Origin: Blastopirellula marina DSM 3645
GTDB lineage: Bacteria; Planctomycetota; Planctomycetia; Pirellulales; Pirellulaceae
Assembly: GCF_000153105.1 (NCBI RefSeq)
Contig: NZ_CH672377.1
Location: 482,532 to 546,531, forward strand
DNA: 64,000 nt
Direction of reading: 5' to 3'
Shown here: positions 1-64,000 of the stretch, one piece after another
Numbering within the stretch: position 1 is the first letter of the stretch
Layout: each line of letters starts with the position of its first letter
Made by a program: the position numbers and the translations under genes
Notes under the pieces: generated by a model
Database searches by the model: none
The model's input: the letters and a program-made list of their open reading frames with translations, nothing else
Told to the model about the DNA's origin: nothing

Positions 1-36
1 TTGCACCTTCAATAGCGCCAGCAAGGGAAAGCGCCG

Positions 37-529
37 CTATCCCGCACGCCCCTGCCCCTCAATCACGTAAACAACCGCCGCCTCCAAACTCTTCTGGCAA
101 TTCAAATACCGACCGCTTCCACGCTCGGTCCACCATTTCTTTCTCTTCGGGCCAAGCTCGTTCAGCCTCCGCGCAGTCCACGCCTTGAGTTGCTGCAGAA
201 CCACCTTGGGCGGCGTGGTTGCGGAAACGACGACATGCAAATTGATTGCTTCGGCAATTTACTGCATGCAACTCCCAGCCTCGATGGCTACAGTGTGCCC
301 GAATCGTCTCCTCGACAAGTTTTCGTTGGCGATTATCAAGCAGAGTCGTCGCTTCAGACATGTTCGCACCGGCGTACCGCTCTCGAACTTCGTCGGGCAA
401 TTGATCCCCCTGATTGCGCCGAACCCAACCTCGCTTGTCGCCTGGCAGCCATGTGCCGAAGACGGTCCAAGTTAGCAAATAGCCCACAGGATCTGGCTGC
501 GGGGGCTGGTTTGAATCATCGAACGCCAT
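37..529 (-). pseudogene. REP-associated tyrosine (Y1, HUH) transposase, frameshifted
   Basis: Remnant of a REP-associated tyrosine transposase of the IS200/TnpA-like Y1 family, which nicks single-stranded DNA at REP hairpins. The start at 529 opens MAFDDSNQPPQPD and is followed by the family signature YLLTWTVFGTWLPGDKRGWVR. The frame runs through HAVNCRSNQ and then breaks. The rest of the protein (LHVVVSATTPPKVVLQQLKAW, ending in the probable nucleophile segment AAVVYVIEGQ) continues in another frame. The break lies at about 235-244, inside the expected HxH metal-binding motif, where one extra base turns His-x-His into Gln/Leu-His. The copy should therefore be inactive unless the frameshift is a sequencing error. 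REP-like hairpins lie just upstream (631-732), with half-copies at 587-600 and 14-30, as expected for this family. The open frame continues well upstream of 529, but that part is only translated repeat sequence. Confidence 0.8.
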
Positions 530-630
530 GATCGAAGCGTTGATTGAATGAGAGTTTGCGACCTCCTTGTCGGCAGATGCCGCATTGCCTCGCTGGCGCT
601 TTTTTGAGGTTGCACAATTTCGAACCAACA

Positions 631-732
631 GAACACTAGCCCGCAGCGCCAGCGAGGGAATGCGGTTCGCCACTTCAATCCGTGTTCGGATCGCCAACCG
701 CTTTCCCTTGCTGGCGCAACGGGCTAGTGTTC
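631..732. repeat. REP-like inverted repeat pair
   Basis: Two arms of about 30 bases, at 631-660 and 703-732, are inverted copies of each other with about three mismatches. The core is ACTAGCCCG-NN-GCGCCAGC. Shorter copies of the GCGCCAGC(G/A)AGG core occur at 14-30 and 587-600, so at least four copies surround the transposase remnant. This looks like a REP/BIME-type element mobilised by the neighbouring transposase family. The stretch 530-824 holds nothing else that I recognise. Confidence 0.75.
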
Positions 733-824
733 CATCCTCCAATGATGTTCGAACGCCAAGCGATTCCCGCTTAGCGCGGCGGTCGGCGAAGCGACCATGC
801 CGCGCAAAGGTTGATTTCTCGACT

Positions 825-1358
825 TCAGTCACGCATCGAGCGAATGACCGATTCTTCTGAGAAGCTGCGCTCGGCCGTCCGTCCCAAATCGTCCAGCGAA
901 CGACGCTGACCGACATTGTTCCAGGCGTTCACGTCAGAAAGCTCCGGCATAATGTCGTTGAGCTGATTGACGAGCGTTTCGGCCATGATGCGAATGCTGG
1001 GCTCTTTGGCGCGTTCGAGGATCGCTTTTGCGCTCTTCATGACGCGAACCAATTGAGCTCGCTCGCGAATCGGAGCCGATAGATCGCACTCCGGCTCATC
1101 CAGCAAGTCTTGCACAGGAACGTCCAGCGCCTGACTCCAACGATAAAGTTGGCTCAGAAGCAAATCAGACGTTTCCTCTTCTTCGTCGCGGACTTGCGAT
1201 GAAGTAATTCCAAGTCGCCGAGCCGCCGTGCGGAGCGATACGCCCTGTTCCTTTCGCACCTCTCGGATTCGATGCAGCGGCCGGGAAGGCTGTGCGCGAA
1301 TGCGTGGAGATACAAAGGCTAACGAACCGCGAGTCAGTTCGAAGGGAACCGTTGCCAT
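825..1358 (-). CDS. XRE-like helix-turn-helix transcriptional regulator
   Basis: Predicted DNA-binding protein of 177 residues. A Cro/C1-type helix-turn-helix occupies about residues 30-85: VSLRTAARRLGITSSQVRDEE is followed by a segment resembling the end of an XRE domain (LYRWSQALDVPVQDLLDEP). The C-terminal half is helical (KSAKAILERAKEPSIRIMAETLVNQL) and may be a dimerisation or sensing part. The start at 1358 is supported by a GGGAGG ribosome-binding site seven bases upstream. It stands alone between the transposase remnant and a glycosyltransferase, so its targets cannot be inferred from context. Confidence 0.75.
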   Translation of the reverse strand: MATVPFELTRGSLAFVSPRIRAQPSRPLHRIREVRKEQGVSLRTAARRLGITSSQVRDEEEETSDLLLSQLYRWSQALDVPVQDLLDEPECDLSAPIRERAQLVRVMKSAKAILERAKEPSIRIMAETLVNQLNDIMPELSDVNAWNNVGQRRSLDDLGRTAERSFSEESVIRSMRD

Positions 1359-1830
1359 AATCTGTCCTCCCTAAGTTCCGGTAGACGCCGAAATGGGAGC
1401 GAAAGCAAAGAAGCAAGTTCCTCACCGCGCAGCAACGCCATACCGAACAAGCCGGTATGCAAAAAAATTGCCCATGAGATTGGAAATCGAACTCTGTTCC
1501 GCTAACCCGCCGCGCACGCAAATCAACTGTCCTGAGTTGACTGTGATCGCGTATCTCGACGCCTAAATTTCTCTGGGATCGCTCAGGTTTGATGAGACTT
1601 GAAGAGCGGCCCCAGAAAGTGATGGGATCGCCTGAGAAACCTTCCAGGCACGAAATAAATCCGAAAGTGCCTCTTTTAGAAAGATATGGACCTGGATGTC
1701 CCTCTTGGCGACTTTGAATTCTAGCGGAATCGGATCACGATTTCAAGGATTATTAATGAGCTATTTCCAAATAGATGCCACAAGTTGACACCTAGCGCTG
1801 CGGATCTTGCTGTTAGTTTTTTTGCTGGAA
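1359..1830. other. intergenic region without recognised gene
   Basis: About 470 bases between the start of the HTH regulator and the end of the glycosyltransferase, both on the minus strand. It becomes AT-richer towards 1720-1800. I see imperfect direct repeats of TGGGATCGC(C)T around 1575 and 1625, but no convincing coding frame, RNA gene or terminator. Confidence 0.5.
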
Positions 1831-2361
1831 TTATTCGCCAAGCGCGAAGTTGCTCACTTTACGCAGAAAATTCGGCCGCGGCATCAGGTCGGGCGAATGC
1901 GCCGGACGCTCCTTCTTGACGTCCGAGCCCCATTTCATCAGTCGTTCCAGCAAATCCTGATCCAGCCCAAGTCCAGACTTCGCAGGCATTTGCGGCGCCG
2001 GCGCGACAGGCCGCGCGGCGTTCTCTTGATGCATTCGCCACATTGCCAGCAGGTCGGATTCGACCACTGGCTTGCGGGCGTCATGGATCAACACAACTTC
2101 GCCTTCGGCATGGCGACTGCCGGTATCGACCGCCGCAGCGATTCCGGTGCAGCGAGCGTGCCGATGCAATTTCACTTGCGGAAAGCGGCATGAAAGCTCT
2201 TGAGCCGCTTCTTCGGTGTGGTCAGTCGACCCATCATCGATGATGACGACTTCAAATCGATCGGTCATTTCAGGGAGGACGTCGAGCAGACGTTCAACGT
2301 CGCGCGCCAGCCACTGCTGGGCGTTATGAACCGGCATGATTAGGCTCAGCGACTTATCCAA
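1831..2361 (-). CDS. family 2 glycosyltransferase
   Basis: GT-A fold glycosyltransferase of family 2, which transfers a sugar from a nucleotide-activated donor. The acceptor is unknown. The N-terminus carries LSLIMPVHNAQQW, then VVIIDDGSTDHT (nucleotide-binding) and a second acidic stretch VVLIHDARKPVVESDL in place of the usual DxD. At about 176 residues it is shorter than typical GT2 enzymes and lacks the C-terminal acceptor part. The TTG at 2361 is preferred because GAGGTGAG lies seven bases upstream and the domain begins immediately. An in-frame ATG at 2466 would add 35 residues without a ribosome-binding site. Confidence 0.75.
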   Translation of the reverse strand: MDKSLSLIMPVHNAQQWLARDVERLLDVLPEMTDRFEVVIIDDGSTDHTEEAAQELSCRFPQVKLHRHARCTGIAAAVDTGSRHAEGEVVLIHDARKPVVESDLLAMWRMHQENAARPVAPAPQMPAKSGLGLDQDLLERLMKWGSDVKKERPAHSPDLMPRPNFLRKVSNFALGE

Positions 2362-2666
2362 CGTCTCACCTCTTTCAATCGTGTCGTCATTGCCCCGGGA
2401 ATCTTTCCCAGGACGGTCAGCTTTCGGGGGCACTGTTAGGCAATAGCGGAGTGATAGCACCCGCATTGGAAAAGATCGGCGGAAGGCTGAACCTTTTTCA
2501 ATCTCCCCGTTTCAAGTGTGCTTAAGCCGTTCGTACGGTAAAGTTGGGTCGTGACAATTGCGTATGGCAATTGCCCCTGCGGCCTCGTGCCGCCGACTTG
2601 ACCAACACCGTCGCTGACCAGCAAACTGGGTTGGTCCCTTCACTTTTTCTGAAAGACGCAGCGGCC

Positions 2667-3062
2667 ATGCCGATCGACTTGCCCCGAGAACCCGATTTCG
2701 CCAAAGCAGGCGGTTTGGTCCCTGCCATCGCCCAAGACGCAGACAACGGCGATGTACTGATGATGGCCTGGATGAATGCAGAAGCATTCGCCGAGACGCT
2801 CGCAACCAATCGAGCGGTTTACTTCAGCCGCAGTCGCGGCAAACTATGGCGCAAAGGAGAAGAAAGCGGTCACGTGCAGACCGTCGTGGGCATCTTTGTC
2901 GACTGCGACGCCGACACCGTGCTGCTGAAAGTGCGACAAGCAGGCGCCGCATGTCACGAAGGATACCGAAGCTGCTTCTTCCGCCAGATCACGACCACCG
3001 ACACGCAGGTGGTGGGAGAGCGCCTGGTCGATCCCGCCGAGGCCTACCGGAAAAAACCGTAA
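2667..3062 (+). CDS. hisI: phosphoribosyl-AMP cyclohydrolase
   Basis: Third step of histidine biosynthesis: hydrolytic opening of the adenine ring of phosphoribosyl-AMP to give ProFAR. The protein has 131 residues, the normal size for the monofunctional enzyme. It shows [30 protein letters not shown], the Mg-binding DCDADT motif and the zinc-binding cysteines in [13 protein letters not shown]. No HisE (pyrophosphohydrolase) domain is fused. The start at 2667 matches the family N-terminus. The frame is open upstream to 2544, but the extra 41 residues are not conserved in character. It stands apart from other his genes, which is common in planctomycetes. Confidence 0.95.
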
Positions 3063-3229
3063 ATTGATCCCTGTTTCCCCAACTCCACACGACCCGAATT
3101 TGTATCGTCCAAATCAACAATTTTGCCGAGCAATCCTCATTTTTTCGCTAGGCCGAAGAATCTCCCCCCTATATATTGGGCGGCAGTTGCAGGGGTATTA
3201 CATCTTTTGAATTTGGGGGGAGACGCTCA

Positions 3230-3496
3230 ATGCTCGCGATAATCATGATGTTCGTGTTGGGGGTGTGCGGGATTATTAGCATCGGTTGTTTCATCATGGT
3301 GATCATCAAGATGTTCCAGAACGATGAAGCGACGCTGGGGATCATCTGTCTCGTGACCATCTTTTGTGCGATCGGCGGATTAATCACATTTGTCATGGGC
3401 TGGGTAAAAGCAGACAAGCTGCAGGCCCGTCAGATCATGGGAATTTGGACAGGTGCGATCGTTGTCGGCATGATCGCCAGTTTTCTGGCGCAATAG
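3230..3496 (+). CDS. small three-helix membrane protein, unknown function
   Basis: Hypothetical protein of 88 residues with three hydrophobic segments: LAIIMMFVLGVCGIISIGCF, LGIICLVTIFCAIGGLITFV and IMGIWTGAIVVGMIASFL. Between them lie short polar loops such as KMFQNDEAT and KADKLQARQ. The start at 3230 has a GGGGGGAG ribosome-binding site eight bases upstream. An intrinsic terminator follows directly. I recognise no family; small membrane proteins of this build are common in planctomycetes. Confidence 0.65.
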   Translation: MLAIIMMFVLGVCGIISIGCFIMVIIKMFQNDEATLGIICLVTIFCAIGGLITFVMGWVKADKLQARQIMGIWTGAIVVGMIASFLAQ

Positions 3497-3524
3497 CGAC
3501 TCCCCAACAACTTTCCGATTCACG

Positions 3525-3558
3525 AAAAGGACCGCACGAACTTGCGGTCCTTTTTTCT
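3525..3558 (+). terminator. intrinsic terminator
   Basis: Stem AAGGACCGCA / TGCGGTCCTT with a short loop, followed by a run of T. It ends the transcript of the small membrane protein at 3230-3496. Read from the other strand it can also serve the convergent gene ending at 3620. Confidence 0.85.
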
Positions 3559-3619
3559 TTCTATCCACGGCGAGACTGGGCCCAACCAAGGGCTCGCAGA
3601 AGAGAAACCAATATCATTT

Positions 3620-3988
3620 CTAAGGCCCGGCGATCGGCAGCCAACGACCATTGTTCAGATGCCAAGACTGGCCGTCGTCTTCATCAAACAGAATCGCGGC
3701 GCAGCGACCTTGGTTGGTCTGCGTCATCTTAACCCGGTAGGCGCCGGTGCGATCTTCCAGATTGTTGGAGGGTTCGATCTTTACCCAGGCGCCTTCCTGC
3801 ATTTGGGTGCTTTCGCCGGTGACCAGGTTGTAGCGAATCGCGTCCCATCGACCGTTGCCGAGTGAGCACATTTCGATGTCAAAGGTCCCTTGGGGCTGCT
3901 TGGGCTTTTCTTTGCCGTTCTTGGCGACGGCAATCGCGGTTGCGCTAATACAACAAAACAAAACGAGCGGGAGAATCATTTTTTGCAT
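3620..3988 (-). CDS. exported protein of unknown function
   Basis: Hypothetical 122-residue protein with a clear signal peptide (MQKMILPLVLFCCISATAIA) followed by a lysine-rich linker. The mature part has two short similar units, each with an aromatic/NGRW feature (SLGNGRWDAIRYNLVTGE and WHLNNGRWLPI). This suggests a small beta-rich periplasmic or surface protein. GAGG lies just upstream of the start at 3988. The frame extends upstream to 4033, but that part would disrupt the signal peptide. I recognise no family. Confidence 0.6.
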   Translation of the reverse strand: MQKMILPLVLFCCISATAIAVAKNGKEKPKQPQGTFDIEMCSLGNGRWDAIRYNLVTGESTQMQEGAWVKIEPSNNLEDRTGAYRVKMTQTNQGRCAAILFDEDDGQSWHLNNGRWLPIAGP

Positions 3989-4249
3989 GAGGAGTCCTCG
4001 TGACGGAGAGATTTGAACCATAAACCGGGGCACAACGCATGATCAGGGAGACGATAGATCCGTGCAAGTTGTTTTTTGCCGCGACAAGAGCCAGATCGAA
4101 ACGGGGTAACGTCGCTTTTTGCCGCTCCGTCACCGGGGTCTCGTCACTTCTGTCAGATTGGCAGACCAGCGGTAAAATTCGGTCGGCGTCCAAGTGCCCA
4201 GCTGCGAAATCATCGGTGATATAAGGACTTACAACACGAGCCAGTCGGT

Positions 4250-4265
4250 TGGCACAGCGGTTGCT
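4250..4265 (+). promoter_or_regulatory. sigma-54-type (-24/-12) promoter of groESL
   Basis: TGGCACAGCGGTTGCT matches the RpoN consensus TGGCACG-N4-TTGCW at all positions except the seventh. The GG (4251-4252) and GC (4263-4264) dinucleotides are exactly 12 bases apart. Transcription would start near 4276, giving a leader of roughly 105 bases to groES. No CIRCE inverted repeat is visible in 3989-4382. The element resembles those before the three DUF1559 genes downstream and shares the extension TTGCTATT(A/G)AGGGG with the one at 6616. No mapped transcript start supports it. Confidence 0.7.
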
Positions 4266-4382
4266 ATTAAGGGGTTCCATCTTGAAATTCCGCAAGATTG
4301 GCAGCCGGTGCGCTCCTGGCCCCCGGCATCGGCATACCCCTATGTTCCTCAAACCAGGATCATTCTCGGAGGAAATCGACGA

Positions 4383-6388
<2,006 letters not shown>

Positions 6389-6445
6389 TCGTTTCGGCGA
6401 AGCCAAGACTTTTCACGAGTCAAGCTTTGCCGCAACTGCGAAACG

Positions 6446-6479
6446 AAAAAGGGCCGCACGAAAGTGCGGCCCTTTTTTT
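6446..6479 (+). terminator. intrinsic terminator after groEL
   Basis: Perfect nine-base stem GGGCCGCAC / GTGCGGCCC with a four-base loop, preceded by an A-run and followed by seven T. It separates groESL from the first DUF1559 unit. Confidence 0.93.
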
Positions 6480-6615
6480 GTGGAAAAACAAGAGAAATAC
6501 GCAGGCGCCGCTCTCTGCGGCGCCGCTGCTGATTTCTCGTGCAATCGGCCCGAAACATGGTAGTTTCTTTGCGCAGACAAGGGGTTAGTTCGCCGGCGAA
6601 TTGGAAATTGCGACA

Positions 6616-6631
6616 CGGCATGCGGCTTGCT
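6616..6631 (+). promoter_or_regulatory. sigma-54-type (-24/-12) promoter before DUF1559 gene 1
   Basis: CGGCATGCGGCTTGCT has GG at 6617-6618 and GC at 6629-6630, exactly 12 apart, with the TTGC of the -12 box intact. The -12 GC lies 50 bases before the ATG at 6680. The downstream bases TATTGAGGGG closely resemble those after the groES element. The assignment is by sequence and position only. Confidence 0.65.
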
Positions 6632-6679
6632 ATTGAGGGGCGTGATTGAACTCAACCCCTCACGCATCCCGAGACGCTT

Positions 6680-7594
6680 ATGCCATCCTCTGCTCGCCGC
6701 AACGGTTTTACGCTGGTTGAACTGCTGGTCGTTATCGCGATCATCGGCGTTTTGATCGCCCTCTTGCTGCCGGCGGTGCAACAAGCGCGCGAAGCGGCCC
6801 GCCGTATGTCCTGCTCGAATAACATCAAGCAGGTCGGCTTGGGAATGCACAACTATCATGCGACCTACGGGACGCTGCCGTGCGGTTTCCTCACCGAGGC
6901 GTCGATCACCGTGCACAAACGACTCTGCTGGTTTCAAGTGATCTTGCCTTACATCGAACAGCAGCCGCTGTACGATCTGTACTTCGCCAATCAAACGGAT
7001 CAGGTCCATTCCATTCCGGAATCGACCGGCATTCAGCAAGTCGTCGTTAAAGATTTGATCTGTCCGTCCGAAGCGAATGCGGACGCGCGCGGTGGAAACG
7101 CGAAGAACTTTAGCTTCCAGGGAAACTACATCGGCTGCACCGGCGATGATCAGATGCATCGCTCCAATCCATTGGACGGCGTCTTCTATCCCAATTCTGG
7201 CACGGGATTTCGGGACCTGATCGACGGCTCATCCAACACGATGCTGATGAGCGAAGGGGTCAAGCGTCCCGGCAATGCGATCGCGTGGGGAGAGATCGGC
7301 GGCTATTGGGGAGGCGCACTCTGGGGCGCCTATGGCTATACGACGCTCGAATCCCCCAACACGACGGTTTCGGATCGCAACTATTCATGCAAGACGACCG
7401 ACTTCGCCAAAGCGCCCTGCATCGCGACCAGCACGTCCAATGCGTTGCAAAACTTCGCGCGCAGCTACCATCCCGGCGGCGTCATGGTGGGTATGAGCGA
7501 CGGATCGACACGCTTCGTTCCCGATACGATCAATCTGCAAACGTGGAAGAACCTCAGCACGCGCGCCGGCGGCGAAGTGATTGGCGAATATTGA
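6680..7594 (+). CDS. DUF1559 protein with prepilin-type N-terminus (copy 1)
   Basis: Planctomycete DUF1559 (SBP_bac_10) protein of 304 residues. The N-terminus has a type IV prepilin cleavage/methylation motif: RRNGFTLVELLVVIAIIGV (peptidase cut after the Gly, Phe methylated, Glu at +5) followed by PAVQQAREAARR. The C-terminal domain carries the H-X9-DG signature in HPGGVMVGMSDGSTRF. The protein is probably exported and assembled like a pseudopilin, but its biochemical role is not known. A lipoprotein gene follows 65 bases later, and the pair recurs at 8352/9331 and 10114/11074. Conserved cysteines and the segment TTLESPNTTVSDRNYSCKTT are shared with copy 2, pointing to a recent tandem duplication. 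Confidence 0.93.
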   Translation: MPSSARRNGFTLVELLVVIAIIGVLIALLLPAVQQAREAARRMSCSNNIKQVGLGMHNYHATYGTLPCGFLTEASITVHKRLCWFQVILPYIEQQPLYDLYFANQTDQVHSIPESTGIQQVVVKDLICPSEANADARGGNAKNFSFQGNYIGCTGDDQMHRSNPLDGVFYPNSGTGFRDLIDGSSNTMLMSEGVKRPGNAIAWGEIGGYWGGALWGAYGYTTLESPNTTVSDRNYSCKTTDFAKAPCIATSTSNALQNFARSYHPGGVMVGMSDGSTRFVPDTINLQTWKNLSTRAGGEVIGEY

Positions 7595-7659
7595 GCGAAA
7601 TTGGACATTGTCATTTACGATATCACGAGTTATCTTGAAGAATCGAAGAATACGAAACA

Positions 7660-8073
7660 ATGCGTTCCACAATACGATACGCCATTATTAGCCTGTTGAT
7701 CGCCTCCTTGGTCACGATGGGCTGCGGCCCAACCGGCCCGCCAAAGTACTTGGTAAAAGGGGGAGTGACGTTTAATGGCGAGCCGATTGAATCGGGCTAT
7801 ATCTGGTTCCGTGACAAATCTGGCGAAGTAGGCAGCGTGGAAGCGCGTATTAAAGATGGCGCCTACCAACTTGAATCGTTGCCGGGCGAAAAATTGGTCG
7901 AGATTTCGATGTTCAAAGAAGTGCCGCTTCCCGGCGGTAAGCCGAATGCGGAAGGCGACACCACCATGTTGGTGGAAGCGCTCCCCGAACGATACAACGT
8001 CCAGTCAATCTTAGAAGTCAACGTGGAATCCAACTTAGAAGCGCAAGACTTTGCGCTAACGACGAAGCCGTAA
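7660..8073 (+). CDS. small lipoprotein partner of DUF1559 (copy 1)
   Basis: Predicted outer or periplasmic lipoprotein of 137 residues. The signal peptide ends SLVTMGC and supplies the lipidated Cys21. The mature part is a single carboxypeptidase-regulatory-like beta-sandwich: VKGGVTFNGEPIESGYIWF, then YQLESLPGEKLVEIS and EVPLPGGK. This fold is typical of the short lipoproteins that accompany DUF1559 genes. It is about half identical by eye to the lipoprotein at 9331, so the whole pair appears duplicated. The function is unknown; a structural or carbohydrate-binding surface role is possible. Confidence 0.8.
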   Translation: MRSTIRYAIISLLIASLVTMGCGPTGPPKYLVKGGVTFNGEPIESGYIWFRDKSGEVGSVEARIKDGAYQLESLPGEKLVEISMFKEVPLPGGKPNAEGDTTMLVEALPERYNVQSILEVNVESNLEAQDFALTTKP

Positions 8074-8281
8074 TCGAGACGCTCCCATCTCTCAGTCAAC
8101 CTCCACTCTGCTGGGAATGTTCGCCCCTCACGAGAACGACACGAAATCGATCACCTGCCCCGCCGGATTGCTGCATCACCAAGCGGCTAATTTCCCATTC
8201 GGGGGAACTTTACGACACAGACCGCAGTAATTCACGCTCGAAAGAGAGCAAATATCGCAATCTCAGTCAGCAGGATCCCCA

Positions 8282-8297
8282 CGGCATATCGATTGCG
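8282..8297 (+). promoter_or_regulatory. sigma-54-type (-24/-12) promoter before DUF1559 gene 2
   Basis: CGGCATATCGATTGCG has GG at 8283-8284 and GC at 8295-8296, 12 apart, with TTGC intact. The -12 GC lies 56 bases before the proposed TTG start at 8352. It sits in the otherwise empty 8074-8351 gap. Confidence 0.6.
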
Positions 8298-8351
8298 ATT
8301 GCCTGCATTACGAACTTGTCTTCCCCCCTTTTTTCTTGCCGGAGAACTTTC

Positions 8352-9257
8352 TTGAACCTGACGAAATCTCGATATGCATTCACACTTGTCGAACTTCTTG
8401 TCGTGATCGCCATCATCGGCGTATTGATCGCGCTGTTATTGCCTGCAGTTCAGCAAGCCCGTGAAGCGGCGCGGCGCATGTCCTGCTCTAACAATATGAA
8501 GCAGCTCGGCTTGGCGATGCACAACTATCACGATACCTTTGGATCGTTTCCGTTCGGCTTCATCGGCGACCCTCCCGAAATGGCGACGCATCGTCGCATT
8601 TGCTGGATGCAGACGATCCTGCCGTTCATTGAACAAAATGCTTTGTCCGATGCGTTTAAAGCGGATACCGAAGTCTACACCCAGAACGTGCCGGATTCGA
8701 TTCAGGAAGTTGTGATCGAAGGCTTGCTTTGTCCTTCAGAAGCCAATCGTGACGCTACCGGCGGCAATTCGGTGGCCGGCTTCCAAGGGAACTACGTCGT
8801 CAATACCGGCGACGACCAAATGCATCGCTACGACCCGCTGGACGGTTTGTTCTTTAGCAAATCAAGTCTCGGATTTCGTGATACGGTCGACGGAACTTCC
8901 AACACGTTGCTCTACGGCGAAACGATCAAGCGACCCGGGACCGGCGCTTGGGGCGCAAGCGGCGGTTATTGGGGTGGCGGCGCGTGGGGATCGCATGGCT
9001 TTACGACGCTCGAATCGCCCAACACCACCGTCGCGGACCGTAACTACTCTTGCAAAACGACGACCTTCAAGAAAGCGCCATGCACGGCGACCGGCGTTTC
9101 GCATGAATTGCAAAACTTCTCGCGCAGTTATCACCCCGGCGGAGTCATGGTCACCCTGGCCGACGGTTCGACCCGCTTTATCGCGGAAACGGTCAATCTT
9201 TCGACTTGGCAGGCGCTCAGCACTCGCGCTGGCGGCGAAGTGCTAGGAGAGTACTAG
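8352..9257 (+). CDS. DUF1559 protein with prepilin-type N-terminus (copy 2)
   Basis: Second DUF1559 protein, about 301 residues. It has the prepilin motif YAFTLVELLVVIAIIGV, in which Ala takes the place of the usual Gly before the processing site, and the C-terminal H-X9-DG signature HPGGVMVTLADGSTRF. It is strongly similar to copy 1 along its length (GNYVVNTGDDQMHRYDPLDG versus GNYIGCTGDDQMHRSNPLDG). The start is taken as TTG at 8352, seven bases after GGAG. An in-frame TTG at 8316 would add 12 residues. It is followed by its lipoprotein partner. Whether a peptidase accepts Ala at -1 is uncertain, although some prepilin-like proteins have it. Confidence 0.9.
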   Translation: MNLTKSRYAFTLVELLVVIAIIGVLIALLLPAVQQAREAARRMSCSNNMKQLGLAMHNYHDTFGSFPFGFIGDPPEMATHRRICWMQTILPFIEQNALSDAFKADTEVYTQNVPDSIQEVVIEGLLCPSEANRDATGGNSVAGFQGNYVVNTGDDQMHRYDPLDGLFFSKSSLGFRDTVDGTSNTLLYGETIKRPGTGAWGASGGYWGGGAWGSHGFTTLESPNTTVADRNYSCKTTTFKKAPCTATGVSHELQNFSRSYHPGGVMVTLADGSTRFIAETVNLSTWQALSTRAGGEVLGEY

Positions 9258-9330
9258 TCTCGACCGCGAAGGCCTTCGACTCTCGCTCGGCGTTAGGCTC
9301 TTTAATTTGCAGAAAGGAACCGTGCTGCTC

Positions 9331-9735
9331 ATGCTACGTTTATCCCTACTCGTCGCAATTTTCGCGACGCCGATCCTAACCGGTTGCGGCGCCAGCGGAC
9401 CGACCTACCATACCGTCGCCGGAAGGGTGACTCTCGATGGCCAGCCGATCGCAGCGGGAAGAATCTTGCTGCGTGATCCGACGCGCCAAGTCGGCAGCGT
9501 CGAAGCTGCTATCGTCGACGGACGCTTCGAGGTGAAAGCGTTGCCTGGCCCTAAGCGTGTCGAAATCTCCGCCCAAAAGGAAGTTCCACTGCCCGGTGGA
9601 AAAACCAATATTGAAGGGGATTCCACGAGATTCGTAGAAGCTGTTCCAACCCGCTACAACAAAAGCTCAACGCTTGAGTTGATCGTCGCGGAGGATCTTG
9701 AAAACCAGGACTTCGAGTTGAAGTCCCAGCCGTAA
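9331..9735 (+). CDS. small lipoprotein partner of DUF1559 (copy 2)
   Basis: Lipoprotein of about 134 residues. The signal peptide MLRLSLLVAIFATPILTGC ends in a good lipobox (LTGC). The mature domain matches the copy 1 partner: VAGRVTLDGQPIAAGRILL, VGSVEAAIVDGRFEVKALPG and EVPLPGGKTNIEGDS. The ATG at 9331 is chosen because it begins the signal peptide. A GTG at 9322 lies closer to the AAAGGA ribosome-binding site and is equally possible. A terminator follows at 9764. Its role is presumed linked to the DUF1559 protein encoded upstream. Confidence 0.8.
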   Translation: MLRLSLLVAIFATPILTGCGASGPTYHTVAGRVTLDGQPIAAGRILLRDPTRQVGSVEAAIVDGRFEVKALPGPKRVEISAQKEVPLPGGKTNIEGDSTRFVEAVPTRYNKSSTLELIVAEDLENQDFELKSQP

Positions 9736-9763
9736 CTTTGCCGCCAGTGCGAGACGTTAGCTA

Positions 9764-9801
9764 CAAAGCCGCCTTCTTGATAAAAGTTGGCGGCTTTTTC
9801 T
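9764..9801 (+). terminator. intrinsic terminator after DUF1559 unit 2
   Basis: Stem AAAGCCGCC ... GGCGGCTTT followed by a T-run, just after the second lipoprotein gene. It makes the unit 8352-9735 a two-gene transcript. The rest of 9736-10113 holds no gene that I can support, apart from the promoter element at 10043. Confidence 0.85.
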
Positions 9802-10042
9802 TTGCGCGCGGGGTTCGTATTCGTCGTGTTGCGACGCCTCCGAATTCGCAGCTGCCGCTCTTCTAACGTCGATCACGCCGCATGGCTCCCCCTCCAGCGA
9901 ACGACAACCGATGAGGCGACGTGCAACAGTAGCTGCCCATTTGCGATGCAGTGGAACTTCGGCTTTCCGCACTTGCTAAAAAAAAATGGAGTTGGATTGC
10001 GGAATCTGGTCACTTCTTCGCGAACATGAATTTCCACTCTTT

Positions 10043-10058
10043 CGGCACACTTGTTGCG
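10043..10058 (+). promoter_or_regulatory. sigma-54-type (-24/-12) promoter before DUF1559 gene 3
   Basis: CGGCACACTTGTTGCG has GG at 10044-10045 and GC at 10056-10057, 12 apart. GGCAC and TTGC both match the RpoN consensus. The -12 GC lies 57 bases before the ATG at 10114, nearly the same distance as for copies 1 and 2. Confidence 0.65.
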
Positions 10059-10113
10059 TTCATTGTCAAATCACCACGTCCCATTTTATTCCAATTGTTT
10101 TCAGGGAACCGCG

Positions 10114-11022
10114 ATGTCTCAAGTATCTCGCAGAAATGGCTTTACTCTGGTGGAACTGTTGGTGGTGATCGCCATCATCGGCGTTTTGATCGCACTGTTG
10201 CTGCCGGCTGTACAACAAGCCCGCGAAGCGGCGCGGCGGATGAGCTGCTCGAACAATCTGAAACAGATCGGCCTGGGTCTACACAACTATCACGACACGC
10301 ATGGCTCGCTGCCGCCGATGATCATCCAGCCAGAGACCGACAATGCGCCGGCTTGGGGTTGGAGCGCCCTGATGTTGCCGATGCTGGAACTTGGCAATGA
10401 ACATGATGCGTTGCAAGTCGGCCCATTGACGCTCACGCAGTCAGCCGCCACGACCGCTGGAGCGGAGGTTCTCGGCAAACCGTTGAATGCGTTTCTCTGC
10501 GCTTCCGATGCGGCGACAACCGATGTGACGGACAAGAAAATCAGCAATGTGTTCTTGGGCCGCTCCAGTTATCCCGGCGTCAACGGTCGCGGACCGCGCG
10601 CTTACTATGAGGATCTCTTTGTACAAGTTCTTTGCCAGGGAGTCTTCAACTCGCGAAAAAAGGGATATCGCTTTGGTGAAATCGTCGATGGACTCTCCAA
10701 TACGACGGTCGTCGGTGAGCGAAGTTATTCTGTCCGAGGAACCCCGGATGTGACCATTACGAATTGGGCCGGAACGAGCGCCTCGGCGACGGATGACGCT
10801 GGTTACAAAGGCGCGATGGAAGTCTCAGCGACGGCCGGCTATCCCATCAATGAGCCTGGTCCAAACTGGCAGTTCAAGCATTGGTTCCGCAGCATGCATC
10901 CAGGCGGCGGTCAATTCACCTTCGCGGATGGGAGCGTTCACTTCCTGAGCGATACGATCGATATGGCGACGTATGGATATCTGGCTGATCGACAAGATGG
11001 GCAAGTTTTGAGTCAATACTAG
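10114..11022 (+). CDS. DUF1559 protein with prepilin-type N-terminus (copy 3)
   Basis: Third DUF1559 protein, 302 residues. The N-terminus RRNGFTLVELLVVIAIIGV has the canonical Gly/Phe processing site and Glu5. The C-terminal signature is HPGGGQFTFADGSVHF (H-X9-DG). The central part differs from copies 1 and 2 (PMIIQPETDNAPAWGWSALMLP, SYPGVNGRGPRAYY), so it belongs to another DUF1559 subgroup. The start at 10114 has AGGGA seven bases upstream. It is followed 51 bases later by a different lipoprotein. Confidence 0.93.
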   Translation: MSQVSRRNGFTLVELLVVIAIIGVLIALLLPAVQQAREAARRMSCSNNLKQIGLGLHNYHDTHGSLPPMIIQPETDNAPAWGWSALMLPMLELGNEHDALQVGPLTLTQSAATTAGAEVLGKPLNAFLCASDAATTDVTDKKISNVFLGRSSYPGVNGRGPRAYYEDLFVQVLCQGVFNSRKKGYRFGEIVDGLSNTTVVGERSYSVRGTPDVTITNWAGTSASATDDAGYKGAMEVSATAGYPINEPGPNWQFKHWFRSMHPGGGQFTFADGSVHFLSDTIDMATYGYLADRQDGQVLSQY

Positions 11023-11073
11023 ACTCGATTGCTTCTCCCCATCCAACTAGCTACTTGATGGAGTAACAACGAA

Positions 11074-11490
11074 ATGGCCTATCGTGCAGTTGCACTAATC
11101 TGCGCCGTCACTCTGCTCGGTTGCTTTAGTAACAAGCCAGATCTTGAGTTTGGCGAAGTGCGGGGAACGGTCACCTTAAACGGCAAGGCGCTTCCCTACG
11201 CTACCGTTCGCTTTCAACCCGAAATCGGGCGACCTTCCTATGGCCGAACCGACGAAGCAGGCTCCTACACGTTGCTGTTCAGAGGGGAACCTTGGGGCGC
11301 CCTGGTCGGAAACAATACCGTCGCCATTACGACAGAGGATCAGATCGAAGATCCAACGACCGGCAAATTCAAATTCATTCGCGAATATCTGCCAAAGAAG
11401 TACCACGCCCAGACAACTCTCAACGCTCAAGTAGAGCCGGGACAAAACAGGTTTGATTTCGCCTTGGTCGATCCCAAAAAACGAAAGTAA
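11074..11490 (+). CDS. small lipoprotein partner of DUF1559 (copy 3)
   Basis: Lipoprotein of 138 residues. The signal peptide MAYRAVALICAVTLLGC ends in a lipobox. The mature domain is carboxypeptidase-regulatory-like (GEVRGTVTLNGKALPYATVRF, then YGRTDEAGSYTL), with a lysine-rich end. It is a longer-branched relative of the partners of copies 1 and 2 and lacks their EVPLPGGK motif. A GATGGAG ribosome-binding site precedes the start. The terminator at 11511 ends this third unit. Confidence 0.8.
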   Translation: MAYRAVALICAVTLLGCFSNKPDLEFGEVRGTVTLNGKALPYATVRFQPEIGRPSYGRTDEAGSYTLLFRGEPWGALVGNNTVAITTEDQIEDPTTGKFKFIREYLPKKYHAQTTLNAQVEPGQNRFDFALVDPKKRK

Positions 11491-11509
11491 ACAGAATTGG
11501 AAACTTGCA

Positions 11510-11540
11510 GGCGTCGCCCGTTGGGTCGACGCTTTTTTTT
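11510..11540 (+). terminator. intrinsic terminator after DUF1559 unit 3
   Basis: Stem GCGTCGCCC / GGGTCGACGC with a GTT loop and one unpaired base, followed by eight T. It lies just after the third lipoprotein gene. Confidence 0.85.
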
Positions 11541-12203
11541 ATGCGCCGAACAACTTTGCCGATCATCGATTTCGCGAGGGACAGAAGCTTTTCTTTTCGG
11601 CTTCTATGGCTTGACTCGCCGAACCGCGCGCAAAGCAACCGTCTGCTGCCTTACGAATAGGCAAGCGGCGGCCAAAAGCGGCTCAACGTGGGGCCGAGTT
11701 GTACGTCTCCGACTCGAACTAGGCTTTTCGTCGCGCGCGGCGATTTCGGCGCAATGCTTGCACTTAGAGCATGTCAACTTCGGTGATTTGAACGCTTCGC
11801 CAGATGCGGAAATCATCACCAGAGGTTCCGCGCAAATCAACGGCTCTTCGCGACTCCCTCCTCCGTACCGCACACCTGATTACAACTTATCTATTCGCGT
11901 GGCCGTCGTAGTCTCCCTACGGCGGCCATGTTTTGTTCCAGGCCGACTCTTGGCCCTCGAATCGTCATAACCGCTACGACGCTCGTTGTGGGTTTCGCCT
12001 TTCCGCATCCCTGCTGCGCTTCACCGCTGCTTGCGAAGCGACTTCTAAGTTACGTCCTACCTTCTGAATAGCGACGTCACCGCAGGTCTGACGGTCGCTC
12101 CCTTAGAGACGGTGCAGTTTATTGGCACTATTTACGTATCGAATAACATGCCTCACGCCGGAGGCTGTTTGTTCGGGAGCAGATCTTCACTCGATAATGA
12201 CAG
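11541..12203. other. intergenic region, one hairpin
   Basis: About 660 bases without a coding frame that I can support. A 12-base inverted repeat, TGGCCGTCGTAG / CTACGGCGGCCA (11900-11928), is followed by TGTTTT and may be a second terminator or a small-RNA end. A TGGCAC at 12123-12128 resembles a -24 box, but its partner at -12 is poor. Confidence 0.45.
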
Positions 12204-13448
12204 ATGCATATGGATTCCTCAATTTCTGGGTTCACCTGCGCATCGGTAGGCTTACCGCCATCGATGCAGCGAGAGAGCGAGGCCGCAACCAAAAATGACG
12301 TTGCGCCTAATCCGTCAGGCGAATTGCAATTCGGTGATCGTGATCTGCGTCAAAAACGCATTATTTCGGTCGATGACGAACCGATCAATTTGGCCCTCGC
12401 CGAGGCTTACCTGCGCAACGAAGGATTTGAACGACTCGAGTTTTACTCGGATCCGCAAACGGCGTTAGAAGTCGTATGCGCCGATCCGCCAGATCTGATC
12501 CTGCTTGATCTGATGATGCCGGAGTTGGATGGTCTGCAATTCCTGCAAAAAATCAGCGATTCCCAAAAACAATTGTTGGCCCCCGTGATTTTGCTAACGG
12601 CCTCGCCCGACGCATCCCATCGCCGCGACGCTTTGGAGCTGGGCGCCACGGATTTTCTGCAAAAGCCGATCCTAATCGAGGAATTGATTCCTCGGATTCG
12701 CAACGTCCTTAGCGCCGAACATTTGAAGCGTTGGTTACGCGATCAAAACCAACAACTCGAGCATCTTGTCCAATTGCGGACGCGCGAACTGGAACGGACG
12801 CAAGGCTTGATCATCGCTTGTCTGGCTCGCGCAGCCGAGTTCCGCGACGAATTGACCGGCAATCATAATCTGCGTGTCGCCCGCTACGCCGGCTTGATCG
12901 CTCGCAATGTCGGCCTGCCGTCCGAAATGGTCCGGATGATTCAGGCTGCGGCGCCGTTGCACGACATCGGTAAAGTCGCCGTCCCCGATTCGATCTTGCA
13001 CAAACCTGGAAAGTTGACCGCCGAGGAACGACAACTGATGCAGCGTCATACCGAATGGGGACGCTCGATTGTCGAACCCGAAAAAAAGTGGGGTTTCGTC
13101 ATCGCCGATCTCACCACGGGTGAAGCCGGCCAAGCGAACGCCGACCTATTGCGAGTTGCGTCTCGGATCGCGCTGAGTCATCACGAGCGCTGGGATGGCG
13201 CCGGCTATCCCGACGGCAAGGCCGGAGCCGACATTCCGGTCGAAGCGCGAGTCGTCGCCGTCGCCGACGTGTTTGACGCCTTGTCCAGCAAACGACCTTA
13301 CAAAGAGCCGATACCCCCGCTCGAATGCGTCGCAATGATCCGCGAACAAAGGGGGAAACAGTTCGATCCCGAAATGGTCGATGCGTTTGTGGAAGCGCTT
13401 CCCGAAGTACTGTGGATCGCCGATCTTTTGCGAGACAGCGTCAAGTGA
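12204..13448 (+). CDS. response regulator with HD-GYP domain (cyclic-di-GMP phosphodiesterase type)
   Basis: Two-component output protein of 414 residues. A receiver domain (residues about 52-168) has DD57-58, the phosphoacceptor Asp102 in LLDLMMPELDG and Lys154 in FLQKPI. A short coiled linker (QNQQLEHLVQLRTRELERTQ) leads to an HD-GYP domain with HDIGK (His253-Asp254), HHERWDGAGYP (326-336) and DVFDALSSKRPYK. Such proteins usually hydrolyse cyclic-di-GMP, and all the motif residues are present. The gene overlaps the next by four bases (GTGA). A hybrid histidine kinase follows 690 bases downstream, and it may be the upstream kinase. Confidence 0.93.
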   Translation: MHMDSSISGFTCASVGLPPSMQRESEAATKNDVAPNPSGELQFGDRDLRQKRIISVDDEPINLALAEAYLRNEGFERLEFYSDPQTALEVVCADPPDLILLDLMMPELDGLQFLQKISDSQKQLLAPVILLTASPDASHRRDALELGATDFLQKPILIEELIPRIRNVLSAEHLKRWLRDQNQQLEHLVQLRTRELERTQGLIIACLARAAEFRDELTGNHNLRVARYAGLIARNVGLPSEMVRMIQAAAPLHDIGKVAVPDSILHKPGKLTAEERQLMQRHTEWGRSIVEPEKKWGFVIADLTTGEAGQANADLLRVASRIALSHHERWDGAGYPDGKAGADIPVEARVVAVADVFDALSSKRPYKEPIPPLECVAMIREQRGKQFDPEMVDAFVEALPEVLWIADLLRDSVK

Positions 13449-14128
13449 GCGAGCCGCCCGAGGTAAAATCGTCTCCTTGGAAATGGACTGTCTCGGCGAT
13501 CGTCGTCGGATGGGGAGTCGCGCTTTGCGCGGTCTGGTGGAGCATGACCGCCTATTCTTACCAGATCGACGGCACGGCTCTGCCGATCGTAGCCTGGCCG
13601 AGCGACGCGAATTTGTCCATCGCCGCTGACCGGCCGACGGTACTCCTATTTTTACATCCCCGCTGCCCTTGCTCGGCGGCGTCGCTGACAGAGTTGGAGC
13701 AAGCGATTTTGGAGACGCCTGCCGCGCGAAAGCCGCGCGTGTTGGTCATCGCCGCCGTTCCGACGCAGTACGACGCTCAGTGGACAGAGACCCGCAATGT
13801 CGTACGTGGAGAGCAACTCCCTCACGCCAGCGTGGTGATCGACGCCGGCGGACTCGAATCGCACAAGTTCGGCGTCGTTTCGAGCGGACACGTGATGGCC
13901 TTCGCGCCGTCCGGCGAGCTTCTCTTCTCCGGCGGCGTGACTCAGTCACGTGGCCATGCCGGAAACAATACGGGGCGAGCCTCCCTCATACGTGCGTTAA
14001 CCGGTGTTGCGTTCTCAACAGCGGAGATCCCCGTATTCGGCTGCCGGCTTTGCTTGCCGGATCCTAGTTCGCTGGACGGATCCGGCGCAACGGCGCCGCT
14101 CGATCGCAACCAAGTCACCTTTCCCTAG
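13445..14128 (+). CDS. membrane-anchored thioredoxin-like protein (RedB-like)
   Basis: Protein of 227 residues with one N-terminal membrane anchor (WTVSAIVVGWGVALCAVWW) and a periplasmic thioredoxin-like domain. The domain has a Cys-rich start LLFLHPRCPCSAASLTELEQ in place of the usual WCxxC, and ends with a second Cys pair (FGCRLCLPDPS). It resembles proteins annotated RedB. The GTG start at 13445 overlaps the stop of the HD-GYP gene (GTGA), and the hybrid kinase starts eight bases after its stop. The three genes are therefore probably one operon. A redox-sensing accessory role to the kinase is an inference only. Confidence 0.7.
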   Translation: MSEPPEVKSSPWKWTVSAIVVGWGVALCAVWWSMTAYSYQIDGTALPIVAWPSDANLSIAADRPTVLLFLHPRCPCSAASLTELEQAILETPAARKPRVLVIAAVPTQYDAQWTETRNVVRGEQLPHASVVIDAGGLESHKFGVVSSGHVMAFAPSGELLFSGGVTQSRGHAGNNTGRASLIRALTGVAFSTAEIPVFGCRLCLPDPSSLDGSGATAPLDRNQVTFP

Positions 14129-14136
14129 GTAGTTCA

Positions 14137-17100
14137 ATGCCACTGGAAGTCCTTCGCAACACGGAGACCTCGACTGCATTCGAAGCGGCGGTCCGTCGAC
14201 GCTTCGAGCTTCAGATGACCAAGATTTATTGCAACACGGACCATCTGTTCGCTTACTTGATGCCGTTTCAATGGATTGTCGGCATCTTGTTTACGATCTT
14301 CGTCTCTCCCTTGGCTTGGTCCGGAGAATCGAGCTACATCCATCCGCACGTCTGGTTCGCGATCCTAGGGGGAGGCGTTTGCTGCCTGATTCCGTTCGCG
14401 TTGGCCGTGTATCGTCCCGGCAAGCTCAGCACGCGAATGGTGATCGCGTGCAGCCAAATGTTCTTCGTTTCGCTGCTAATCCATCTCTCTGGCGGCCGCA
14501 TTGAGACGCATTTTTACATCTTTGGATCGCTTGCGTTTTTAGCCGCCTATCGCGACATCCGCGTCTTGATTCCCGCGACCTTAATCGTCGCAGCCGATCA
14601 TCTGATTCGTGGTCTACTCTGGCCAGAAAGTATCTTCGGCATCGCCGCCGCCGACAACTGGCGTTGGCTTGAGCATTCGGCATGGGTGTTATTTGAAGAC
14701 GTTTTCCTGATTCTCACCATCCGGCAAAGTCTGGCCGAAGTGCACGCTTTGGCGATGAAGACGACCGAAGGCGAGTTGGCTGTAGAACGACTCGCGATCG
14801 CCAAACGTCTCGCGGAGCATAACGAAGCCCAGTTTCGCGCGACCTTTGAATACGCCGCGGTTGGAGTCGCTCATATTGGCTTCGACGGCTATTGGCTGCG
14901 CACCAACAAAAAAATCTGTGAGATGTTGGACTACAGCGAACAAGAGTTGCAACGTCTGACCTTTGCCGATGTGACCTGCCCAGAAGACAAAGAGATCGAC
15001 GATCGTCATCTACAAGACTTTCTCAACGGCGAAATCGAGGAAGCTTGCTTTGAGAAACGTTACGTCAACCGGAACGGAGAGATCATCTGGGCTCGTTTGA
15101 CGATCTCCGTCATTCGCGATGACGCCTACTTTATCGTCGTGATCGAAGATATTCGCGAAGAGCGACAGGCGCGCGAAGACCTGGAGAAGTCCAACCGCGA
15201 AATTCACAAACTCTCGCTCGTCGCGGCCAAAGCTCGACAATCCGTCATCATCGCCGATAAGTTCGGTCGCATCGAATGGGTCAATGACGCATTCACGCAG
15301 TTGACCGGGTACGCGCTGCCCGAAATCATCGGTCAAAAACCGGGAACGCTGCTCCAAGGTCCCGAGACCGATCCGAGCACTGCGGCCTATATCGGTGAAC
15401 GCTTGCGATCGCGTGAACGGGTTAGCGTCGAAATCGTCAACTATTCAAAGAGTAGTGAGAAATACTGGATCGCGCTCGAAATTGAACCGGTGTTCGACGA
15501 ACAACATCGTTTGATTCAGTTCATCGCGACGCAAACCAACGTGACCCACCGCAAGAAACATGAAGCGGAACTGCGTCGCGCCAAAGAGACGGCGGAAGCG
15601 GCCAACGCCGCGAAAAGTGAATTTTTGGCAAACATGAGCCACGAAATCCGCACTCCGCTCAACGGGCTGCTCGGCTTTACCGATCTGTTACTGCGCGGTG
15701 CGGCGAATGATCCGCAAAAGCGAGACGAATACCTGCAGATCATTCGCACCAGCGGCCGCAACTTGCTGGATGTGATCAACGATTTGCTCGATTTGTCCAA
15801 GATCGAGGCCGGCAAGCTCGAAACCGAATCGCTCCCCTGCGATCCCCAAGCGGTTGTCGCCGAAGTCGTTTCGATTTTGCGCGTCAAAGCGGACGAGAAA
15901 GCATTACGACTCACCTGTGATTGGTCCGGCGAAGTTCCGCCGCAAATCGTCACCGATTCGGTTCGCCTCCGGCAACTGTTGACCAATCTGATCGGCAATG
16001 CGATCAAGTTTACGCAGTTTGGTTCCGTGTCGATCGACGCCGGTTGGCACGCTCCCCTGCAGCAACTGACGTTCGTCATTCGCGACACCGGCATCGGCAT
16101 TCCCGAAGAGAAGCTCGACCTTATTTTCGACCCGTTTACTCAAGCGGACGCCACGACGACGCGCCGATTTGGCGGAACCGGACTTGGCTTGGCGATCTGC
16201 CGCCGCATCGCGCGCCTGCTTGGGGGCGACGTTTCTGTGGAAAGCGAAATAGGCGCCGGGTCCACGTTTACGGTGACGATCGCCGCTCCGCTGTATGACG
16301 CGCCTCCCACGCTCGATGGTAAGCAGGCTGGCGAAATCACCGCCAGAAAAAAGGCGCCGCCGAATGGTTCGCTGCAGTTTGCTGGAGTTCGCGTTCTGGT
16401 CGCGGAAGATGGACCGATCAACCGCTTGTTGGTCGAAAACATGCTTGCGCCGCTCGGCTTCGAGCTGACCTTTGTTGAGGATGGGCAGATGGCGCTCCAG
16501 CGCTTCGAGGAAAGCCGATTTGACGTCATTCTCATGGACATGCAGATGCCGGTGCTCGACGGATACGCCGCCAGCGAACGTTTACGCGCCACCGGTTGCG
16601 AAGTTCCGATCATTGCAATGACCGCGCATGCGATGGCTTCGGATCGTCGCAAATGTCTGGATTCCGGTTGCAATGACTATATCAGCAAGCCGGTAATGCT
16701 GGAGCAGATGTTGGCGATCATCGAAAGCAATTTGCCCGCCGCTGCGGCGCTGGACCAACCGCTGCTTTCACCGACCATCGAGCCGCCGTCGGAAAACGCC
16801 GCTCCCTCGCCGACTAGCGATCTGCCGCTCGTCTCCGACGTGCTGCCTTCCCTGGCGACGCTCGCGCCGGTCGTGGATCGATTTGTGATGACGCTGCCGG
16901 ACTCCCTCTCCGAAATTTTAGAAGCGGCCGAAAACGCCGACTGGGCGAAGGTCGAAATTCTGGCGCATCGCCTGCGAGGCGCCAGCGGAGGCTGCGGCTT
17001 CCATTCGCTCTACGAAATCGCGAGTACGATGGAAGAATCGGCGCGCTCTCAAAAACAGACGCCGAGCCCTGATCGCGGCCAAGCAATTTTGACCGATCAT

Positions 17101-17178
17101 GGGCGCCTTTTCAAAATGTTGCCGCGTCTGGAAGATTCGACCGGCAATCGGCCGCACGCGGCGAACCCCAGCATCTAA
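14137..17178 (+). CDS. PAS hybrid sensor histidine kinase with receiver and HPt domains
   Basis: Membrane sensor kinase of 1013 residues. The N-terminal quarter has several hydrophobic helices (about residues 35-195: WIVGILFTIFVSPLAW, MVIACSQMFFVSLLIHL, RDIRVLIPATLIVAADHLI). Two PAS domains follow (FRATFEYAAVGVAHIGFDGY and SVIIADKFGRIEWVNDAFTQ). Next come HisKA with NMSHEIRTPLNG (His502), an ATPase domain (IGNAIKFT, RDTGIGIPEE, FGGTGLGLAI), a receiver domain with Asp801 in LMDMQMPVLDGY, and a C-terminal HPt domain with His944 in LAHRLRGASGG. All phosphorelay residues are present. It lies in an operon with the thioredoxin-like and HD-GYP genes, and phosphotransfer to the HD-GYP receiver is plausible. 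Confidence 0.93.
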   Translation: MPLEVLRNTETSTAFEAAVRRRFELQMTKIYCNTDHLFAYLMPFQWIVGILFTIFVSPLAWSGESSYIHPHVWFAILGGGVCCLIPFALAVYRPGKLSTRMVIACSQMFFVSLLIHLSGGRIETHFYIFGSLAFLAAYRDIRVLIPATLIVAADHLIRGLLWPESIFGIAAADNWRWLEHSAWVLFEDVFLILTIRQSLAEVHALAMKTTEGELAVERLAIAKRLAEHNEAQFRATFEYAAVGVAHIGFDGYWLRTNKKICEMLDYSEQELQRLTFADVTCPEDKEIDDRHLQDFLNGEIEEACFEKRYVNRNGEIIWARLTISVIRDDAYFIVVIEDIREERQAREDLEKSNREIHKLSLVAAKARQSVIIADKFGRIEWVNDAFTQLTGYALPEIIGQKPGTLLQGPETDPSTAAYIGERLRSRERVSVEIVNYSKSSEKYWIALEIEPVFDEQHRLIQFIATQTNVTHRKKHEAELRRAKETAEAANAAKSEFLANMSHEIRTPLNGLLGFTDLLLRGAANDPQKRDEYLQIIRTSGRNLLDVINDLLDLSKIEAGKLETESLPCDPQAVVAEVVSILRVKADEKALRLTCDWSGEVPPQIVTDSVRLRQLLTNLIGNAIKFTQFGSVSIDAGWHAPLQQLTFVIRDTGIGIPEEKLDLIFDPFTQADATTTRRFGGTGLGLAICRRIARLLGGDVSVESEIGAGSTFTVTIAAPLYDAPPTLDGKQAGEITARKKAPPNGSLQFAGVRVLVAEDGPINRLLVENMLAPLGFELTFVEDGQMALQRFEESRFDVILMDMQMPVLDGYAASERLRATGCEVPIIAMTAHAMASDRRKCLDSGCNDYISKPVMLEQMLAIIESNLPAAAALDQPLLSPTIEPPSENAAPSPTSDLPLVSDVLPSLATLAPVVDRFVMTLPDSLSEILEAAENADWAKVEILAHRLRGASGGCGFHSLYEIASTMEESARSQKQTPSPDRGQAILTDHGRLFKMLPRLEDSTGNRPHAANPSI

Positions 17179-17383
17179 AGCGGCGTCCGAAAAATTAAGG
17201 CCGTATTTGGGCCTGCTAGCGGTGAAAACGGCCCGGCGAGCAGCGTGCGCCGCCGACTCGCTCTAGGAGGCGTCGCGTCCGACCTTTATACTGCCACTCT
17301 GCGGCGCCATCGGCTTTCAGACGTCCTTTGTTTCGACGCCGGCCGGTAACGCCAGACGCGTGTTCTTCTAGAATGACAGGTCC

Positions 17384-19390
17384 ATGCTCGAGGTTCATCT
17401 TCCTGACGGCAACGTAAAGTCTTACGACATCGCAATCACTCCCATGGACGTCGCCGCCGACATTGGCGCTGGCCTCGCGAAGGCCACGCTGGCGGCCCAA
17501 ATCGACGGACAGACCGTCGGCTTTGACGCTCCGCTGCCGACCGAGGGCTCGGTCAATCTGCGGCTGCTGACCAACAAAGACAAAGAAGCGCTCGGCGTGA
17601 TGCGGCATAGCTGCGCTCATATCATGGCCCGCGCGGTCATGCGTCTGTTTGACGGCGTGCAGCTCGCCTTCGGCCCGACGATTGAAGGGGGTTTCTACTA
17701 CGACTTTGATCTCGAGCACAAGCTGACCGCAGAGGACTTCCCTGCGATTGAAGCCGAGATGAAGAAGATCATCAAAGAGAACGAGCCGTTCGAGCGCATC
17801 GAAGAGTCGCGTGAAGGCGCGTTAGCGGTCGTCAAAGATATCGACCAGCATTACAAGATCGAACATATCGAAACCGGCTTGTCCGGCCACGAGACCCTGT
17901 CGTTTTATCGCCAGGGAGAGTTTATCGATCTCTGTCGCGGACCGCACGTTCCCCGTCCCAAGTCGATCGGCGCTTACAAGCTCCTCTCGGTCGCCGGCGC
18001 CTACTGGAAGGGAAGCTCCGACAACAAGCAACTCCAGCGCGTCTATGCGACTGCGTTCTTCAACAAAGACGACCTGGCCGCTCATCTCGAGAAACTGGAA
18101 GAAGCGAAGCGCCGCGATCATCGCACTTTGGGCAAACAGCTCGAGCTGTTCGCGATCAATCCGCTGGTCGGACAAGGGCTGATCTTGTGGCTCCCCAAGG
18201 GCGCCGTCGTGCGACAACAATTGACCGACTTCGTCTCGGAACAATTGAAGAAGCACGAATACGAATCGGTGTTTACCCCCAACATCGGCAAGGTCGATCT
18301 CTACAAGACCTCAGGGCACTATCCATATTACAAAGATAGCCAGTTCCCGCCGATTCACGTGTCGGATGACGAAGAATATCTTCTCAAGCCGATGAACTGT
18401 CCGCACCACATCATGATCTACAAGAACCGGCCCCGCAGTTATCGCGAGTTGCCGGTCCGCTTGTCAGAATTCGGCACCGTCTATCGCTACGAGCAATCGG
18501 GCGAACTGAACGGCATGACGCGCGTCCGCGGGTTCTGCCAGGACGACGCCCATATCTTTTGTATGGAGGAGCAGGTCGAAGAAGAGTTCCGCAAGTGCAT
18601 CGAGATGACCCAGTATGTGCTGAACAGCCTGGGGCTGACCGATTATCGCGTGCGACTTGGTTTCCGCGACCCCGATAACGGCAAGTATGTCGGCAATTCC
18701 AAAGTTTGGGATCGGGCCGAACAGTCGCTGGTCTCAGTTTGCAAAAACATGGGCATCGACGCCGTCGCCGAAGCCGGCGAAGCCGCCTTCTATGGTCCCA
18801 AGGCCGACTTTGTCGTCAACGATTGTCTTGGTCGCGAATGGCAACTCGGCACCGTGCAGTTGGACTACAACTTGCCCAGCACCGAACGATTTGCGCTAGA
18901 GTATGTCGGCGCCGACAATCAGATGCATCGCCCGGTGATGATTCACCGAGCTCCCTTCGGCTCGCTCGAACGCTTTATGGGCGTGCTGATCGAGCATTTT
19001 GCGGGCGCATTTCCGCTGTGGCTTGCGCCTGAGCAAGTTCGCGTGCTGGTCGTCAGTCAGAAGTTTGAAGAGTACGCTCGCAAAGTCGAAGCCGAACTCA
19101 AGCAGGCGGGCTTCCGCGTCAAAGGGGACTATCGACCTGAAAAAATCGGCTCCAAAATTCGCGACGCCCAACTTGAATTGATTCCGTACATGTTCGTCAT
19201 CGGCGGTCGCGAAATGGAGACCGAATCGGTCGCCGTCCGTGATCGCATCGACGGCGACCTAGGATCGATGAAAGTCGCCGAAGCGATCGATAAGCTGAAG
19301 CAGGAAGTCGCCGAGCGCAAAGTTCGCCAGGTTTTCACCGGCTCGGCCGGACTCGGAACCGCCGCGACCGGTACGAAGGACGAGTACTAA
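17384..19390 (+). CDS. thrS: threonyl-tRNA synthetase
   Basis: Charges tRNA-Thr. The protein has 668 residues, normal for the bacterial enzyme. An N-terminal TGS domain ([14 protein letters not shown]) is followed by the editing domain with the H-x-x-x-H type metal site ([15 protein letters not shown]) and GGFYYDF. The class II catalytic core has [12 protein letters not shown], motif 2 ([20 protein letters not shown]) and motif 3 ([18 protein letters not shown]), and an anticodon-binding domain completes the protein. The start at 17384 has ACAGGT upstream and matches the family start. No T-box-like leader is visible in 17179-17383. Confidence 0.97.
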
Positions 19391-19420
19391 CCGCTCGCTC
19401 CGCGCCAGTCATTTAGCACG

Positions 19421-19451
19421 AAAACGCCGACCATTAGGTCGGCGTTTTTTT
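19421..19451 (+). terminator. intrinsic terminator after thrS
   Basis: Stem AAAACGCCGACC / GGTCGGCGTTTT with a four-base loop, followed by further T. Confidence 0.92.
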
Positions 19452-19749
19452 GTTCGCTGGAAAGTCTCCTCTCCTCGTGCGTCGGTCGCGACCATCGCCG
19501 ATTAACCCATAGCAACAACCGGTGCGCGAAGCACGCTCTACAACATTCGCGACCACTCCAATAGCGACCGAACTTGCCGCCAAATCGCCGTTTGGGCGAC
19601 GATTTTTTGCGACATCGCCGCCAAGCGACCTAGGGTTGCCGAGGCGGAATAACCGTCACCGGCGCACTGTCCCCATTGCAGTTCGCTCCCACGAATAGTA
19701 ACTAAGCGTTGAGGCCGTACGACGGTCCAAGAAAGAGGATTTGCAAACC
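19452..19749. other. intergenic region without recognised gene
   Basis: About 300 bases with several short GCGAC-rich direct repeats between 19550 and 19640 (CGCCG-TTGGGCGAC and similar). No coding frame, RNA gene or clear promoter is seen. AAGAGGA near 19733 is the likely ribosome-binding site of the next gene. Confidence 0.4.
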
Positions 19750-20814
19750 ATGCTGAATCGAATCAACTTCCGCCGTTTGACCGTCGCCGTATTGGCCGTC
19801 GCGTCGCTCGGCGTCATTGCGCATCAAGTCGCCGCCTGCACTCGAGCGGTCTACTTTGGCAAAGACGGCATGGTCGTCACCGGCCGAACGATGGATTGGA
19901 AAGAAGATCTCAAAAGCAACATGTGGATCTTCCCGAGCGGCATGGATCGAGATGGGGGGCTAGGCCCGGCGTCATTCCAGTGGAAGTCGAAATATGGCAG
20001 CGTCGTCTTATCGGCCTACGAAGCGGCGACTTGCGACGGCATGAACGAGCATGGCCTGGTCGTCAATGCGCTCTACTTGGCCGAAAGCGACTATGAAACG
20101 CCGGGGGATACGCGTCCCAGCATGTCGATCGGCGCCTGGTCGCAGTACGTGTTGGATAGTTTTTCCAACGTCGATGAAGCGGTCATGGAATTGCAGAAGG
20201 ATGCATTTCGCGTCGTCGCGCCGACGTTGCCCAATGGCGCCGCCGCCACGATTCATTTTTCGATTTCTGACCCCTCCGGCGATTCTGCGATTTGCGAATA
20301 TCTGGGAGGAAAGCTGGTGATTCACCATGCTCGCGAATTCCAAGTCATGACCAATTCGCCCACCTTCGATCACCAGATCGCCCTGAATGAATATTGGCGA
20401 CAAATCGGCGGCAGCATCATGTTGCCGGGCACCAATCGGGCCGCGGATCGATTTGTGCGGGCCTCGTACTATATCGATGCTTGCGATCAAACGGCCGACG
20501 CGCGTGAAGCGGACGCCGCCGTTTCGAGCGTCATGTGCAACGTGAGCGTTCCGCGCGGCATTAGCACGCCGGATCAGCCCAACATCGCTTCGACGATTTG
20601 GCGTAGCGTTGCGAACCAAAAGGATCGGGTCTACTACTTTGAGCATACGTTCAGCCCCGGCGCCGTCTGGGTCGAACTCAGCCAAATCGACTTCTCGCCG
20701 CGTTCTGGCGTTCGCAAACTGACCCTGGTCGGCGAATATAACTTGGGTGGAAACCAAACGGCCAACTTTAAGAAAGCCGAACCTTTCAAGTTCCTAGCGC
20801 CCGAAATCAAATAA
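19750..20814 (+). CDS. exported linear amide C-N hydrolase (choloylglycine hydrolase family)
   Basis: N-terminal nucleophile amidohydrolase of the penicillin V acylase / bile salt hydrolase family, which cleaves a linear amide bond. The protein has 354 residues with a signal peptide (LTVAVLAVASLGVIAHQVAA) that ends just before Cys30 in AACTRAVYFG. Signal cleavage would therefore expose the catalytic cysteine. Further family motifs are GRTMDWKEDL (catalytic Arg/Asp region), DGMNEHGLVVNALYL and FSISDPSGDSAICEYL. The physiological substrate is unknown. The ATG at 19750 is preferred to a TTG at 19741 on spacing to GAGG. It is a stand-alone gene. Confidence 0.9.
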   Translation: MLNRINFRRLTVAVLAVASLGVIAHQVAACTRAVYFGKDGMVVTGRTMDWKEDLKSNMWIFPSGMDRDGGLGPASFQWKSKYGSVVLSAYEAATCDGMNEHGLVVNALYLAESDYETPGDTRPSMSIGAWSQYVLDSFSNVDEAVMELQKDAFRVVAPTLPNGAAATIHFSISDPSGDSAICEYLGGKLVIHHAREFQVMTNSPTFDHQIALNEYWRQIGGSIMLPGTNRAADRFVRASYYIDACDQTADAREADAAVSSVMCNVSVPRGISTPDQPNIASTIWRSVANQKDRVYYFEHTFSPGAVWVELSQIDFSPRSGVRKLTLVGEYNLGGNQTANFKKAEPFKFLAPEIK

Positions 20815-20836
20815 CCTCTCGAGCGTCTATCCATCA

Positions 20837-20870
20837 AAGCGTCGCCGTTACTTGATAAACGGTGACGCTT
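20837..20870. terminator. hairpin after the amidohydrolase, probable terminator
   Basis: Twelve of 13 bases pair between AAGCGTCGCCGTT and AACGGTGACGCTT around a short loop, 23 bases after the stop codon at 20814. The T-run is missing, so the assignment rests on position and stem strength. Confidence 0.55.
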
Positions 20871-21237
20871 GACAGGCAAGCTTGAAACGGCGCCCTAGGA
20901 CGCCGCGCTGGCGTTCGATTTAACGGTAGCAGAAAGTTCTTCAACGCAATGATCGCCGGTTCTTCACCGGATTTGCTGAGATAAAATCCGCCACGGTCGA
21001 CGAGCACGAATCGCCCATCCAAGAGCGCGACATTCAAACCCACTGGATACGAGAGCGGTTTCCGAGAAGAGCATGGCGCCGAAAATTGGCGCGTGACGCA
21101 GCACTAGCGTTACGGTGTTCGACTTGATGCCGACCCGCATTTCTCGCGTTTGCGCTGCGGGCTACAAAGAGCAGTGGACGCCGGCGACTTCCCCTCGCGC
21201 AACTTCAAAAGGCGCGAGCGCACCCATGTCTGTGGCG
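20871..21237. other. intergenic region without recognised gene
   Basis: About 370 bases between two convergent genes. I find no coding frame with a ribosome-binding site and no RNA gene. Confidence 0.4.
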
Positions 21238-21849
21238 CTAGTCAAAATCGCCGCGATCGACGAGACCTCGCGACGCTTCGGCAGGCGCCGCCGCTGGGGT
21301 TTTCTCGCTCGGTTCGTCGATGTCGGTGCATGTGACGCTCGAAAAGCTGCTTCCAGCGAATTCGGCGGTATCCAGACCCATCTCTTGCGCATACTTCATC
21401 TCTTGCGTGGGATCCTCTTTGATCACACCCAAGAGCGTGGCAAAGTCGAGAAATGAAGAACTAATAAATCGCCCCGGCGCCAACATAATCGACCAGGATC
21501 GCAACGAGCGATTGTAGTTGTCCGAATAGCGTATTGGATTATTCACGAAGCCACCGAGATATCCGACGTCATTTAAATTGGGCCGCGGGACAATAAAGAA
21601 CGCGAATCCCACGTAGATCAGTTCGACCCCGGCGATGATCGCCAGTCGCGGTACGAGCGAAGCGGGAAGGTGCGGCTGGTAAAAGAGCCAGTACCCGGCG
21701 CCTACCATCATGGCCAGTGAGACGATCATTTTGAACGTCACCACAACGCGTGAGCGCTGCGGCACGTGCTCGGTATTGACCTCAATAGCACCGTAGTCGC
21801 TGTACGAACAACTCGAAGCCGAACTGGAAAAGGTGTCAAACATCCACAT
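21238..21849 (-). CDS. two-helix membrane protein, unknown function
   Basis: Hypothetical protein of 203 residues. After a polar serine-rich N-terminus (FDTFSSSASSCSYSDYG) come two membrane helices (VTFKMIVSLAMMVGAGYWLFY and LAIIAGVELIYVGFAFFIV). A soluble middle part (PNLNDVGYLGGFVNNPIRYSD, then LAPGRFISSSFLDFATLLG) and an acidic, alanine-rich tail follow. The start at 21849 has GAGG upstream. A TTG at 21873 would add eight residues. I recognise no family. It is divergent from the small peptide gene at 22099. Confidence 0.55.
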   Translation of the reverse strand: MWMFDTFSSSASSCSYSDYGAIEVNTEHVPQRSRVVVTFKMIVSLAMMVGAGYWLFYQPHLPASLVPRLAIIAGVELIYVGFAFFIVPRPNLNDVGYLGGFVNNPIRYSDNYNRSLRSWSIMLAPGRFISSSFLDFATLLGVIKEDPTQEMKYAQEMGLDTAEFAGSSFSSVTCTDIDEPSEKTPAAAPAEASRGLVDRGDFD

Positions 21850-22098
21850 GAGCTGCGGGCCTCGATCGAACAATCCTGCGGAAGGAGAAGAGTCATTTCA
21901 AACCTAGCATTAGCCGTTAGCGGATCGCGGCGCCCTGCGTAATCCTGGGAGACGCGACGCGAAATCAACGACGTTTTATACGGGTTATGGCGATTTTCAG
22001 GAGAACCGGGCCGTAATTTTTTTATAGCCAAACGGGTGGTGAATTTTCTATAATAGAAGTAGAGACGTCTCAATCGATCTTCAATTGGGAGCCAAATC

Positions 22099-22215
22099 AT
22101 GTATGCCAGAACGCGGATTCAACGAACTCGAGAAGCGGTAAAGTGGGCCTTTCTCCTCGCGGCCGCCGGCATGATGATGGCGATCGCGTGGCAAGTGGTC
22201 GGCGGCGGCTGGTGA
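22099..22215 (+). CDS. 38-residue single-pass membrane peptide
   Basis: Short gene encoding 38 residues. A basic N-terminus (MYARTRIQRTREAVK) is followed by one hydrophobic helix (WAFLLAAAGMMMAIAW) and the tail QVVGGGW. Support comes from a GGGAG ribosome-binding site seven bases before the ATG, a TATAAT-like -10 sequence at 22049-22054, and the positive-inside arrangement expected of a small inner-membrane protein. I know no homologue. Small basic membrane peptides often modulate a larger membrane partner, but none is indicated here. Confidence 0.5.
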   Translation: MYARTRIQRTREAVKWAFLLAAAGMMMAIAWQVVGGGW

Positions 22216-22415
22216 CTTTGCGCCCCGTCATTGCGTCTACCAGGTCGGGTCAAGCCTGAGCGCAGCTTCCATCGCGGGCTAGCGCCGGTTTTGCCGTAGT
22301 CTCCGCGATTTGCAACTGGCGCCGACGACAAAATCTGGACGTGCGGGGTCTCCACATTTTTGGTGGAAGCGTTAGAGTTGCGGTAGGAACTTCGTCCGCA
22401 ACTAAAGAATTTGGC

Positions 22416-23321
22416 ATGACGCGTCCCATCGCATTTCATACCGGCAAATGGATCCCGCTCTCCGAACTCTCCGTCCCGATCGACGACCTTGGGTTTGTCA
22501 TGGGGACGACAATCGTCGAACAGCTGCGCACCTTTGCCGGCAAGGTATTTCGGCTCGAGCAACATTTGGCGCGACTTCGCGACAGTCTGACGATTTTGGG
22601 ACTTGAGATCCCTTATTCTGACGCCGACTTGTCCCAAGTGGTCCAAGAGATCGTCGCCCACAATCATCCGCTGCTGGCTGCCGGCGATGATCTGGGAGTG
22701 GCGATGTTCATCACTCCGGGAAGTATGGATCACCCGCGAGAATCCCCCATGGTTTGCGTGCACACGCGCCCGGTCGCCTTTGGCGGGTTCGCCAGCAAAT
22801 TTGCCGCCGGTCAGGCGTTGGTGGTCCCGCCAACTCGGCAGACGCCGGTCGAATGTTGGCCGCGACAACTAAAAGTCCGCTCGCGGGTTCACTATTACCT
22901 GGCCGATCTCGAAGCGCAGAAAATCGAAGCGAAGTCGCGTGCCGTCTTGCTTGATTTAGAAGGCTACGTCATGGAGGCGACGACCGCCAATCTGGTCGTT
23001 CACTTCGCCGGAGAAGGACTCGTTGCGCCCCCGCGTGAGCTGGTCTTGTCCGGGATTAGTATCGCCGCCTTAGAAGACTACGCGCGGCGACTGGGGATCG
23101 ACTATAGCCAGCGGCGGATGACGCCGGATGACGTGGCGCAAGCGGACGAGATCTTGCTGACGAGCACGTCTCCGTGCGTGCTTCCCTGTCATCGCTGGAA
23201 CGGGCGGCAGGTCGGCGGCGGCAAGCCGGGTCCGGTCTTTGAGCGTCTGATTTCGGCCTGGAGCGAATCGGTCGGACTCGACATTCGGGGGCAAGCTGCC
23301 CGATTTGCACAAAGAGACTGA
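22416..23321 (+). CDS. class IV PLP-dependent aminotransferase
   Basis: Fold-type IV aminotransferase or lyase of 301 residues, the group holding branched-chain and D-amino acid aminotransferases and aminodeoxychorismate lyase. Lys153 in RQLKVRSRVHYYLADLEA is the expected Schiff-base lysine. VMEATTANLVV supplies the cofactor-binding Glu/Asn segment, and VLSGISIAALEDYARRLGI is the usual phosphate-binding region. The N-terminal PIDDLGFVMGTTIVEQLRTF matches the family start, which supports ATG 22416. The substrate cannot be decided from sequence. It lies just before prfB, about 110 bases apart. Confidence 0.88.
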   Translation: MTRPIAFHTGKWIPLSELSVPIDDLGFVMGTTIVEQLRTFAGKVFRLEQHLARLRDSLTILGLEIPYSDADLSQVVQEIVAHNHPLLAAGDDLGVAMFITPGSMDHPRESPMVCVHTRPVAFGGFASKFAAGQALVVPPTRQTPVECWPRQLKVRSRVHYYLADLEAQKIEAKSRAVLLDLEGYVMEATTANLVVHFAGEGLVAPPRELVLSGISIAALEDYARRLGIDYSQRRMTPDDVAQADEILLTSTSPCVLPCHRWNGRQVGGGKPGPVFERLISAWSESVGLDIRGQAARFAQRD

Positions 23322-23429
23322 CATTGCCGATAATTCCACGTCGCAAATGGTCCTCGTCGTCCGTCGCGTCGGCGAGTACAATGCGGTGTTCTGATATCCC
23401 TCTTTTGTCCTCTTGGGCGAACCGAAACG

Positions 23430-24543
23430 ATGGACCGCGATACGATCGACCGTGCCGAAACGATACGTCAACGTTTGACGCAGCTTCAGGACAGTCTTTG
23501 ACTACGCCGCCAAAAAAAAGACGCTTGCGGCCACCGAAGCGAAAATGGTCGCGCCCGACTTTTGGGATAATCAAGAGATCGCACAAACCGTCGTCGGCCA
23601 GTTGAAATCGCTGAAGTCGATCCTGGAACCGCTCGAAGCCTGCGCCGCCGCCGTTGGCGATCTTGACGCGATGCTAGAGATGGCGGAAGAGGATGACTCG
23701 TTCGACGCCGAAGCGAAAGCTGAAGTCGCGCGACTCGAAGCGGAGTTGGATCAGCTCGAACTCAAGGCGCTGCTCAACGGACAGCATGACGCCTGCGGCG
23801 CGCTGGTGTCGATTCATGCGCGTGATGGCGGAACTGACGCCAACGACTGGGCCGAAATGTTGTTACGGATGTATTCGCACTGGGCCGCCGAGCACGACTA
23901 TACCGTCGAATTAATCGACCGCGCCGACAACGAAGAAGCCGGCATCAACAGCGCCACCTTCGCCGTTCGCGGCGTCATGGCCTACGGCTACCTAAAAGGG
24001 GAGAGCGGCATGCATCGCTTGGTGCGGATCAGCCCGTTCAACTCGGAAGGGAAACGCCAAACTAGCTTTGCGGCGGTCGACGTGTCGCCCGAGATTCCCG
24101 ACAGTGAAGAAGTCGAGATCGACGAAGAAGATGTCCGCATCGACACCTACCGGGCCAGCGGCGCCGGCGGACAACATGTCAACAAGACGGATAGCGCGAT
24201 TCGCCTAACGCATCTTCCGACCGGTGTCGTCGTCCAGTGCCAGAACGAACGAAGCCAGCACAAAAACCGCGCCCAGGCCTGGAAGATGTTGCGTTCGCGG
24301 ATTGCACGGATTGAAGAAGAGCGACGCGAAGCGGAAGAAGCGGCTCGTTACAAAACGCAGGCCAAGGTCGGCTTCGGTTCGCAAATCCGCAATTACTTTC
24401 TGCATCCCGATCAACGGGTGAAGGACGCGCGGACCGGGCACTATGTCGGTAGTTTCCACGCGGTGATGGATGGAGATATTCAAGGCTTTCTCGACGCTTA
24501 CCTGCGTTGGCGCGTCGGCCAAGGGGATCAAGAAGGGAAATAG
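23430..24543 (+). CDS. prfB: peptide chain release factor 2 (programmed +1 frameshift)
   Basis: RF2 recognises UGA and UAA stop codons and triggers peptide release. The reading frame from ATG 23430 gives 23 codons (MDRDTIDRAETIRQRLTQLQ...) and stops at TGA 23499-23501 within CTTTGAC. It continues after a +1 shift as DYAAKKKTLAATEAKMVAPDFW, giving about 370 residues, the normal RF2 size. Motifs are SPF (RISPFNSEGKRQTSF), which contacts the UGA/UAA stop, and the catalytic GGQ in GAGGQHVNKTDSA. The shift is autoregulatory in the known family: low RF2 slows termination at the in-frame UGA and favours shifting. A gene finder that ignores the shift would start at about 23545 and lose the N-terminus. 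Confidence 0.95.
23496..23502 (+). promoter_or_regulatory. prfB: RF2 recoding site CTTTGAC
   Basis: The canonical RF2 shift heptamer CUU-UGA-C, with an AGGA six bases upstream that could act as the internal Shine-Dalgarno stimulator (weaker than the AGGGGG of Escherichia coli). The zero frame ends at this UGA, and the +1 frame runs open to 24543. Confidence 0.93.
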
Positions 24544-24551
24544 TTTCGATC

Positions 24552-25136
24552 ATGTCCAGTGAGAGTGACATCCAATTTGTTGACGCGATCGATTCAAACG
24601 GTCGCGGCCTCTTCGTCAGTTTTCCGCGGCGCGGCGACCGGTTTGGTCATGTCGTCTCGGTCGTTTCGGGCGACGACATCCTCCCTTGCCTGGTTTCGTT
24701 GGAAGGGGACGACGCGGAAGAATGGCCTGACAGTCCGCCGATTCAGCAATTGAGCGTCGAACAACGTCCGGCCGGCGCAGTCGCGCTTGGCGTTGGACAG
24801 GCCGGCAAAAGCCACTGGTCGGTCACGGTCGAGACGTTCGCCGCTGATCGCCGTATCGAGTTTCATGTCGCTTGTCGCATGAAGGCGCATCCAGCGCAAA
24901 TCAGCAGTCGTTACGCCAGCCTGCTTGACGCCGCCGTCGAACCCAATCACGTCGACGCCTACACGTGGAGTTGGTCCGCCGGCGACATGCGACTTCTGGT
25001 GCGCCAATCGCTGTTTGATCACTATCCGGCGCCGGAATTTCCGGCAACATCATCCGGGTTTGAGATCAACGCCGCTGTCGATCAAATGCCGTTTCCAAAG
25101 ACGATCGAGTGGCGCTACTCATTTCAACTTGCGTAA
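24552..25136 (+). CDS. hypothetical protein downstream of prfB
   Basis: Protein of 194 residues with no signal peptide or membrane segment. It is rich in beta-type segments (SNGRGLFVSFPRRGDRFGHV, WSVTVETFAADRRIEFHVAC, VDAYTWSWSAGDMRLLVRQ). It begins eight bases after the prfB stop and is probably co-transcribed with it. I do not recognise a family. Its 3' end overlaps the convergent response regulator by 13 bases. Confidence 0.6.
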   Translation: MSSESDIQFVDAIDSNGRGLFVSFPRRGDRFGHVVSVVSGDDILPCLVSLEGDDAEEWPDSPPIQQLSVEQRPAGAVALGVGQAGKSHWSVTVETFAADRRIEFHVACRMKAHPAQISSRYASLLDAAVEPNHVDAYTWSWSAGDMRLLVRQSLFDHYPAPEFPATSSGFEINAAVDQMPFPKTIEWRYSFQLA

Positions 25137-25591
25137 AGCGAGTAGTATCCCCGTGAGACGGTCAGATGACCGGAAATCTCAAGATCCCGCAATTGCTGTT
25201 CGAGGTATTGAACGCGCTGCGCTTCGGCCGTGCGAGCCAACAGCTCTTCTTTTTTGACCGGCTTCGAGAGAAAATCGTTCGCGCCGGCGTGCAGGGCGAG
25301 CTCCACCGCGACAGAACTTTGATGCGCCGACACCATCATAATGAACGGCCGTCGATCTTGTTGAACGTAGCGGATATGCCGAACAAAATCGACTCCCGCC
25401 GCATCTGGTAATTCCCAATCGCAGAAGACGAGATCAGGTTCAAACTCGTCAAACAACATCAACGCTTCCTTGCAGTTCGACGCGGTGCGCGTTTCGAATC
25501 CGGCATCGTTGAGAATTTCGGTCAGCAAAAATCGCATGAGACGATCGTCATCGACAACCATGATGCGTACGGACAGTTTTGTTGTATCCAA
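25124..25591 (-). CDS. single-domain response regulator
   Basis: Receiver-domain protein of about 155 residues with no DNA-binding output. The acidic pocket VVDDDR, the phosphoacceptor Asp in LVFCDWELPDAAG, Ser/Thr in MMVSAHQSS and Lys in FLSKPVKKEELLAR are all present. A short C-terminal coiled segment (AEAQRVQYLEQQLRDLEI) follows. It probably acts by protein-protein contact or as a phosphate relay. TTG 25591 has GAGAG eight bases upstream; a GTG at 25606 is the alternative start. It has no partner kinase next to it. Confidence 0.85.
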   Translation of the reverse strand: MDTTKLSVRIMVVDDDRLMRFLLTEILNDAGFETRTASNCKEALMLFDEFEPDLVFCDWELPDAAGVDFVRHIRYVQQDRRPFIMMVSAHQSSVAVELALHAGANDFLSKPVKKEELLARTAEAQRVQYLEQQLRDLEISGHLTVSRGYYSLYAS

Positions 25592-25606
25592 GAAAATTAC
25601 TCTCAC

Positions 25607-26006
25607 TTGAGCGACACGTCAAAGTGGACGACTACGACGGTTCAGAGATGCTGCCTCATCGCCGCGAACCTTTAGGTTTATAGGCCGATTTTCGGCAGCC
25701 AGCCTCTACTCTTGGGGGGAATGAAGGTCGCATTGTTAAAGAATTTCCCTTGCTTCCCATTACTTGTAACGGTCGTAGCGAAGATAAGGAATTACGCGAA
25801 GTTTTCGTTCCAGCGACTCCACATTTCCAGCTGACCTGCGCTTTATAGCGAGTATTCGGCCTATGCCTGCGGCGCCTAGTCGGGACGTTCTGATCCGATC
25901 GATTTGAGTGAATGCACGTCGCGAAACAAGTCGATGCTTACGACCACTGGGTCAATGCGTCGGCGGAGTCCGACGCGCTACGGGCACTCCCCCGAACGGA
26001 ATCAAG
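25607..26006. other. intergenic region without recognised gene
   Basis: Divergent gap between the response regulator and the lipoprotein. It must hold both promoters, but I cannot point to convincing -35/-10 or -24/-12 pairs. The frame of the next gene is open from 25908, but the lipoprotein signal begins at 26007. Confidence 0.4.
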
Positions 26007-27737
26007 ATGGATCGCAGACACCCAATATGGATGGGACCAACGGCATTTGCCGCCGCAACGCTCGCCGCGTTTGCGGGGTGCTCTGACGCGCCGGTCGCCT
26101 CGACGGCTGCTCGCCTTTCGCAAGAGAATACGATCGAAACGCCGCGCCGATTTCAGCTTCCGGCCGACGTACGCCCCGTGGCGCTCGAAATCTCGTCGAC
26201 CGAAGAGGAAACGATCGAGAATCCCTATCTGTTGACGCAGTTGCCAACTCCATTCGCATCGTCCGTGATTGGACTTCCTCCATTGCCCGAAGCGGCTGAC
26301 GTCGAGGAAGTCGCCGAGCCGGCGCCTGTTCCTGCGGCGCCCCGATATATGCCGCTGATCGAAGCGCAGCCACAAACCGCCCCCCAGCCGGTTGCAATTC
26401 CAGCGCCCCGTTTAGAGGAGCCAGAATCCTCATTTTCGCTACAAGGACCGCAAAACTCAGGATCCTCCCCCGCACCGCGACAGACAACTCCCCGCATGGA
26501 GCCGTCCCAGATCGAAGACTCGCGCTGGAGCCAAAATCCAGAGCCGACGCCGGCGACGCGAACGCCGGAAGTCGCTCAGGACGAGCTCGATCTTTTCCCG
26601 CTGCAGCCGGGCGCTCCCAGTCAGCCGCAGCCGCCCCACGAGATGCGCTCGCTCCCCGAAATGTCGCCGCCGCCGGAACTTTCGTCGCAACCGCCGGTCT
26701 TCATGCCGCGTCTTGAAGCGAAGGTGGAAGCACAACCGCAGCATTTGCCCCCTCCGCAAGCGGCGCCGCTCGTTCAATCTGCGCCGGTCCTTTCAGAGCC
26801 GGCCCCGTCGCCGCGGATTGCGATTCCGTCGCGAGCGTTTAACGGAGTTCCGCAGACGCAACGCAATACCATGCTGGATCAACATGCGATGACCGCGGTT
26901 CGCGGTCGAGCGCAGTCGTTGGTCGAACATGGGTTTTCGCTCGCTCAACGCGGCGCCTTTTTCTCGGCCCGCGCCGAACTCATACAAGCGCTCCGTCTGC
27001 TGACGCAAACACTCGATACCGAACGGCATACGCATCAACACAGCGATGCGTTGGCGGAAGGCTTGCTCGCGCTCGACGAAGCGAGCGACTTTGTGCCCGA
27101 GGGATCGCAGTTGGAAGCGAACCTCAACTTGAAGCTCTTAATTCAATCGCATCGCACGCCGATTTTGAAGAATGTTGACGCCAGCCAACTCACGCCGTTG
27201 GTCGCCGCGCAGCAATACTTCTCGCATGCTCAGGATCGCCTGGCGATGGCCTGCGGCGGAGTTCCTGAAGCGTCCGCCGCGTTGTACGGACTCGCCAAAT
27301 TGCAGCCCTTTTTGAAAACAGGCGGCGGTGACAAAGCGCTGATCGGCCCTCGCTCAATCGCATTGCACCAATCGGCGTTCCTTGCCGATCCGCAAAACAT
27401 CATGGCCGCCAACGAATTAGGCGTGATGCTGGCCCGCTATGGTCAGTTGACCGACGCCAAACAAGTGTTCGTCAGCGGGTTGCGTCAAAATTCGCTGGCG
27501 GAAACCTGGAACAATCTCGCCAAAGTGCATGAGATGCTGGGCGAAGATGATTTGGCCAAGTTAGCTCGTCAAGAAGCGCAATTTGCCATCGCCAACGGCG
27601 TCGTCGCCCCCAAAAGCAATTTTGTCCGCTGGATTTCTCCCGAAGCGTTCGCTGCCCAGCATCGCGTCGACGCGACTGCGATCGGTCCGCAGCGTCCTGA
27701 CGTCAGTCGTCAACCGCAACCTTCTCAGCAACGTTAA
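26007..27737 (+). CDS. proline-rich lipoprotein with TPR-like C-terminus
   Basis: Exported protein of 576 residues. The signal peptide MDRRHPIWMGPTAFAAATLA ends in a lipobox (AAFAGC). Residues about 90-300 are a long Pro/Gln/Glu-rich, probably disordered spacer (many PQPP, PAPR and PPPE units). The C-terminal 250 residues are helical with tetratricopeptide-like repeats (HGFSLAQRGAFFSARAELIQ, NELGVMLARYGQLTDAKQVF, WNNLAKVHEMLGEDDLAKLA). The polysaccharide export gene begins ten bases after its stop, which suggests a joint role in surface polysaccharide or envelope assembly. A longer frame from 25908 exists but would destroy the signal peptide. Confidence 0.75.
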   Translation: MDRRHPIWMGPTAFAAATLAAFAGCSDAPVASTAARLSQENTIETPRRFQLPADVRPVALEISSTEEETIENPYLLTQLPTPFASSVIGLPPLPEAADVEEVAEPAPVPAAPRYMPLIEAQPQTAPQPVAIPAPRLEEPESSFSLQGPQNSGSSPAPRQTTPRMEPSQIEDSRWSQNPEPTPATRTPEVAQDELDLFPLQPGAPSQPQPPHEMRSLPEMSPPPELSSQPPVFMPRLEAKVEAQPQHLPPPQAAPLVQSAPVLSEPAPSPRIAIPSRAFNGVPQTQRNTMLDQHAMTAVRGRAQSLVEHGFSLAQRGAFFSARAELIQALRLLTQTLDTERHTHQHSDALAEGLLALDEASDFVPEGSQLEANLNLKLLIQSHRTPILKNVDASQLTPLVAAQQYFSHAQDRLAMACGGVPEASAALYGLAKLQPFLKTGGGDKALIGPRSIALHQSAFLADPQNIMAANELGVMLARYGQLTDAKQVFVSGLRQNSLAETWNNLAKVHEMLGEDDLAKLARQEAQFAIANGVVAPKSNFVRWISPEAFAAQHRVDATAIGPQRPDVSRQPQPSQQR

Positions 27738-27747
27738 GTCGTACGGC

Positions 27748-29076
27748 ATGAACCAGAATTTCGCTCAACAACCGTCACGTGCCGGCCGCTCGCTTGCCGC
27801 GATCGCCGGATTGCTGCTCCTTTCCGGCGGACTGGGCCTTGCGTTGACGCCTGGCGATGACAGCGCCTCGGCCGCGCCGCAAGCGATCGTCAAGCAAGTG
27901 CAGGCCCAATCGCCAACAGCGGACGCCGCCAACAGCGCCGCTGCGATCGTGAGCTGGGATCCATCGCTCGAACAAGATCAGGTGATGTTGTGCGCAGGAC
28001 CTCCCAACTGCGCTCCCTGCCCTTCGCCGGCGCAACTGCAGAATAGTCCGATCAAGGTCGGCGTCGACTCGGCCGATCCGATTTGCGAGGGAGAACTGCA
28101 TTGGAACGCGCGCCGCCCGATTCCTTGGCAAATCTTCGCCCAAGGCGAATACGTCGGCCCCGCTCGTCTGCAACATGTCCCCGAATATCGCCTGCGGGTC
28201 GATGATGAACTGGAATTCGTCTATCGATTAACGCGCAACGAGATGACCACTCCCTATCGCTTGAATGTCGGCGATCAGGTTCGCGTCGAATCGTTGACTG
28301 ATCCCAACTTGAATCGCGATCTGGTGATTCAGCCCGATGGTTCGATCACCGTGCTGCTGTTGGGTCAGGTGCACGCCGCCCGCAAGACGGTCACCGAGTT
28401 GACGGACCTGCTTGATCAGGATTACAAGCGTTACTACAAAGTACCCGCGATTACCGTCACGCCGCTCCAGGTGAACACCAAGCTGGAGGACTTGCGAGCA
28501 ACCGTCGATAGCCGTGCAGGCCGCGGCGGTCAGTCGCAGAGCGTCCGCGTGACTCCCGAAGGAACCATTCAACTGCCGGCGATCGAGTCGGTGCCGGCCC
28601 AAGGTTTGACCTTGGACGAGTTGAAACGGGAAGTCGACGAACGATACGCCCAAGTCGTTGACGGGATCGGCGTGACGCCGATTTTGACCGCTCGGGCTCC
28701 TCGCTATCTGTATGTGTTGGGCGAAGTGAAGACGCCGGGCCGGTTTGAGTTGGTCGGCCCGACCACCGTCATGCAATCGATTGCCTTGGCCGGCGGTTGG
28801 AATGTGGGGGGTAACCTGCGAGAAGTGGTGATCTTCCGCCGAGCCGAGGATTGGCGCCTGGTCGCGACCAAGGTAGATATCCAAGGCGCCTTATATGGCA
28901 AACGGCCCATTCCCTCGGACGAACTATGGCTACGGGACTCCGATATTGTGGTGGTCCCCAAACAGCCGATCCTGTGGGCCGACGAGTTCATCGACCTCGT
29001 ATTTACACGCGGAATCTACGGAGTCGCTCCGTTCAACGGCATCAGCATTACCTTCTCTGACATCACGACGCTATAG
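27748..29076 (+). CDS. polysaccharide export protein (Wza/SLBB type)
   Basis: Outer-membrane or periplasmic polysaccharide export protein of 442 residues. An N-terminal signal or anchor (SLAAIAGLLLLSGGLGLALT) is followed by a Cys-rich stretch (MLCAGPPNCAPCPSPAQLQ). Next comes the poly-export domain (YRLNVGDQVRVESLTDPNLN, LVIQPDGSITVLLLGQVHAA) and a SLBB-type beta-grasp (RYLYVLGEVKTPGRFELVG, then QSIALAGGWNVGGNLREVVI). No Wzc tyrosine kinase, polymerase or flippase lies nearby, so the polymer exported is unknown. It probably forms an operon with the TPR lipoprotein. Confidence 0.88.
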   Translation: MNQNFAQQPSRAGRSLAAIAGLLLLSGGLGLALTPGDDSASAAPQAIVKQVQAQSPTADAANSAAAIVSWDPSLEQDQVMLCAGPPNCAPCPSPAQLQNSPIKVGVDSADPICEGELHWNARRPIPWQIFAQGEYVGPARLQHVPEYRLRVDDELEFVYRLTRNEMTTPYRLNVGDQVRVESLTDPNLNRDLVIQPDGSITVLLLGQVHAARKTVTELTDLLDQDYKRYYKVPAITVTPLQVNTKLEDLRATVDSRAGRGGQSQSVRVTPEGTIQLPAIESVPAQGLTLDELKREVDERYAQVVDGIGVTPILTARAPRYLYVLGEVKTPGRFELVGPTTVMQSIALAGGWNVGGNLREVVIFRRAEDWRLVATKVDIQGALYGKRPIPSDELWLRDSDIVVVPKQPILWADEFIDLVFTRGIYGVAPFNGISITFSDITTL

Positions 29077-29085
29077 GTAATCTCA

Positions 29086-29113
29086 TCTGGGGGGAAGAAA
29101 GTTCCTCCCCAGA
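29086..29113 (+). terminator. hairpin after the export gene, probable terminator
   Basis: Stem TCTGGGG.GGA / TCCTCCCCAGA, ten bases after the stop of the poly-export gene. It has no T-run, so this is a possible rather than certain terminator. Confidence 0.5.
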
Positions 29114-29213
29114 CGAAACCAATTGACGCGAAGCAGGGTTTTAATGTACGACGGGCGAAGGCAACTTCGCTGCCCTGACTGTACATCCACTCCCCCTTCG
29201 CGGGCTCAAATCG

Positions 29214-31199
<1,986 letters not shown>

Positions 31200-31228
31200 C
31201 GTTGTCTTGTTCGACATCGCCGAGCATG

Positions 31229-32449
31229 TTATCCGTCGCGGCGCAGATCGACCGTCAGCGGCATTTGGCGACTAGAATTCCACAACTTCCATTGCGCTTC
31301 GTCGTAACCAAAATTGGCGGTCAGACCTTCCTGTTGCAGCGTTTCGACCAGCGCTCGCAGCACCGCTTCGTTTCGCATCTCTTGCGTAACGATCTTTGGT
31401 TTGGCGCCGCCGAAAGAAAACCCGCCGGAACTGGCGCTGCCAAACGACGCAGACGTTTCGCCGGGATTGCCTTGCGTTACCTTAAACTGATGCGTCGTCA
31501 CCAGCGCGTCGATCAATGAATCGATTGCGGCTGGATGCTTAAGCCGCGCCAAGACTGACGCCGCCCGATTCACCACGCGATTGTCTTTGCTGTGCAACAG
31601 TGAGATCAGCTGAGCCGCGGCGATTTCGTTCGGGCGACGCTCCAGCACAATCATCGCTCGATCACGAATCGAAGCCGAGGGATCATCGCAGGCAACCTTG
31701 GTTAACGCGAGCGTTGACGCGCCGTTGTCGAGATTCCCCAACGCATCGATCAACAGTTCACGAATTGCCTGGTACTTGTCGTCTTTCAACATTTCGATCA
31801 GCGGTTGGGTCGCCATGGGATCTTTGATTGCGGCGATTTCGGCTTGCGCCTTGGCCGCTCTCTCCCCGCCGCGTCGCATCTGCAGCAGATACGAGCGAAA
31901 TTTGACGCGCCAATCGTTGGCGCCATCTTCGTACTTCTCGGCGCGCTCACTCAACATCACGTCTTGCGGGTACATCCATTTCCCGTTGCGACGAATCATG
32001 CCTTGATTTTTGTTCCACTGATTGGGAATGATCCACTCGCCGCGACGGAGAATGTAGCCGAGCGCATGACGCGCCTCGGCGTGATTAGGATCCATCGCCA
32101 AAATCTGCTGCAGGTGATGCTCACGCTGCACCGGCAAATCATTGCTGGCGCACCACTGAACCATCTTCCAGTTGCCTTCGACATCCGGCGGCATCTGCGG
32201 CAAGATCGCCTCGTAGTTGCGCATTTGCGGCGACTTCTCAATCACCTCAGCGACAAAGTCGGCCGGCAAGATCATGTCGCCGCTGCTGGTGCGAACATGC
32301 AACTCTTGCGGCGTTTCAGCCGCAGGCGTCAGCAGCTCTCCCTCGATGCGCCCGCCGGACTGAAGCACAAATACGTCCGCAACCGCCGGCGCCGCAAACC
32401 AAGTTGCGGCCAAAAAGAGCGCGGCGGTAGGACGACAGATCAACTTCAC
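31229..32449 (-). CDS. exported HEAT-repeat protein
   Basis: Periplasmic protein of 406 residues with a signal peptide (MKLICRPTAALFLAATWFAA). The N-terminal domain (VFVLQSGGRIEGELLTPA, GDMILPADFVAEVIEKSP) is typical of planctomycete exported proteins. A short segment with GEWIIPNQWNKNQGMIRRNG precedes four to five HEAT-like repeats (ATQPLIEMLKDDKYQAIREL, STLALTKVACDDPSASIRDR, AAAQLISLLHSKDNRVVNRA, AAIDSLIDALVTTHQFKV). A Gly/Ser-rich insert interrupts the last part. It is a probable scaffold; no partner is suggested by the neighbours. Confidence 0.75.
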   Translation of the reverse strand: MKLICRPTAALFLAATWFAAPAVADVFVLQSGGRIEGELLTPAAETPQELHVRTSSGDMILPADFVAEVIEKSPQMRNYEAILPQMPPDVEGNWKMVQWCASNDLPVQREHHLQQILAMDPNHAEARHALGYILRRGEWIIPNQWNKNQGMIRRNGKWMYPQDVMLSERAEKYEDGANDWRVKFRSYLLQMRRGGERAAKAQAEIAAIKDPMATQPLIEMLKDDKYQAIRELLIDALGNLDNGASTLALTKVACDDPSASIRDRAMIVLERRPNEIAAAQLISLLHSKDNRVVNRAASVLARLKHPAAIDSLIDALVTTHQFKVTQGNPGETSASFGSASSGGFSFGGAKPKIVTQEMRNEAVLRALVETLQQEGLTANFGYDEAQWKLWNSSRQMPLTVDLRRDG

Positions 32450-32643
32450 GTCAGGTCGTTTGTCAGAGGGTAACGGGGGCTACCGGTTCAGTTTAGGACG
32501 CCGGACAACTTCGTGCGTCATAAATACCAACACCGGAACAAGCTCAAAGATACGGTTTCAGTATAGGCGAGCGAGTCAGAGAGAGCCATTTCGAAGCCAG
32601 AAATGACCCGCAAGAGGGGGTTCGATTCGCCAGATCGCAACGC

Positions 32644-33084
32644 TTATACCGAGGCTTCGCCGCGCGGCGCGAGTTGAAACGCGGCCAAAATCTCGTCTGG
32701 AATACGACGCGGCGTCCGTTTGATCATGTCGATCAACACCCACTTGGTTTCCGCTTTCGCCAGTTTCTTTCCATCGTCGACGCGACAGATTTCGTACTGC
32801 CGTAAGACCGACGCGGTGAAATAGTCGGACAGCCAGGTCCGGACGACCAACTCTTCTCCGGCGAATGCCGGCGAGAGGTACTCGATCGCATGCGCACGAA
32901 CCACCCAACCGCAGCCGAGTTCGTCGTAGCGACGTTTGCCCCAGTTCTCGGCGACCGAGTGGGCGACCGCGGCGTCTTGCATCCACCGCAGATAAACGAG
33001 GTTGTTGACATGCCCTTGCATGTCGATATCGGCCTGGGCGACCGAGATCTCGTGTTCGTAAATTGCCGCCACGGGAGACCTCAC
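32644..33084 (-). CDS. 4HBT hotdog-fold thioesterase
   Basis: Acyl-CoA thioesterase of the YbgC/FadM type with 146 residues. The N-terminus has the hotdog motif ISVAQADIDMQGHVNNLVYLRW, with the Asp replacing the usual catalytic one two turns before HVNN. Then come IEYLSPAFAGEELVVRTWLS and ETKWVLIDMIKRTPRRIPDE. The GTG start at 33084 overlaps the stop of the HAD phosphatase gene by four bases (GTGA), so the two are translationally coupled. The frame extends upstream to 33192, but that part is the phosphatase gene in another frame. Confidence 0.88.
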   Translation of the reverse strand: MRSPVAAIYEHEISVAQADIDMQGHVNNLVYLRWMQDAAVAHSVAENWGKRRYDELGCGWVVRAHAIEYLSPAFAGEELVVRTWLSDYFTASVLRQYEICRVDDGKKLAKAETKWVLIDMIKRTPRRIPDEILAAFQLAPRGEASV

Positions 33085-33668
33085 GAAATCGTAATTCGTC
33101 GCGGCGTGAAAAAGTTGCGCACGTCGACCACTTCCATCCCGGCCCGACGTCCCGCTTCGACTCCGAGGTCGGCGTCTTCGTAAACGCGACAATGTTCCGG
33201 CTCGACCTTTAACTGCCGAGCCGCTTCGAGAAAGACGTCAGGGTGCGGCTTGTGACGCTCGGTGTCTTCCGAAGTGACGCAAGCGTCAAAACAGTCGGCC
33301 AGTCCGACATGCGCCAAAATCAGATCGGCGACATAACGCATCGCGCCGGTCGCAACGGCCATCGGAATTCGTCCGCGATATTCGTAGACCAGTTCGACAA
33401 CCGGTTCGATCGGGGCTACTTCGGCGATTTCCAAGAGAAAAGCTTCTTCCTTTTCAATCGCGACAGTGTGGGAGTCGAGCACCATCCCCTGCTCTTCCGC
33501 CAACAATTCGACGATCTTTTGACTAGGACACCCCCCCAGCGAATAGAAGCGATCCTCGTCAAACGAGATGCCGTACTTCGCCATGGTGGCGCGCCACGCG
33601 ATGTAGTGCGCCGGCATCGTATCGGCCAGCGTTCCGTCGAGATCAAAAATCAGTGCGTCAAAAGACAT
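33081..33668 (-). CDS. HAD-superfamily phosphatase/phosphomutase
   Basis: HAD subfamily IA hydrolase of 195 residues, closest in motifs to the beta-phosphoglucomutase/YqaB group. Motif I is FDLDGTLADTMPAHYIAW, with nucleophile Asp9 and acid/base Asp11. Motif II is AVATGAMR, motif III Lys lies in TERHKPHPDVFLEAA, and motif IV is VYEDADLGVEAGRRAG. The cap domain is small. Substrate unknown; sugar phosphates are typical. It is co-transcribed and coupled with the thioesterase downstream. Confidence 0.88.
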   Translation of the reverse strand: MSFDALIFDLDGTLADTMPAHYIAWRATMAKYGISFDEDRFYSLGGCPSQKIVELLAEEQGMVLDSHTVAIEKEEAFLLEIAEVAPIEPVVELVYEYRGRIPMAVATGAMRYVADLILAHVGLADCFDACVTSEDTERHKPHPDVFLEAARQLKVEPEHCRVYEDADLGVEAGRRAGMEVVDVRNFFTPRRITIS

Positions 33669-33826
33669 TGGCGGTAGATTCCTTACGGCTGAAGTAGTTC
33701 GCCCATTCTAGTGGGAAAACGTCGGCTTTCGTAGGCCGCGAGCTGCCGGCGAAATTCGTTGACCCGAGCCCAGGAAGACGCATAATGGATCTTCCCCCCT
33801 TAATCCACACTCGACGGAGTCGATTC

Positions 33827-35065
33827 ATGTCCCGCCTGTTCTCCCTCCTTTTGCTTTTCCTGTTGTTTTCCGCGGCGAGTGCGGGGGACAATTGGCCGGA
33901 ATTTCGCGGCCCGCAGGGAGATGGAGTCGCGGAGAGCGACAATCTGCCGGTCGATTTCAGCGATCCTAAGGTCCTGAAATGGAAGACGGCGATCCACGAT
34001 CGGGGCTGGTCTTCGCCGGTCGTCTGGGGAGATCGCATCTGGGTCACGACCGCGACCGAAGATGGCAAACAGCAGTCGGTGCTCGCGCTCAACCGCCAAA
34101 CCGGCGAAATCTTGCTCGATCGCGTCGTCTTCACGACCGAGAGCCCGCAAGAAAAAGAAGTGAGCAACAGCTACGCATCCTGCACGCCGGCGATCGAAGC
34201 GGGACGTATCTACGTCCATTACGGCAGCTTCGGCACGGCCTGTCTTGATAGTAAAACCGGCGCGACGATCTGGGAGCGGCGTGATCTTCCCTGCGATCAT
34301 TGGCGCGGTCCTGGTTCGTCTCCGATCATCGATGAGAATAATCTGTACGTCGCCTTCGACGGTTACGATTTTCAATACGTGGTGGCGCTCGACAAACGGA
34401 CCGGCAAGACCATTTGGAAGCAGGACCGCAACATTGACTACGGAACCGACAACGGCGACCGCAAAAAAGCGTACAGCACGGCTTGTCTGTTTGAACATGA
34501 AGGTCAACGCCAACTGGTGATGCCCAGCGCGTCCGCTACGATTTGCTACGACCCAGAAACGGGCGCTGAACTATGGCGCGTGCGCCACGGCGGCATGAAC
34601 GCCGCTCCTCGCCCCCTCTACAAGCATGGCTTGGTTTATATCACCGGCGGCGACCGCGATCGCAAGTTGTTCGCGATGGATCCTTCTGCACGCGGCCTGG
34701 TTCCGGATGACGCGATCGCGTGGGGAATGTCCAAAGGGGCCCCCTATCGTCCGTCGCAGATCATTTTGGGAGATCGCATGTTCATCATCGACGACAAAGG
34801 AATCGCAACCTGCGTCGACGCGTTGACCGGCGAAAAAGTATGGCAGCAGCGAATCGGCGGCAACTATCGCGCTTCGCTCTTCGCCGCCGGCGACAATCTC
34901 TACTGCTTTGATGAAAGCGGAAAAATCACCGTCTTCAAAGCGAGTGATGAGTTTGAAATCGTCGCCGAAAGCTCGCTGCCGGAAGGTTTTCAAGCTTCGC
35001 CGGCCGCGGTCGGCGACTCGCTTTATCTGCGTACCGTGAAAGACTTGTACTGCTTCGAGAAGTAA
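33827..35065 (+). CDS. exported PQQ-type beta-propeller protein
   Basis: Secreted protein of 412 residues with a signal peptide (MSRLFSLLLLFLLFSAASA). It is a beta-propeller of repeated PQQ-like blades: GDRIWVTTATEDGKQQSVLA, ACLDSKTGATIWERRDLPCD, VVALDKRTGKTIWKQDRNID, CYDPETGAELWRVRHGG and CVDALTGEKVWQQRIGGNYR. It lacks the catalytic residues of quinoprotein dehydrogenases, so it is better viewed as a structural or binding propeller. This is a very common exported family in planctomycetes. A GGAG ribosome-binding site precedes the start at 33827. Confidence 0.88.
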   Translation: MSRLFSLLLLFLLFSAASAGDNWPEFRGPQGDGVAESDNLPVDFSDPKVLKWKTAIHDRGWSSPVVWGDRIWVTTATEDGKQQSVLALNRQTGEILLDRVVFTTESPQEKEVSNSYASCTPAIEAGRIYVHYGSFGTACLDSKTGATIWERRDLPCDHWRGPGSSPIIDENNLYVAFDGYDFQYVVALDKRTGKTIWKQDRNIDYGTDNGDRKKAYSTACLFEHEGQRQLVMPSASATICYDPETGAELWRVRHGGMNAAPRPLYKHGLVYITGGDRDRKLFAMDPSARGLVPDDAIAWGMSKGAPYRPSQIILGDRMFIIDDKGIATCVDALTGEKVWQQRIGGNYRASLFAAGDNLYCFDESGKITVFKASDEFEIVAESSLPEGFQASPAAVGDSLYLRTVKDLYCFEK

Positions 35066-35069
35066 GACT

Positions 35070-35993
35070 TTAGCAAGTCTCCGGCATAAACGTCGGCATC
35101 ACGATTCCTTCGATGATCGGAGTCTCGGCGAACGCCTGGGCCAGGTGCAGCTCACAGTTTCGCCCTCCCAGCGCGTACATCATCGCAACCAACTTTGGAT
35201 TGTTGCTGGGGATCAGCGCGACCGGCGTTCGCCCGGGGTATTGATTCAACTCCGCGGCGATCAGCGCCGCGATCTCGGTCGAGCTTGTGCCGACGCCGGG
35301 CCCGATCATGTTGCTCGCCGGATGCCCGATCGACGCCATGGCGCCGGTGATTTTTCCGTTCCGTTCGATCACCGAGCAATGCCAATAGCCGCGGGCATTC
35401 TCGATCATATAGCGCCAATCTCTTTGGCGCGACGTCCGCCAAATCTCCTGCTCTAACCGATCGATCTCCCCCACATCGGCGATCGTGGCCGGCCGCACGC
35501 GCTCGGTTGGCAAATCGATCAAGGCTAGTCCCCCTTCCGCCGGAACGCGAAAGAACATGTCCTGATAGACGGCGTAGGGATGAAAAAAACGACGACTGTA
35601 AAGCGAGAACGAATCGAGATTCATCGCGCTCGAAACCAGTCGCACCGGCAGCTCACGGTCTTCGGCAATCCCGATAATATCCTCCAACAACGCACTGGCG
35701 ATGCCGGCGCCGGCGAACTGGCTCGACGCGTTCATAATCCCGAGTGAGATATGCGTCTCGCGGGGATGATAGAAGCAAGAGCCGATCAAGCGGCCATCCG
35801 CTTCGCTTTGGGCGACCAGGCAACAGCCGGGATCAAGATCTTCGTACACTTCGGGAAACAGCCGACAATCCTCGGCCGGCCCCCGAAAGATCTTTTCATG
35901 GCCGTGTGACTCGTACCACATGTTGGTCGAGGAGTGGATCAGCAAAGCAAGCTCGGCCGCATCCTCCGGCTTGGCGGTATGAATCTTGAACAT
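35070..35993 (-). CDS. GNAT family N-acetyltransferase
   Basis: Protein of 307 residues with a GNAT acetyl-CoA-binding domain in the first half: FKIHTAKPEDAAELALLIHS, then ISLGIMNASSQFAGAGIASALLEDI (the glycine-rich loop is altered). The second half is a degenerate tandem GNAT-like unit (RPATIADVGEIDRLEQEIW, HCSVIERNGKITGAMASIGH). It is convergent with the propeller gene, five bases apart. The acceptor substrate is unknown. Confidence 0.82.
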   Translation of the reverse strand: MFKIHTAKPEDAAELALLIHSSTNMWYESHGHEKIFRGPAEDCRLFPEVYEDLDPGCCLVAQSEADGRLIGSCFYHPRETHISLGIMNASSQFAGAGIASALLEDIIGIAEDRELPVRLVSSAMNLDSFSLYSRRFFHPYAVYQDMFFRVPAEGGLALIDLPTERVRPATIADVGEIDRLEQEIWRTSRQRDWRYMIENARGYWHCSVIERNGKITGAMASIGHPASNMIGPGVGTSSTEIAALIAAELNQYPGRTPVALIPSNNPKLVAMMYALGGRNCELHLAQAFAETPIIEGIVMPTFMPETC

Positions 35994-36128
35994 GGCGACT
36001 CCGACGGCGTACGAGTTTCATTCTCTCTAGTTTCCTTTGCGGTAGGGGGTAAAGTCAACGCAGCCGCGGCAAAAGTGACTGTCGCATTGATTTCCGAATT
36101 TCCGCAACTTTTAGCATCACGCATGCAT

Positions 36129-36144
36129 TTGCACAAATACTGCA
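36129..36144 (+). promoter_or_regulatory. possible degenerate sigma-54-type element before DUF1559 gene 4
   Basis: TTGCACAAATACTGCA has the -24/-12 spacing (12 bases) and matches TGGCACG-N4-TTGCA except at three positions, including TG in place of GG at -24. It lies 77 bases before the ATG at 36220. Weaker than the four other elements. Confidence 0.35.
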
Positions 36145-36219
36145 TCTGCATTGCTTGTCGACAAATCTCGAATTACATTGCATGAGTTCTCCGCTTCATT
36201 TCTGCCGGAATACAAAATC

Positions 36220-37344
36220 ATGCGATCCAGAAAAATCAATCTGCGACGACGTTTATCACGCGGATTTACGCTGGTTGAATTGCTGGTCGTCATCGCGATT
36301 ATTGGCGCTCTCGTTGCGCTGCTGATCCCGGCCGTTCAACAAGCTCGCGAGGCTTCGCGACGAGCGCATTGCCAAAACAATCTACGGCAGATCGGCCTCG
36401 CCGCGCATCTCTTTCACGATGTGGAGAAGCGTCTGCCTCCCGGTTGGATCGGCGTGACCACCACCGGCGAAGATGAAGTATTTGGACTGACCGGCTGGAG
36501 TTGGAGCGCCCACTTGCTTTCTCAACTAGAGCAGGGAGCGATCGCCGATCGCGTGGCGCTCGATTGGCCGATGTTGCACGAAATTAATGACGCGAGCCGA
36601 CAACAGCGCGTGACCACGTTTTCCTGCCCCAGCGACCCTTCGCAGGAAGATCTAAGTTTCGAGTCTGCTGTCAACGCTCCGCTTACGCTCCCGGCGTCTC
36701 ACTATGTCGCCAATTTTGGGCCAACGCCGTTGTCGGCTTCACAGAATTACTCAGGCACGAAACGCCGCTTTTCCGGTCAACCGTTTCGCGGCCCCTTTCA
36801 TCACAACAGCGAAACGAAGATGCGCGACTTTCTACGCGGGACCAGCAACACTATCCTGGCCGGCGAGCGCCGCTCGAATCGAACGACTGGCTCCGCTCGC
36901 GCCACATGGACCGGAGTCGCTTTTGGTCATGCGGAGTATCTTTCGCACGCCGTCGGCAGTTCTCACCTGCCGATTAACGACGCGGATAACTCCGCTTTTT
37001 CTAGTAGTCACCTCCTTGGCTCGTTTTTCCTTTACGCGGATGGACATGTCGCGTTTTGGTCACAGCAGAGCGAGCATCTGCTGCTTGCCAAGATGAGCAT
37101 GTTGGATCAAAGTGATGATCGGCTCCCCATCATGCTGGCCGGCGGTGGATTTGAATTTGGAGAGACGCCTGAGGATTCTGAAGACGACGCAGACGCAGAA
37201 GATGACGACGGGAATTTCCTGATCGGCGGCGGAGGAGGCGCCGGCATTTGTCCGATCTGCCTTCGTCCTAGCGAGCGGCCATGGCCTCATATTCCTGGAG
37301 AAGATGACCACGTCCCCGTCAATCGGCCGATTCCTATCCGTTAG
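36220..37344 (+). CDS. DUF1559 protein with acidic, cysteine-containing tail (copy 4)
   Basis: Isolated fourth DUF1559 protein, 374 residues. The N-terminus SRGFTLVELLVVIAIIGALV has the canonical prepilin processing site. The C-terminal signature is HLLGSFFLYADGHVAFW (H-X9-DG). Unlike the clustered copies it continues with an acidic stretch (GETPEDSEDDADAEDDDG), a glycine run and a CPIC motif, and it has no lipoprotein partner. A Cys pair in an exported tail could bind metal or form a disulfide. The start at 36220 is taken because the prepilin leader is short and basic. Confidence 0.9.
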   Translation: MRSRKINLRRRLSRGFTLVELLVVIAIIGALVALLIPAVQQAREASRRAHCQNNLRQIGLAAHLFHDVEKRLPPGWIGVTTTGEDEVFGLTGWSWSAHLLSQLEQGAIADRVALDWPMLHEINDASRQQRVTTFSCPSDPSQEDLSFESAVNAPLTLPASHYVANFGPTPLSASQNYSGTKRRFSGQPFRGPFHHNSETKMRDFLRGTSNTILAGERRSNRTTGSARATWTGVAFGHAEYLSHAVGSSHLPINDADNSAFSSSHLLGSFFLYADGHVAFWSQQSEHLLLAKMSMLDQSDDRLPIMLAGGGFEFGETPEDSEDDADAEDDDGNFLIGGGGGAGICPICLRPSERPWPHIPGEDDHVPVNRPIPIR

Positions 37345-37475
37345 CGACGACCGCCGGCCGATATTCTCGCGGCGATTTCGTTAGAATGGATCGACGCAAT
37401 CCGCGTAACGGCGCAGCCCATCCGTGCATCCAAGGCAAGTATCGGCTCGCTCGAAGATTCTCGCGAAAGGAAGTC

Positions 37476-38678
37476 ATGCGTCGCACAAAATACGTCCTCT
37501 TCTTGTTGTTGATCGTTCCCTCTTTCGCTACAGGACAAGACTCGGGGATTGAGCCGGCGGCGCTCGATGGACGCGACGGGCGCAATCTGGCGCTCGATCA
37601 GTTTTTTCCCGTACCCAAGCTAAAAGTCGCGGAAACCAAACTAGAGCACGCGAAGTTTCCGGTGATCGATGCGCATACGCACTTTCGCTATCGCTTGCGA
37701 AGTTCGCCCGAGCAACTCGATGATTTTGTCGCCGTCATGGACAAGCAACAGATCGCGATCTGCGTCAGTCTGGATGGACGACTAGGGGACGAATTTCGCG
37801 AACATGCCGCCTACCTGTGGACCAAGTACCCCAACCGCTTTTTGATCTACGCCAACATCGACTGGCAAGGAGACGGCGATCCTGACAAGCCGGAGACCTG
37901 GGACTGCCAGCGACCCGACTTTGGGCGACGCATGTCGCTAGCCCTGGCCGACGTGAAGAAGCAAGGCGCCAGCGGCTTGAAGATATTCAAGCAGTTTGGC
38001 CTCGGCTACAAAGACGCCGACGGTTCGTTGCTGAAAATTGATGATCCGCGCTGGGATCCAATTTGGCGAGCCTGCGGCGAACTCGGTTTGCCGGTCATCA
38101 TGCACACGGCCGATCCAGTCGCTTTCTTTGACCCGATCGACGAAACCAATGAACGCTGGGAAGAACTGCATCGGCATCCCGATTGGCATTTTCCGGCCGA
38201 CAAGTTCCCGAGCCGCGAAGCGTTGCTGGCCGCTCGTAACCGCGTGATCGCGCGGCATCCGCAGACCACCTTTATCGGCGCTCATTTCGCCAACAACTCC
38301 GAAGATCTGACAACGGTCGCCAAGTGGTTGGAAGAATACCCCAATCTCTACATCGAACCGGCGTCCCGCATCAGCGAACTAGGACGTCAACCTTACACGT
38401 CGCGCGCCTTCTTTGTGAAGCACGCCGATCGCATCCTGTTTGGGACCGATGGTCCTTGGCCCGAATTGCGACTGACTTATTACTGGCGCTTTCTCGAAAC
38501 CTACGACGAGTACATTCCCTATTCCGAAAAACCATTCCCGCCGCAAGGCTTTTGGCGAATCTACGGAATCGGTTTGCCCGACGACGTGTTGAAAAAGGTC
38601 TATTACGAAAACGCGTGCAAGCTTATCCCGCACGCCCAAGAGAAGCTCGACAACTGGCGCAAAGCCGTAGCCGAATAA
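37476..38678 (+). CDS. exported amidohydrolase (amidohydro-rel superfamily)
   Basis: Metal-dependent hydrolase of 400 residues of the amidohydrolase_2 type, related to ACMS decarboxylase and resorcylate decarboxylase. A signal peptide (YVLFLLLIVPSFATG) precedes the catalytic TIM-barrel. Metal and active-site motifs in order are DAHTHF (His67, His69), a probable bridging residue in SGLKIFKQFGLG, HTADP, FIGAHFANN and the terminal Asp in FGTDGPWPE. Export to the periplasm is unusual for the family but common in planctomycetes. The substrate is unknown. GAAAGGA precedes the start at 37476. Confidence 0.88.
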   Translation: MRRTKYVLFLLLIVPSFATGQDSGIEPAALDGRDGRNLALDQFFPVPKLKVAETKLEHAKFPVIDAHTHFRYRLRSSPEQLDDFVAVMDKQQIAICVSLDGRLGDEFREHAAYLWTKYPNRFLIYANIDWQGDGDPDKPETWDCQRPDFGRRMSLALADVKKQGASGLKIFKQFGLGYKDADGSLLKIDDPRWDPIWRACGELGLPVIMHTADPVAFFDPIDETNERWEELHRHPDWHFPADKFPSREALLAARNRVIARHPQTTFIGAHFANNSEDLTTVAKWLEEYPNLYIEPASRISELGRQPYTSRAFFVKHADRILFGTDGPWPELRLTYYWRFLETYDEYIPYSEKPFPPQGFWRIYGIGLPDDVLKKVYYENACKLIPHAQEKLDNWRKAVAE

Positions 38679-38705
38679 ACATTACTCGCCGCGCGCGATG
38701 GGTGG

Positions 38706-38853
38706 CATGGCCACGGCCTTGCGTGGCCATGAATGCGGCGTCCAACCGGTTACGGTCGATTCTCGGCGTTCAAGTAGGCGGAAATGGGGTGAACAGTGCA
38801 ACGTTCTACGTTCGTTCCACGCACATTCATGGCCACGCAAGGCCATGGCCATG
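38706..38853. repeat. REP/BIME-like pair of inverted hairpins
   Basis: Two 29-base arms at 38706-38735 and 38825-38853 are inverted copies with one mismatch. Each is itself a perfect nine-base hairpin ATGGCCACG-GCCTTG-CGTGGCCAT (the right arm has ATGGCCATG on one side). The pair lies between the amidohydrolase and the convergent DUF58 gene. It differs in sequence from the REP-like element at 631, so at least two REP families are present. Confidence 0.8.
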
Positions 38854-38907
38854 GCGCCCACCAACTCTAGTGCTGAACAGTACTGGAAGCGCCTATCCTT
38901 CCTGGCG

Positions 38908-40410
38908 TCAGAGCAAGTGCCGCGCTTTGATTTCTAGGTACTGATTGACCAGGTTGGCGGTCAGATCCTCTGGAAAAACGTCCATCGCCATCACGCCGCG
39001 ATGGGCCAGGTCGGTTAATACTTGATGTCGCCAGGTGAGAATCTCGGCCGCGGCAGCCGCTTCAAACAGACTACGCCCATACAGCTTCTCGGTATCGGCC
39101 GCGTCAAAGATTCGGTGATCGCGGAGCAAAATTCCGAGCGGCAAATGCCGGCCGACAATGGTTCCTAGATATTGCTCGACCTGATGCGCGTTCACCTCGT
39201 CGATGACGTTGGAAATCATCACCACCAGCGAACGCTTCTGACAATGGGCGCGCAGATACATGAAGGCCGAGTCGTAACGTGATTCGACCAATTGCGGGAA
39301 GCGATCGTACGACGCGTGCAGCAGATGGTTCATCTGGTTTGATCCGCTGCGCGGCGGGACGTACGAAAGCACCTCGTTCGAAAAGCAAATCGCGCCTACC
39401 GAATCGCCTTGCCGCAGCGCCACATAGCTCATCATCAACATCGCGTTCAGCGAATGATCGAGCAGGCTGATGCCGTCCACCTCGTTGGTCATCATGCGCC
39501 CGCAATCGATCAAAAAGATGATCCGCTGCGACTGGCTGCTCTGAAACTCTCGAACCGTCAGCCGGCGTCGCCGCGCGGTTGAACGCCAATCAATGTGCTT
39601 ATAGTTGTCATCCAACGTGTAATCGCGCAGGCGCTCGAAATCGTGATCTTGCCCCACTTTGCGCGTGCGGCGAACGCCCATCAGGCTCAGCCGATTGGTG
39701 CGGGCCAAAATCGCGTATTCCGACAATTGTTTCATGTCGGGATAAACCTTCACGACGGTTTCGACCGGAATCCGCACAAACTTGCGCCAGAGCACAAACG
39801 AACTCTCGACCTGAAGATAGACGTAGTTCAACGTGAATGCGCCGCGGCGATTCGGCTCAAATTCGTAGTGCACCGTCGCGCGACTGCGTGCTCCTAAATC
39901 GACTTGAAACTCTTCCGGCGTCGCCGAAAACTCTTGCGGCAAATCATCTCGAATCGCGATCTTCAGACGACGCGAGCCCATGTTGACGATCAACAACGTC
40001 ACGCGATGCTTTTTTTGCAGCGAGGCGATGCGCAACGTTTCGCGTTCCGCCGCCAGATTTTTCGCCGCGGGAAGCGTCCGAAAATCGATCGCCAACAACA
40101 GCAGGATCGCAGCGTCGATCACCAGCACATAAGTCAGAACTTCGCTACTGATCAAGACGCCGATCGAGATCAATAGCGGCAGCACAAATAGACAAGCGGC
40201 CCAGCGCGTTGGATAGACGCTCCAAACGTAGGCGTAGATCAAAAATGGAACCGCGATCAAGACAAACATCAACAGCGGCAACGCCGTCAGATCTTCGGCG
40301 CCTAGCCCCAAGCTCGTGAAGATCCGCTGCATCACATTTTGATCGCCGGACGTTTGCGCAAGCATCGTCAACGCTAGTTCGGACTGGATCAGCTGGGTCA
40401 CATAATTCAC
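38908..40410 (-). CDS. DUF58 membrane protein (MoxR operon)
   Basis: DUF58 protein of 500 residues, usually the partner of a MoxR ATPase in metal-cofactor or complex maturation. The N-terminal part has about four membrane helices (PLLMFVLIAVPFLIYAYVW, WAACLFVLPLLISIGVLI, VLTYVLVIDAAILLLLAI). The soluble part has the DUF58 core, RRTRKVGQDHDFERLRDY, HIDWRSTARRRRLTVREFQ and a von Willebrand A-like segment (IIFLIDCGRMM), where the MIDAS DxSxS is degenerate. The GTG start overlaps the MoxR stop by four bases (GTGA). It is the last gene of the operon. Confidence 0.9.
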   Translation of the reverse strand: MNYVTQLIQSELALTMLAQTSGDQNVMQRIFTSLGLGAEDLTALPLLMFVLIAVPFLIYAYVWSVYPTRWAACLFVLPLLISIGVLISSEVLTYVLVIDAAILLLLAIDFRTLPAAKNLAAERETLRIASLQKKHRVTLLIVNMGSRRLKIAIRDDLPQEFSATPEEFQVDLGARSRATVHYEFEPNRRGAFTLNYVYLQVESSFVLWRKFVRIPVETVVKVYPDMKQLSEYAILARTNRLSLMGVRRTRKVGQDHDFERLRDYTLDDNYKHIDWRSTARRRRLTVREFQSSQSQRIIFLIDCGRMMTNEVDGISLLDHSLNAMLMMSYVALRQGDSVGAICFSNEVLSYVPPRSGSNQMNHLLHASYDRFPQLVESRYDSAFMYLRAHCQKRSLVVMISNVIDEVNAHQVEQYLGTIVGRHLPLGILLRDHRIFDAADTEKLYGRSLFEAAAAAEILTWRHQVLTDLAHRGVMAMDVFPEDLTANLVNQYLEIKARHLL

Positions 40411-41630
40411 AGACGCGGAACCTCCACGGTGCGAATCAGTTCGGTCAACAAGTCGTCGACGTCGTGCCCTTCGACTTCCGCTTCGGCCGACAAAATCACA
40501 CGATGCCGCAGCGTCGGGATCGCGATCTGCACCACATCATCCGGGACCGCGTAGTTGCGACCGCTGAACGCCGCCAACGTCCGCGCCCCTTGCATCAACG
40601 TGATCCCCGCACGCGTCGAAGCGCCCATATGAAACTGCGGCCATTCCCGCGTCAGGCGGACAATCTTGTTGATGTAGTCGATCAACTTATCGTCGACGAT
40701 CACGTTGCTATTGAGCTGCGTGATTTCCAAAATCTCTTGCGGCGAAGTGACGACCTCCAGCTCTTCTTCCAAGCGGCGGTTGATGTCGACTTGCCGACTA
40801 TGCATCCGCAAGATCTCGGCTTCTTCCTCAATCGCCGGATAATTCAGGTTCAGCTTGAACATAAATCGGTCCAGCTGCGCCTCAGGCAGGTTGTACGTTC
40901 CTTCCGATTCGATCGGGTTTTGCGTCGCCAGCACCAAGAATGGTCGCTCAATCTTGTGGCTAGTTCCATCGATCGTCACGCGAAACTCTTGCATGATTTC
41001 TAAGAGGGCCGCGTGCGTTTTGGCCGGAGAACGATTGATCTCATCCGCCAGCAGCAGCTGCGTAAAGATCGGTCCAGGGCGGAACCGAAACTCGTTCGTC
41101 TTCATGTCAAAGATCGGCGCGCCGGTAATGTCGGACGGCATCAAGTCGGCGGTAAACTGTACGCGGCCAAACTGGCAACCCAGTACGCGGCCCAGCGTGC
41201 GGACAAACAACGTCTTGCCCAAGCCGGGCGCACTTTCGATCAACACATGCCCGCTCGAAAAGAGCGCGGTCAACGTTCCCAAGACAAGTTCGTCTTGGCC
41301 CACGTAGATCTTGCTGATTTCCTGGGTGATTTTTTTGAACAGCTGTCGCGTCCGCGTGTCGCTGCCTTCTTCGGCATGATGACCGTCGATGGTCGAACGA
41401 AACGCGCCGACCTCGGTCGGCGGCGTTGCAGGCGTCGAAACGTGCGAAGCCTCGGGCGCCGGAAACTTCGGCTCGTCGGCGGCGCCGTTGGCGGAGTCGT
41501 CAGGGATCACTTGCACCGAGCCGCAGTCAGGGCACTTCGCTTTTTTCCCGGCAGCCGAACGCGGGACGCGCAGCGACTTCTGGCAAGCGGAACAAGCGAA
41601 CTCGATCGTATCGGAGGTTGGCGAACTCAT
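40407..41630 (-). CDS. MoxR-family AAA+ ATPase with N-terminal zinc ribbon
   Basis: AAA+ chaperone-like ATPase of 407 residues. The core has Walker A APGLGKTLFVRTL, Walker B LLADEINRSP, sensor LATQNPIESEGTYNLPEAQL and the arginine finger region. It is unusual in carrying an N-terminal zinc ribbon (FACSACQKSLRVPRSAAGKK, then CPDCG), which may bind a partner. In the known MoxR/DUF58 systems the ATPase drives metal insertion or conformational maturation of a client. It is encoded 40 bases after the DUF4350 gene and overlaps DUF58. Confidence 0.93.
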   Translation of the reverse strand: MSSPTSDTIEFACSACQKSLRVPRSAAGKKAKCPDCGSVQVIPDDSANGAADEPKFPAPEASHVSTPATPPTEVGAFRSTIDGHHAEEGSDTRTRQLFKKITQEISKIYVGQDELVLGTLTALFSSGHVLIESAPGLGKTLFVRTLGRVLGCQFGRVQFTADLMPSDITGAPIFDMKTNEFRFRPGPIFTQLLLADEINRSPAKTHAALLEIMQEFRVTIDGTSHKIERPFLVLATQNPIESEGTYNLPEAQLDRFMFKLNLNYPAIEEEAEILRMHSRQVDINRRLEEELEVVTSPQEILEITQLNSNVIVDDKLIDYINKIVRLTREWPQFHMGASTRAGITLMQGARTLAAFSGRNYAVPDDVVQIAIPTLRHRVILSAEAEVEGHDVDDLLTELIRTVEVPRL

Positions 41631-41670
41631 CGTTGCGAATCAGGCTCCCAGCAGGGGACAAACGGCTTGG

Positions 41671-42873
41671 CTATGGTTTCACACGCGCCCGACCGACACG
41701 TCGATAGACGGTCTCGCCGCGCGCGATCTGTTGATACTGGCGCACCCGCAATTGGGCGTAATCGTAGTCGTCGGTCGCTTCGAGCAATTCGCCCAACGCG
41801 CCGATATGTTTTTGAAAATCAGAGCAGCGTACTTCTGGCAAATGCTTCGGCCGACCAAAAATCGGAAACGAAGCGAAACAGAAGACGATCAGCAAAATGC
41901 CGATATGCAAACCGAGGATACTGATGGGCCAAACGGTCAACCACTCCCATCCTGATCGCCCCTCGACGCCGTCGCTAGTCGCGACAATTTCGACGCCTGA
42001 TTCGCCAGTTTCCAAAAAGGTGACCGTCTCACCATATCCGCACTCTTCAATCAACTTGGCGGCCAGTTTGCGATGCTCATGATTGACGAGCGGTTGGTTG
42101 AGCAGAAACGAACCGTTGCTAATCAAGATGATCTGCGTCCCTTGCGTGTCGAACTCCGCATAGCGAATCACGATTGGGTCGTCGGCATCGGCTGTCGACA
42201 ATAAGACCTCGTCATTCGGAAATTTTTCCGACAGATTCGGCAGGTCATCACTTTCCCAGTCGGTCGGTAGAGAGATCCGAGAGCGGAGCACGATCTCGGT
42301 TTTGTCGGCGTCAATCGCTTCAGCCCAAGGGCCGGCAAGCTGTTTTGGTCGGCGCAGCGGAACGTCACGCTGGACCGAGTACCAAGCGCTGTCAAACTTG
42401 TCGCTTGTTTCGGCGGAGATGCGGTCGAAATCATGCATCGCGCGACCCTTCTCGCGTCGGGCGGCCAATTGGTCTTCGGGCGAAGCTTGCGTCTCCATCG
42501 AATTCCAATACTCAATCGCCGCGTCAAAGTCACGGTCGACGTAAATCAGCGTTCGCCCCTGCTGCGCTTGTAGCCAATCCTCAAGGTAACTCCGCACCTC
42601 TTTGGTCGGAGCCTGGAAAGAATCGGGCGCCCAGACGATGACGTCGCTCTCTTGAATACGGGGAGAAAGCTTGGTCGCGGAACGTACCGTGTAACCCGCC
42701 TGACGAAACAGTTCTCCCAAAACGTGCGTACCGTTGACGCTGCCCGTTTTTTGGTAGCCGTTACGCGCGCCATAGGCCGTCGGGATTTTCACTTCATTCG
42801 AAAAACAGCCCCCAGCGAAGATCGATAGACCAATCAACAGCCACAGCCAAATGTACGAAACCATCGACATCAT
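41671..42873 (-). CDS. DUF4350 lipoprotein/membrane protein
   Basis: Protein of 400 residues. The start at 42873 overlaps the stop of the DUF4129 gene (ATGA). An N-terminal signal with lipobox (LLIGLSIFAGGC) is followed by a DUF4350-like periplasmic domain (LGELFRQAGYTVRSATKLSP, SDVIVWAPDSF, TLIYVDRDFDAAIEYW). Near the C-terminus is a second membrane helix (ISILGLHIGILLIVFCFASF). This domain pairs with MoxR-DUF58-DUF4129 in many bacteria. Its exact role is unknown. A frame is open upstream to 42921 but would read through the coupled gene. Confidence 0.85.
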   Translation of the reverse strand: MMSMVSYIWLWLLIGLSIFAGGCFSNEVKIPTAYGARNGYQKTGSVNGTHVLGELFRQAGYTVRSATKLSPRIQESDVIVWAPDSFQAPTKEVRSYLEDWLQAQQGRTLIYVDRDFDAAIEYWNSMETQASPEDQLAARREKGRAMHDFDRISAETSDKFDSAWYSVQRDVPLRRPKQLAGPWAEAIDADKTEIVLRSRISLPTDWESDDLPNLSEKFPNDEVLLSTADADDPIVIRYAEFDTQGTQIILISNGSFLLNQPLVNHEHRKLAAKLIEECGYGETVTFLETGESGVEIVATSDGVEGRSGWEWLTVWPISILGLHIGILLIVFCFASFPIFGRPKHLPEVRCSDFQKHIGALGELLEATDDYDYAQLRVRQYQQIARGETVYRRVGRARVKP

Positions 42874-43706
42874 CGAACCACTCCGCTCAGATGTTGTCGA
42901 AATGGCTCCAATTGCTCCCAACAGCGTTCAAAACCAGATTGCGTTAGTTTTCGTTGTCCGAAGAACACGTCTTCAAACGCTCGCATCGTCACTTCCAAAA
43001 TGTCTTGCAACGCGAAATTTTTGCGGATTTCTCGCAAATACTGACCGTTCGTTTTCCCTTTGCCCAAGCGAATGATTTGGCGTTTGTCGAGTTCCACTAA
43101 CTCGTAGCTGAACAAGTAGACAATCGCTTCGTTGTAATCCCCTTTGTCGTAGCAACGACGCGCTTCGGCCAACAAATCTGAGTCGGGACGTTTCACTTGA
43201 AACGGCAAGCTCTCTAAGCGATCGACCTGCGTCGTCGTATCGACCGCTTCGGGGCGGTCCTTCTTCGTTAATCCGGTGTCGATCAAATCCGCGTTTTCCA
43301 GGTAACGGAAAATCAAATAGCCGATGACTCCCAAGCCGACCAACACCATCGTGTAAATCATGATCGCGCCCAACGACCAAATGCCGCTGCTGAACAAACT
43401 AGAAAGCCACGAAAAATCGGGCCACCAACTCCAGTTGGTCGCCGCCGAAGCCGGCGTCGGCGGCGCCGGACGATAGTCGTTGCTGGCAGGGGGCGTCACT
43501 GGGACGCGAGCCAAAGCGTCTTTCTCGGCGTCGTACCACGGGGCCGACGGCAACTGCGCCAACTCTTTTTGCGTGGTCGCGACCGGTTCTTCGAGTTGGC
43601 CGCTGGGGCCCGTTCCGTCCCACCAGTCTTCGGCGGCGGCGACAGCGACAAGCGCGCCAAGCAACAACAGCGGAGCGATTCGCGAACTGGTTCGTAACGC
43701 GTTCAT
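42870..43706 (-). CDS. DUF4129 transmembrane protein
   Basis: Membrane protein of 278 residues with a DUF4129 C-terminal domain (LAEARRCYDKGDYNEAIVYL, RQIIRLGKGKTNGQYLREIR, VTMRAFEDVFFGQRKLTQ). The N-terminus is a signal-like helix (IAPLLLLGALVAVAA), followed by a Pro-rich periplasmic part and one membrane helix (IMIYTMVLVGLGVIGYLIF). DUF4129 occurs next to transglutaminase and MoxR/DUF58 genes in the known families. Start and stop both overlap their neighbours by ATGA, showing tight coupling. Confidence 0.85.
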   Translation of the reverse strand: MNALRTSSRIAPLLLLGALVAVAAAEDWWDGTGPSGQLEEPVATTQKELAQLPSAPWYDAEKDALARVPVTPPASNDYRPAPPTPASAATNWSWWPDFSWLSSLFSSGIWSLGAIMIYTMVLVGLGVIGYLIFRYLENADLIDTGLTKKDRPEAVDTTTQVDRLESLPFQVKRPDSDLLAEARRCYDKGDYNEAIVYLFSYELVELDKRQIIRLGKGKTNGQYLREIRKNFALQDILEVTMRAFEDVFFGQRKLTQSGFERCWEQLEPFRQHLSGVVR

Positions 43707-44578
43707 GCGACGATTCCTTTCCAGCGATTCGCTTCGGCCCGGACGACCAACTCGACTTCCCAGCCTTCACGGCGAATCCGCAGATCGAGATAACTCAAAA
43801 AGCGTGCGACCGCCATGTAGGCGGCGACTAGCCAGAGCGAGATCGGCAGCAGCACGTCCAGCATCATCGCGTCCCAGCCCCACTGGCCAAACAGATAGCC
43901 GCGTAAAGCCCAGATGTTCAAACAAATCGCAGCCGCCAACGGGAGCGACAGCGTCGAGGCCATCGCGCGAATCACCATGTCGCCAAAGTTGGGATTGTGC
44001 AAAGCGGCGCTGCGCCGTCCGATCGTCATCGTGTTGGCGTCTTTCGCCCACAGCGGATTTCGATCGAGCAAGATAATCTCACCGAGAAACGGCCGCACGC
44101 CGCGCAAGATCGTCGCGTAAGCGATCAACAAAAACAGGAAGAAGCCCCAGGCCTCGCCATCTTCGAGCGTACAGAGAAAGACCAGCGCCATCCCCGGCAC
44201 GACTCCTCGCAAGATCGCGACCAACCAAAACATCCGGGGGATCAGCGCAAACGGCGCCGATAACATCCGTTTCCAATCCGGCTTGTCATGGAACATCGCG
44301 TCGCCCAGCATCAGCGTCACCAGCGCGGTGGCCAAGGGCGCTTCGAGATAGATCAAGATGACCATCAAAAAACCGTACTGCGCGGTCGTCACGTCACTGG
44401 GCAAATCGGGACGCAGATTCCACAACAGGGCGACGTTGAGCGCCATGAACGGAATCGCGACGGCCGCCGTCGCCACCAGAATTCTCGCGGCATACCGTTT
44501 GCCGACCAACAGCCCCAGGTCAAACAGCTCGAGCAATCCCCGTTCGCGGATCGCAATTTGAGTCTTATCGAATTGCAT
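43703..44578 (-). CDS. multi-pass membrane protein of the MoxR operon
   Basis: Hypothetical membrane protein of 291 residues with about six helices (ILVATAAVAIPFMALNVALL, FLMVILIYLEAPLATALVTL, MFWLVAILRGVVPGMALVFL, FFLFLLIAYATILRGV, LSLPLAAAICLNIWAL, DVLLPISLWLVAAYMAVARF). The start at 44578 has GGAGGG four to five bases upstream and overlaps the SpoIIM gene end by 14 bases. The stop overlaps the DUF4129 start (ATGA). I recognise no named family. Conservation of position in the operon suggests a core part of this system. Confidence 0.7.
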   Translation of the reverse strand: MQFDKTQIAIRERGLLELFDLGLLVGKRYAARILVATAAVAIPFMALNVALLWNLRPDLPSDVTTAQYGFLMVILIYLEAPLATALVTLMLGDAMFHDKPDWKRMLSAPFALIPRMFWLVAILRGVVPGMALVFLCTLEDGEAWGFFLFLLIAYATILRGVRPFLGEIILLDRNPLWAKDANTMTIGRRSAALHNPNFGDMVIRAMASTLSLPLAAAICLNIWALRGYLFGQWGWDAMMLDVLLPISLWLVAAYMAVARFLSYLDLRIRREGWEVELVVRAEANRWKGIVA

Positions 44579-45626
44579 TCTGCCCTCCGCGCGGAAATCC
44601 CAGGACGACAAAATAGATCATCAGCAGAAAGCTGCTAAAAATCGCGACAAAGACCTTCACCTCCAGCGGCAACGCCGAGGGTGAGACCCAGGCTTCGATC
44701 ATCGCCGCCAGGCAAAACAAAGTCGCGGACGCTCCCATGATCGGCAAACTACGAGACGCCGCGATCGTGAGCGAGTCAAAACGTCGAAACGCAATCAGCT
44801 TTGCTTTCGCGAGCAGATCGTCGTCGGGCTCCGGATCTTCGCTCGGCTCCAGCTCACTCTTCCAATAACGGGGAGAGATGATCGCCATTCCCAACCGCAA
44901 ACCGGCGCCGGCCGCCAACGCGATCGCGGTCAGCTCGAACGGGCCATGCGCCAACACAAATTCAAAGAAGTTGTCACGCACGTCGTCCGGCACGGACGGG
45001 CTCGACATATATCCAAACACGGCCCCCAAGTAGGTCGCGTTAAACATCAAAGTTCCAATCCCGCCGACGACGGTAATCCCCGTCGCAAAGCACTGCAGTC
45101 CGATCGAGGTGTTGTGCTGGACATACATCGTCGCGCCCGCAGGAGAAATCCCGCTGTTGCCGACCGAATTACGATGCATATCCGACATCTGCTCCAAACT
45201 TTGATTCCCCACGATCGCATCGGCGAAGCCTGGGTAAATAACCGGGTTAGCGCCGATGAACCAAGAGAGAACAAAGAAGCCGAAAAAGAGGACGAAGCAA
45301 AGTTGAACGCAAGGATCGACAAAAATGTGACGCGGCGTAGTGACCAACAGCTTGTAAACCAGACCGGTCCAATCGATCGAGCGACTGCGGTAAAGCTGGT
45401 TGTGAGCACGACCGACCAGCTGATGCAAATACTCGACGATGTTCGGCGGCAGTTGATAAGAGTCGGCCAAAGCCAAATCGGCACAAGCGGCGCGATAGAG
45501 CGCCGCAAATCGTGAAATCGCCCGCGCGCCCAGCTTCTTCTTACGGCGCATCTCCATCGACGTGCATAGCACCTCCAACTCTTGCCAGTTGCGGCGACGC
45601 TTTTCGATGAGTTCGGCGACCTTCAC
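44565..45626 (-). CDS. SpoIIM-like membrane protein
   Basis: Protein of 353 residues of the stage II sporulation M family. Despite the name, it occurs in many non-sporulating bacteria next to MoxR and RDD genes. Motifs are the N-terminal RRRNWQELEVLC and RFAALYRAACADLALA, a helix pair (LCFVLFFGFFVLSWFIG), the SpoIIM core (NTSIGLQCFATGITVVGGIG, FFEFVLAHGPFELTAIALAA) and further helices to the end. It starts 12 bases after the RDD gene. No sporulation is implied. Confidence 0.9.
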   Translation of the reverse strand: MKVAELIEKRRRNWQELEVLCTSMEMRRKKKLGARAISRFAALYRAACADLALADSYQLPPNIVEYLHQLVGRAHNQLYRSRSIDWTGLVYKLLVTTPRHIFVDPCVQLCFVLFFGFFVLSWFIGANPVIYPGFADAIVGNQSLEQMSDMHRNSVGNSGISPAGATMYVQHNTSIGLQCFATGITVVGGIGTLMFNATYLGAVFGYMSSPSVPDDVRDNFFEFVLAHGPFELTAIALAAGAGLRLGMAIISPRYWKSELEPSEDPEPDDDLLAKAKLIAFRRFDSLTIAASRSLPIMGASATLFCLAAMIEAWVSPSALPLEVKVFVAIFSSFLLMIYFVVLGFPRGGQNAIR

Positions 45627-45638
45627 GCGGGCAGCCCT

Positions 45639-46568
45639 TTATTGGTTAAGCGACGGGGACTTGGCGACCGTCTGTAAATTGGTCGCCGTGCTCGCAGGTC
45701 CGCCTGCGTAAACCGGCGAATCAGACGACGTGCCGTCGGCCGATCGATCCGACAGGAAGGTGCGAAAGTACAACGCGCACAACATCAGATCGTAGCTCGT
45801 GTCGGCAGGCAAGTTGAATTGTTTGAGCATCGGCTCGGCCAGGTGTCCGGCGATCTCGCGCCGGCGGGCCGTCGTAAAAAATCGGCGACGTTCTACATAA
45901 GTCGCGACCGCTTTGCAAAGACTGGGCCCAGCGACAAAGTTGGGAGGAATATAATCGGCCAACTGTCGCGCCCGATCGTCTTCAATTTTTGCGATCTTCA
46001 TTAGCCAACTGCGATCTTCGATCACCACCATCGTCGCAACCAACAAATCTCCCAATCGTTGAAAGCGAGAATTGAGCGTGGGAACGATCAGCCCGATCAG
46101 AAAAGTCGGTAAGTAGGGCCCCGGATAATTGAGCGCTTCGCGCATCCATTCGAAGGGGAGCGGCGCCAGCGGCATCATGTCGGCGTAGCGAAAGAGATTG
46201 CGACCGAACGCCTGCAACGCATTGATCGGCTCACCATCGACGGTCACCGCGCGTATCGACAAAGCCCGCTTCCCCGGCGTTTGCCCGTTCCAGTAAGTCT
46301 CAAACAACGCTCCGTAAAACCAATCAAGCAGGAAAAACGCGAGAAAGCGAATTGCATAGCCAAGTTCGGCCAACGGCCCCACACGGTCCATCAGGCCGCT
46401 GCAGACGACGATCACAAAGATCGCGACGTACACCGCAACGCGAATTGCGAAATCGAGCAGAAAAGCGGTGAGACGACGAAACGGACCGGCCGCTTGATAG
46501 TAGAAAGCGATATTCTCTGGGGTCACGATCTTCAATCGCGAATCGATCGGATCGATGGTGCTCACCAT
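45639..46568 (-). CDS. RDD-family membrane protein, first gene of the MoxR operon
   Basis: RDD-domain protein of 309 residues. The family motif region (RRLTAFLLDFAIRVAVYVAI, LLDWFYGALFETYWNGQTPG, KRALSIRAVTVDGEP) lies in the first half, with four membrane helices. The second half is cytoplasmic (TYVERRRFFTTARRREIAGH). It opens the seven-gene order RDD, SpoIIM, membrane protein, DUF4129, DUF4350, MoxR, DUF58. The start at 46568 is the first ATG. The promoter must lie in 46569-46774, but I cannot identify it. Confidence 0.88.
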   Translation of the reverse strand: MVSTIDPIDSRLKIVTPENIAFYYQAAGPFRRLTAFLLDFAIRVAVYVAIFVIVVCSGLMDRVGPLAELGYAIRFLAFFLLDWFYGALFETYWNGQTPGKRALSIRAVTVDGEPINALQAFGRNLFRYADMMPLAPLPFEWMREALNYPGPYLPTFLIGLIVPTLNSRFQRLGDLLVATMVVIEDRSWLMKIAKIEDDRARQLADYIPPNFVAGPSLCKAVATYVERRRFFTTARRREIAGHLAEPMLKQFNLPADTSYDLMLCALYFRTFLSDRSADGTSSDSPVYAGGPASTATNLQTVAKSPSLNQ

Positions 46569-46774
46569 GCGGGAATCGGTATCGGAATGAAGAGATGGAG
46601 AATCGCCTTGGAGTTCGCATCCACGGCCCTTCTCTAGTGTAGTACGCCGGGACGCTCTCTCTCCAGAGGTAAGTCGCAGGGAATCGCCGGAAGGTTCTCA
46701 AAATCACTCCATTTGGCTATATTTTGAGCGCGTTGGCCTAGAAATTTCTTATCACTTTCGCCCCGGACGATCGG

Positions 46775-48205
46775 ATGCGTCAAACCTACCCTCTCCTTTT
46801 TGCGAGCAGACCGCACGAACCGAATCTTGACCTGGAAGTTTGTGACAAGTTTTCCGGGGAAGTCGCCGCGCGTGTTCCGCTGGCGTCGCCGCAGCTTATT
46901 GAGCAAGCAATCGCCGCCGCAGCCGCTGCGACGCGTCCTATGGCGCAGCTGAAAGCCTACGAGCGACAAGACATCCTTCAACACTGCGTCACGCGCTTTC
47001 AAGAACGCCAGGACGAACTTGCTGAAACCCTGTGCGTGGAAGCCGGCAAGCCGATCGGCGATAGCCAAGGGGAAGTGACCCGGCTGATCGACACGTTTAA
47101 GATCGCCGCCGAAGAAGCGACTCGCATCACCGGCGAAGTGATGCCGCTTGATATTTCGGCTCGCGCGGCCAACTATCGCGGCATGTGGCGACGCGTGCCG
47201 ATCGGCGCCTGTTCGTTTATTTCTCCCTTCAACTTTCCGCTGAATCTGGCCGCCCACAAGATTGCCCCGGCGATCGCAGCCGGTTGTCCCTTTGTTTTGA
47301 AACCGGCTAGCTTGACGCCGATCGGTGCGCTGATCATCGGCGAAGTTTTGGCCGAAACGAACATGCCGGAAGGAGCGTTCTCGATCTTACCCTGTCGTCG
47401 CGATGGGGCCGAGTTGTTCACCACCGACCCCCGTTTGAAGTTGCTCAGCTTTACCGGATCGCCGGAAGTTGGCTGGAAACTAAAGTCCCAAGCCGGCGCC
47501 AAAAAGGTCGTGTTAGAACTCGGCGGCAACGCGGCCTGTATTGTCGACGCTGACGCGAATCTAGACGACGCGGTGAAGCGGCTGATTGTCGGCGCGTTCT
47601 ATCAGTCAGGGCAAAGTTGCATTAGCGTGCAGCGGATCTTGGCGCATCGCGATATCTATGAAGAGCTGAAATCTCGTCTCGTCGCAGCAGCGTCGCAATT
47701 GAAGTCGGGCGATCCCAAAGCCAAAGAGACGTTCATCGGCCCGATGATTTCGTCCGGCGAAGCGGAGCGAGTGGAAACCTGGATCAACGACGCCGTCCAA
47801 GCCGGCGCCAAGTTGCTGACCGGCGGTCAGCGCGACGGAGCGATGGTCGAAGCGACTCTGCTAGAGAACGTTCCGACCGACCAGCCGCTCTCGTGCGACG
47901 AGGTCTTCGGGCCGGTCGCAATTCTCGCGCCGTTCGATCACTTTGACGAAGCGCTGCGGATCGCCAACGACAGCCAATATGGGCTGCAGGTGGGGATCTT
48001 CACGCGCGACGTTTACAAGATCCTATCGGCCTGGGATCAGATGGAAGTGGGCGGCGTGATCATCGGCGACGTCCCTTCGTGGCGCGTCGATCATATGCCG
48101 TATGGCGGCGTAAAAAACAGCGGCCTGGGACGCGAAGGAATTCGCTTCGCGATCGAAGACATGACCGAGATCCGTAACCTGGTCATTCGTGAAATCGACG
48201 GTTAA
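46775..48205 (+). CDS. NAD(P)-dependent aldehyde dehydrogenase
   Basis: Aldehyde dehydrogenase superfamily enzyme of 476 residues, which oxidises an aldehyde to an acid. Motifs in order are the N-terminal NKFSGE-like segment, CSFISPFNFPLNLAAHKIAP, KPASLTPIGALIIGEVL, FTGSPEVGWKLKSQAGAKKV (Rossmann), the catalytic Glu in LELGGNAACIVDADA, the nucleophile Cys in YQSGQSCISVQRILA and FGPVAIL. It is closest by eye to lactaldehyde or phosphonoacetaldehyde-type enzymes, but the substrate is not decided. A bidirectional terminator follows. Confidence 0.93.
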   Translation: MRQTYPLLFASRPHEPNLDLEVCDKFSGEVAARVPLASPQLIEQAIAAAAAATRPMAQLKAYERQDILQHCVTRFQERQDELAETLCVEAGKPIGDSQGEVTRLIDTFKIAAEEATRITGEVMPLDISARAANYRGMWRRVPIGACSFISPFNFPLNLAAHKIAPAIAAGCPFVLKPASLTPIGALIIGEVLAETNMPEGAFSILPCRRDGAELFTTDPRLKLLSFTGSPEVGWKLKSQAGAKKVVLELGGNAACIVDADANLDDAVKRLIVGAFYQSGQSCISVQRILAHRDIYEELKSRLVAAASQLKSGDPKAKETFIGPMISSGEAERVETWINDAVQAGAKLLTGGQRDGAMVEATLLENVPTDQPLSCDEVFGPVAILAPFDHFDEALRIANDSQYGLQVGIFTRDVYKILSAWDQMEVGGVIIGDVPSWRVDHMPYGGVKNSGLGREGIRFAIEDMTEIRNLVIREIDG

Positions 48206-48217
48206 CGCTTCCACATA

Positions 48218-48253
48218 AAAACGGATCGTCGAAATAATGCGACGATCCGTTTT
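48218..48253. terminator. bidirectional intrinsic terminator
   Basis: Stem AAAACGGATCGTCG / CGACGATCCGTTTT with T-runs on both sides, between the convergent aldehyde dehydrogenase (+) and HTH gene (-). It should serve both. Confidence 0.92.
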
Positions 48254-48278
48254 CTATTTTCAAATGGCGAGCGGCGAT

Positions 48279-49457
48279 CTAGCCGTGGATTCGGCGATGG
48301 ATCACTTCGGGATCGATCGGAATCACTTTGGTCGTCGCCGAGTAGTCGGCGGTCAACACGCTGCGATTCTTCTTTTGCTTCTTCAGTTCGTACTGAATAA
48401 CATAGGCGCCGATCTGCACGCCGCCGGTGGTGTAAACCGGGGGCCACAGTTCTTCTGGTCGGCTCGATAGCGTCTTGGCCAGCAACCGCGTGCCGCGTCC
48501 CGAATAGCCGCCGAGCGACATTTCGAGTCGCCCTTGCGATTCGTGATAGGCGTACAACACGTAAGCCGGTTCCCAGGTCGTTTCGTCCCACTTGGCGCAC
48601 TTCCACGATCCGTCGGCCGTTTCGTAGTAGAAGCCCGGCGTCTCCGGCGTTTCGGTCTTCGACAATCGCTTGCCGCCGCTGCACGACTCGGGATGCTCGA
48701 CGTTCTTCTCACGATGTCGCAGATAGATCGGCACGGCGCGATCGCTCGGCTTTTCGACTTCGTCTTGGCTGATATAAGGTTCGCAGTTGAAAATGCTGGC
48801 CATCGAGATCTCGACGACCGGGTTGCTGCGGATGCTGCCGAGACAAATCAACGCTTTGTCACCCTGGGCGGCGTGGAAGTTTTGATAAACTTCGTTGGCG
48901 CGAGCATGCACTTCTTCATCATCGGCTTGCCCCGGCGCCCAGACGAGCGTTTGGAACAAGTCTTCCGGCTGCGGAATCGGCGCGTCGAAAATCTGCTCGC
49001 CCATTTCGTTGAGCATCACCGGCTCGGGAATCGACGGTTCGTTGCGGTGATACTTGGCGGTCCCCCCCAGCGTCGAAATGCCGGTCAGCAGCTCACCCTG
49101 CAAAATTGTGTCAGACGCAACAACCCAAGCGCCTTCGGGCCAGTTTTCGTCCGCACGCACGCCCAAGCACATTTCGATGCGGCGGCGACGAGCCAACAAT
49201 TCCCAAAAGTTCTCAGGCTCCACCGAGAAGAGCGAGCCCGGCAGTTGCCCGGCGTCCGCATATCCATGCTTGATCAAAAAGTCGCACAACTGCGACAGAG
49301 CCGAGAGCGGTATATACTTCGCTTCGTTCTTCAACAGCGACGAAACCTGATGGCGATCGAGTCCCGTATAGTCGCAAATCGCTTTGATCGTTCCTGGCCG
49401 CTTTTTCGGGTCGGGAGAGTGATTCAGAATTTCCGCGAGACGAAAGGAGAATTTCAT
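48279..49457 (-). CDS. HTH protein with unknown C-terminal domain
   Basis: Protein of 392 residues. The N-terminal 65 residues form an XRE-like helix-turn-helix: AICDYTGLDRHQVSSLLKNE, then YIPLSALSQLCDFLIKHGYA. The large C-terminal part is of unknown fold but has regular features. It has a receptor-like segment (EGAWVVASDTILQGELLTGI), a likely alpha/beta core (ALICLGSIRSNPVVEISMAS), and a second half reminiscent of ligand-binding proteins (AYVLYAYHESQGRLEMSLGG, YTTGGVQIGAYVIQYELKKQ). It may be a one-component sensor. The start at 49457 has GGAG seven bases upstream; the TTG at 49463 is too close to it. The noncoding 130-bp repeat lies about 400 bases upstream. Confidence 0.78.
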   Translation of the reverse strand: MKFSFRLAEILNHSPDPKKRPGTIKAICDYTGLDRHQVSSLLKNEAKYIPLSALSQLCDFLIKHGYADAGQLPGSLFSVEPENFWELLARRRRIEMCLGVRADENWPEGAWVVASDTILQGELLTGISTLGGTAKYHRNEPSIPEPVMLNEMGEQIFDAPIPQPEDLFQTLVWAPGQADDEEVHARANEVYQNFHAAQGDKALICLGSIRSNPVVEISMASIFNCEPYISQDEVEKPSDRAVPIYLRHREKNVEHPESCSGGKRLSKTETPETPGFYYETADGSWKCAKWDETTWEPAYVLYAYHESQGRLEMSLGGYSGRGTRLLAKTLSSRPEELWPPVYTTGGVQIGAYVIQYELKKQKKNRSVLTADYSATTKVIPIDPEVIHRRIHG

Positions 49458-49871
49458 CGACAAGCTCCTGCAGATTGAAGGCGAACCATCGATTCGCCGT
49501 GGGTGAGCGATAGCCCCAGCTGGAAAAAAGGCTCACATACATAATGTGCATTACTCCGCCATTGAAATCAACGGTAGAAACACCGCCTTTGAGTTAAAGT
49601 GCAAAAAATTCACGCCAGGGCTCCGTACAATCGATTCACCCACATTAACCATTATGCCGTTATCTCATTACAACAAAGCAACTTACGCAATTTCATGACG
49701 ATTTACCGCAGGACTGCGGATAGTCGCTAATGTGCAACTGCTTCAACGAGGTAATTCACGCAAGCTGCGCAATGCCGTCATCTACTCCATCGGACCGAGA
49801 CCATGTCGCAAGCCGGAAAACCACGCGTCGACCGCTGTTTTCGCCGTGACGCAACGAGGACTGGACGGAAC
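49458..49871. other. AT-richer noncoding leader region of the HTH gene
   Basis: About 410 bases, noticeably AT-rich between 49600 and 49740. It contains no coding frame that I can support and is a likely promoter region for the HTH gene (transcribed to the left). I cannot assign -35/-10 boxes with confidence. Confidence 0.4.
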
Positions 49872-50165
49872 AAGGTTGGACCGGACCGCAACCATTTTTT
49901 CTGCAGCCCAGCCACCCAGTCCAATCGTAGCCCGAGTGCGCAAGCCGAGAGAATGCGCCTCCACTCCACAAATCCAAGACCCGATCGCCTCAGATCGGGC
50001 AAAGGTTGGACTGGACCGGACCGCTTTTTTTCTGCAGCCCAGCCACCCAGTCCAATCGTAGCCCGAGTGCGCAAGTCGAGCGAATGCGCCCCCACTCCAC
50101 AAAACCAAGACCCGATCGCCCCGGATCAGACCAAGGTTGGACCGGACCGATCGCATTTTTTTTGA
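49872..50165. repeat. 130-bp tandem repeat, about 2.25 copies
   Basis: Two full units (49872-50001 and 50002-50132) and a third partial one (50133-50165), each beginning AAGGTTGGAC(C/T)GGACCG. The full units are about 90 percent identical by eye. Each unit contains a T-run, then CTGCAGCCCAGCCACCCAG, and near its end the hairpin CCCGATC-GCCTCA-GATCGGG (perfect in unit 1). Periods of 130 and 131 bases are not multiples of three. The frames stay open on both strands only by repetition, so it is noncoding. Confidence 0.85.
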
Positions 50166-50393
50166 GGGCGTTCTCCATCGCGGTCGCCTGTCCCCGTTTG
50201 AACGGCGCATGCGAAAGCACCCTGCCCTGATTCCCATCCGGCCGGGTACTCTCCGAAAATCACCCGCGGCGAGCGTCGATTTCCGCATCGCCAAAAAGCT
50301 CGCGATTCTCTCACTACATTAGAACAAAAGACTGACACTTTTTCCATCCTAAAATTCCCACCGCTCCACCTCCCACCTTCGCCGAGGCGCACA

Positions 50394-50430
50394 AAAAAAC
50401 TGCCGCCCCCCACGGGACGGCAGTCGCTTT
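50394..50430 (-). terminator. intrinsic terminator of the secretion operon
   Basis: On the minus strand: stem ACTGCCG / CGGCAGT followed by seven T, downstream of the GspK-like gene. It ends the long minus-strand operon. Confidence 0.88.
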
Positions 50431-50457
50431 TGCTGGAATGAAACACGCAGTACGTCG

Positions 50458-53400
50458 CTAGTCGATCCGACGTTTCAACAGCACGGCGTCTTCCACGTTG
50501 TAATCTTCGCCCGGCTCGTAGCCGACCGGAATCGAACGATCAATCAAGTAGAACGAACGATTCCGCGTGATCTCGCCGGTATCGCTCCCTAGCTCTTGCC
50601 CCAACTGCCAACCATCCGGGTGCACCGAGCTAATCGTCGTCGGCTCCACCTCGAAATACCCGAGCGTGATCCAAACGGCGTAAACGTTGGACTGGGTCGT
50701 GGTGAGATTGCCTAACCGATGATACGGCATGTAAGTGAACATCGGGTTCTTACTCGTGGCCAGAGCCGCATTCGCTACGGTGAGGTCGAATAGAGGACTT
50801 TCCGTCAAGCTTGCCGCGGGAGAAATCACGCCATCGGATCGTAATGCCGTTCCTTCGACGGGACGAGATTTCATCGAATCAAGCGGAGCCAACTCTGCCG
50901 AGCTTGCCGAGCGGAACGGATTAGCGAAACGCGTCGGCAAACCGTTCGATGAAGTTGCGCCGCGGCGACTTTCTCGAATCTTGTCGAAATCAGGGAAGTT
51001 GTTGTCGAGACCGTTCTTCCATAGATCCTCATCAAACATCGCATCGTAAACGAGCTTGGACGGAACCGTGTTTAAATTTATTCGCCCAGGTTCGCGATAG
51101 CGTAGTCGACGGTTGAACGGCGGGCGATAACCGTCCGCCCATCCCGCTGCGGCAAAGGTAGAAGGGTTATACCACGACTTTGTATCAACAAACGGAGAAG
51201 GAACATCGACGAAGTCGAAAATCCTTGCAAACTGCGCTGACTGTTCAGTCGCAGCTGCAGTTCCAGCGAGAACGCTCTCGGTCTTTTTGCTATGGAAGAA
51301 GTTAAACAAATAGGGATACGGCGCCATCAACGCATCGGCGCTGTCACCGTTGGCGCCGTACGGCTCCGTAGCGGTCGAGCCATCGGATTGCGTGTTGCGA
51401 GCTAAGTCGTATTCAAACAATAACCGTTGCGGGGCCGAAGTAGGAACAAGCATCAGCTCGTACTTACTAATCAGCGGACGATTCGCCCATTGCAGCCATG
51501 AAAACGTTCGACTCGTATCCGTTGGATTAGACGAGTCATAGGGACTGCCGACAAAACGAGCCAAACCGCCCGCCGGACGCGGGTCTCCAAATTGCGCGTT
51601 CACATAGCCTAGCGTATTGGTTGAGGGATAATCGAAATACGCATCCGTCGCAGGCGCGGCAAGAGCGGAAGTTGCAGCCATTACGTTATTGGATGCAAAG
51701 GCCGATCCTTCACGATTACCACTGCGCCAAAGGTCGCCAGCATCGCCAACTCCAGTACCGGCTCCCCGCTCGCGGGCAAAGAATCGAATATCGGCCATTG
51801 AAGGGTCCGATGGCGCCGATGGATCAAACTCAGCCGGAGCTTTCATCGAGCCGGTTGGATCATCTTCGCCATTGTAAATCGTCAGATCGATCGTCTTCCA
51901 ATCGATCGTAATATAGGGATTCGTCGTTTTGTCGTGAGGCAACGTCGGATCCGCCAAACGCTGCACCAAGGCCGTCCGAAAATCGGTGATCGTTTGATCG
52001 CTCAAATCGGCGGCGCCTGTCACTTCTTCCACGGCGTCACCTAGATAGGTGTCGATATCCAAGTCCTTTGGCAAAGCGAACGTACCACCGGCCGGCGAAT
52101 TGCCCATATCGGTGTAGCCATCGACTGCCGTAAAGTTATCGAGCGTGATCGTCGGTTTGGGATAATATCCGTCAACGGTCGGATCGGTTGGCCGTGGAAA
52201 CGGTTCCGAGACGCTCATACCGATTAATTGCGCGGTTCCATTCCACTCGACTCCTCCTGTTCCCGTCAGGGTCGCAAGCGCAGGTTTAATATCGCCCGTC
52301 CTAGGCTCCAAAGCTTGGCAAATGATGCCCATGTTTTGCTGAATATCACTCGCCGGATACGGTTCATTCGCGGCCATCGCGGTAGAAAAAACCGAGGGAG
52401 CGCCGGCAGCCGGCGCAGTAAAGGAAAAGATCTGATCACCAGGCAAGTTGCCCGTGTGATCCGTACCATCCAATTTCGCAGGGTCCGGCTTAGAACTCAC
52501 AATGGTCGAAAGTCGTGGCCCGACAACGGCATAACGCCCTGGCGTCAGTTTCGTATTCGCAGCGTGCGTATTCGTGTAAATAGCGCCTTGCGTTAGTTCG
52601 TAATCTGGAAAACCGGTCGGATCGGCGATATTGGCCAACCAAACAATTCGTTCAATTTGCAGGTCGTCGGGAGGCAAAGCCGAAGTGCCGCCGATTGGGC
52701 CATAGAAACCTGGATCTTCATCCGTGTTCAACGGACGAAATCCGCCCGAACCATCCGGCACCATTTCCTTGGGTTGGAAATGGACCCCCTCAATATTGCG
52801 CGTCGCGGCAGGAGCACTGTAGCGAGGATCAGCCACATTCGCTAATTGGCGCGGCGTCATATCCCCGTCCACTTTATCTGCGTCCGTCGGTTTGGCGACA
52901 ACAATTCGCCAGACGGGATGATTCAAGCCGGATCCATCGGCGGGAGAAGTACGATTGAGATCCAACTGATAGTAGTCGTCCGTCAAGTCGCCGGTGGTGC
53001 CATTGTCGTTGACCGAATAGAGCTCTAACGGAAACGACTTGTTGTTGACATTCGCATTTCGCGGACAGAAAAGCTCTAGAAACAGCGAGCCTTGCGGCAT
53101 TCGATGCTGATCTAGCGTCATGTCTTCCGTTGATGGATCGTCGCGTTTATGCATGCCTGCATCATACGCCGTATCCATAGCGCGACGATCGTGAAACGCT
53201 TTTGACTCTGTCATCACCAGGTCAGGAGATTCACATCCCCAAACCACGCGTCGATCAGGATTCACCGCGGTAAACGGCGGCACAATGGTCGTAAGCTCAT
53301 TGGTGCCAATATCGCCGTCGACGCGCCAGCCGTTAAACGGCGTTGCGTCATATTCAAACGGCGTCATGATGCCGTCTTTGTCACGGAAATCAACGACATT

Positions 53401-56073
53401 GATCGCCCACTGGGCGATCCGGCGCACGGTCAGTTCGCGCTGTTGTTCGTCGGTCAACGCCAGCCCCGTATGATTGGGCGTAAAGTTCGGCAGTTTGTAT
53501 CGCATCCGGATATTGGTCGTGACGGCTGAATCATGCTCAAACGTCAGCAGCATCATCAGGCAGAACAAGTGACGCGCGTAAAGCTGACGCGAAGCGCGAT
53601 GTTGTTCACTTGACCCAATCGCGGCGCTCAAAATCGGATCGCCGTTCAGGTAATTCCCCACCGAGTCACTGCTAGCGCCTGGTCGAATCGCATCATAGGG
53701 CGCTGCATTGAAAGGCGCCGCCGTTCCCAGCACAAGACTCCGGCGCGATGCATTGACCGGCGTCAGATTTCCGCCCGGCGTGGTAAAATCGTTCGGCGTT
53801 TCCAGCAATCGATTCAAATCGAATGGTTCGCCGTGACGAATCTCAAATGGCAGAATCAACTCTAAAATATCATCGACCTCCTGCTTCGCCGTCTCTTGGG
53901 CAACGCCGTTGTCGACCATCTCCTTAATACAGCGAACCCGGGCGAGATCCAGAATCGTTGTGAAACTATTCAATTCGGTTCGCAAATCATCCGGCACCGG
54001 AGCCCGCGGCAATGCCGGCACATGCGTACTTTCGGTCGTCACCGAACGACGATGTTGAACGGAATCGAAAGTTGTGCTTGCACTTCTCAATCGATTGGAC
54101 GTGTCGCTGGCCAAATAGTTTGCATCCACGTCTCCTTCGCGAAGCAATTGCTCTAATTCCGAAGGCTCGAATTTTGAATCATTCGCATTGGATCGGATCA
54201 AGTTGTATTCGTAGGGATCGTCAACGACTTGATTGTCGTTCATCGTCGAAAAATCTTGACTGCCGTCGATGTCGACTGTCACCCACCGCGGTTGTCCGTT
54301 CTGGTCGATATACATGCGTGAGCGACCCTGGTAGTCCGCCGGTTCTCCGTAGGCGCCTGTCGCACGATTGGTGAAAATATTTCCTGGTCGACCAATCGAC
54401 CCCAAACGACTCAAGGGATCGTTGACATTCATCTGACCAGGCATGACGTCGCTTGCCGTATTCGAGCCGTAACGGGCCGTTAGAATCGACAGGTATTCGT
54501 TCGTGTTGGCAAAGAAATCACGCAGATTCACATCTGCCGGACCATATCCCTGACCGATCGGCAATTGAATCGTGCCGCCGCTGGCGTTATAGGCATTGTG
54601 ATCGCTAAGCAAATCAGCAACGTTTGCCACCGGCGGTGACGTCGATTGATCGAAGTGGGCGTATCCGCCATGCGCATTCATATTCAGCAAACCATCCATG
54701 TCGCGGACATAGATCGCCGCCAACGCTTTGTAACGACGCCCATGGGGTCCCGTCTTCACCGGCAAGCCTGGATCGATCCAAATGCTTTCGGCGACACCAT
54801 CGCGATCATTGTCGACATCGTAGAAAGGCCCCGTGGTCTCGCTAGCCTCACGAAAGTCGCGAAATACCGGCGACTCATTGGCGAATTCTGGCCGGAAGAT
54901 AATCCGGCGTCGAATCGCGGCGATCATACGAAGCTCGTCAAGCTTCGCTTCATCACCAGCAAAACCTGCCGGATCATCCGTAGTCCCTAGCTGCCAATCT
55001 GGACCATAAGGTTGACGGAATACTTTGATGCGATCTTCCGCCATGACGATCGAGGTATCGGTAAACGTAGGAAAGTCCGCAGTATTATTGACGATCTGAT
55101 CGAACCAGTACTTCGCCAGACTTGGCCGATGGAACGAGGGAATGATGTCGTTCGGATTGACTGGAATCGTACCGGTGGGAATATACGACAGGGCCATATT
55201 TTGCAGGTCAGGCGCATCGTAGGATTCGTCAGCGCCACCTTGCGTTACTAGATAGCTGCCCACCATACCGCTCGGTGCATATCGGTTAAAACGGGGCGCG
55301 AGCGCCACCGGCATGTCGATGCTAATACTGCCAATCGTTATCGTCTCGGTCAAATCTAGCTGCGACGCCGCTGGTCCTGTGACCGGCCGATATCCAAACC
55401 CCGTTCCGTCGAACGGCTTGTCATTAATGACAAATTCGTCACCTACCGCTGGCGCCGAAAGCTTTTCAACACCATCGGTAATTGCGTCGAACACCAGCGC
55501 ACGTTGCGTCGAATCGCTGATCGTGCCTGAACCGCCTGCGACCAGCCCCGGATCGTACGATAAGATCCGCGTACTTTTGCCTTTGTTCGCTCCGCTAATA
55601 AACGTAAGCACGTTGCCAGAGTAATAGTCCTTGTTGAAATAGCTATACCCGGCTGTCGCCGTATCGTTGACAGTCGTCGTCGAATCGGTCGGATTGTTCA
55701 ACGAAGCAAGGCGGAAATTGGTGACAATCAGTTGTTGGCCTGAATTCGCAGCATAGCCGTTCATTCCAACTTTGGTATTCGAAGCGATTATCTCGCCGCG
55801 GATCGAGCGACCATACATGTCGGTCAGAAGGGCATGCGCTTTCAGGTCGCTATTGCTGCCGATTCGTACATCGCGGACCAGGTCCAACATCACCGAGTCG
55901 GCGTCTTGTTGCGGCATGTCTGCGACAACGGGATTGTTACGTCCGGCCGTGGCCGCTCGGTTGAATTGTCCGGCCGTCACGACAAACGTGACGCCAACCA
56001 ATGCGAACAGTACGAGCACGCTAAGGACGACGAGCAAGATAGCCCCGCGCCGGGGCGTATGCTTCCGATTCAT
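50458..56073 (-). CDS. giant GspK-like minor pseudopilin
   Basis: Last gene of the secretion operon, 1871 residues, against roughly 300-350 for a normal GspK. The N-terminus PRRGAILLVVLSVLVLFALVG is a prepilin-type helix with Gly before the cleavage site. GspK/PilX-like hallmarks recur in the exported part (MDGLLNMNAHGGYAHFD and PGRINLNTVPSKLVYDAMFDE). Long Asp/Thr/Pro-rich stretches suggest several beta-rich inserted domains. The start at 56073 has AAGG upstream. A longer frame to 56118 would spoil the leader. A surface-reaching tip or adhesin-like pseudopilin is one inference. The gene may also be a fusion. Confidence 0.82.
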   Translation of the reverse strand: MNRKHTPRRGAILLVVLSVLVLFALVGVTFVVTAGQFNRAATAGRNNPVVADMPQQDADSVMLDLVRDVRIGSNSDLKAHALLTDMYGRSIRGEIIASNTKVGMNGYAANSGQQLIVTNFRLASLNNPTDSTTTVNDTATAGYSYFNKDYYSGNVLTFISGANKGKSTRILSYDPGLVAGGSGTISDSTQRALVFDAITDGVEKLSAPAVGDEFVINDKPFDGTGFGYRPVTGPAASQLDLTETITIGSISIDMPVALAPRFNRYAPSGMVGSYLVTQGGADESYDAPDLQNMALSYIPTGTIPVNPNDIIPSFHRPSLAKYWFDQIVNNTADFPTFTDTSIVMAEDRIKVFRQPYGPDWQLGTTDDPAGFAGDEAKLDELRMIAAIRRRIIFRPEFANESPVFRDFREASETTGPFYDVDNDRDGVAESIWIDPGLPVKTGPHGRRYKALAAIYVRDMDGLLNMNAHGGYAHFDQSTSPPVANVADLLSDHNAYNASGGTIQLPIGQGYGPADVNLRDFFANTNEYLSILTARYGSNTASDVMPGQMNVNDPLSRLGSIGRPGNIFTNRATGAYGEPADYQGRSRMYIDQNGQPRWVTVDIDGSQDFSTMNDNQVVDDPYEYNLIRSNANDSKFEPSELEQLLREGDVDANYLASDTSNRLRSASTTFDSVQHRRSVTTESTHVPALPRAPVPDDLRTELNSFTTILDLARVRCIKEMVDNGVAQETAKQEVDDILELILPFEIRHGEPFDLNRLLETPNDFTTPGGNLTPVNASRRSLVLGTAAPFNAAPYDAIRPGASSDSVGNYLNGDPILSAAIGSSEQHRASRQLYARHLFCLMMLLTFEHDSAVTTNIRMRYKLPNFTPNHTGLALTDEQQRELTVRRIAQWAINVVDFRDKDGIMTPFEYDATPFNGWRVDGDIGTNELTTIVPPFTAVNPDRRVVWGCESPDLVMTESKAFHDRRAMDTAYDAGMHKRDDPSTEDMTLDQHRMPQGSLFLELFCPRNANVNNKSFPLELYSVNDNGTTGDLTDDYYQLDLNRTSPADGSGLNHPVWRIVVAKPTDADKVDGDMTPRQLANVADPRYSAPAATRNIEGVHFQPKEMVPDGSGGFRPLNTDEDPGFYGPIGGTSALPPDDLQIERIVWLANIADPTGFPDYELTQGAIYTNTHAANTKLTPGRYAVVGPRLSTIVSSKPDPAKLDGTDHTGNLPGDQIFSFTAPAAGAPSVFSTAMAANEPYPASDIQQNMGIICQALEPRTGDIKPALATLTGTGGVEWNGTAQLIGMSVSEPFPRPTDPTVDGYYPKPTITLDNFTAVDGYTDMGNSPAGGTFALPKDLDIDTYLGDAVEEVTGAADLSDQTITDFRTALVQRLADPTLPHDKTTNPYITIDWKTIDLTIYNGEDDPTGSMKAPAEFDPSAPSDPSMADIRFFARERGAGTGVGDAGDLWRSGNREGSAFASNNVMAATSALAAPATDAYFDYPSTNTLGYVNAQFGDPRPAGGLARFVGSPYDSSNPTDTSRTFSWLQWANRPLISKYELMLVPTSAPQRLLFEYDLARNTQSDGSTATEPYGANGDSADALMAPYPYLFNFFHSKKTESVLAGTAAATEQSAQFARIFDFVDVPSPFVDTKSWYNPSTFAAAGWADGYRPPFNRRLRYREPGRINLNTVPSKLVYDAMFDEDLWKNGLDNNFPDFDKIRESRRGATSSNGLPTRFANPFRSASSAELAPLDSMKSRPVEGTALRSDGVISPAASLTESPLFDLTVANAALATSKNPMFTYMPYHRLGNLTTTQSNVYAVWITLGYFEVEPTTISSVHPDGWQLGQELGSDTGEITRNRSFYLIDRSIPVGYEPGEDYNVEDAVLLKRRID

Positions 56074-56207
56074 GGGTATTGCCTTTTTGCTTTCGCATGA
56101 CGACGCCAGCCCCCGCAAAGCGTCGCCGTTATTTCGTCAAACCGCCGTAAGTCGGCCGCTTGAATTGCTGGTAAGAGTAGTCTTCAGGAAAAGTAAATCG
56201 TGAGTGT

Positions 56208-57383
56208 TTAAGGGGTCCAAGGAGAGCCCGTCTCCAAGCGGACCTTTCGTTCGTAAACGCCGATTACGTCTTCGACGTAGATGGCCTGGGTGGGAGGGTC
56301 CGTCGCGTTCCAATCAGGCCCGCTGATTGTTAAACGTCGAAAGGGAGTCCCCGAAGCATCGATTTCATCCATTGCAATGATCCGATACCATTTGAAAACA
56401 TCGCCCCAGTAATACGAGTCGCCGGAAACAGTTCTCGTAATACGTGTGGACAGGCAAATCCAGTCGCCCGTTCTCATGTCGAGCTCCGCCTCTGTACCAC
56501 TTACTTCGACTTCGCCCGACGCGCCTCCGCCGCTGATAAACGAAGCGCCGTCAACTCCTAGTACGCGTTCGTTCAGTGACGTAGCGATATCGGCACTGCC
56601 GGGAATATCGCCTTGGCGATTCTGGAAGATAATTGTCGACATCGTGTATTGATCGGTCGGTAACTGAGATGCGTCAGTCGCCGCACTGAACGGAGGAGTC
56701 AAGCCGCCGCTCGTCGTATTGACCGGCACGCTGGCAAACTCCGGAACCAGCATGATCGCCCAACTATAGGTCCCTTGCGACTGACGGCGAATGGCCGTCC
56801 CGCCGCGTGTGAAGAACTTCTGCAATAGCGGGTCTTCGCGATCCTTGGGACGCTCATAACCGCCGGCGGTTCCTACCCCGTAGTCATCGTCAGAAACGAA
56901 CGCGCGTTCGCCGCGACGGCCGATGATATTCAAACGCTGCTGGGCGTCGGTAATCACCGAGACATCCGGATAACTTCCCAGAGACAAGCGACGCATTTTC
57001 GGCGTCGCCGTCGCGGCATAGGGAAAACCTTGACGCTCGGTAGCGCCGTCAATAAAAAACATCGGGTCAATCAAGTACGCCTGACGCACAGGCAAGGCCG
57101 AGGGAGAGATTCGAATGGTCGATTTATCATTGGGCGTTGGGTCCAGCGGATCGAGCCAAGCGTCCGGGTTCATCATGCCGTAGACCTTCGCTTCGCGCTG
57201 GACGCGGCGGCCGATGCTGGCGACGCGATCGCTGCGGGTTCCCCGTTCGGCCAGATGGCTGCCGAGCGGAATCAGCGAGATCAGGCCGAGGATCCCCAGC
57301 ATCACGACCATCGTCGACATCAACACTTCGACCAGCGTGATGCCGCGCGGGCGATTTCGAGTTGGTTGCATGGTTATCATCAT
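56208..57383 (-). CDS. large pseudopilin (GspI/PilV-like)
   Basis: Prepilin-like protein of 391 residues. After the basic leader (MMITMQPTRNRPRG) comes the processing site and helix ITLVEVLMSTMVVMLGILGL, with Glu5 present. The exported domain is about three times larger than a classical minor pseudopilin and has segments such as IGRRGERAFVSDDDYGVGTA and ELDMRTGDWICLSTRITRTV. The start at 57383 is the first Met of the short leader; the frame is open further upstream to 57545 inside the previous gene. Its stop lies 135 bases before the GspK-like gene. Confidence 0.82.
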   Translation of the reverse strand: MMITMQPTRNRPRGITLVEVLMSTMVVMLGILGLISLIPLGSHLAERGTRSDRVASIGRRVQREAKVYGMMNPDAWLDPLDPTPNDKSTIRISPSALPVRQAYLIDPMFFIDGATERQGFPYAATATPKMRRLSLGSYPDVSVITDAQQRLNIIGRRGERAFVSDDDYGVGTAGGYERPKDREDPLLQKFFTRGGTAIRRQSQGTYSWAIMLVPEFASVPVNTTSGGLTPPFSAATDASQLPTDQYTMSTIIFQNRQGDIPGSADIATSLNERVLGVDGASFISGGGASGEVEVSGTEAELDMRTGDWICLSTRITRTVSGDSYYWGDVFKWYRIIAMDEIDASGTPFRRLTISGPDWNATDPPTQAIYVEDVIGVYERKVRLETGSPWTP

Positions 57384-57403
57384 TACGTCACGTTTGATTT
57401 CGG

Positions 57404-58561
57404 TTATCGGCCCGAGATGTTCTGAGCCTGCTTGGCGAAGCGGCGCGCCGACGCAATCGCGTCTGGCGCCGATCCGACCGAGGTGCTGACTGCCCCGTTG
57501 TTGGTGGTCGCGATGTTGCCCGTCAGTCGATTGATCGATACCCACATCGCCTCTGGATCGGCGATATTGCTGCCGTCAGCGGTGGGCGCCGTGAACAACG
57601 ATAGAACGTTCGCCGGATTCGTCAAAGGAAGCCCAAGATCCGTCACTGCGATCACCTTTTCATAACGCCCAATCAGCAAGTTGATATTGCCCACCGGCAG
57701 CGTCGCGGAAGCGGTCACGGCGGTAGCCGAAGTGCCCGATTGCCAATAGTAAGCGTCGACGCCCCCTTTAGGGCCGAACATGATCTTGGGGTATTCCTCG
57801 GTCGTGGGCGTGCCGGCAAACGCTTGCGAAGCGATCCCCGTCGAATTGGTCCCATACCCGGTCGTCCCTAAACCCGAGAACGCCAAGTCGATGCAAATGC
57901 CGGTCGGCATCTGCAGCGGCGTGACGCTGTTGCGCTGCGGTTGACGGTAGATTTTGAAAGGGGAAGTAATGGTTCCGGATGCGTACCATGGAAATGGGGA
58001 TGGCTGATCAATATCCCACTCCACGCTGACCAATCGATATCCGTTCGTCGATATCGTCGGATTTACGGCGGTGACACGATACGGCTGATTTTGGTAACTA
58101 AAAAAAACAACGTCCCCCGGCTGAACAAAATCTGGATCGAGCAGCAATGTCGAATCGATCGGATGCAATGGCGGCATCCCCCCAGCTTGCACCTTGAACG
58201 CCAACGAAGCGGAGTTGGTTCCCATGGATCGGATTTCTACCGTCGATGCAGTAAAGTCGCCCGCATAGGGAGGCGGCGTTTCGACCATGAACAACGTGAG
58301 CCCGGCTTGCGGTTCGTTCGGACGATTGTTAACGATCTCGACGCCGACCGAACGGCCGAGCTCCAGCGCTCGCGTGCGAGCGCCGGCGATAAACGCGTTC
58401 ACCTGACGCGCCGCTTCGCGTTGCTTTTTACCGCGAGCGCCGGTCCGCGCCGCGGTTGCGGCGATGCCGAGCAAGATCGACAACAGCGTCACCACGACCA
58501 ACAGTTCGACCAAGGTCACGCCGCGGCGGTTTTGTTCCGATTTGTATGACTGTCCACTCAT
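57404..58561 (-). CDS. large pseudopilin (GspH-like)
   Basis: Prepilin-like protein of 385 residues: RRGVTLVELLVVVTLLSILLG with the conserved Gly, Glu5 and following helix. The GspH-type segment AFIAGARTRALELGRSVGVE comes soon after, which is typical of GspH/FimT. The rest is a beta-rich exported domain (EIVNNRPNEPQAGLTLFMVE, DVVFFSYQNQPYRVTAVNP). The start overlaps the stop of the upstream pseudopilin by four bases (ATGA). Confidence 0.85.
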   Translation of the reverse strand: MSGQSYKSEQNRRGVTLVELLVVVTLLSILLGIAATAARTGARGKKQREAARQVNAFIAGARTRALELGRSVGVEIVNNRPNEPQAGLTLFMVETPPPYAGDFTASTVEIRSMGTNSASLAFKVQAGGMPPLHPIDSTLLLDPDFVQPGDVVFFSYQNQPYRVTAVNPTISTNGYRLVSVEWDIDQPSPFPWYASGTITSPFKIYRQPQRNSVTPLQMPTGICIDLAFSGLGTTGYGTNSTGIASQAFAGTPTTEEYPKIMFGPKGGVDAYYWQSGTSATAVTASATLPVGNINLLIGRYEKVIAVTDLGLPLTNPANVLSLFTAPTADGSNIADPEAMWVSINRLTGNIATTNNGAVSTSVGSAPDAIASARRFAKQAQNISGR

Positions 58562-59643
58562 GGCGCGTTACCTCCGACAATCAAGTAATGATTGCTGATG
58601 TTGTCGACCGAGTTGTCGTAGCCGTCGCCGTTGACATCCGCACGGACAGCGCCCACACCGACCGAGCCGTTATCGCCGATAAAGGGCGCAGCGGTGAAAG
58701 CGTAGGGGTTGGCTACCGGCGATGTCGAAGAATAAACGATCGGCCCCGTACCATTATTTCCGGTGATGCCACGTTCGGTGTCGGCAGTCGTGCCTGACGA
58801 GTCGTCGCCCACGATATCAAAAATGCCATCCTTGCCAGGCGAAACGACCAGCGGCATCAGGTTGAAATGTGCAAAGCTATCGGCCGTTGTTGCCCCGGCG
58901 CCATCTGTATAAAGATTCGGGATTCCGCCTGTCCGTCCATAAACCTTCAGCGGATCGAAGGAATCGTAGACGCGAATATCTTGCAGTGAACTCTCGAAAC
59001 CAAGATATCCCTGCGGCCAGCGGATAAACGCGATGGGGTTGCCCCAACCGTCCAGCACTTCGGGCACGCCATCCTCGTCGGTGTCTCCGACTTCGCTATC
59101 GTGCAAAAAGTCGAGCGCGCTCGTCTCACCGTCAGAGATCGACGCCAAAATGAGATAGAGACACTCAGAGTGTTGGTTCTCAGCGGTCCAGTAGTTGTCG
59201 TACGCATCCGTCCAGCTTAAAGCGCCAGTGAACGCGATAATGGCGCGTTGATGACGAGCGTAGGTCGACGAATATTGCCCCGCAGCGAGCGTTGTGTAAT
59301 CTGTCGCCAAATCCGTTTTGCGATCCGGCATCTCCTGCATCATTAACGCACGAATGTTATCGACGCGATCCGTCGCAACTTGACGCGGGTTGCCTGTTGT
59401 TGGCCGGGGAGTCCGCCGCGTCCGATAGCTCTCGTAGCGAGTCATGATGAACTCGTTGAGCTTGGTGATTTGGCCGCGGGTCCGTGCTTCGCGGGCCGAT
59501 TCGCCGGCGCCGGCCAGGGCCAGTAGGACCATGCCCGACAGTAGGCCGAGGATCACGACGACGACCAACATTTCGACCAGCGTAAATCCGCGGCGAGCAG
59601 CAGTCCGCCCGCGGCGGTCGTTTCGCGCGTGATTACGCATCAT
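58558..59643 (-). CDS. large pseudopilin (GspG/J-like)
   Basis: Prepilin-like protein of 361 residues with RRGFTLVEMLVVVVILGLLSG and an Ala-rich helix ALAGAGESAREARTRGQITK. The exported part has Gly/Asp-rich loops (EVGDTDEDGVPEVLDGWGNP, GADVNGDGYDNSVDN-like), some resembling calcium-binding sequences. The start overlaps the stop of the upstream gene by one base (TAATG). It is the second of four consecutive pseudopilins. Confidence 0.82.
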   Translation of the reverse strand: MMRNHARNDRRGRTAARRGFTLVEMLVVVVILGLLSGMVLLALAGAGESAREARTRGQITKLNEFIMTRYESYRTRRTPRPTTGNPRQVATDRVDNIRALMMQEMPDRKTDLATDYTTLAAGQYSSTYARHQRAIIAFTGALSWTDAYDNYWTAENQHSECLYLILASISDGETSALDFLHDSEVGDTDEDGVPEVLDGWGNPIAFIRWPQGYLGFESSLQDIRVYDSFDPLKVYGRTGGIPNLYTDGAGATTADSFAHFNLMPLVVSPGKDGIFDIVGDDSSGTTADTERGITGNNGTGPIVYSSTSPVANPYAFTAAPFIGDNGSVGVGAVRADVNGDGYDNSVDNISNHYLIVGGNAP

Positions 59644-60611
59644 TATTCAGGCTCCTTGTTACGCAACGGCCCCTGAGCAAAGTTGGTGATGTTGTCGCGA
59701 TCGTCGGTGGTGTAGGCGTACGCCGTCAACGAACTGGGAAGCGTTGCGCCAGCCAATCCTCCTGGATAGACTTTTACGTCGGTATTGGTGACCGCATAGT
59801 CGTCCCACTCACCGAAGGACCCATCGATGCCGGCACAGATAATTTGAAAGGTATCGGGATTGGCGAAACCCGAAGTGCTTCCCAGGATCTGGTAGTAAGG
59901 ACGGGCCTGACCAATACCAGGGAACGCAGAAGATGTAGACGCCGGAAATCTCGCGGCGGCGCCTGCACCGGTCACGTAAGACCTGGAATCGAAATAGACG
60001 TACGGAGCATCCACACCGCTTGGATAATACTCGTACCAACCGTCGCCGTCTTTGTCTTGCAGGCGTTCCGGTTTGAAATCAAAATACCGCTTGCGCTCGC
60101 TGGATCCGGTGAGCGGATACTCGATGTCCGAACTAAATCCGCTCAGGCAGATCACCAGGATTTCGGGAGGGCTAATGTTATCGAGTGAAAGCGTGCCGGT
60201 CAAAATCGCAGGAGATACAATTCCTGCATCCACCAGATTTTGAATTTGCTGCTTCTCACCCGTATCAGACGAATCTAGCGCGTCATCGTAATCCTGTGAA
60301 TTAATACGGGGGAAAAGCTTCTTGAAAAACGATTGAAATCTTGCTTCGCGAACGCCGTTGGTCGGATAGTAGGCGGCGTTACCATCTGGCGGATACGCAC
60401 CATAATCATTCCTGAACAGCTTCATCGCCGTTTCCATCTGAACCAATTCGGCGGTCATCGCGCCTTCCTTCACGCGACCAACGGCCGCCGGAATCGCGAC
60501 CAGCGCTAAGCCGGCCAGGATGCCGATGATCGTGATCACGACCAGCAGTTCGACGAGCGTAAACCCGCGCCGTGTTGATTTGCGCTGCGTTGCAAGTGCC
60601 CGAGTCTTCAT
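59643..60611 (-). CDS. major-type pseudopilin (GspG-like)
   Basis: Prepilin-like protein of 322 residues. RRGFTLVELLVVITIIGILAG is followed by the GspG-type segment VKEGAMTAELVQMETAMKLF and FRNDYGAYPPDGN, which matches the major pseudopilin consensus better than the three genes that follow it. The exported part is longer than a classical GspG (about 140-150 residues). It contains DKDGDGWYEYYPSG, a possible calcium site. It starts 125 bases after the GspF stop. Confidence 0.88.
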   Translation of the reverse strand: MKTRALATQRKSTRRGFTLVELLVVITIIGILAGLALVAIPAAVGRVKEGAMTAELVQMETAMKLFRNDYGAYPPDGNAAYYPTNGVREARFQSFFKKLFPRINSQDYDDALDSSDTGEKQQIQNLVDAGIVSPAILTGTLSLDNISPPEILVICLSGFSSDIEYPLTGSSERKRYFDFKPERLQDKDGDGWYEYYPSGVDAPYVYFDSRSYVTGAGAAARFPASTSSAFPGIGQARPYYQILGSTSGFANPDTFQIICAGIDGSFGEWDDYAVTNTDVKVYPGGLAGATLPSSLTAYAYTTDDRDNITNFAQGPLRNKEPE

Positions 60612-60736
60612 GGCGAACCTTTCCTGGTAAACGCGTCGGCTTCGCTGCCGCGGTTCGTAGTAAGTGGTTATGTAGTTGGGGTGTTTGCAGCAGGGAGGCT
60701 CGGCTGGCGAGCGGCCTCCCTGCGGTGCGATAAGGT

Positions 60737-62137
60737 TTACGACAAGTTTTGAATCAAGCTGACCAACGGCAGGAAGAGCGAGACGACGATAAAGCCGACC
60801 GAGATGCCGAGAAACACGATCAAGATCGGTTCGAGCAGCTTGGTCAACGATTCGGTCATCACGCTGACGTCCTCGTCGTAGGTGTCGGCGACTTTGAAGA
60901 GCATCGTATCGAGTTCGCCGGTCTCTTCACCCACGTCGATCATGTTGGTCACAAACAGTTCGACCACGCGACGTTTCATTCGCATGAAGTACCAGAGCGC
61001 GCCGCAGATGGCGCAAACGCCGATCGCGGTGGGTGCGTACTGGGCCACATCGCCAGGCACAATCATCAGCGCCGCGGCCGGCAGCGCGGGGAACAGCATC
61101 CACAGGAAGAGCGCGACCGGGTGAAACGGAGCGCGACAGTTTTCTTCCATCGGTTTGAAGATCGATTCGCCCTCTTTGATCGACTCGGAGACGTTGTGAT
61201 ACATCTTCTCGAACATCGCGTGCCCTGACGTATCGCGGGCAATGTTCAAGCATTCGAGGATCGGCACGCCTGAGGCGATCAACGTTCCTAGGGTACGCGT
61301 GGTCCGCGCCAGGATGTTCTTCTCTTGCAAGCTGCCGGCGATCGGCACGTTCAGGAAGAACAAGTCCCAGCCCATGCGCCCTTGTCGGAATTTCCGCAGC
61401 AACTTGACGAACAAGACCAACGCCATCGGAATCAACGGAATCACGTACCAGTAGTTCACGATCGCCGTCGACATGGTGATCAACAACTGCGTCGGCGGCG
61501 GCAAATCAAGTTCGAAGTCGTCAAAGATCGTCTTAAACACCGGCACGATCTTGATCATAATGAAGGTCAAAATACCGACCGCCACCGTGATGACCACCGC
61601 GGGGTAAATCATCGCGCCTTTGACTTTGCGCTTCAGGTCTTCGTCCCGTTCCATGAAGTCGGCCAGGCGAAGCAAAATCACTTCCAAGGCGCCGCCGGCC
61701 TCGCCGGCTTTGATCATGTTGACGTAGAGCCGATTGAAGCACTTCGGGCACTTCGACATCGCTTCTGACAGACCGGCGCCCGACTCAATGTCTTCGCAGA
61801 CGTCCATCAACGAGTTCTTCAAGCGTCCCGGTTTCGACTGCTTCTCAAGAATCTTCAAACTGCGCAAGATCGGCAGACCGGCGTTTTGCAGAATAGCCAA
61901 CTGCCGTGTGAAGGTAGTCAGCTGACGACTGCTGACGCCGCCGATCGCGAACGTGCGGCCCCCTTTGCTACCTGCCTTACCGGCCGCCTTCGCCCGCGCC
62001 TTCTTTTCAGAAATGCGGGTAATGAAGTAGCCCATTTGGCGTATAGTAGCCACCGCTTCATCTTCGGTTGGCGCATCAATTACATCGCGGATCTCCTGAC
62101 CCTCGGTGTCCATCGCTTCGAATTGATAGGTTGGCAT
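60737..62137 (-). CDS. type II secretion / type IV pilus inner-membrane platform protein (GspF/PilC)
   Basis: Platform protein of 466 residues with the two T2SSF domains. The first opens with TRQLAILQNAGLPILRSLKI, and its first membrane stretch is AVVITVAVGILTFIMIKIVPV. A central helix follows (VIPLIPMALVLFVKLL). The second domain has TRTLGTLIASGVPILECLNI and ends with LLEPILIVFLGISVGFIVVS. The N-terminus has the typical YQFEAMDTEGQEIRDVIDAP. It interacts with the GspE ATPase and the pseudopilus. It starts 192 bases after the GspE stop, a wide gap for one operon. Confidence 0.93.
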   Translation of the reverse strand: MPTYQFEAMDTEGQEIRDVIDAPTEDEAVATIRQMGYFITRISEKKARAKAAGKAGSKGGRTFAIGGVSSRQLTTFTRQLAILQNAGLPILRSLKILEKQSKPGRLKNSLMDVCEDIESGAGLSEAMSKCPKCFNRLYVNMIKAGEAGGALEVILLRLADFMERDEDLKRKVKGAMIYPAVVITVAVGILTFIMIKIVPVFKTIFDDFELDLPPPTQLLITMSTAIVNYWYVIPLIPMALVLFVKLLRKFRQGRMGWDLFFLNVPIAGSLQEKNILARTTRTLGTLIASGVPILECLNIARDTSGHAMFEKMYHNVSESIKEGESIFKPMEENCRAPFHPVALFLWMLFPALPAAALMIVPGDVAQYAPTAIGVCAICGALWYFMRMKRRVVELFVTNMIDVGEETGELDTMLFKVADTYDEDVSVMTESLTKLLEPILIVFLGISVGFIVVSLFLPLVSLIQNLS

Positions 62138-62329
62138 GATCTTTTCCCGCGTGCAGCCTGGATTGTCGAACGGCGCGGCTGGTCGCGTCGGTCGAAGGAT
62201 GTTGGCGTCAGGCGATTATTTCGCCGGGTCGCTCAGTTCGTGTGAATTCAACGTGTTTGTTTGTTAATTTTTCTCGTGTTGGCAGCATGACGCCGCGAGC
62301 ACGAGGAGGCTTCGATTTGTTTCGCTTTG

Positions 62330-64000
62330 CTATGCTTCGAGCACGGTTTCGCGAACGACCTCTTCAATCGAGGTCAAACCGTCGTAAGCCAACAGCATTC
62401 CGGCGTCGCGGAGCGAGGTCATCCCCACGCGCCGCGCCTCTTCTCGAATCTCGTCGGTCGACGCGTTCCGCATAATCATGTCGCGGATATCGTCATTCAT
62501 AATGAGCAGTTCAAACAGGCCGATGCGCCCTTTGTAACCGGTGTTGTTGCAGTTCTCGCAACCGATCCCTTTGTAGAACTTGCGGCCGGCCAGTTCTTCG
62601 GGCTTCATCTTCAACTCGAACAACATATCGTTGCTCGGGATCGATTCTTCGCGACACTGACTGCAAATGCGCCGCACCAGCCGCTGAGCCAAAATGGCTT
62701 CGACCGTCGCGGTGATCATAAACGTCGGAATGCCCATGTCCTTCAAACGCGTGACCGTCGAAGGAGCGTCGTTGGTGTGCAGCGTGCTGAACACCAAGTG
62801 CCCTGTCAGCGACGCTTGAATCGCGATCTCGGCGGTCTCTTTATCACGAATCTCGCCGACCAGGATCGTATCGGGATCTTGTCGCAAAATGGCTCGCAGG
62901 CAATTCGCGAACGAGTTGCCGATGTCGGCGTCGATCGGAATCTGCACGATGCCGTCAATGTCATACTCGACCGGCTCTTCGGTCGTGATGATCTTCTCGG
63001 TGATTTCGTTCAGTTCGCTAAGCGCTGAGTAAAGCGTGGTCGTCTTGCCGGAACCGGTCGGTCCGGTCACGAGCACGATACCGTTGGGACGCTCCATCAC
63101 GACGCGAAAATCCTTCAGCGTGACCGGATCCATGCCGACCTTCTCTAGATCGAGCGACACGACGCTGCGATCGAGCAGTCGCATCACGACGCTTTCGCCA
63201 AACATCGTCGGCAACACTGACACGCGCAAGTCGACCGGGTGCCCGCCGACGGTCAGTTCGATCCGACCATCCTGCGGCATCCGCCGTTCCGCGATGTCGA
63301 GATCGGCCATCACCTTGATCCGAGTAGTAATTGCAAACGCCAAGTGACGCGGCGGCGGAACCATTTCAAAGAGCACGCCGTCCGCTTTGACGCGAATCCG
63401 AAACTCTTCTTCAAACGGTTCAAAGTGAATATCGCTGGCGTGATCTTTGATCGCCATCAGCAGAACCATGTTCAGCAGCTTCCGCACCGGGGCGCTGTCG
63501 GCCAGCGCTTCGGCGTCCGTAATGTCGATCGGCCCGTCACCCATCAGCGCCGATGCGGCTTTCGCCAAAACGGCGTCACCCTCGAGATCGTGGACCAGGC
63601 TTTCGAAGCTTTCGGTATCTTCCGAGTAATAGCGATCGAGCGTTTTTTGGATGTCTCGTTCGGTCGCGACGACAACGCGAATCGAGTAGCCCAAAAACTG
63701 TCGCAATTCATCCTGCGTCGACAAATTCTGCGGTTCGCACGTCGCGACCGACAGCTCGTTCAAATCTTCGTCAAACGAGATCGGAATCACTTTGTAGAGC
63801 TGGGCCATCGGCTCGGTGACGCGCGACAGCAAGTCGCCCGGAATCGAGACGTCGTCCAGACTGACGACCTGCATTCCCAATTGCTCGGCCAACGCTTGAA
63901 CAAGCTGATCATCCGTGATCAGGTTCATGTCTTCAGCAATCTTGCCGATCGCCTGATGTTCAGCTTGCTGCTCTTGCTCTTCGAGCAATAGCACCAACTG
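62330..64000 (-). CDS. GspE/PilB-family secretion ATPase, cut by the window end
   Basis: ATPase that powers pseudopilus assembly. About 556 residues are visible, and the N-terminal start lies beyond 64000. The visible part begins inside the N-terminal MshEN-like domain (GKIAEDMNLITDDQLVQALA). The catalytic part has HASDIHFEPFEEEFRIRVKA, Walker A VTGPTGSGKTTTLYSAL, the Asp box in EEPVEYDIDGIVQI, Walker B ILVGEIRDKETAE and the His box FSTLHTNDAPSTV. A CxxC...CxxC zinc element (ICSQCREE, then GCENCNNTGYKG) is also present. It is the promoter-proximal visible gene of the operon. Confidence 0.95.
   Translation of the reverse strand, partial: QLVLLLEEQEQQAEHQAIGKIAEDMNLITDDQLVQALAEQLGMQVVSLDDVSIPGDLLSRVTEPMAQLYKVIPISFDEDLNELSVATCEPQNLSTQDELRQFLGYSIRVVVATERDIQKTLDRYYSEDTESFESLVHDLEGDAVLAKAASALMGDGPIDITDAEALADSAPVRKLLNMVLLMAIKDHASDIHFEPFEEEFRIRVKADGVLFEMVPPPRHLAFAITTRIKVMADLDIAERRMPQDGRIELTVGGHPVDLRVSVLPTMFGESVVMRLLDRSVVSLDLEKVGMDPVTLKDFRVVMERPNGIVLVTGPTGSGKTTTLYSALSELNEITEKIITTEEPVEYDIDGIVQIPIDADIGNSFANCLRAILRQDPDTILVGEIRDKETAEIAIQASLTGHLVFSTLHTNDAPSTVTRLKDMGIPTFMITATVEAILAQRLVRRICSQCREESIPSNDMLFELKMKPEELAGRKFYKGIGCENCNNTGYKGRIGLFELLIMNDDIRDMIMRNASTDEIREEARRVGMTSLRDAGMLLAYDGLTSIEEVVRETVLEA

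Follow-up and report, generated by a model that had tools for sequence, protein, structure and literature searches.

The window, i.e., the whole stretch of 64,000 nucleotides from Blastopirellula marina DSM 3645 that was analyzed, carries on its forward strand groES (4383..4712) and groEL (4772..6388), both named from their sequences by eye, followed by three gene pairs (units 1–3), in each of which a DUF1559 gene is paired with one for a small lipoprotein-like protein. The DUF1559 genes are located at 6680..7594, 8352..9257 and 10114..11022, their partners at 7660..8073, 9331..9735 and 11074..11490, all in the same orientation. Pfam and NCBIfam searches assigned the three DUF1559 proteins to their family with PF07596 scores of 170–200 bits against a cut-off of 23.3 (unit 1 also matched PF07963 and TIGR04294), and all of them combine a pilin-type N-terminus with an H-X9-DG tail. 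Unit 2 starts with TTG, a codon at which a sister species has ATG. The small proteins were recognized as lipoprotein-like by eye from their translations; those of units 1 and 2 matched no Pfam or NCBIfam family, and that of unit 3 gave a weak CarboxypepD_reg match in Pfam, below the cut-off. Hairpins followed by a T run and resembling terminators were read directly from the forward strand 3' of groEL (6451..6479, kept in the genus member G080) and 3' of unit 2 (9765..9799); both are absent from the list of the scan that yielded the hairpin at 11897..11931 described below. Compared with the PF07596 paralog family the proteins of the units look ordinary, and the unusual part is the promoter.

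Sigma54-type sites in front of units 1–3

The first-pass annotation had read GGCA-N6-TTGC, the hallmark of -24/-12 promoters, ahead of each DUF1559 gene. Inspection of the sequence and a pattern search bore this out on the forward strand for unit 1 (GGCATGCGGCTTGC, 6617..6630), unit 2 (GGCATATCGATTGC, 8283..8296) and unit 3 (GGCACACTTGTTGC, 10044..10057). The 12-base spacing from GG to GC is exact in all three, and the -12 GC lies 50, 56 and 57 bases 5' of the respective start codons (ATG 6680, TTG 8352 and ATG 10114), as had been stated. With a sigma54 matrix that scores 17-base sites, and that follows the published consensus and not a fit to this phylum, the sites reached 13.7, 9.7 and 13.4, respectively; the weakest, that of unit 2, is thus below our main cut-off of 12. 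In the GG/GC distance of 12, the GGCA and TTGC cores and the short distance to the gene, the sites resemble sigma54 promoters. In all three the base before GG is C instead of the consensus T, so that none matches the full consensus. A T at this position is not absolute among known sigma54 promoters. Since the DUF1559 proteins of units 2 and 3 are 65% and 38% identical to that of unit 1, and the bases flanking the three sites differ, the sites do not appear to have been duplicated recently from a single promoter.

The pattern occurs seven times in the window (2.7 expected; at least seven in 3 of 100 shuffles). Two sites had been overlooked in the first reading, namely a stronger one before groES (4251–4264) and a near match, GGCG-N6-TTGC, at 11748–11761. 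The latter (GGCGCAATGCTTGC, forward strand), a fifth sigma54-type site, precedes a conserved non-coding stretch and, like the groES site, is shared by the four genus members compared. A terminator-like hairpin found by the scan (11897..11931, forward strand) follows about 136 bases 3' of it; its 11 inner pairs are kept across three aligned species, with 2 of the 11 changed on one side. An Rfam search of positions 11400–12300 gave four matches, all far under the gathering scores.

The genome (6.66 Mb in three contigs) contains a single rpoN (PF04552) with the RpoN box ARRTVTKYRK. Seventeen matches to PF00158, 13 of them strong (>160 bits), were detected, none inside the window. Among the ten strong loci examined, the GAFTGA loop read GAFTGA in five, GSFTGA in three and GAFTDA in one, with one unmatched. 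Because PF00158 matched all 14 control genomes, a match alone is weak evidence for an enhancer-binding protein (EBP).

Enrichment before DUF1559 genes

The genome holds 151 PF07596 matches. Exact copies of the pattern arise about once per 54 kb per strand, close to the roughly 65 kb estimated in the first-pass annotation, and there is no genome-wide excess (245 matches vs 284 for the reversed pattern). Yet among the 150 of the 151 PF07596 matches examined, six had an exact copy no more than 120 bases from the start, where 0.30 would be expected (P = 7e-7), which agrees with the claim that the sites are not due to chance; without the three genes of the window, 3/147 remained (0.29 expected, P = 0.003). 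It is thus the position that makes these sites special. The matrix gave a corresponding picture. In the 150-base leaders of 150 DUF1559 genes, ten sites scored at least 12, compared to a mean of 0.6 (maximum 3) in 30 shuffles, to one in the segments 250–400 bases upstream, and to none on the other strand or in reversed leaders.

A matrix comparison with other genes, of the kind proposed as a check, also revealed an enrichment: 12/144 DUF1559 genes but 11/644 other genes were preceded by a site of at least 12 (Fisher p = 2e-4), the reverse strand giving zero and three, respectively. This comparison covered 1.31 Mb, processed with a simple gene caller, and intergenic leaders no longer than 200 bases where the gap was 60 or more; from 149 DUF1559-like genes called, five were dropped owing to too short a gap. 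The other genes were drawn from the surroundings of the DUF1559 genes, from the window and from ten additional stretches of 20 kb; their starts are those of the simple caller, and a few late-called DUF1559 genes may sit among them. Without the window the difference was weaker (10/140 vs 10/615, p = 0.0012; p = 0.015 at a cut-off of 11). With the window, cut-offs from 9 to 15 gave p = 0.09 at 14 and p < 0.03 at the rest, uncorrected for the seven cut-offs.

We also scored the two blocks of the motif at varied offsets. At the sigma54 offset a two-block score of at least 11.5 was found in 12/144 DUF1559 leaders of B. marina and in 11/102 of the sister species G018, as opposed to 0–5 and 0–3, respectively, at 13 other offsets, and only the sigma54 spacing stood out.

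Conservation and variation in the genus

G018 belongs to the same genus (its unit-2 protein is 77% identical), and in 0.88 Mb of its genome the gene calls included 103 from DUF1559. Sites of at least 12 preceded 7/102 DUF1559 genes and 3/463 others (p = 4e-4), and the reverse-strand control gave one and five. With three forward and five reverse sites, the other genes show no excess; they include one DUF1559 gene (C4:585644, score 11.2) that was counted there owing to a start placed too far downstream. In both genomes the motif was more frequent before DUF1559 genes than before the other genes examined.

Orthologs revealed that largely the same genes carry the sites. Among 51 reciprocal-best DUF1559 pairs, a site of at least 9.5 was present in both members of six, in B. 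marina only in one, in G018 only in two and in neither member of 42 (p = 1e-5); six of seven B. marina genes with a site thus keep it in the G018 ortholog. The gaps between site and gene are similar in the six conserved pairs (117/117, 55/63, 56/56, 55/58, 107/113 and 97/109 bases). Two of these pairs are units 2 and 3, whose G018 orthologs carry GGCACATCGATTGC and GGCACGCGCATTGC, respectively, the latter with the same 56-base gap; the remaining four are located away from groESL.

Behind groEL the equipment of the units varies within the genus, with sites before 3/3 DUF1559 units in B. marina, 1/2 in G080, 2/2 in G018 and 0/2 in G107. G080 carries GGTA-N6-TTGC (score 9.0) at the same place in unit 1. 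Its unit 2, with a protein identity of 93% across 241 compared residues, has no site, and the gene sits close behind the unit-1 lipoprotein gene. A search of 18 kb of G080 did not reveal the unit-3 gene, nor did one of 20 kb of G018 reveal unit 1. In G107 groEL is followed by two DUF1559 genes, the first apparently short. None of the six best-scoring hits in this stretch, each of at least 9.9, is a site of these genes, so that a site as weak as that of unit 2 could be missed by this list.

Beyond the genus we searched 119 family genomes for unit 2 and examined the best 30 loci, 26 of which came from other genera. These 26 relatives are 36–50% identical and may not be orthologs; two had a site of at least 12 in the 200 bases 5' of the nearest ATG (L156, 15.5; L158, 15.8), and four more scored 10 to 11.4 (L148, L153, L159 and L161). 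A scan of named genomes gave two close relatives of unit 2, with best scores of 11.4 and 5.5 in the unit-2 leader.

The groESL site and candidate enhancers

The sigma54-type -24/-12 site of groESL (TTGGCACAGCGGTTGCT, 4251..4264, forward strand, identified by pattern search) scores 16.9 and is nearer the consensus than the DUF1559 sites, with T before GG. Relatives of groES were found in 119/119 family genomes. We examined the best loci of 30 of these, and the start was found in 29. In 28/29 leaders a site of at least 12 lay 108–169 bases away (the exception, L206, reached 7.8), and on the reverse strand none of the 29 reached 12 (best 10.8). The family sites closely match TTGGC-N8-TTGC. Upstream of the B. 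marina site we noticed a palindrome (CTGTCAGATTGGCAG, 4150..4164, forward strand) of the form CTGYCAN3TGRCAG. It recurs in 24/29 groES leaders, 99–155 bases 5' of the matrix site; L206 carries another copy further off. B. marina has one exact copy in its genome (six of the reversed pattern), and the 28 of 213 fetched loci that contain it comprise 25 groES loci and three others with a groES leader. Judging from this distribution, the palindrome fits the enhancer of a groESL-specific activator. As a common enhancer it was rejected for the DUF1559 units, as it is absent from all three.

A second palindrome occurs twice on the forward strand near unit 1, as GATTTCTCGTGCAATC (6531..6546, one mismatch to GATNTCNCGNGANATC), 84 bases 5' of the unit-1 site when measured from start to start, and as GATATCACGAGTTATC (7619..7634, one mismatch) between the unit-1 genes; both copies are identical in G080. 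With zero to one mismatch GATNTCNCGNGANATC was also located 70–73 bases 5' of the site in three B. marina DUF1559 genes and two G018 orthologs, and 141 bases 5' in a fourth B. marina gene. When the 420 bases before the start were searched with at most one mismatch, the motif was found in 5/12 B. marina DUF1559 genes with a site (at least 11.5) and in 0/132 without one, although four of the five genes had served to define the motif and only unit 1 represents new evidence. The same search in G018 gave 3/10 with a site (one copy lying downstream of it) and 2/92 without, and other genes with a site had no copy (0/15 in B. marina, 0/5 in G018). Exact copies number seven in the B. marina genome vs one in a single third-order Markov sequence of equal length, and copies with at most one mismatch 53 vs 37 in one such sequence; an initial comparison of 53 vs 3 overstates the excess. 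Several of these places recur in sister species. The motif also precedes nagB-like, ceramidase-like, cytochrome-like and DUF1080-like genes (named by eye from translations), so that a general regulator is a likelier binder than an EBP. As an enhancer of all DUF1559 sites GATNTCNCGNGANATC was rejected, since only part of them carry it; some of these promoters may use it for activation, or it may belong to another regulator. A single EBP site common to units 1–3 was not found, the second palindrome being upstream at unit 1 only.

Interpretation and alternatives

Taken together, the computed enrichment, spacing and conservation of the sites and the presence of rpoN and of EBP-type genes make it very likely that the sites of units 1–3 are RpoN (sigma54) promoters and that DUF1559 genes of this type are a minority. 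This retains one part of the first-pass proposal that DUF1559–lipoprotein modules form an RpoN regulon, namely the sigma54-like sites, and leaves the other, that the modules as such form the regulon, unsupported: 132/144 DUF1559 genes are without a site of at least 12, the share with one in G018 is 7/102, and sites are missing at unit 2 of G080, among the six best hits in G107 and, at this cut-off, before most relatives in other genera. RpoN-type promoters very probably serve about 8% of the DUF1559 operons and not the family, whose remaining genes probably use other promoters.

According to this reading, RpoN polymerase would wait at the site of each unit until an ATP-driven EBP opens the promoter upon a signal. 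Transcription from the predicted start sites would then produce a bicistronic message with a short leader, encoding a pilin-type DUF1559 surface protein and a small lipoprotein. Because an EBP is needed for opening, the units would be expected to be off until the signal arrives. They stand behind groESL, for which we propose its own, stronger RpoN-type promoter and a single-copy palindromic enhancer candidate; a link to folding or envelope stress may exist. A broader picture, which we put forward tentatively and regard as rather unlikely, is that the main chaperonin operon of the family is RpoN-driven with a dedicated enhancer and that a constant small part of the expanded DUF1559 operons of the genus, together with one non-coding RNA, joined it in an RpoN-driven folding and envelope response.

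The sites might instead reflect a local effect of groESL, in which the units would borrow its enhancer by DNA looping and no DUF1559 regulon would exist. The location of the strongest site and of the single-copy palindrome at groESL, together with the lack of such a palindrome at units 1–3, would suit this idea, and the bases after TTGC are alike at 9/14 positions between unit 1 and groES (2–6 in other comparisons); it would, however, demand that the enhancer reach over about 2.5 to 5.9 kb, and it is at odds with the ten further DUF1559 genes outside the window scoring at least 12 and with the conserved pairs away from groESL. We consider it unlikely. Less probable still is recognition of a similar motif by a different sigma factor, e.g., an ECF one: planctomycetes are rich in ECF factors (R. 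baltica has 37, PMC2754498) and the DUF1559 sites lack T before GG, but the sigma54 spacing alone stands out, the groES sites lie near the sigma54 form and rpoN is present. Chance matches selected by eye, to which the missing genome-wide excess could point, are already disfavoured by positional enrichment and ortholog conservation and are hardly credible.

The interpretation of the sites as RpoN promoters of a DUF1559 minority can be set beside earlier work. From the published sigma54 consensus TGGCAC-N5-7-TTGCT (PMC12316311) the DUF1559 units differ by the C before GG. A 2025 survey predicted sigma54 enrichment in Planctomycetia for the GroEL/GroES/GrpE/DnaK cluster and, to a lesser degree, for COG2165 pseudopilins (PMC12316311), a group that probably covers DUF1559 proteins. 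No word beginning with DUF occurs in its main text, and the passages compared here mention neither conservation between orthologs nor a test of the spacing nor a palindrome at groES. In the passages considered from PMC12316311, PMC2754498 and PMC10632474, DUF1559 is not tied to RpoN. In R. baltica, nine of 74 DUF1559 genes rose within the first hour of cold and salt shock and 16 were down in heat, and rpoN showed no change in heat and was down in salt stress (PMC2754498). This stress response fits a conditional control of DUF1559 genes and does not show RpoN to be involved; the behaviour of rpoN itself counts against such a role.

In planctomycetes few paralog families are as large as DUF1559, as is apparent from the number of matches in B. 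marina and from P. limnophila, where it forms the biggest paralog group with 68 members (PMC10632474). The copies that are likely under RpoN provide a short gene list for finding the signal. The groESL palindrome, which is single-copy here and shared by most family leaders examined, would offer a direct way to the activator behind a chaperonin operon of sigma54 type.

Results and discussion

The palindrome CTGYCAN3TGRCAG (window 4150–4164), which is present as a single copy in the organism's own genome, was located upstream of the sigma54-type (RpoN) site of groES. The same arrangement was found in groES leaders of the family (within L183–L212), and inspection by eye showed that TGRCAG, a half-site related to this palindrome, occurs again 3′ of the promoter in many of these leaders. 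A distinct second palindrome with a central CG, GATNTCNCGNGANATC, occurred repeatedly in sister species (L308–L337) before genes that we assigned by eye as sugar-related or cytochrome-like. It appears to be the site of a general regulator.

One gene of the enhancer-binding protein type (L131) carries GAFTDA in place of the loop motif GAFTGA. Directly 3′ of the cluster, window 12204–17178 contains an HD-domain response regulator together with a large hybrid histidine kinase.

The non-coding stretch at window 11600–11950 yielded matches in 4 of the 119 family genomes searched, all belonging to the organism's own genus. It harbors a fifth sigma54-type site (window 11748), near-invariant among the matching genus members, and a hairpin (window 11897–11931). 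The stretch may represent a small RNA driven by RpoN.
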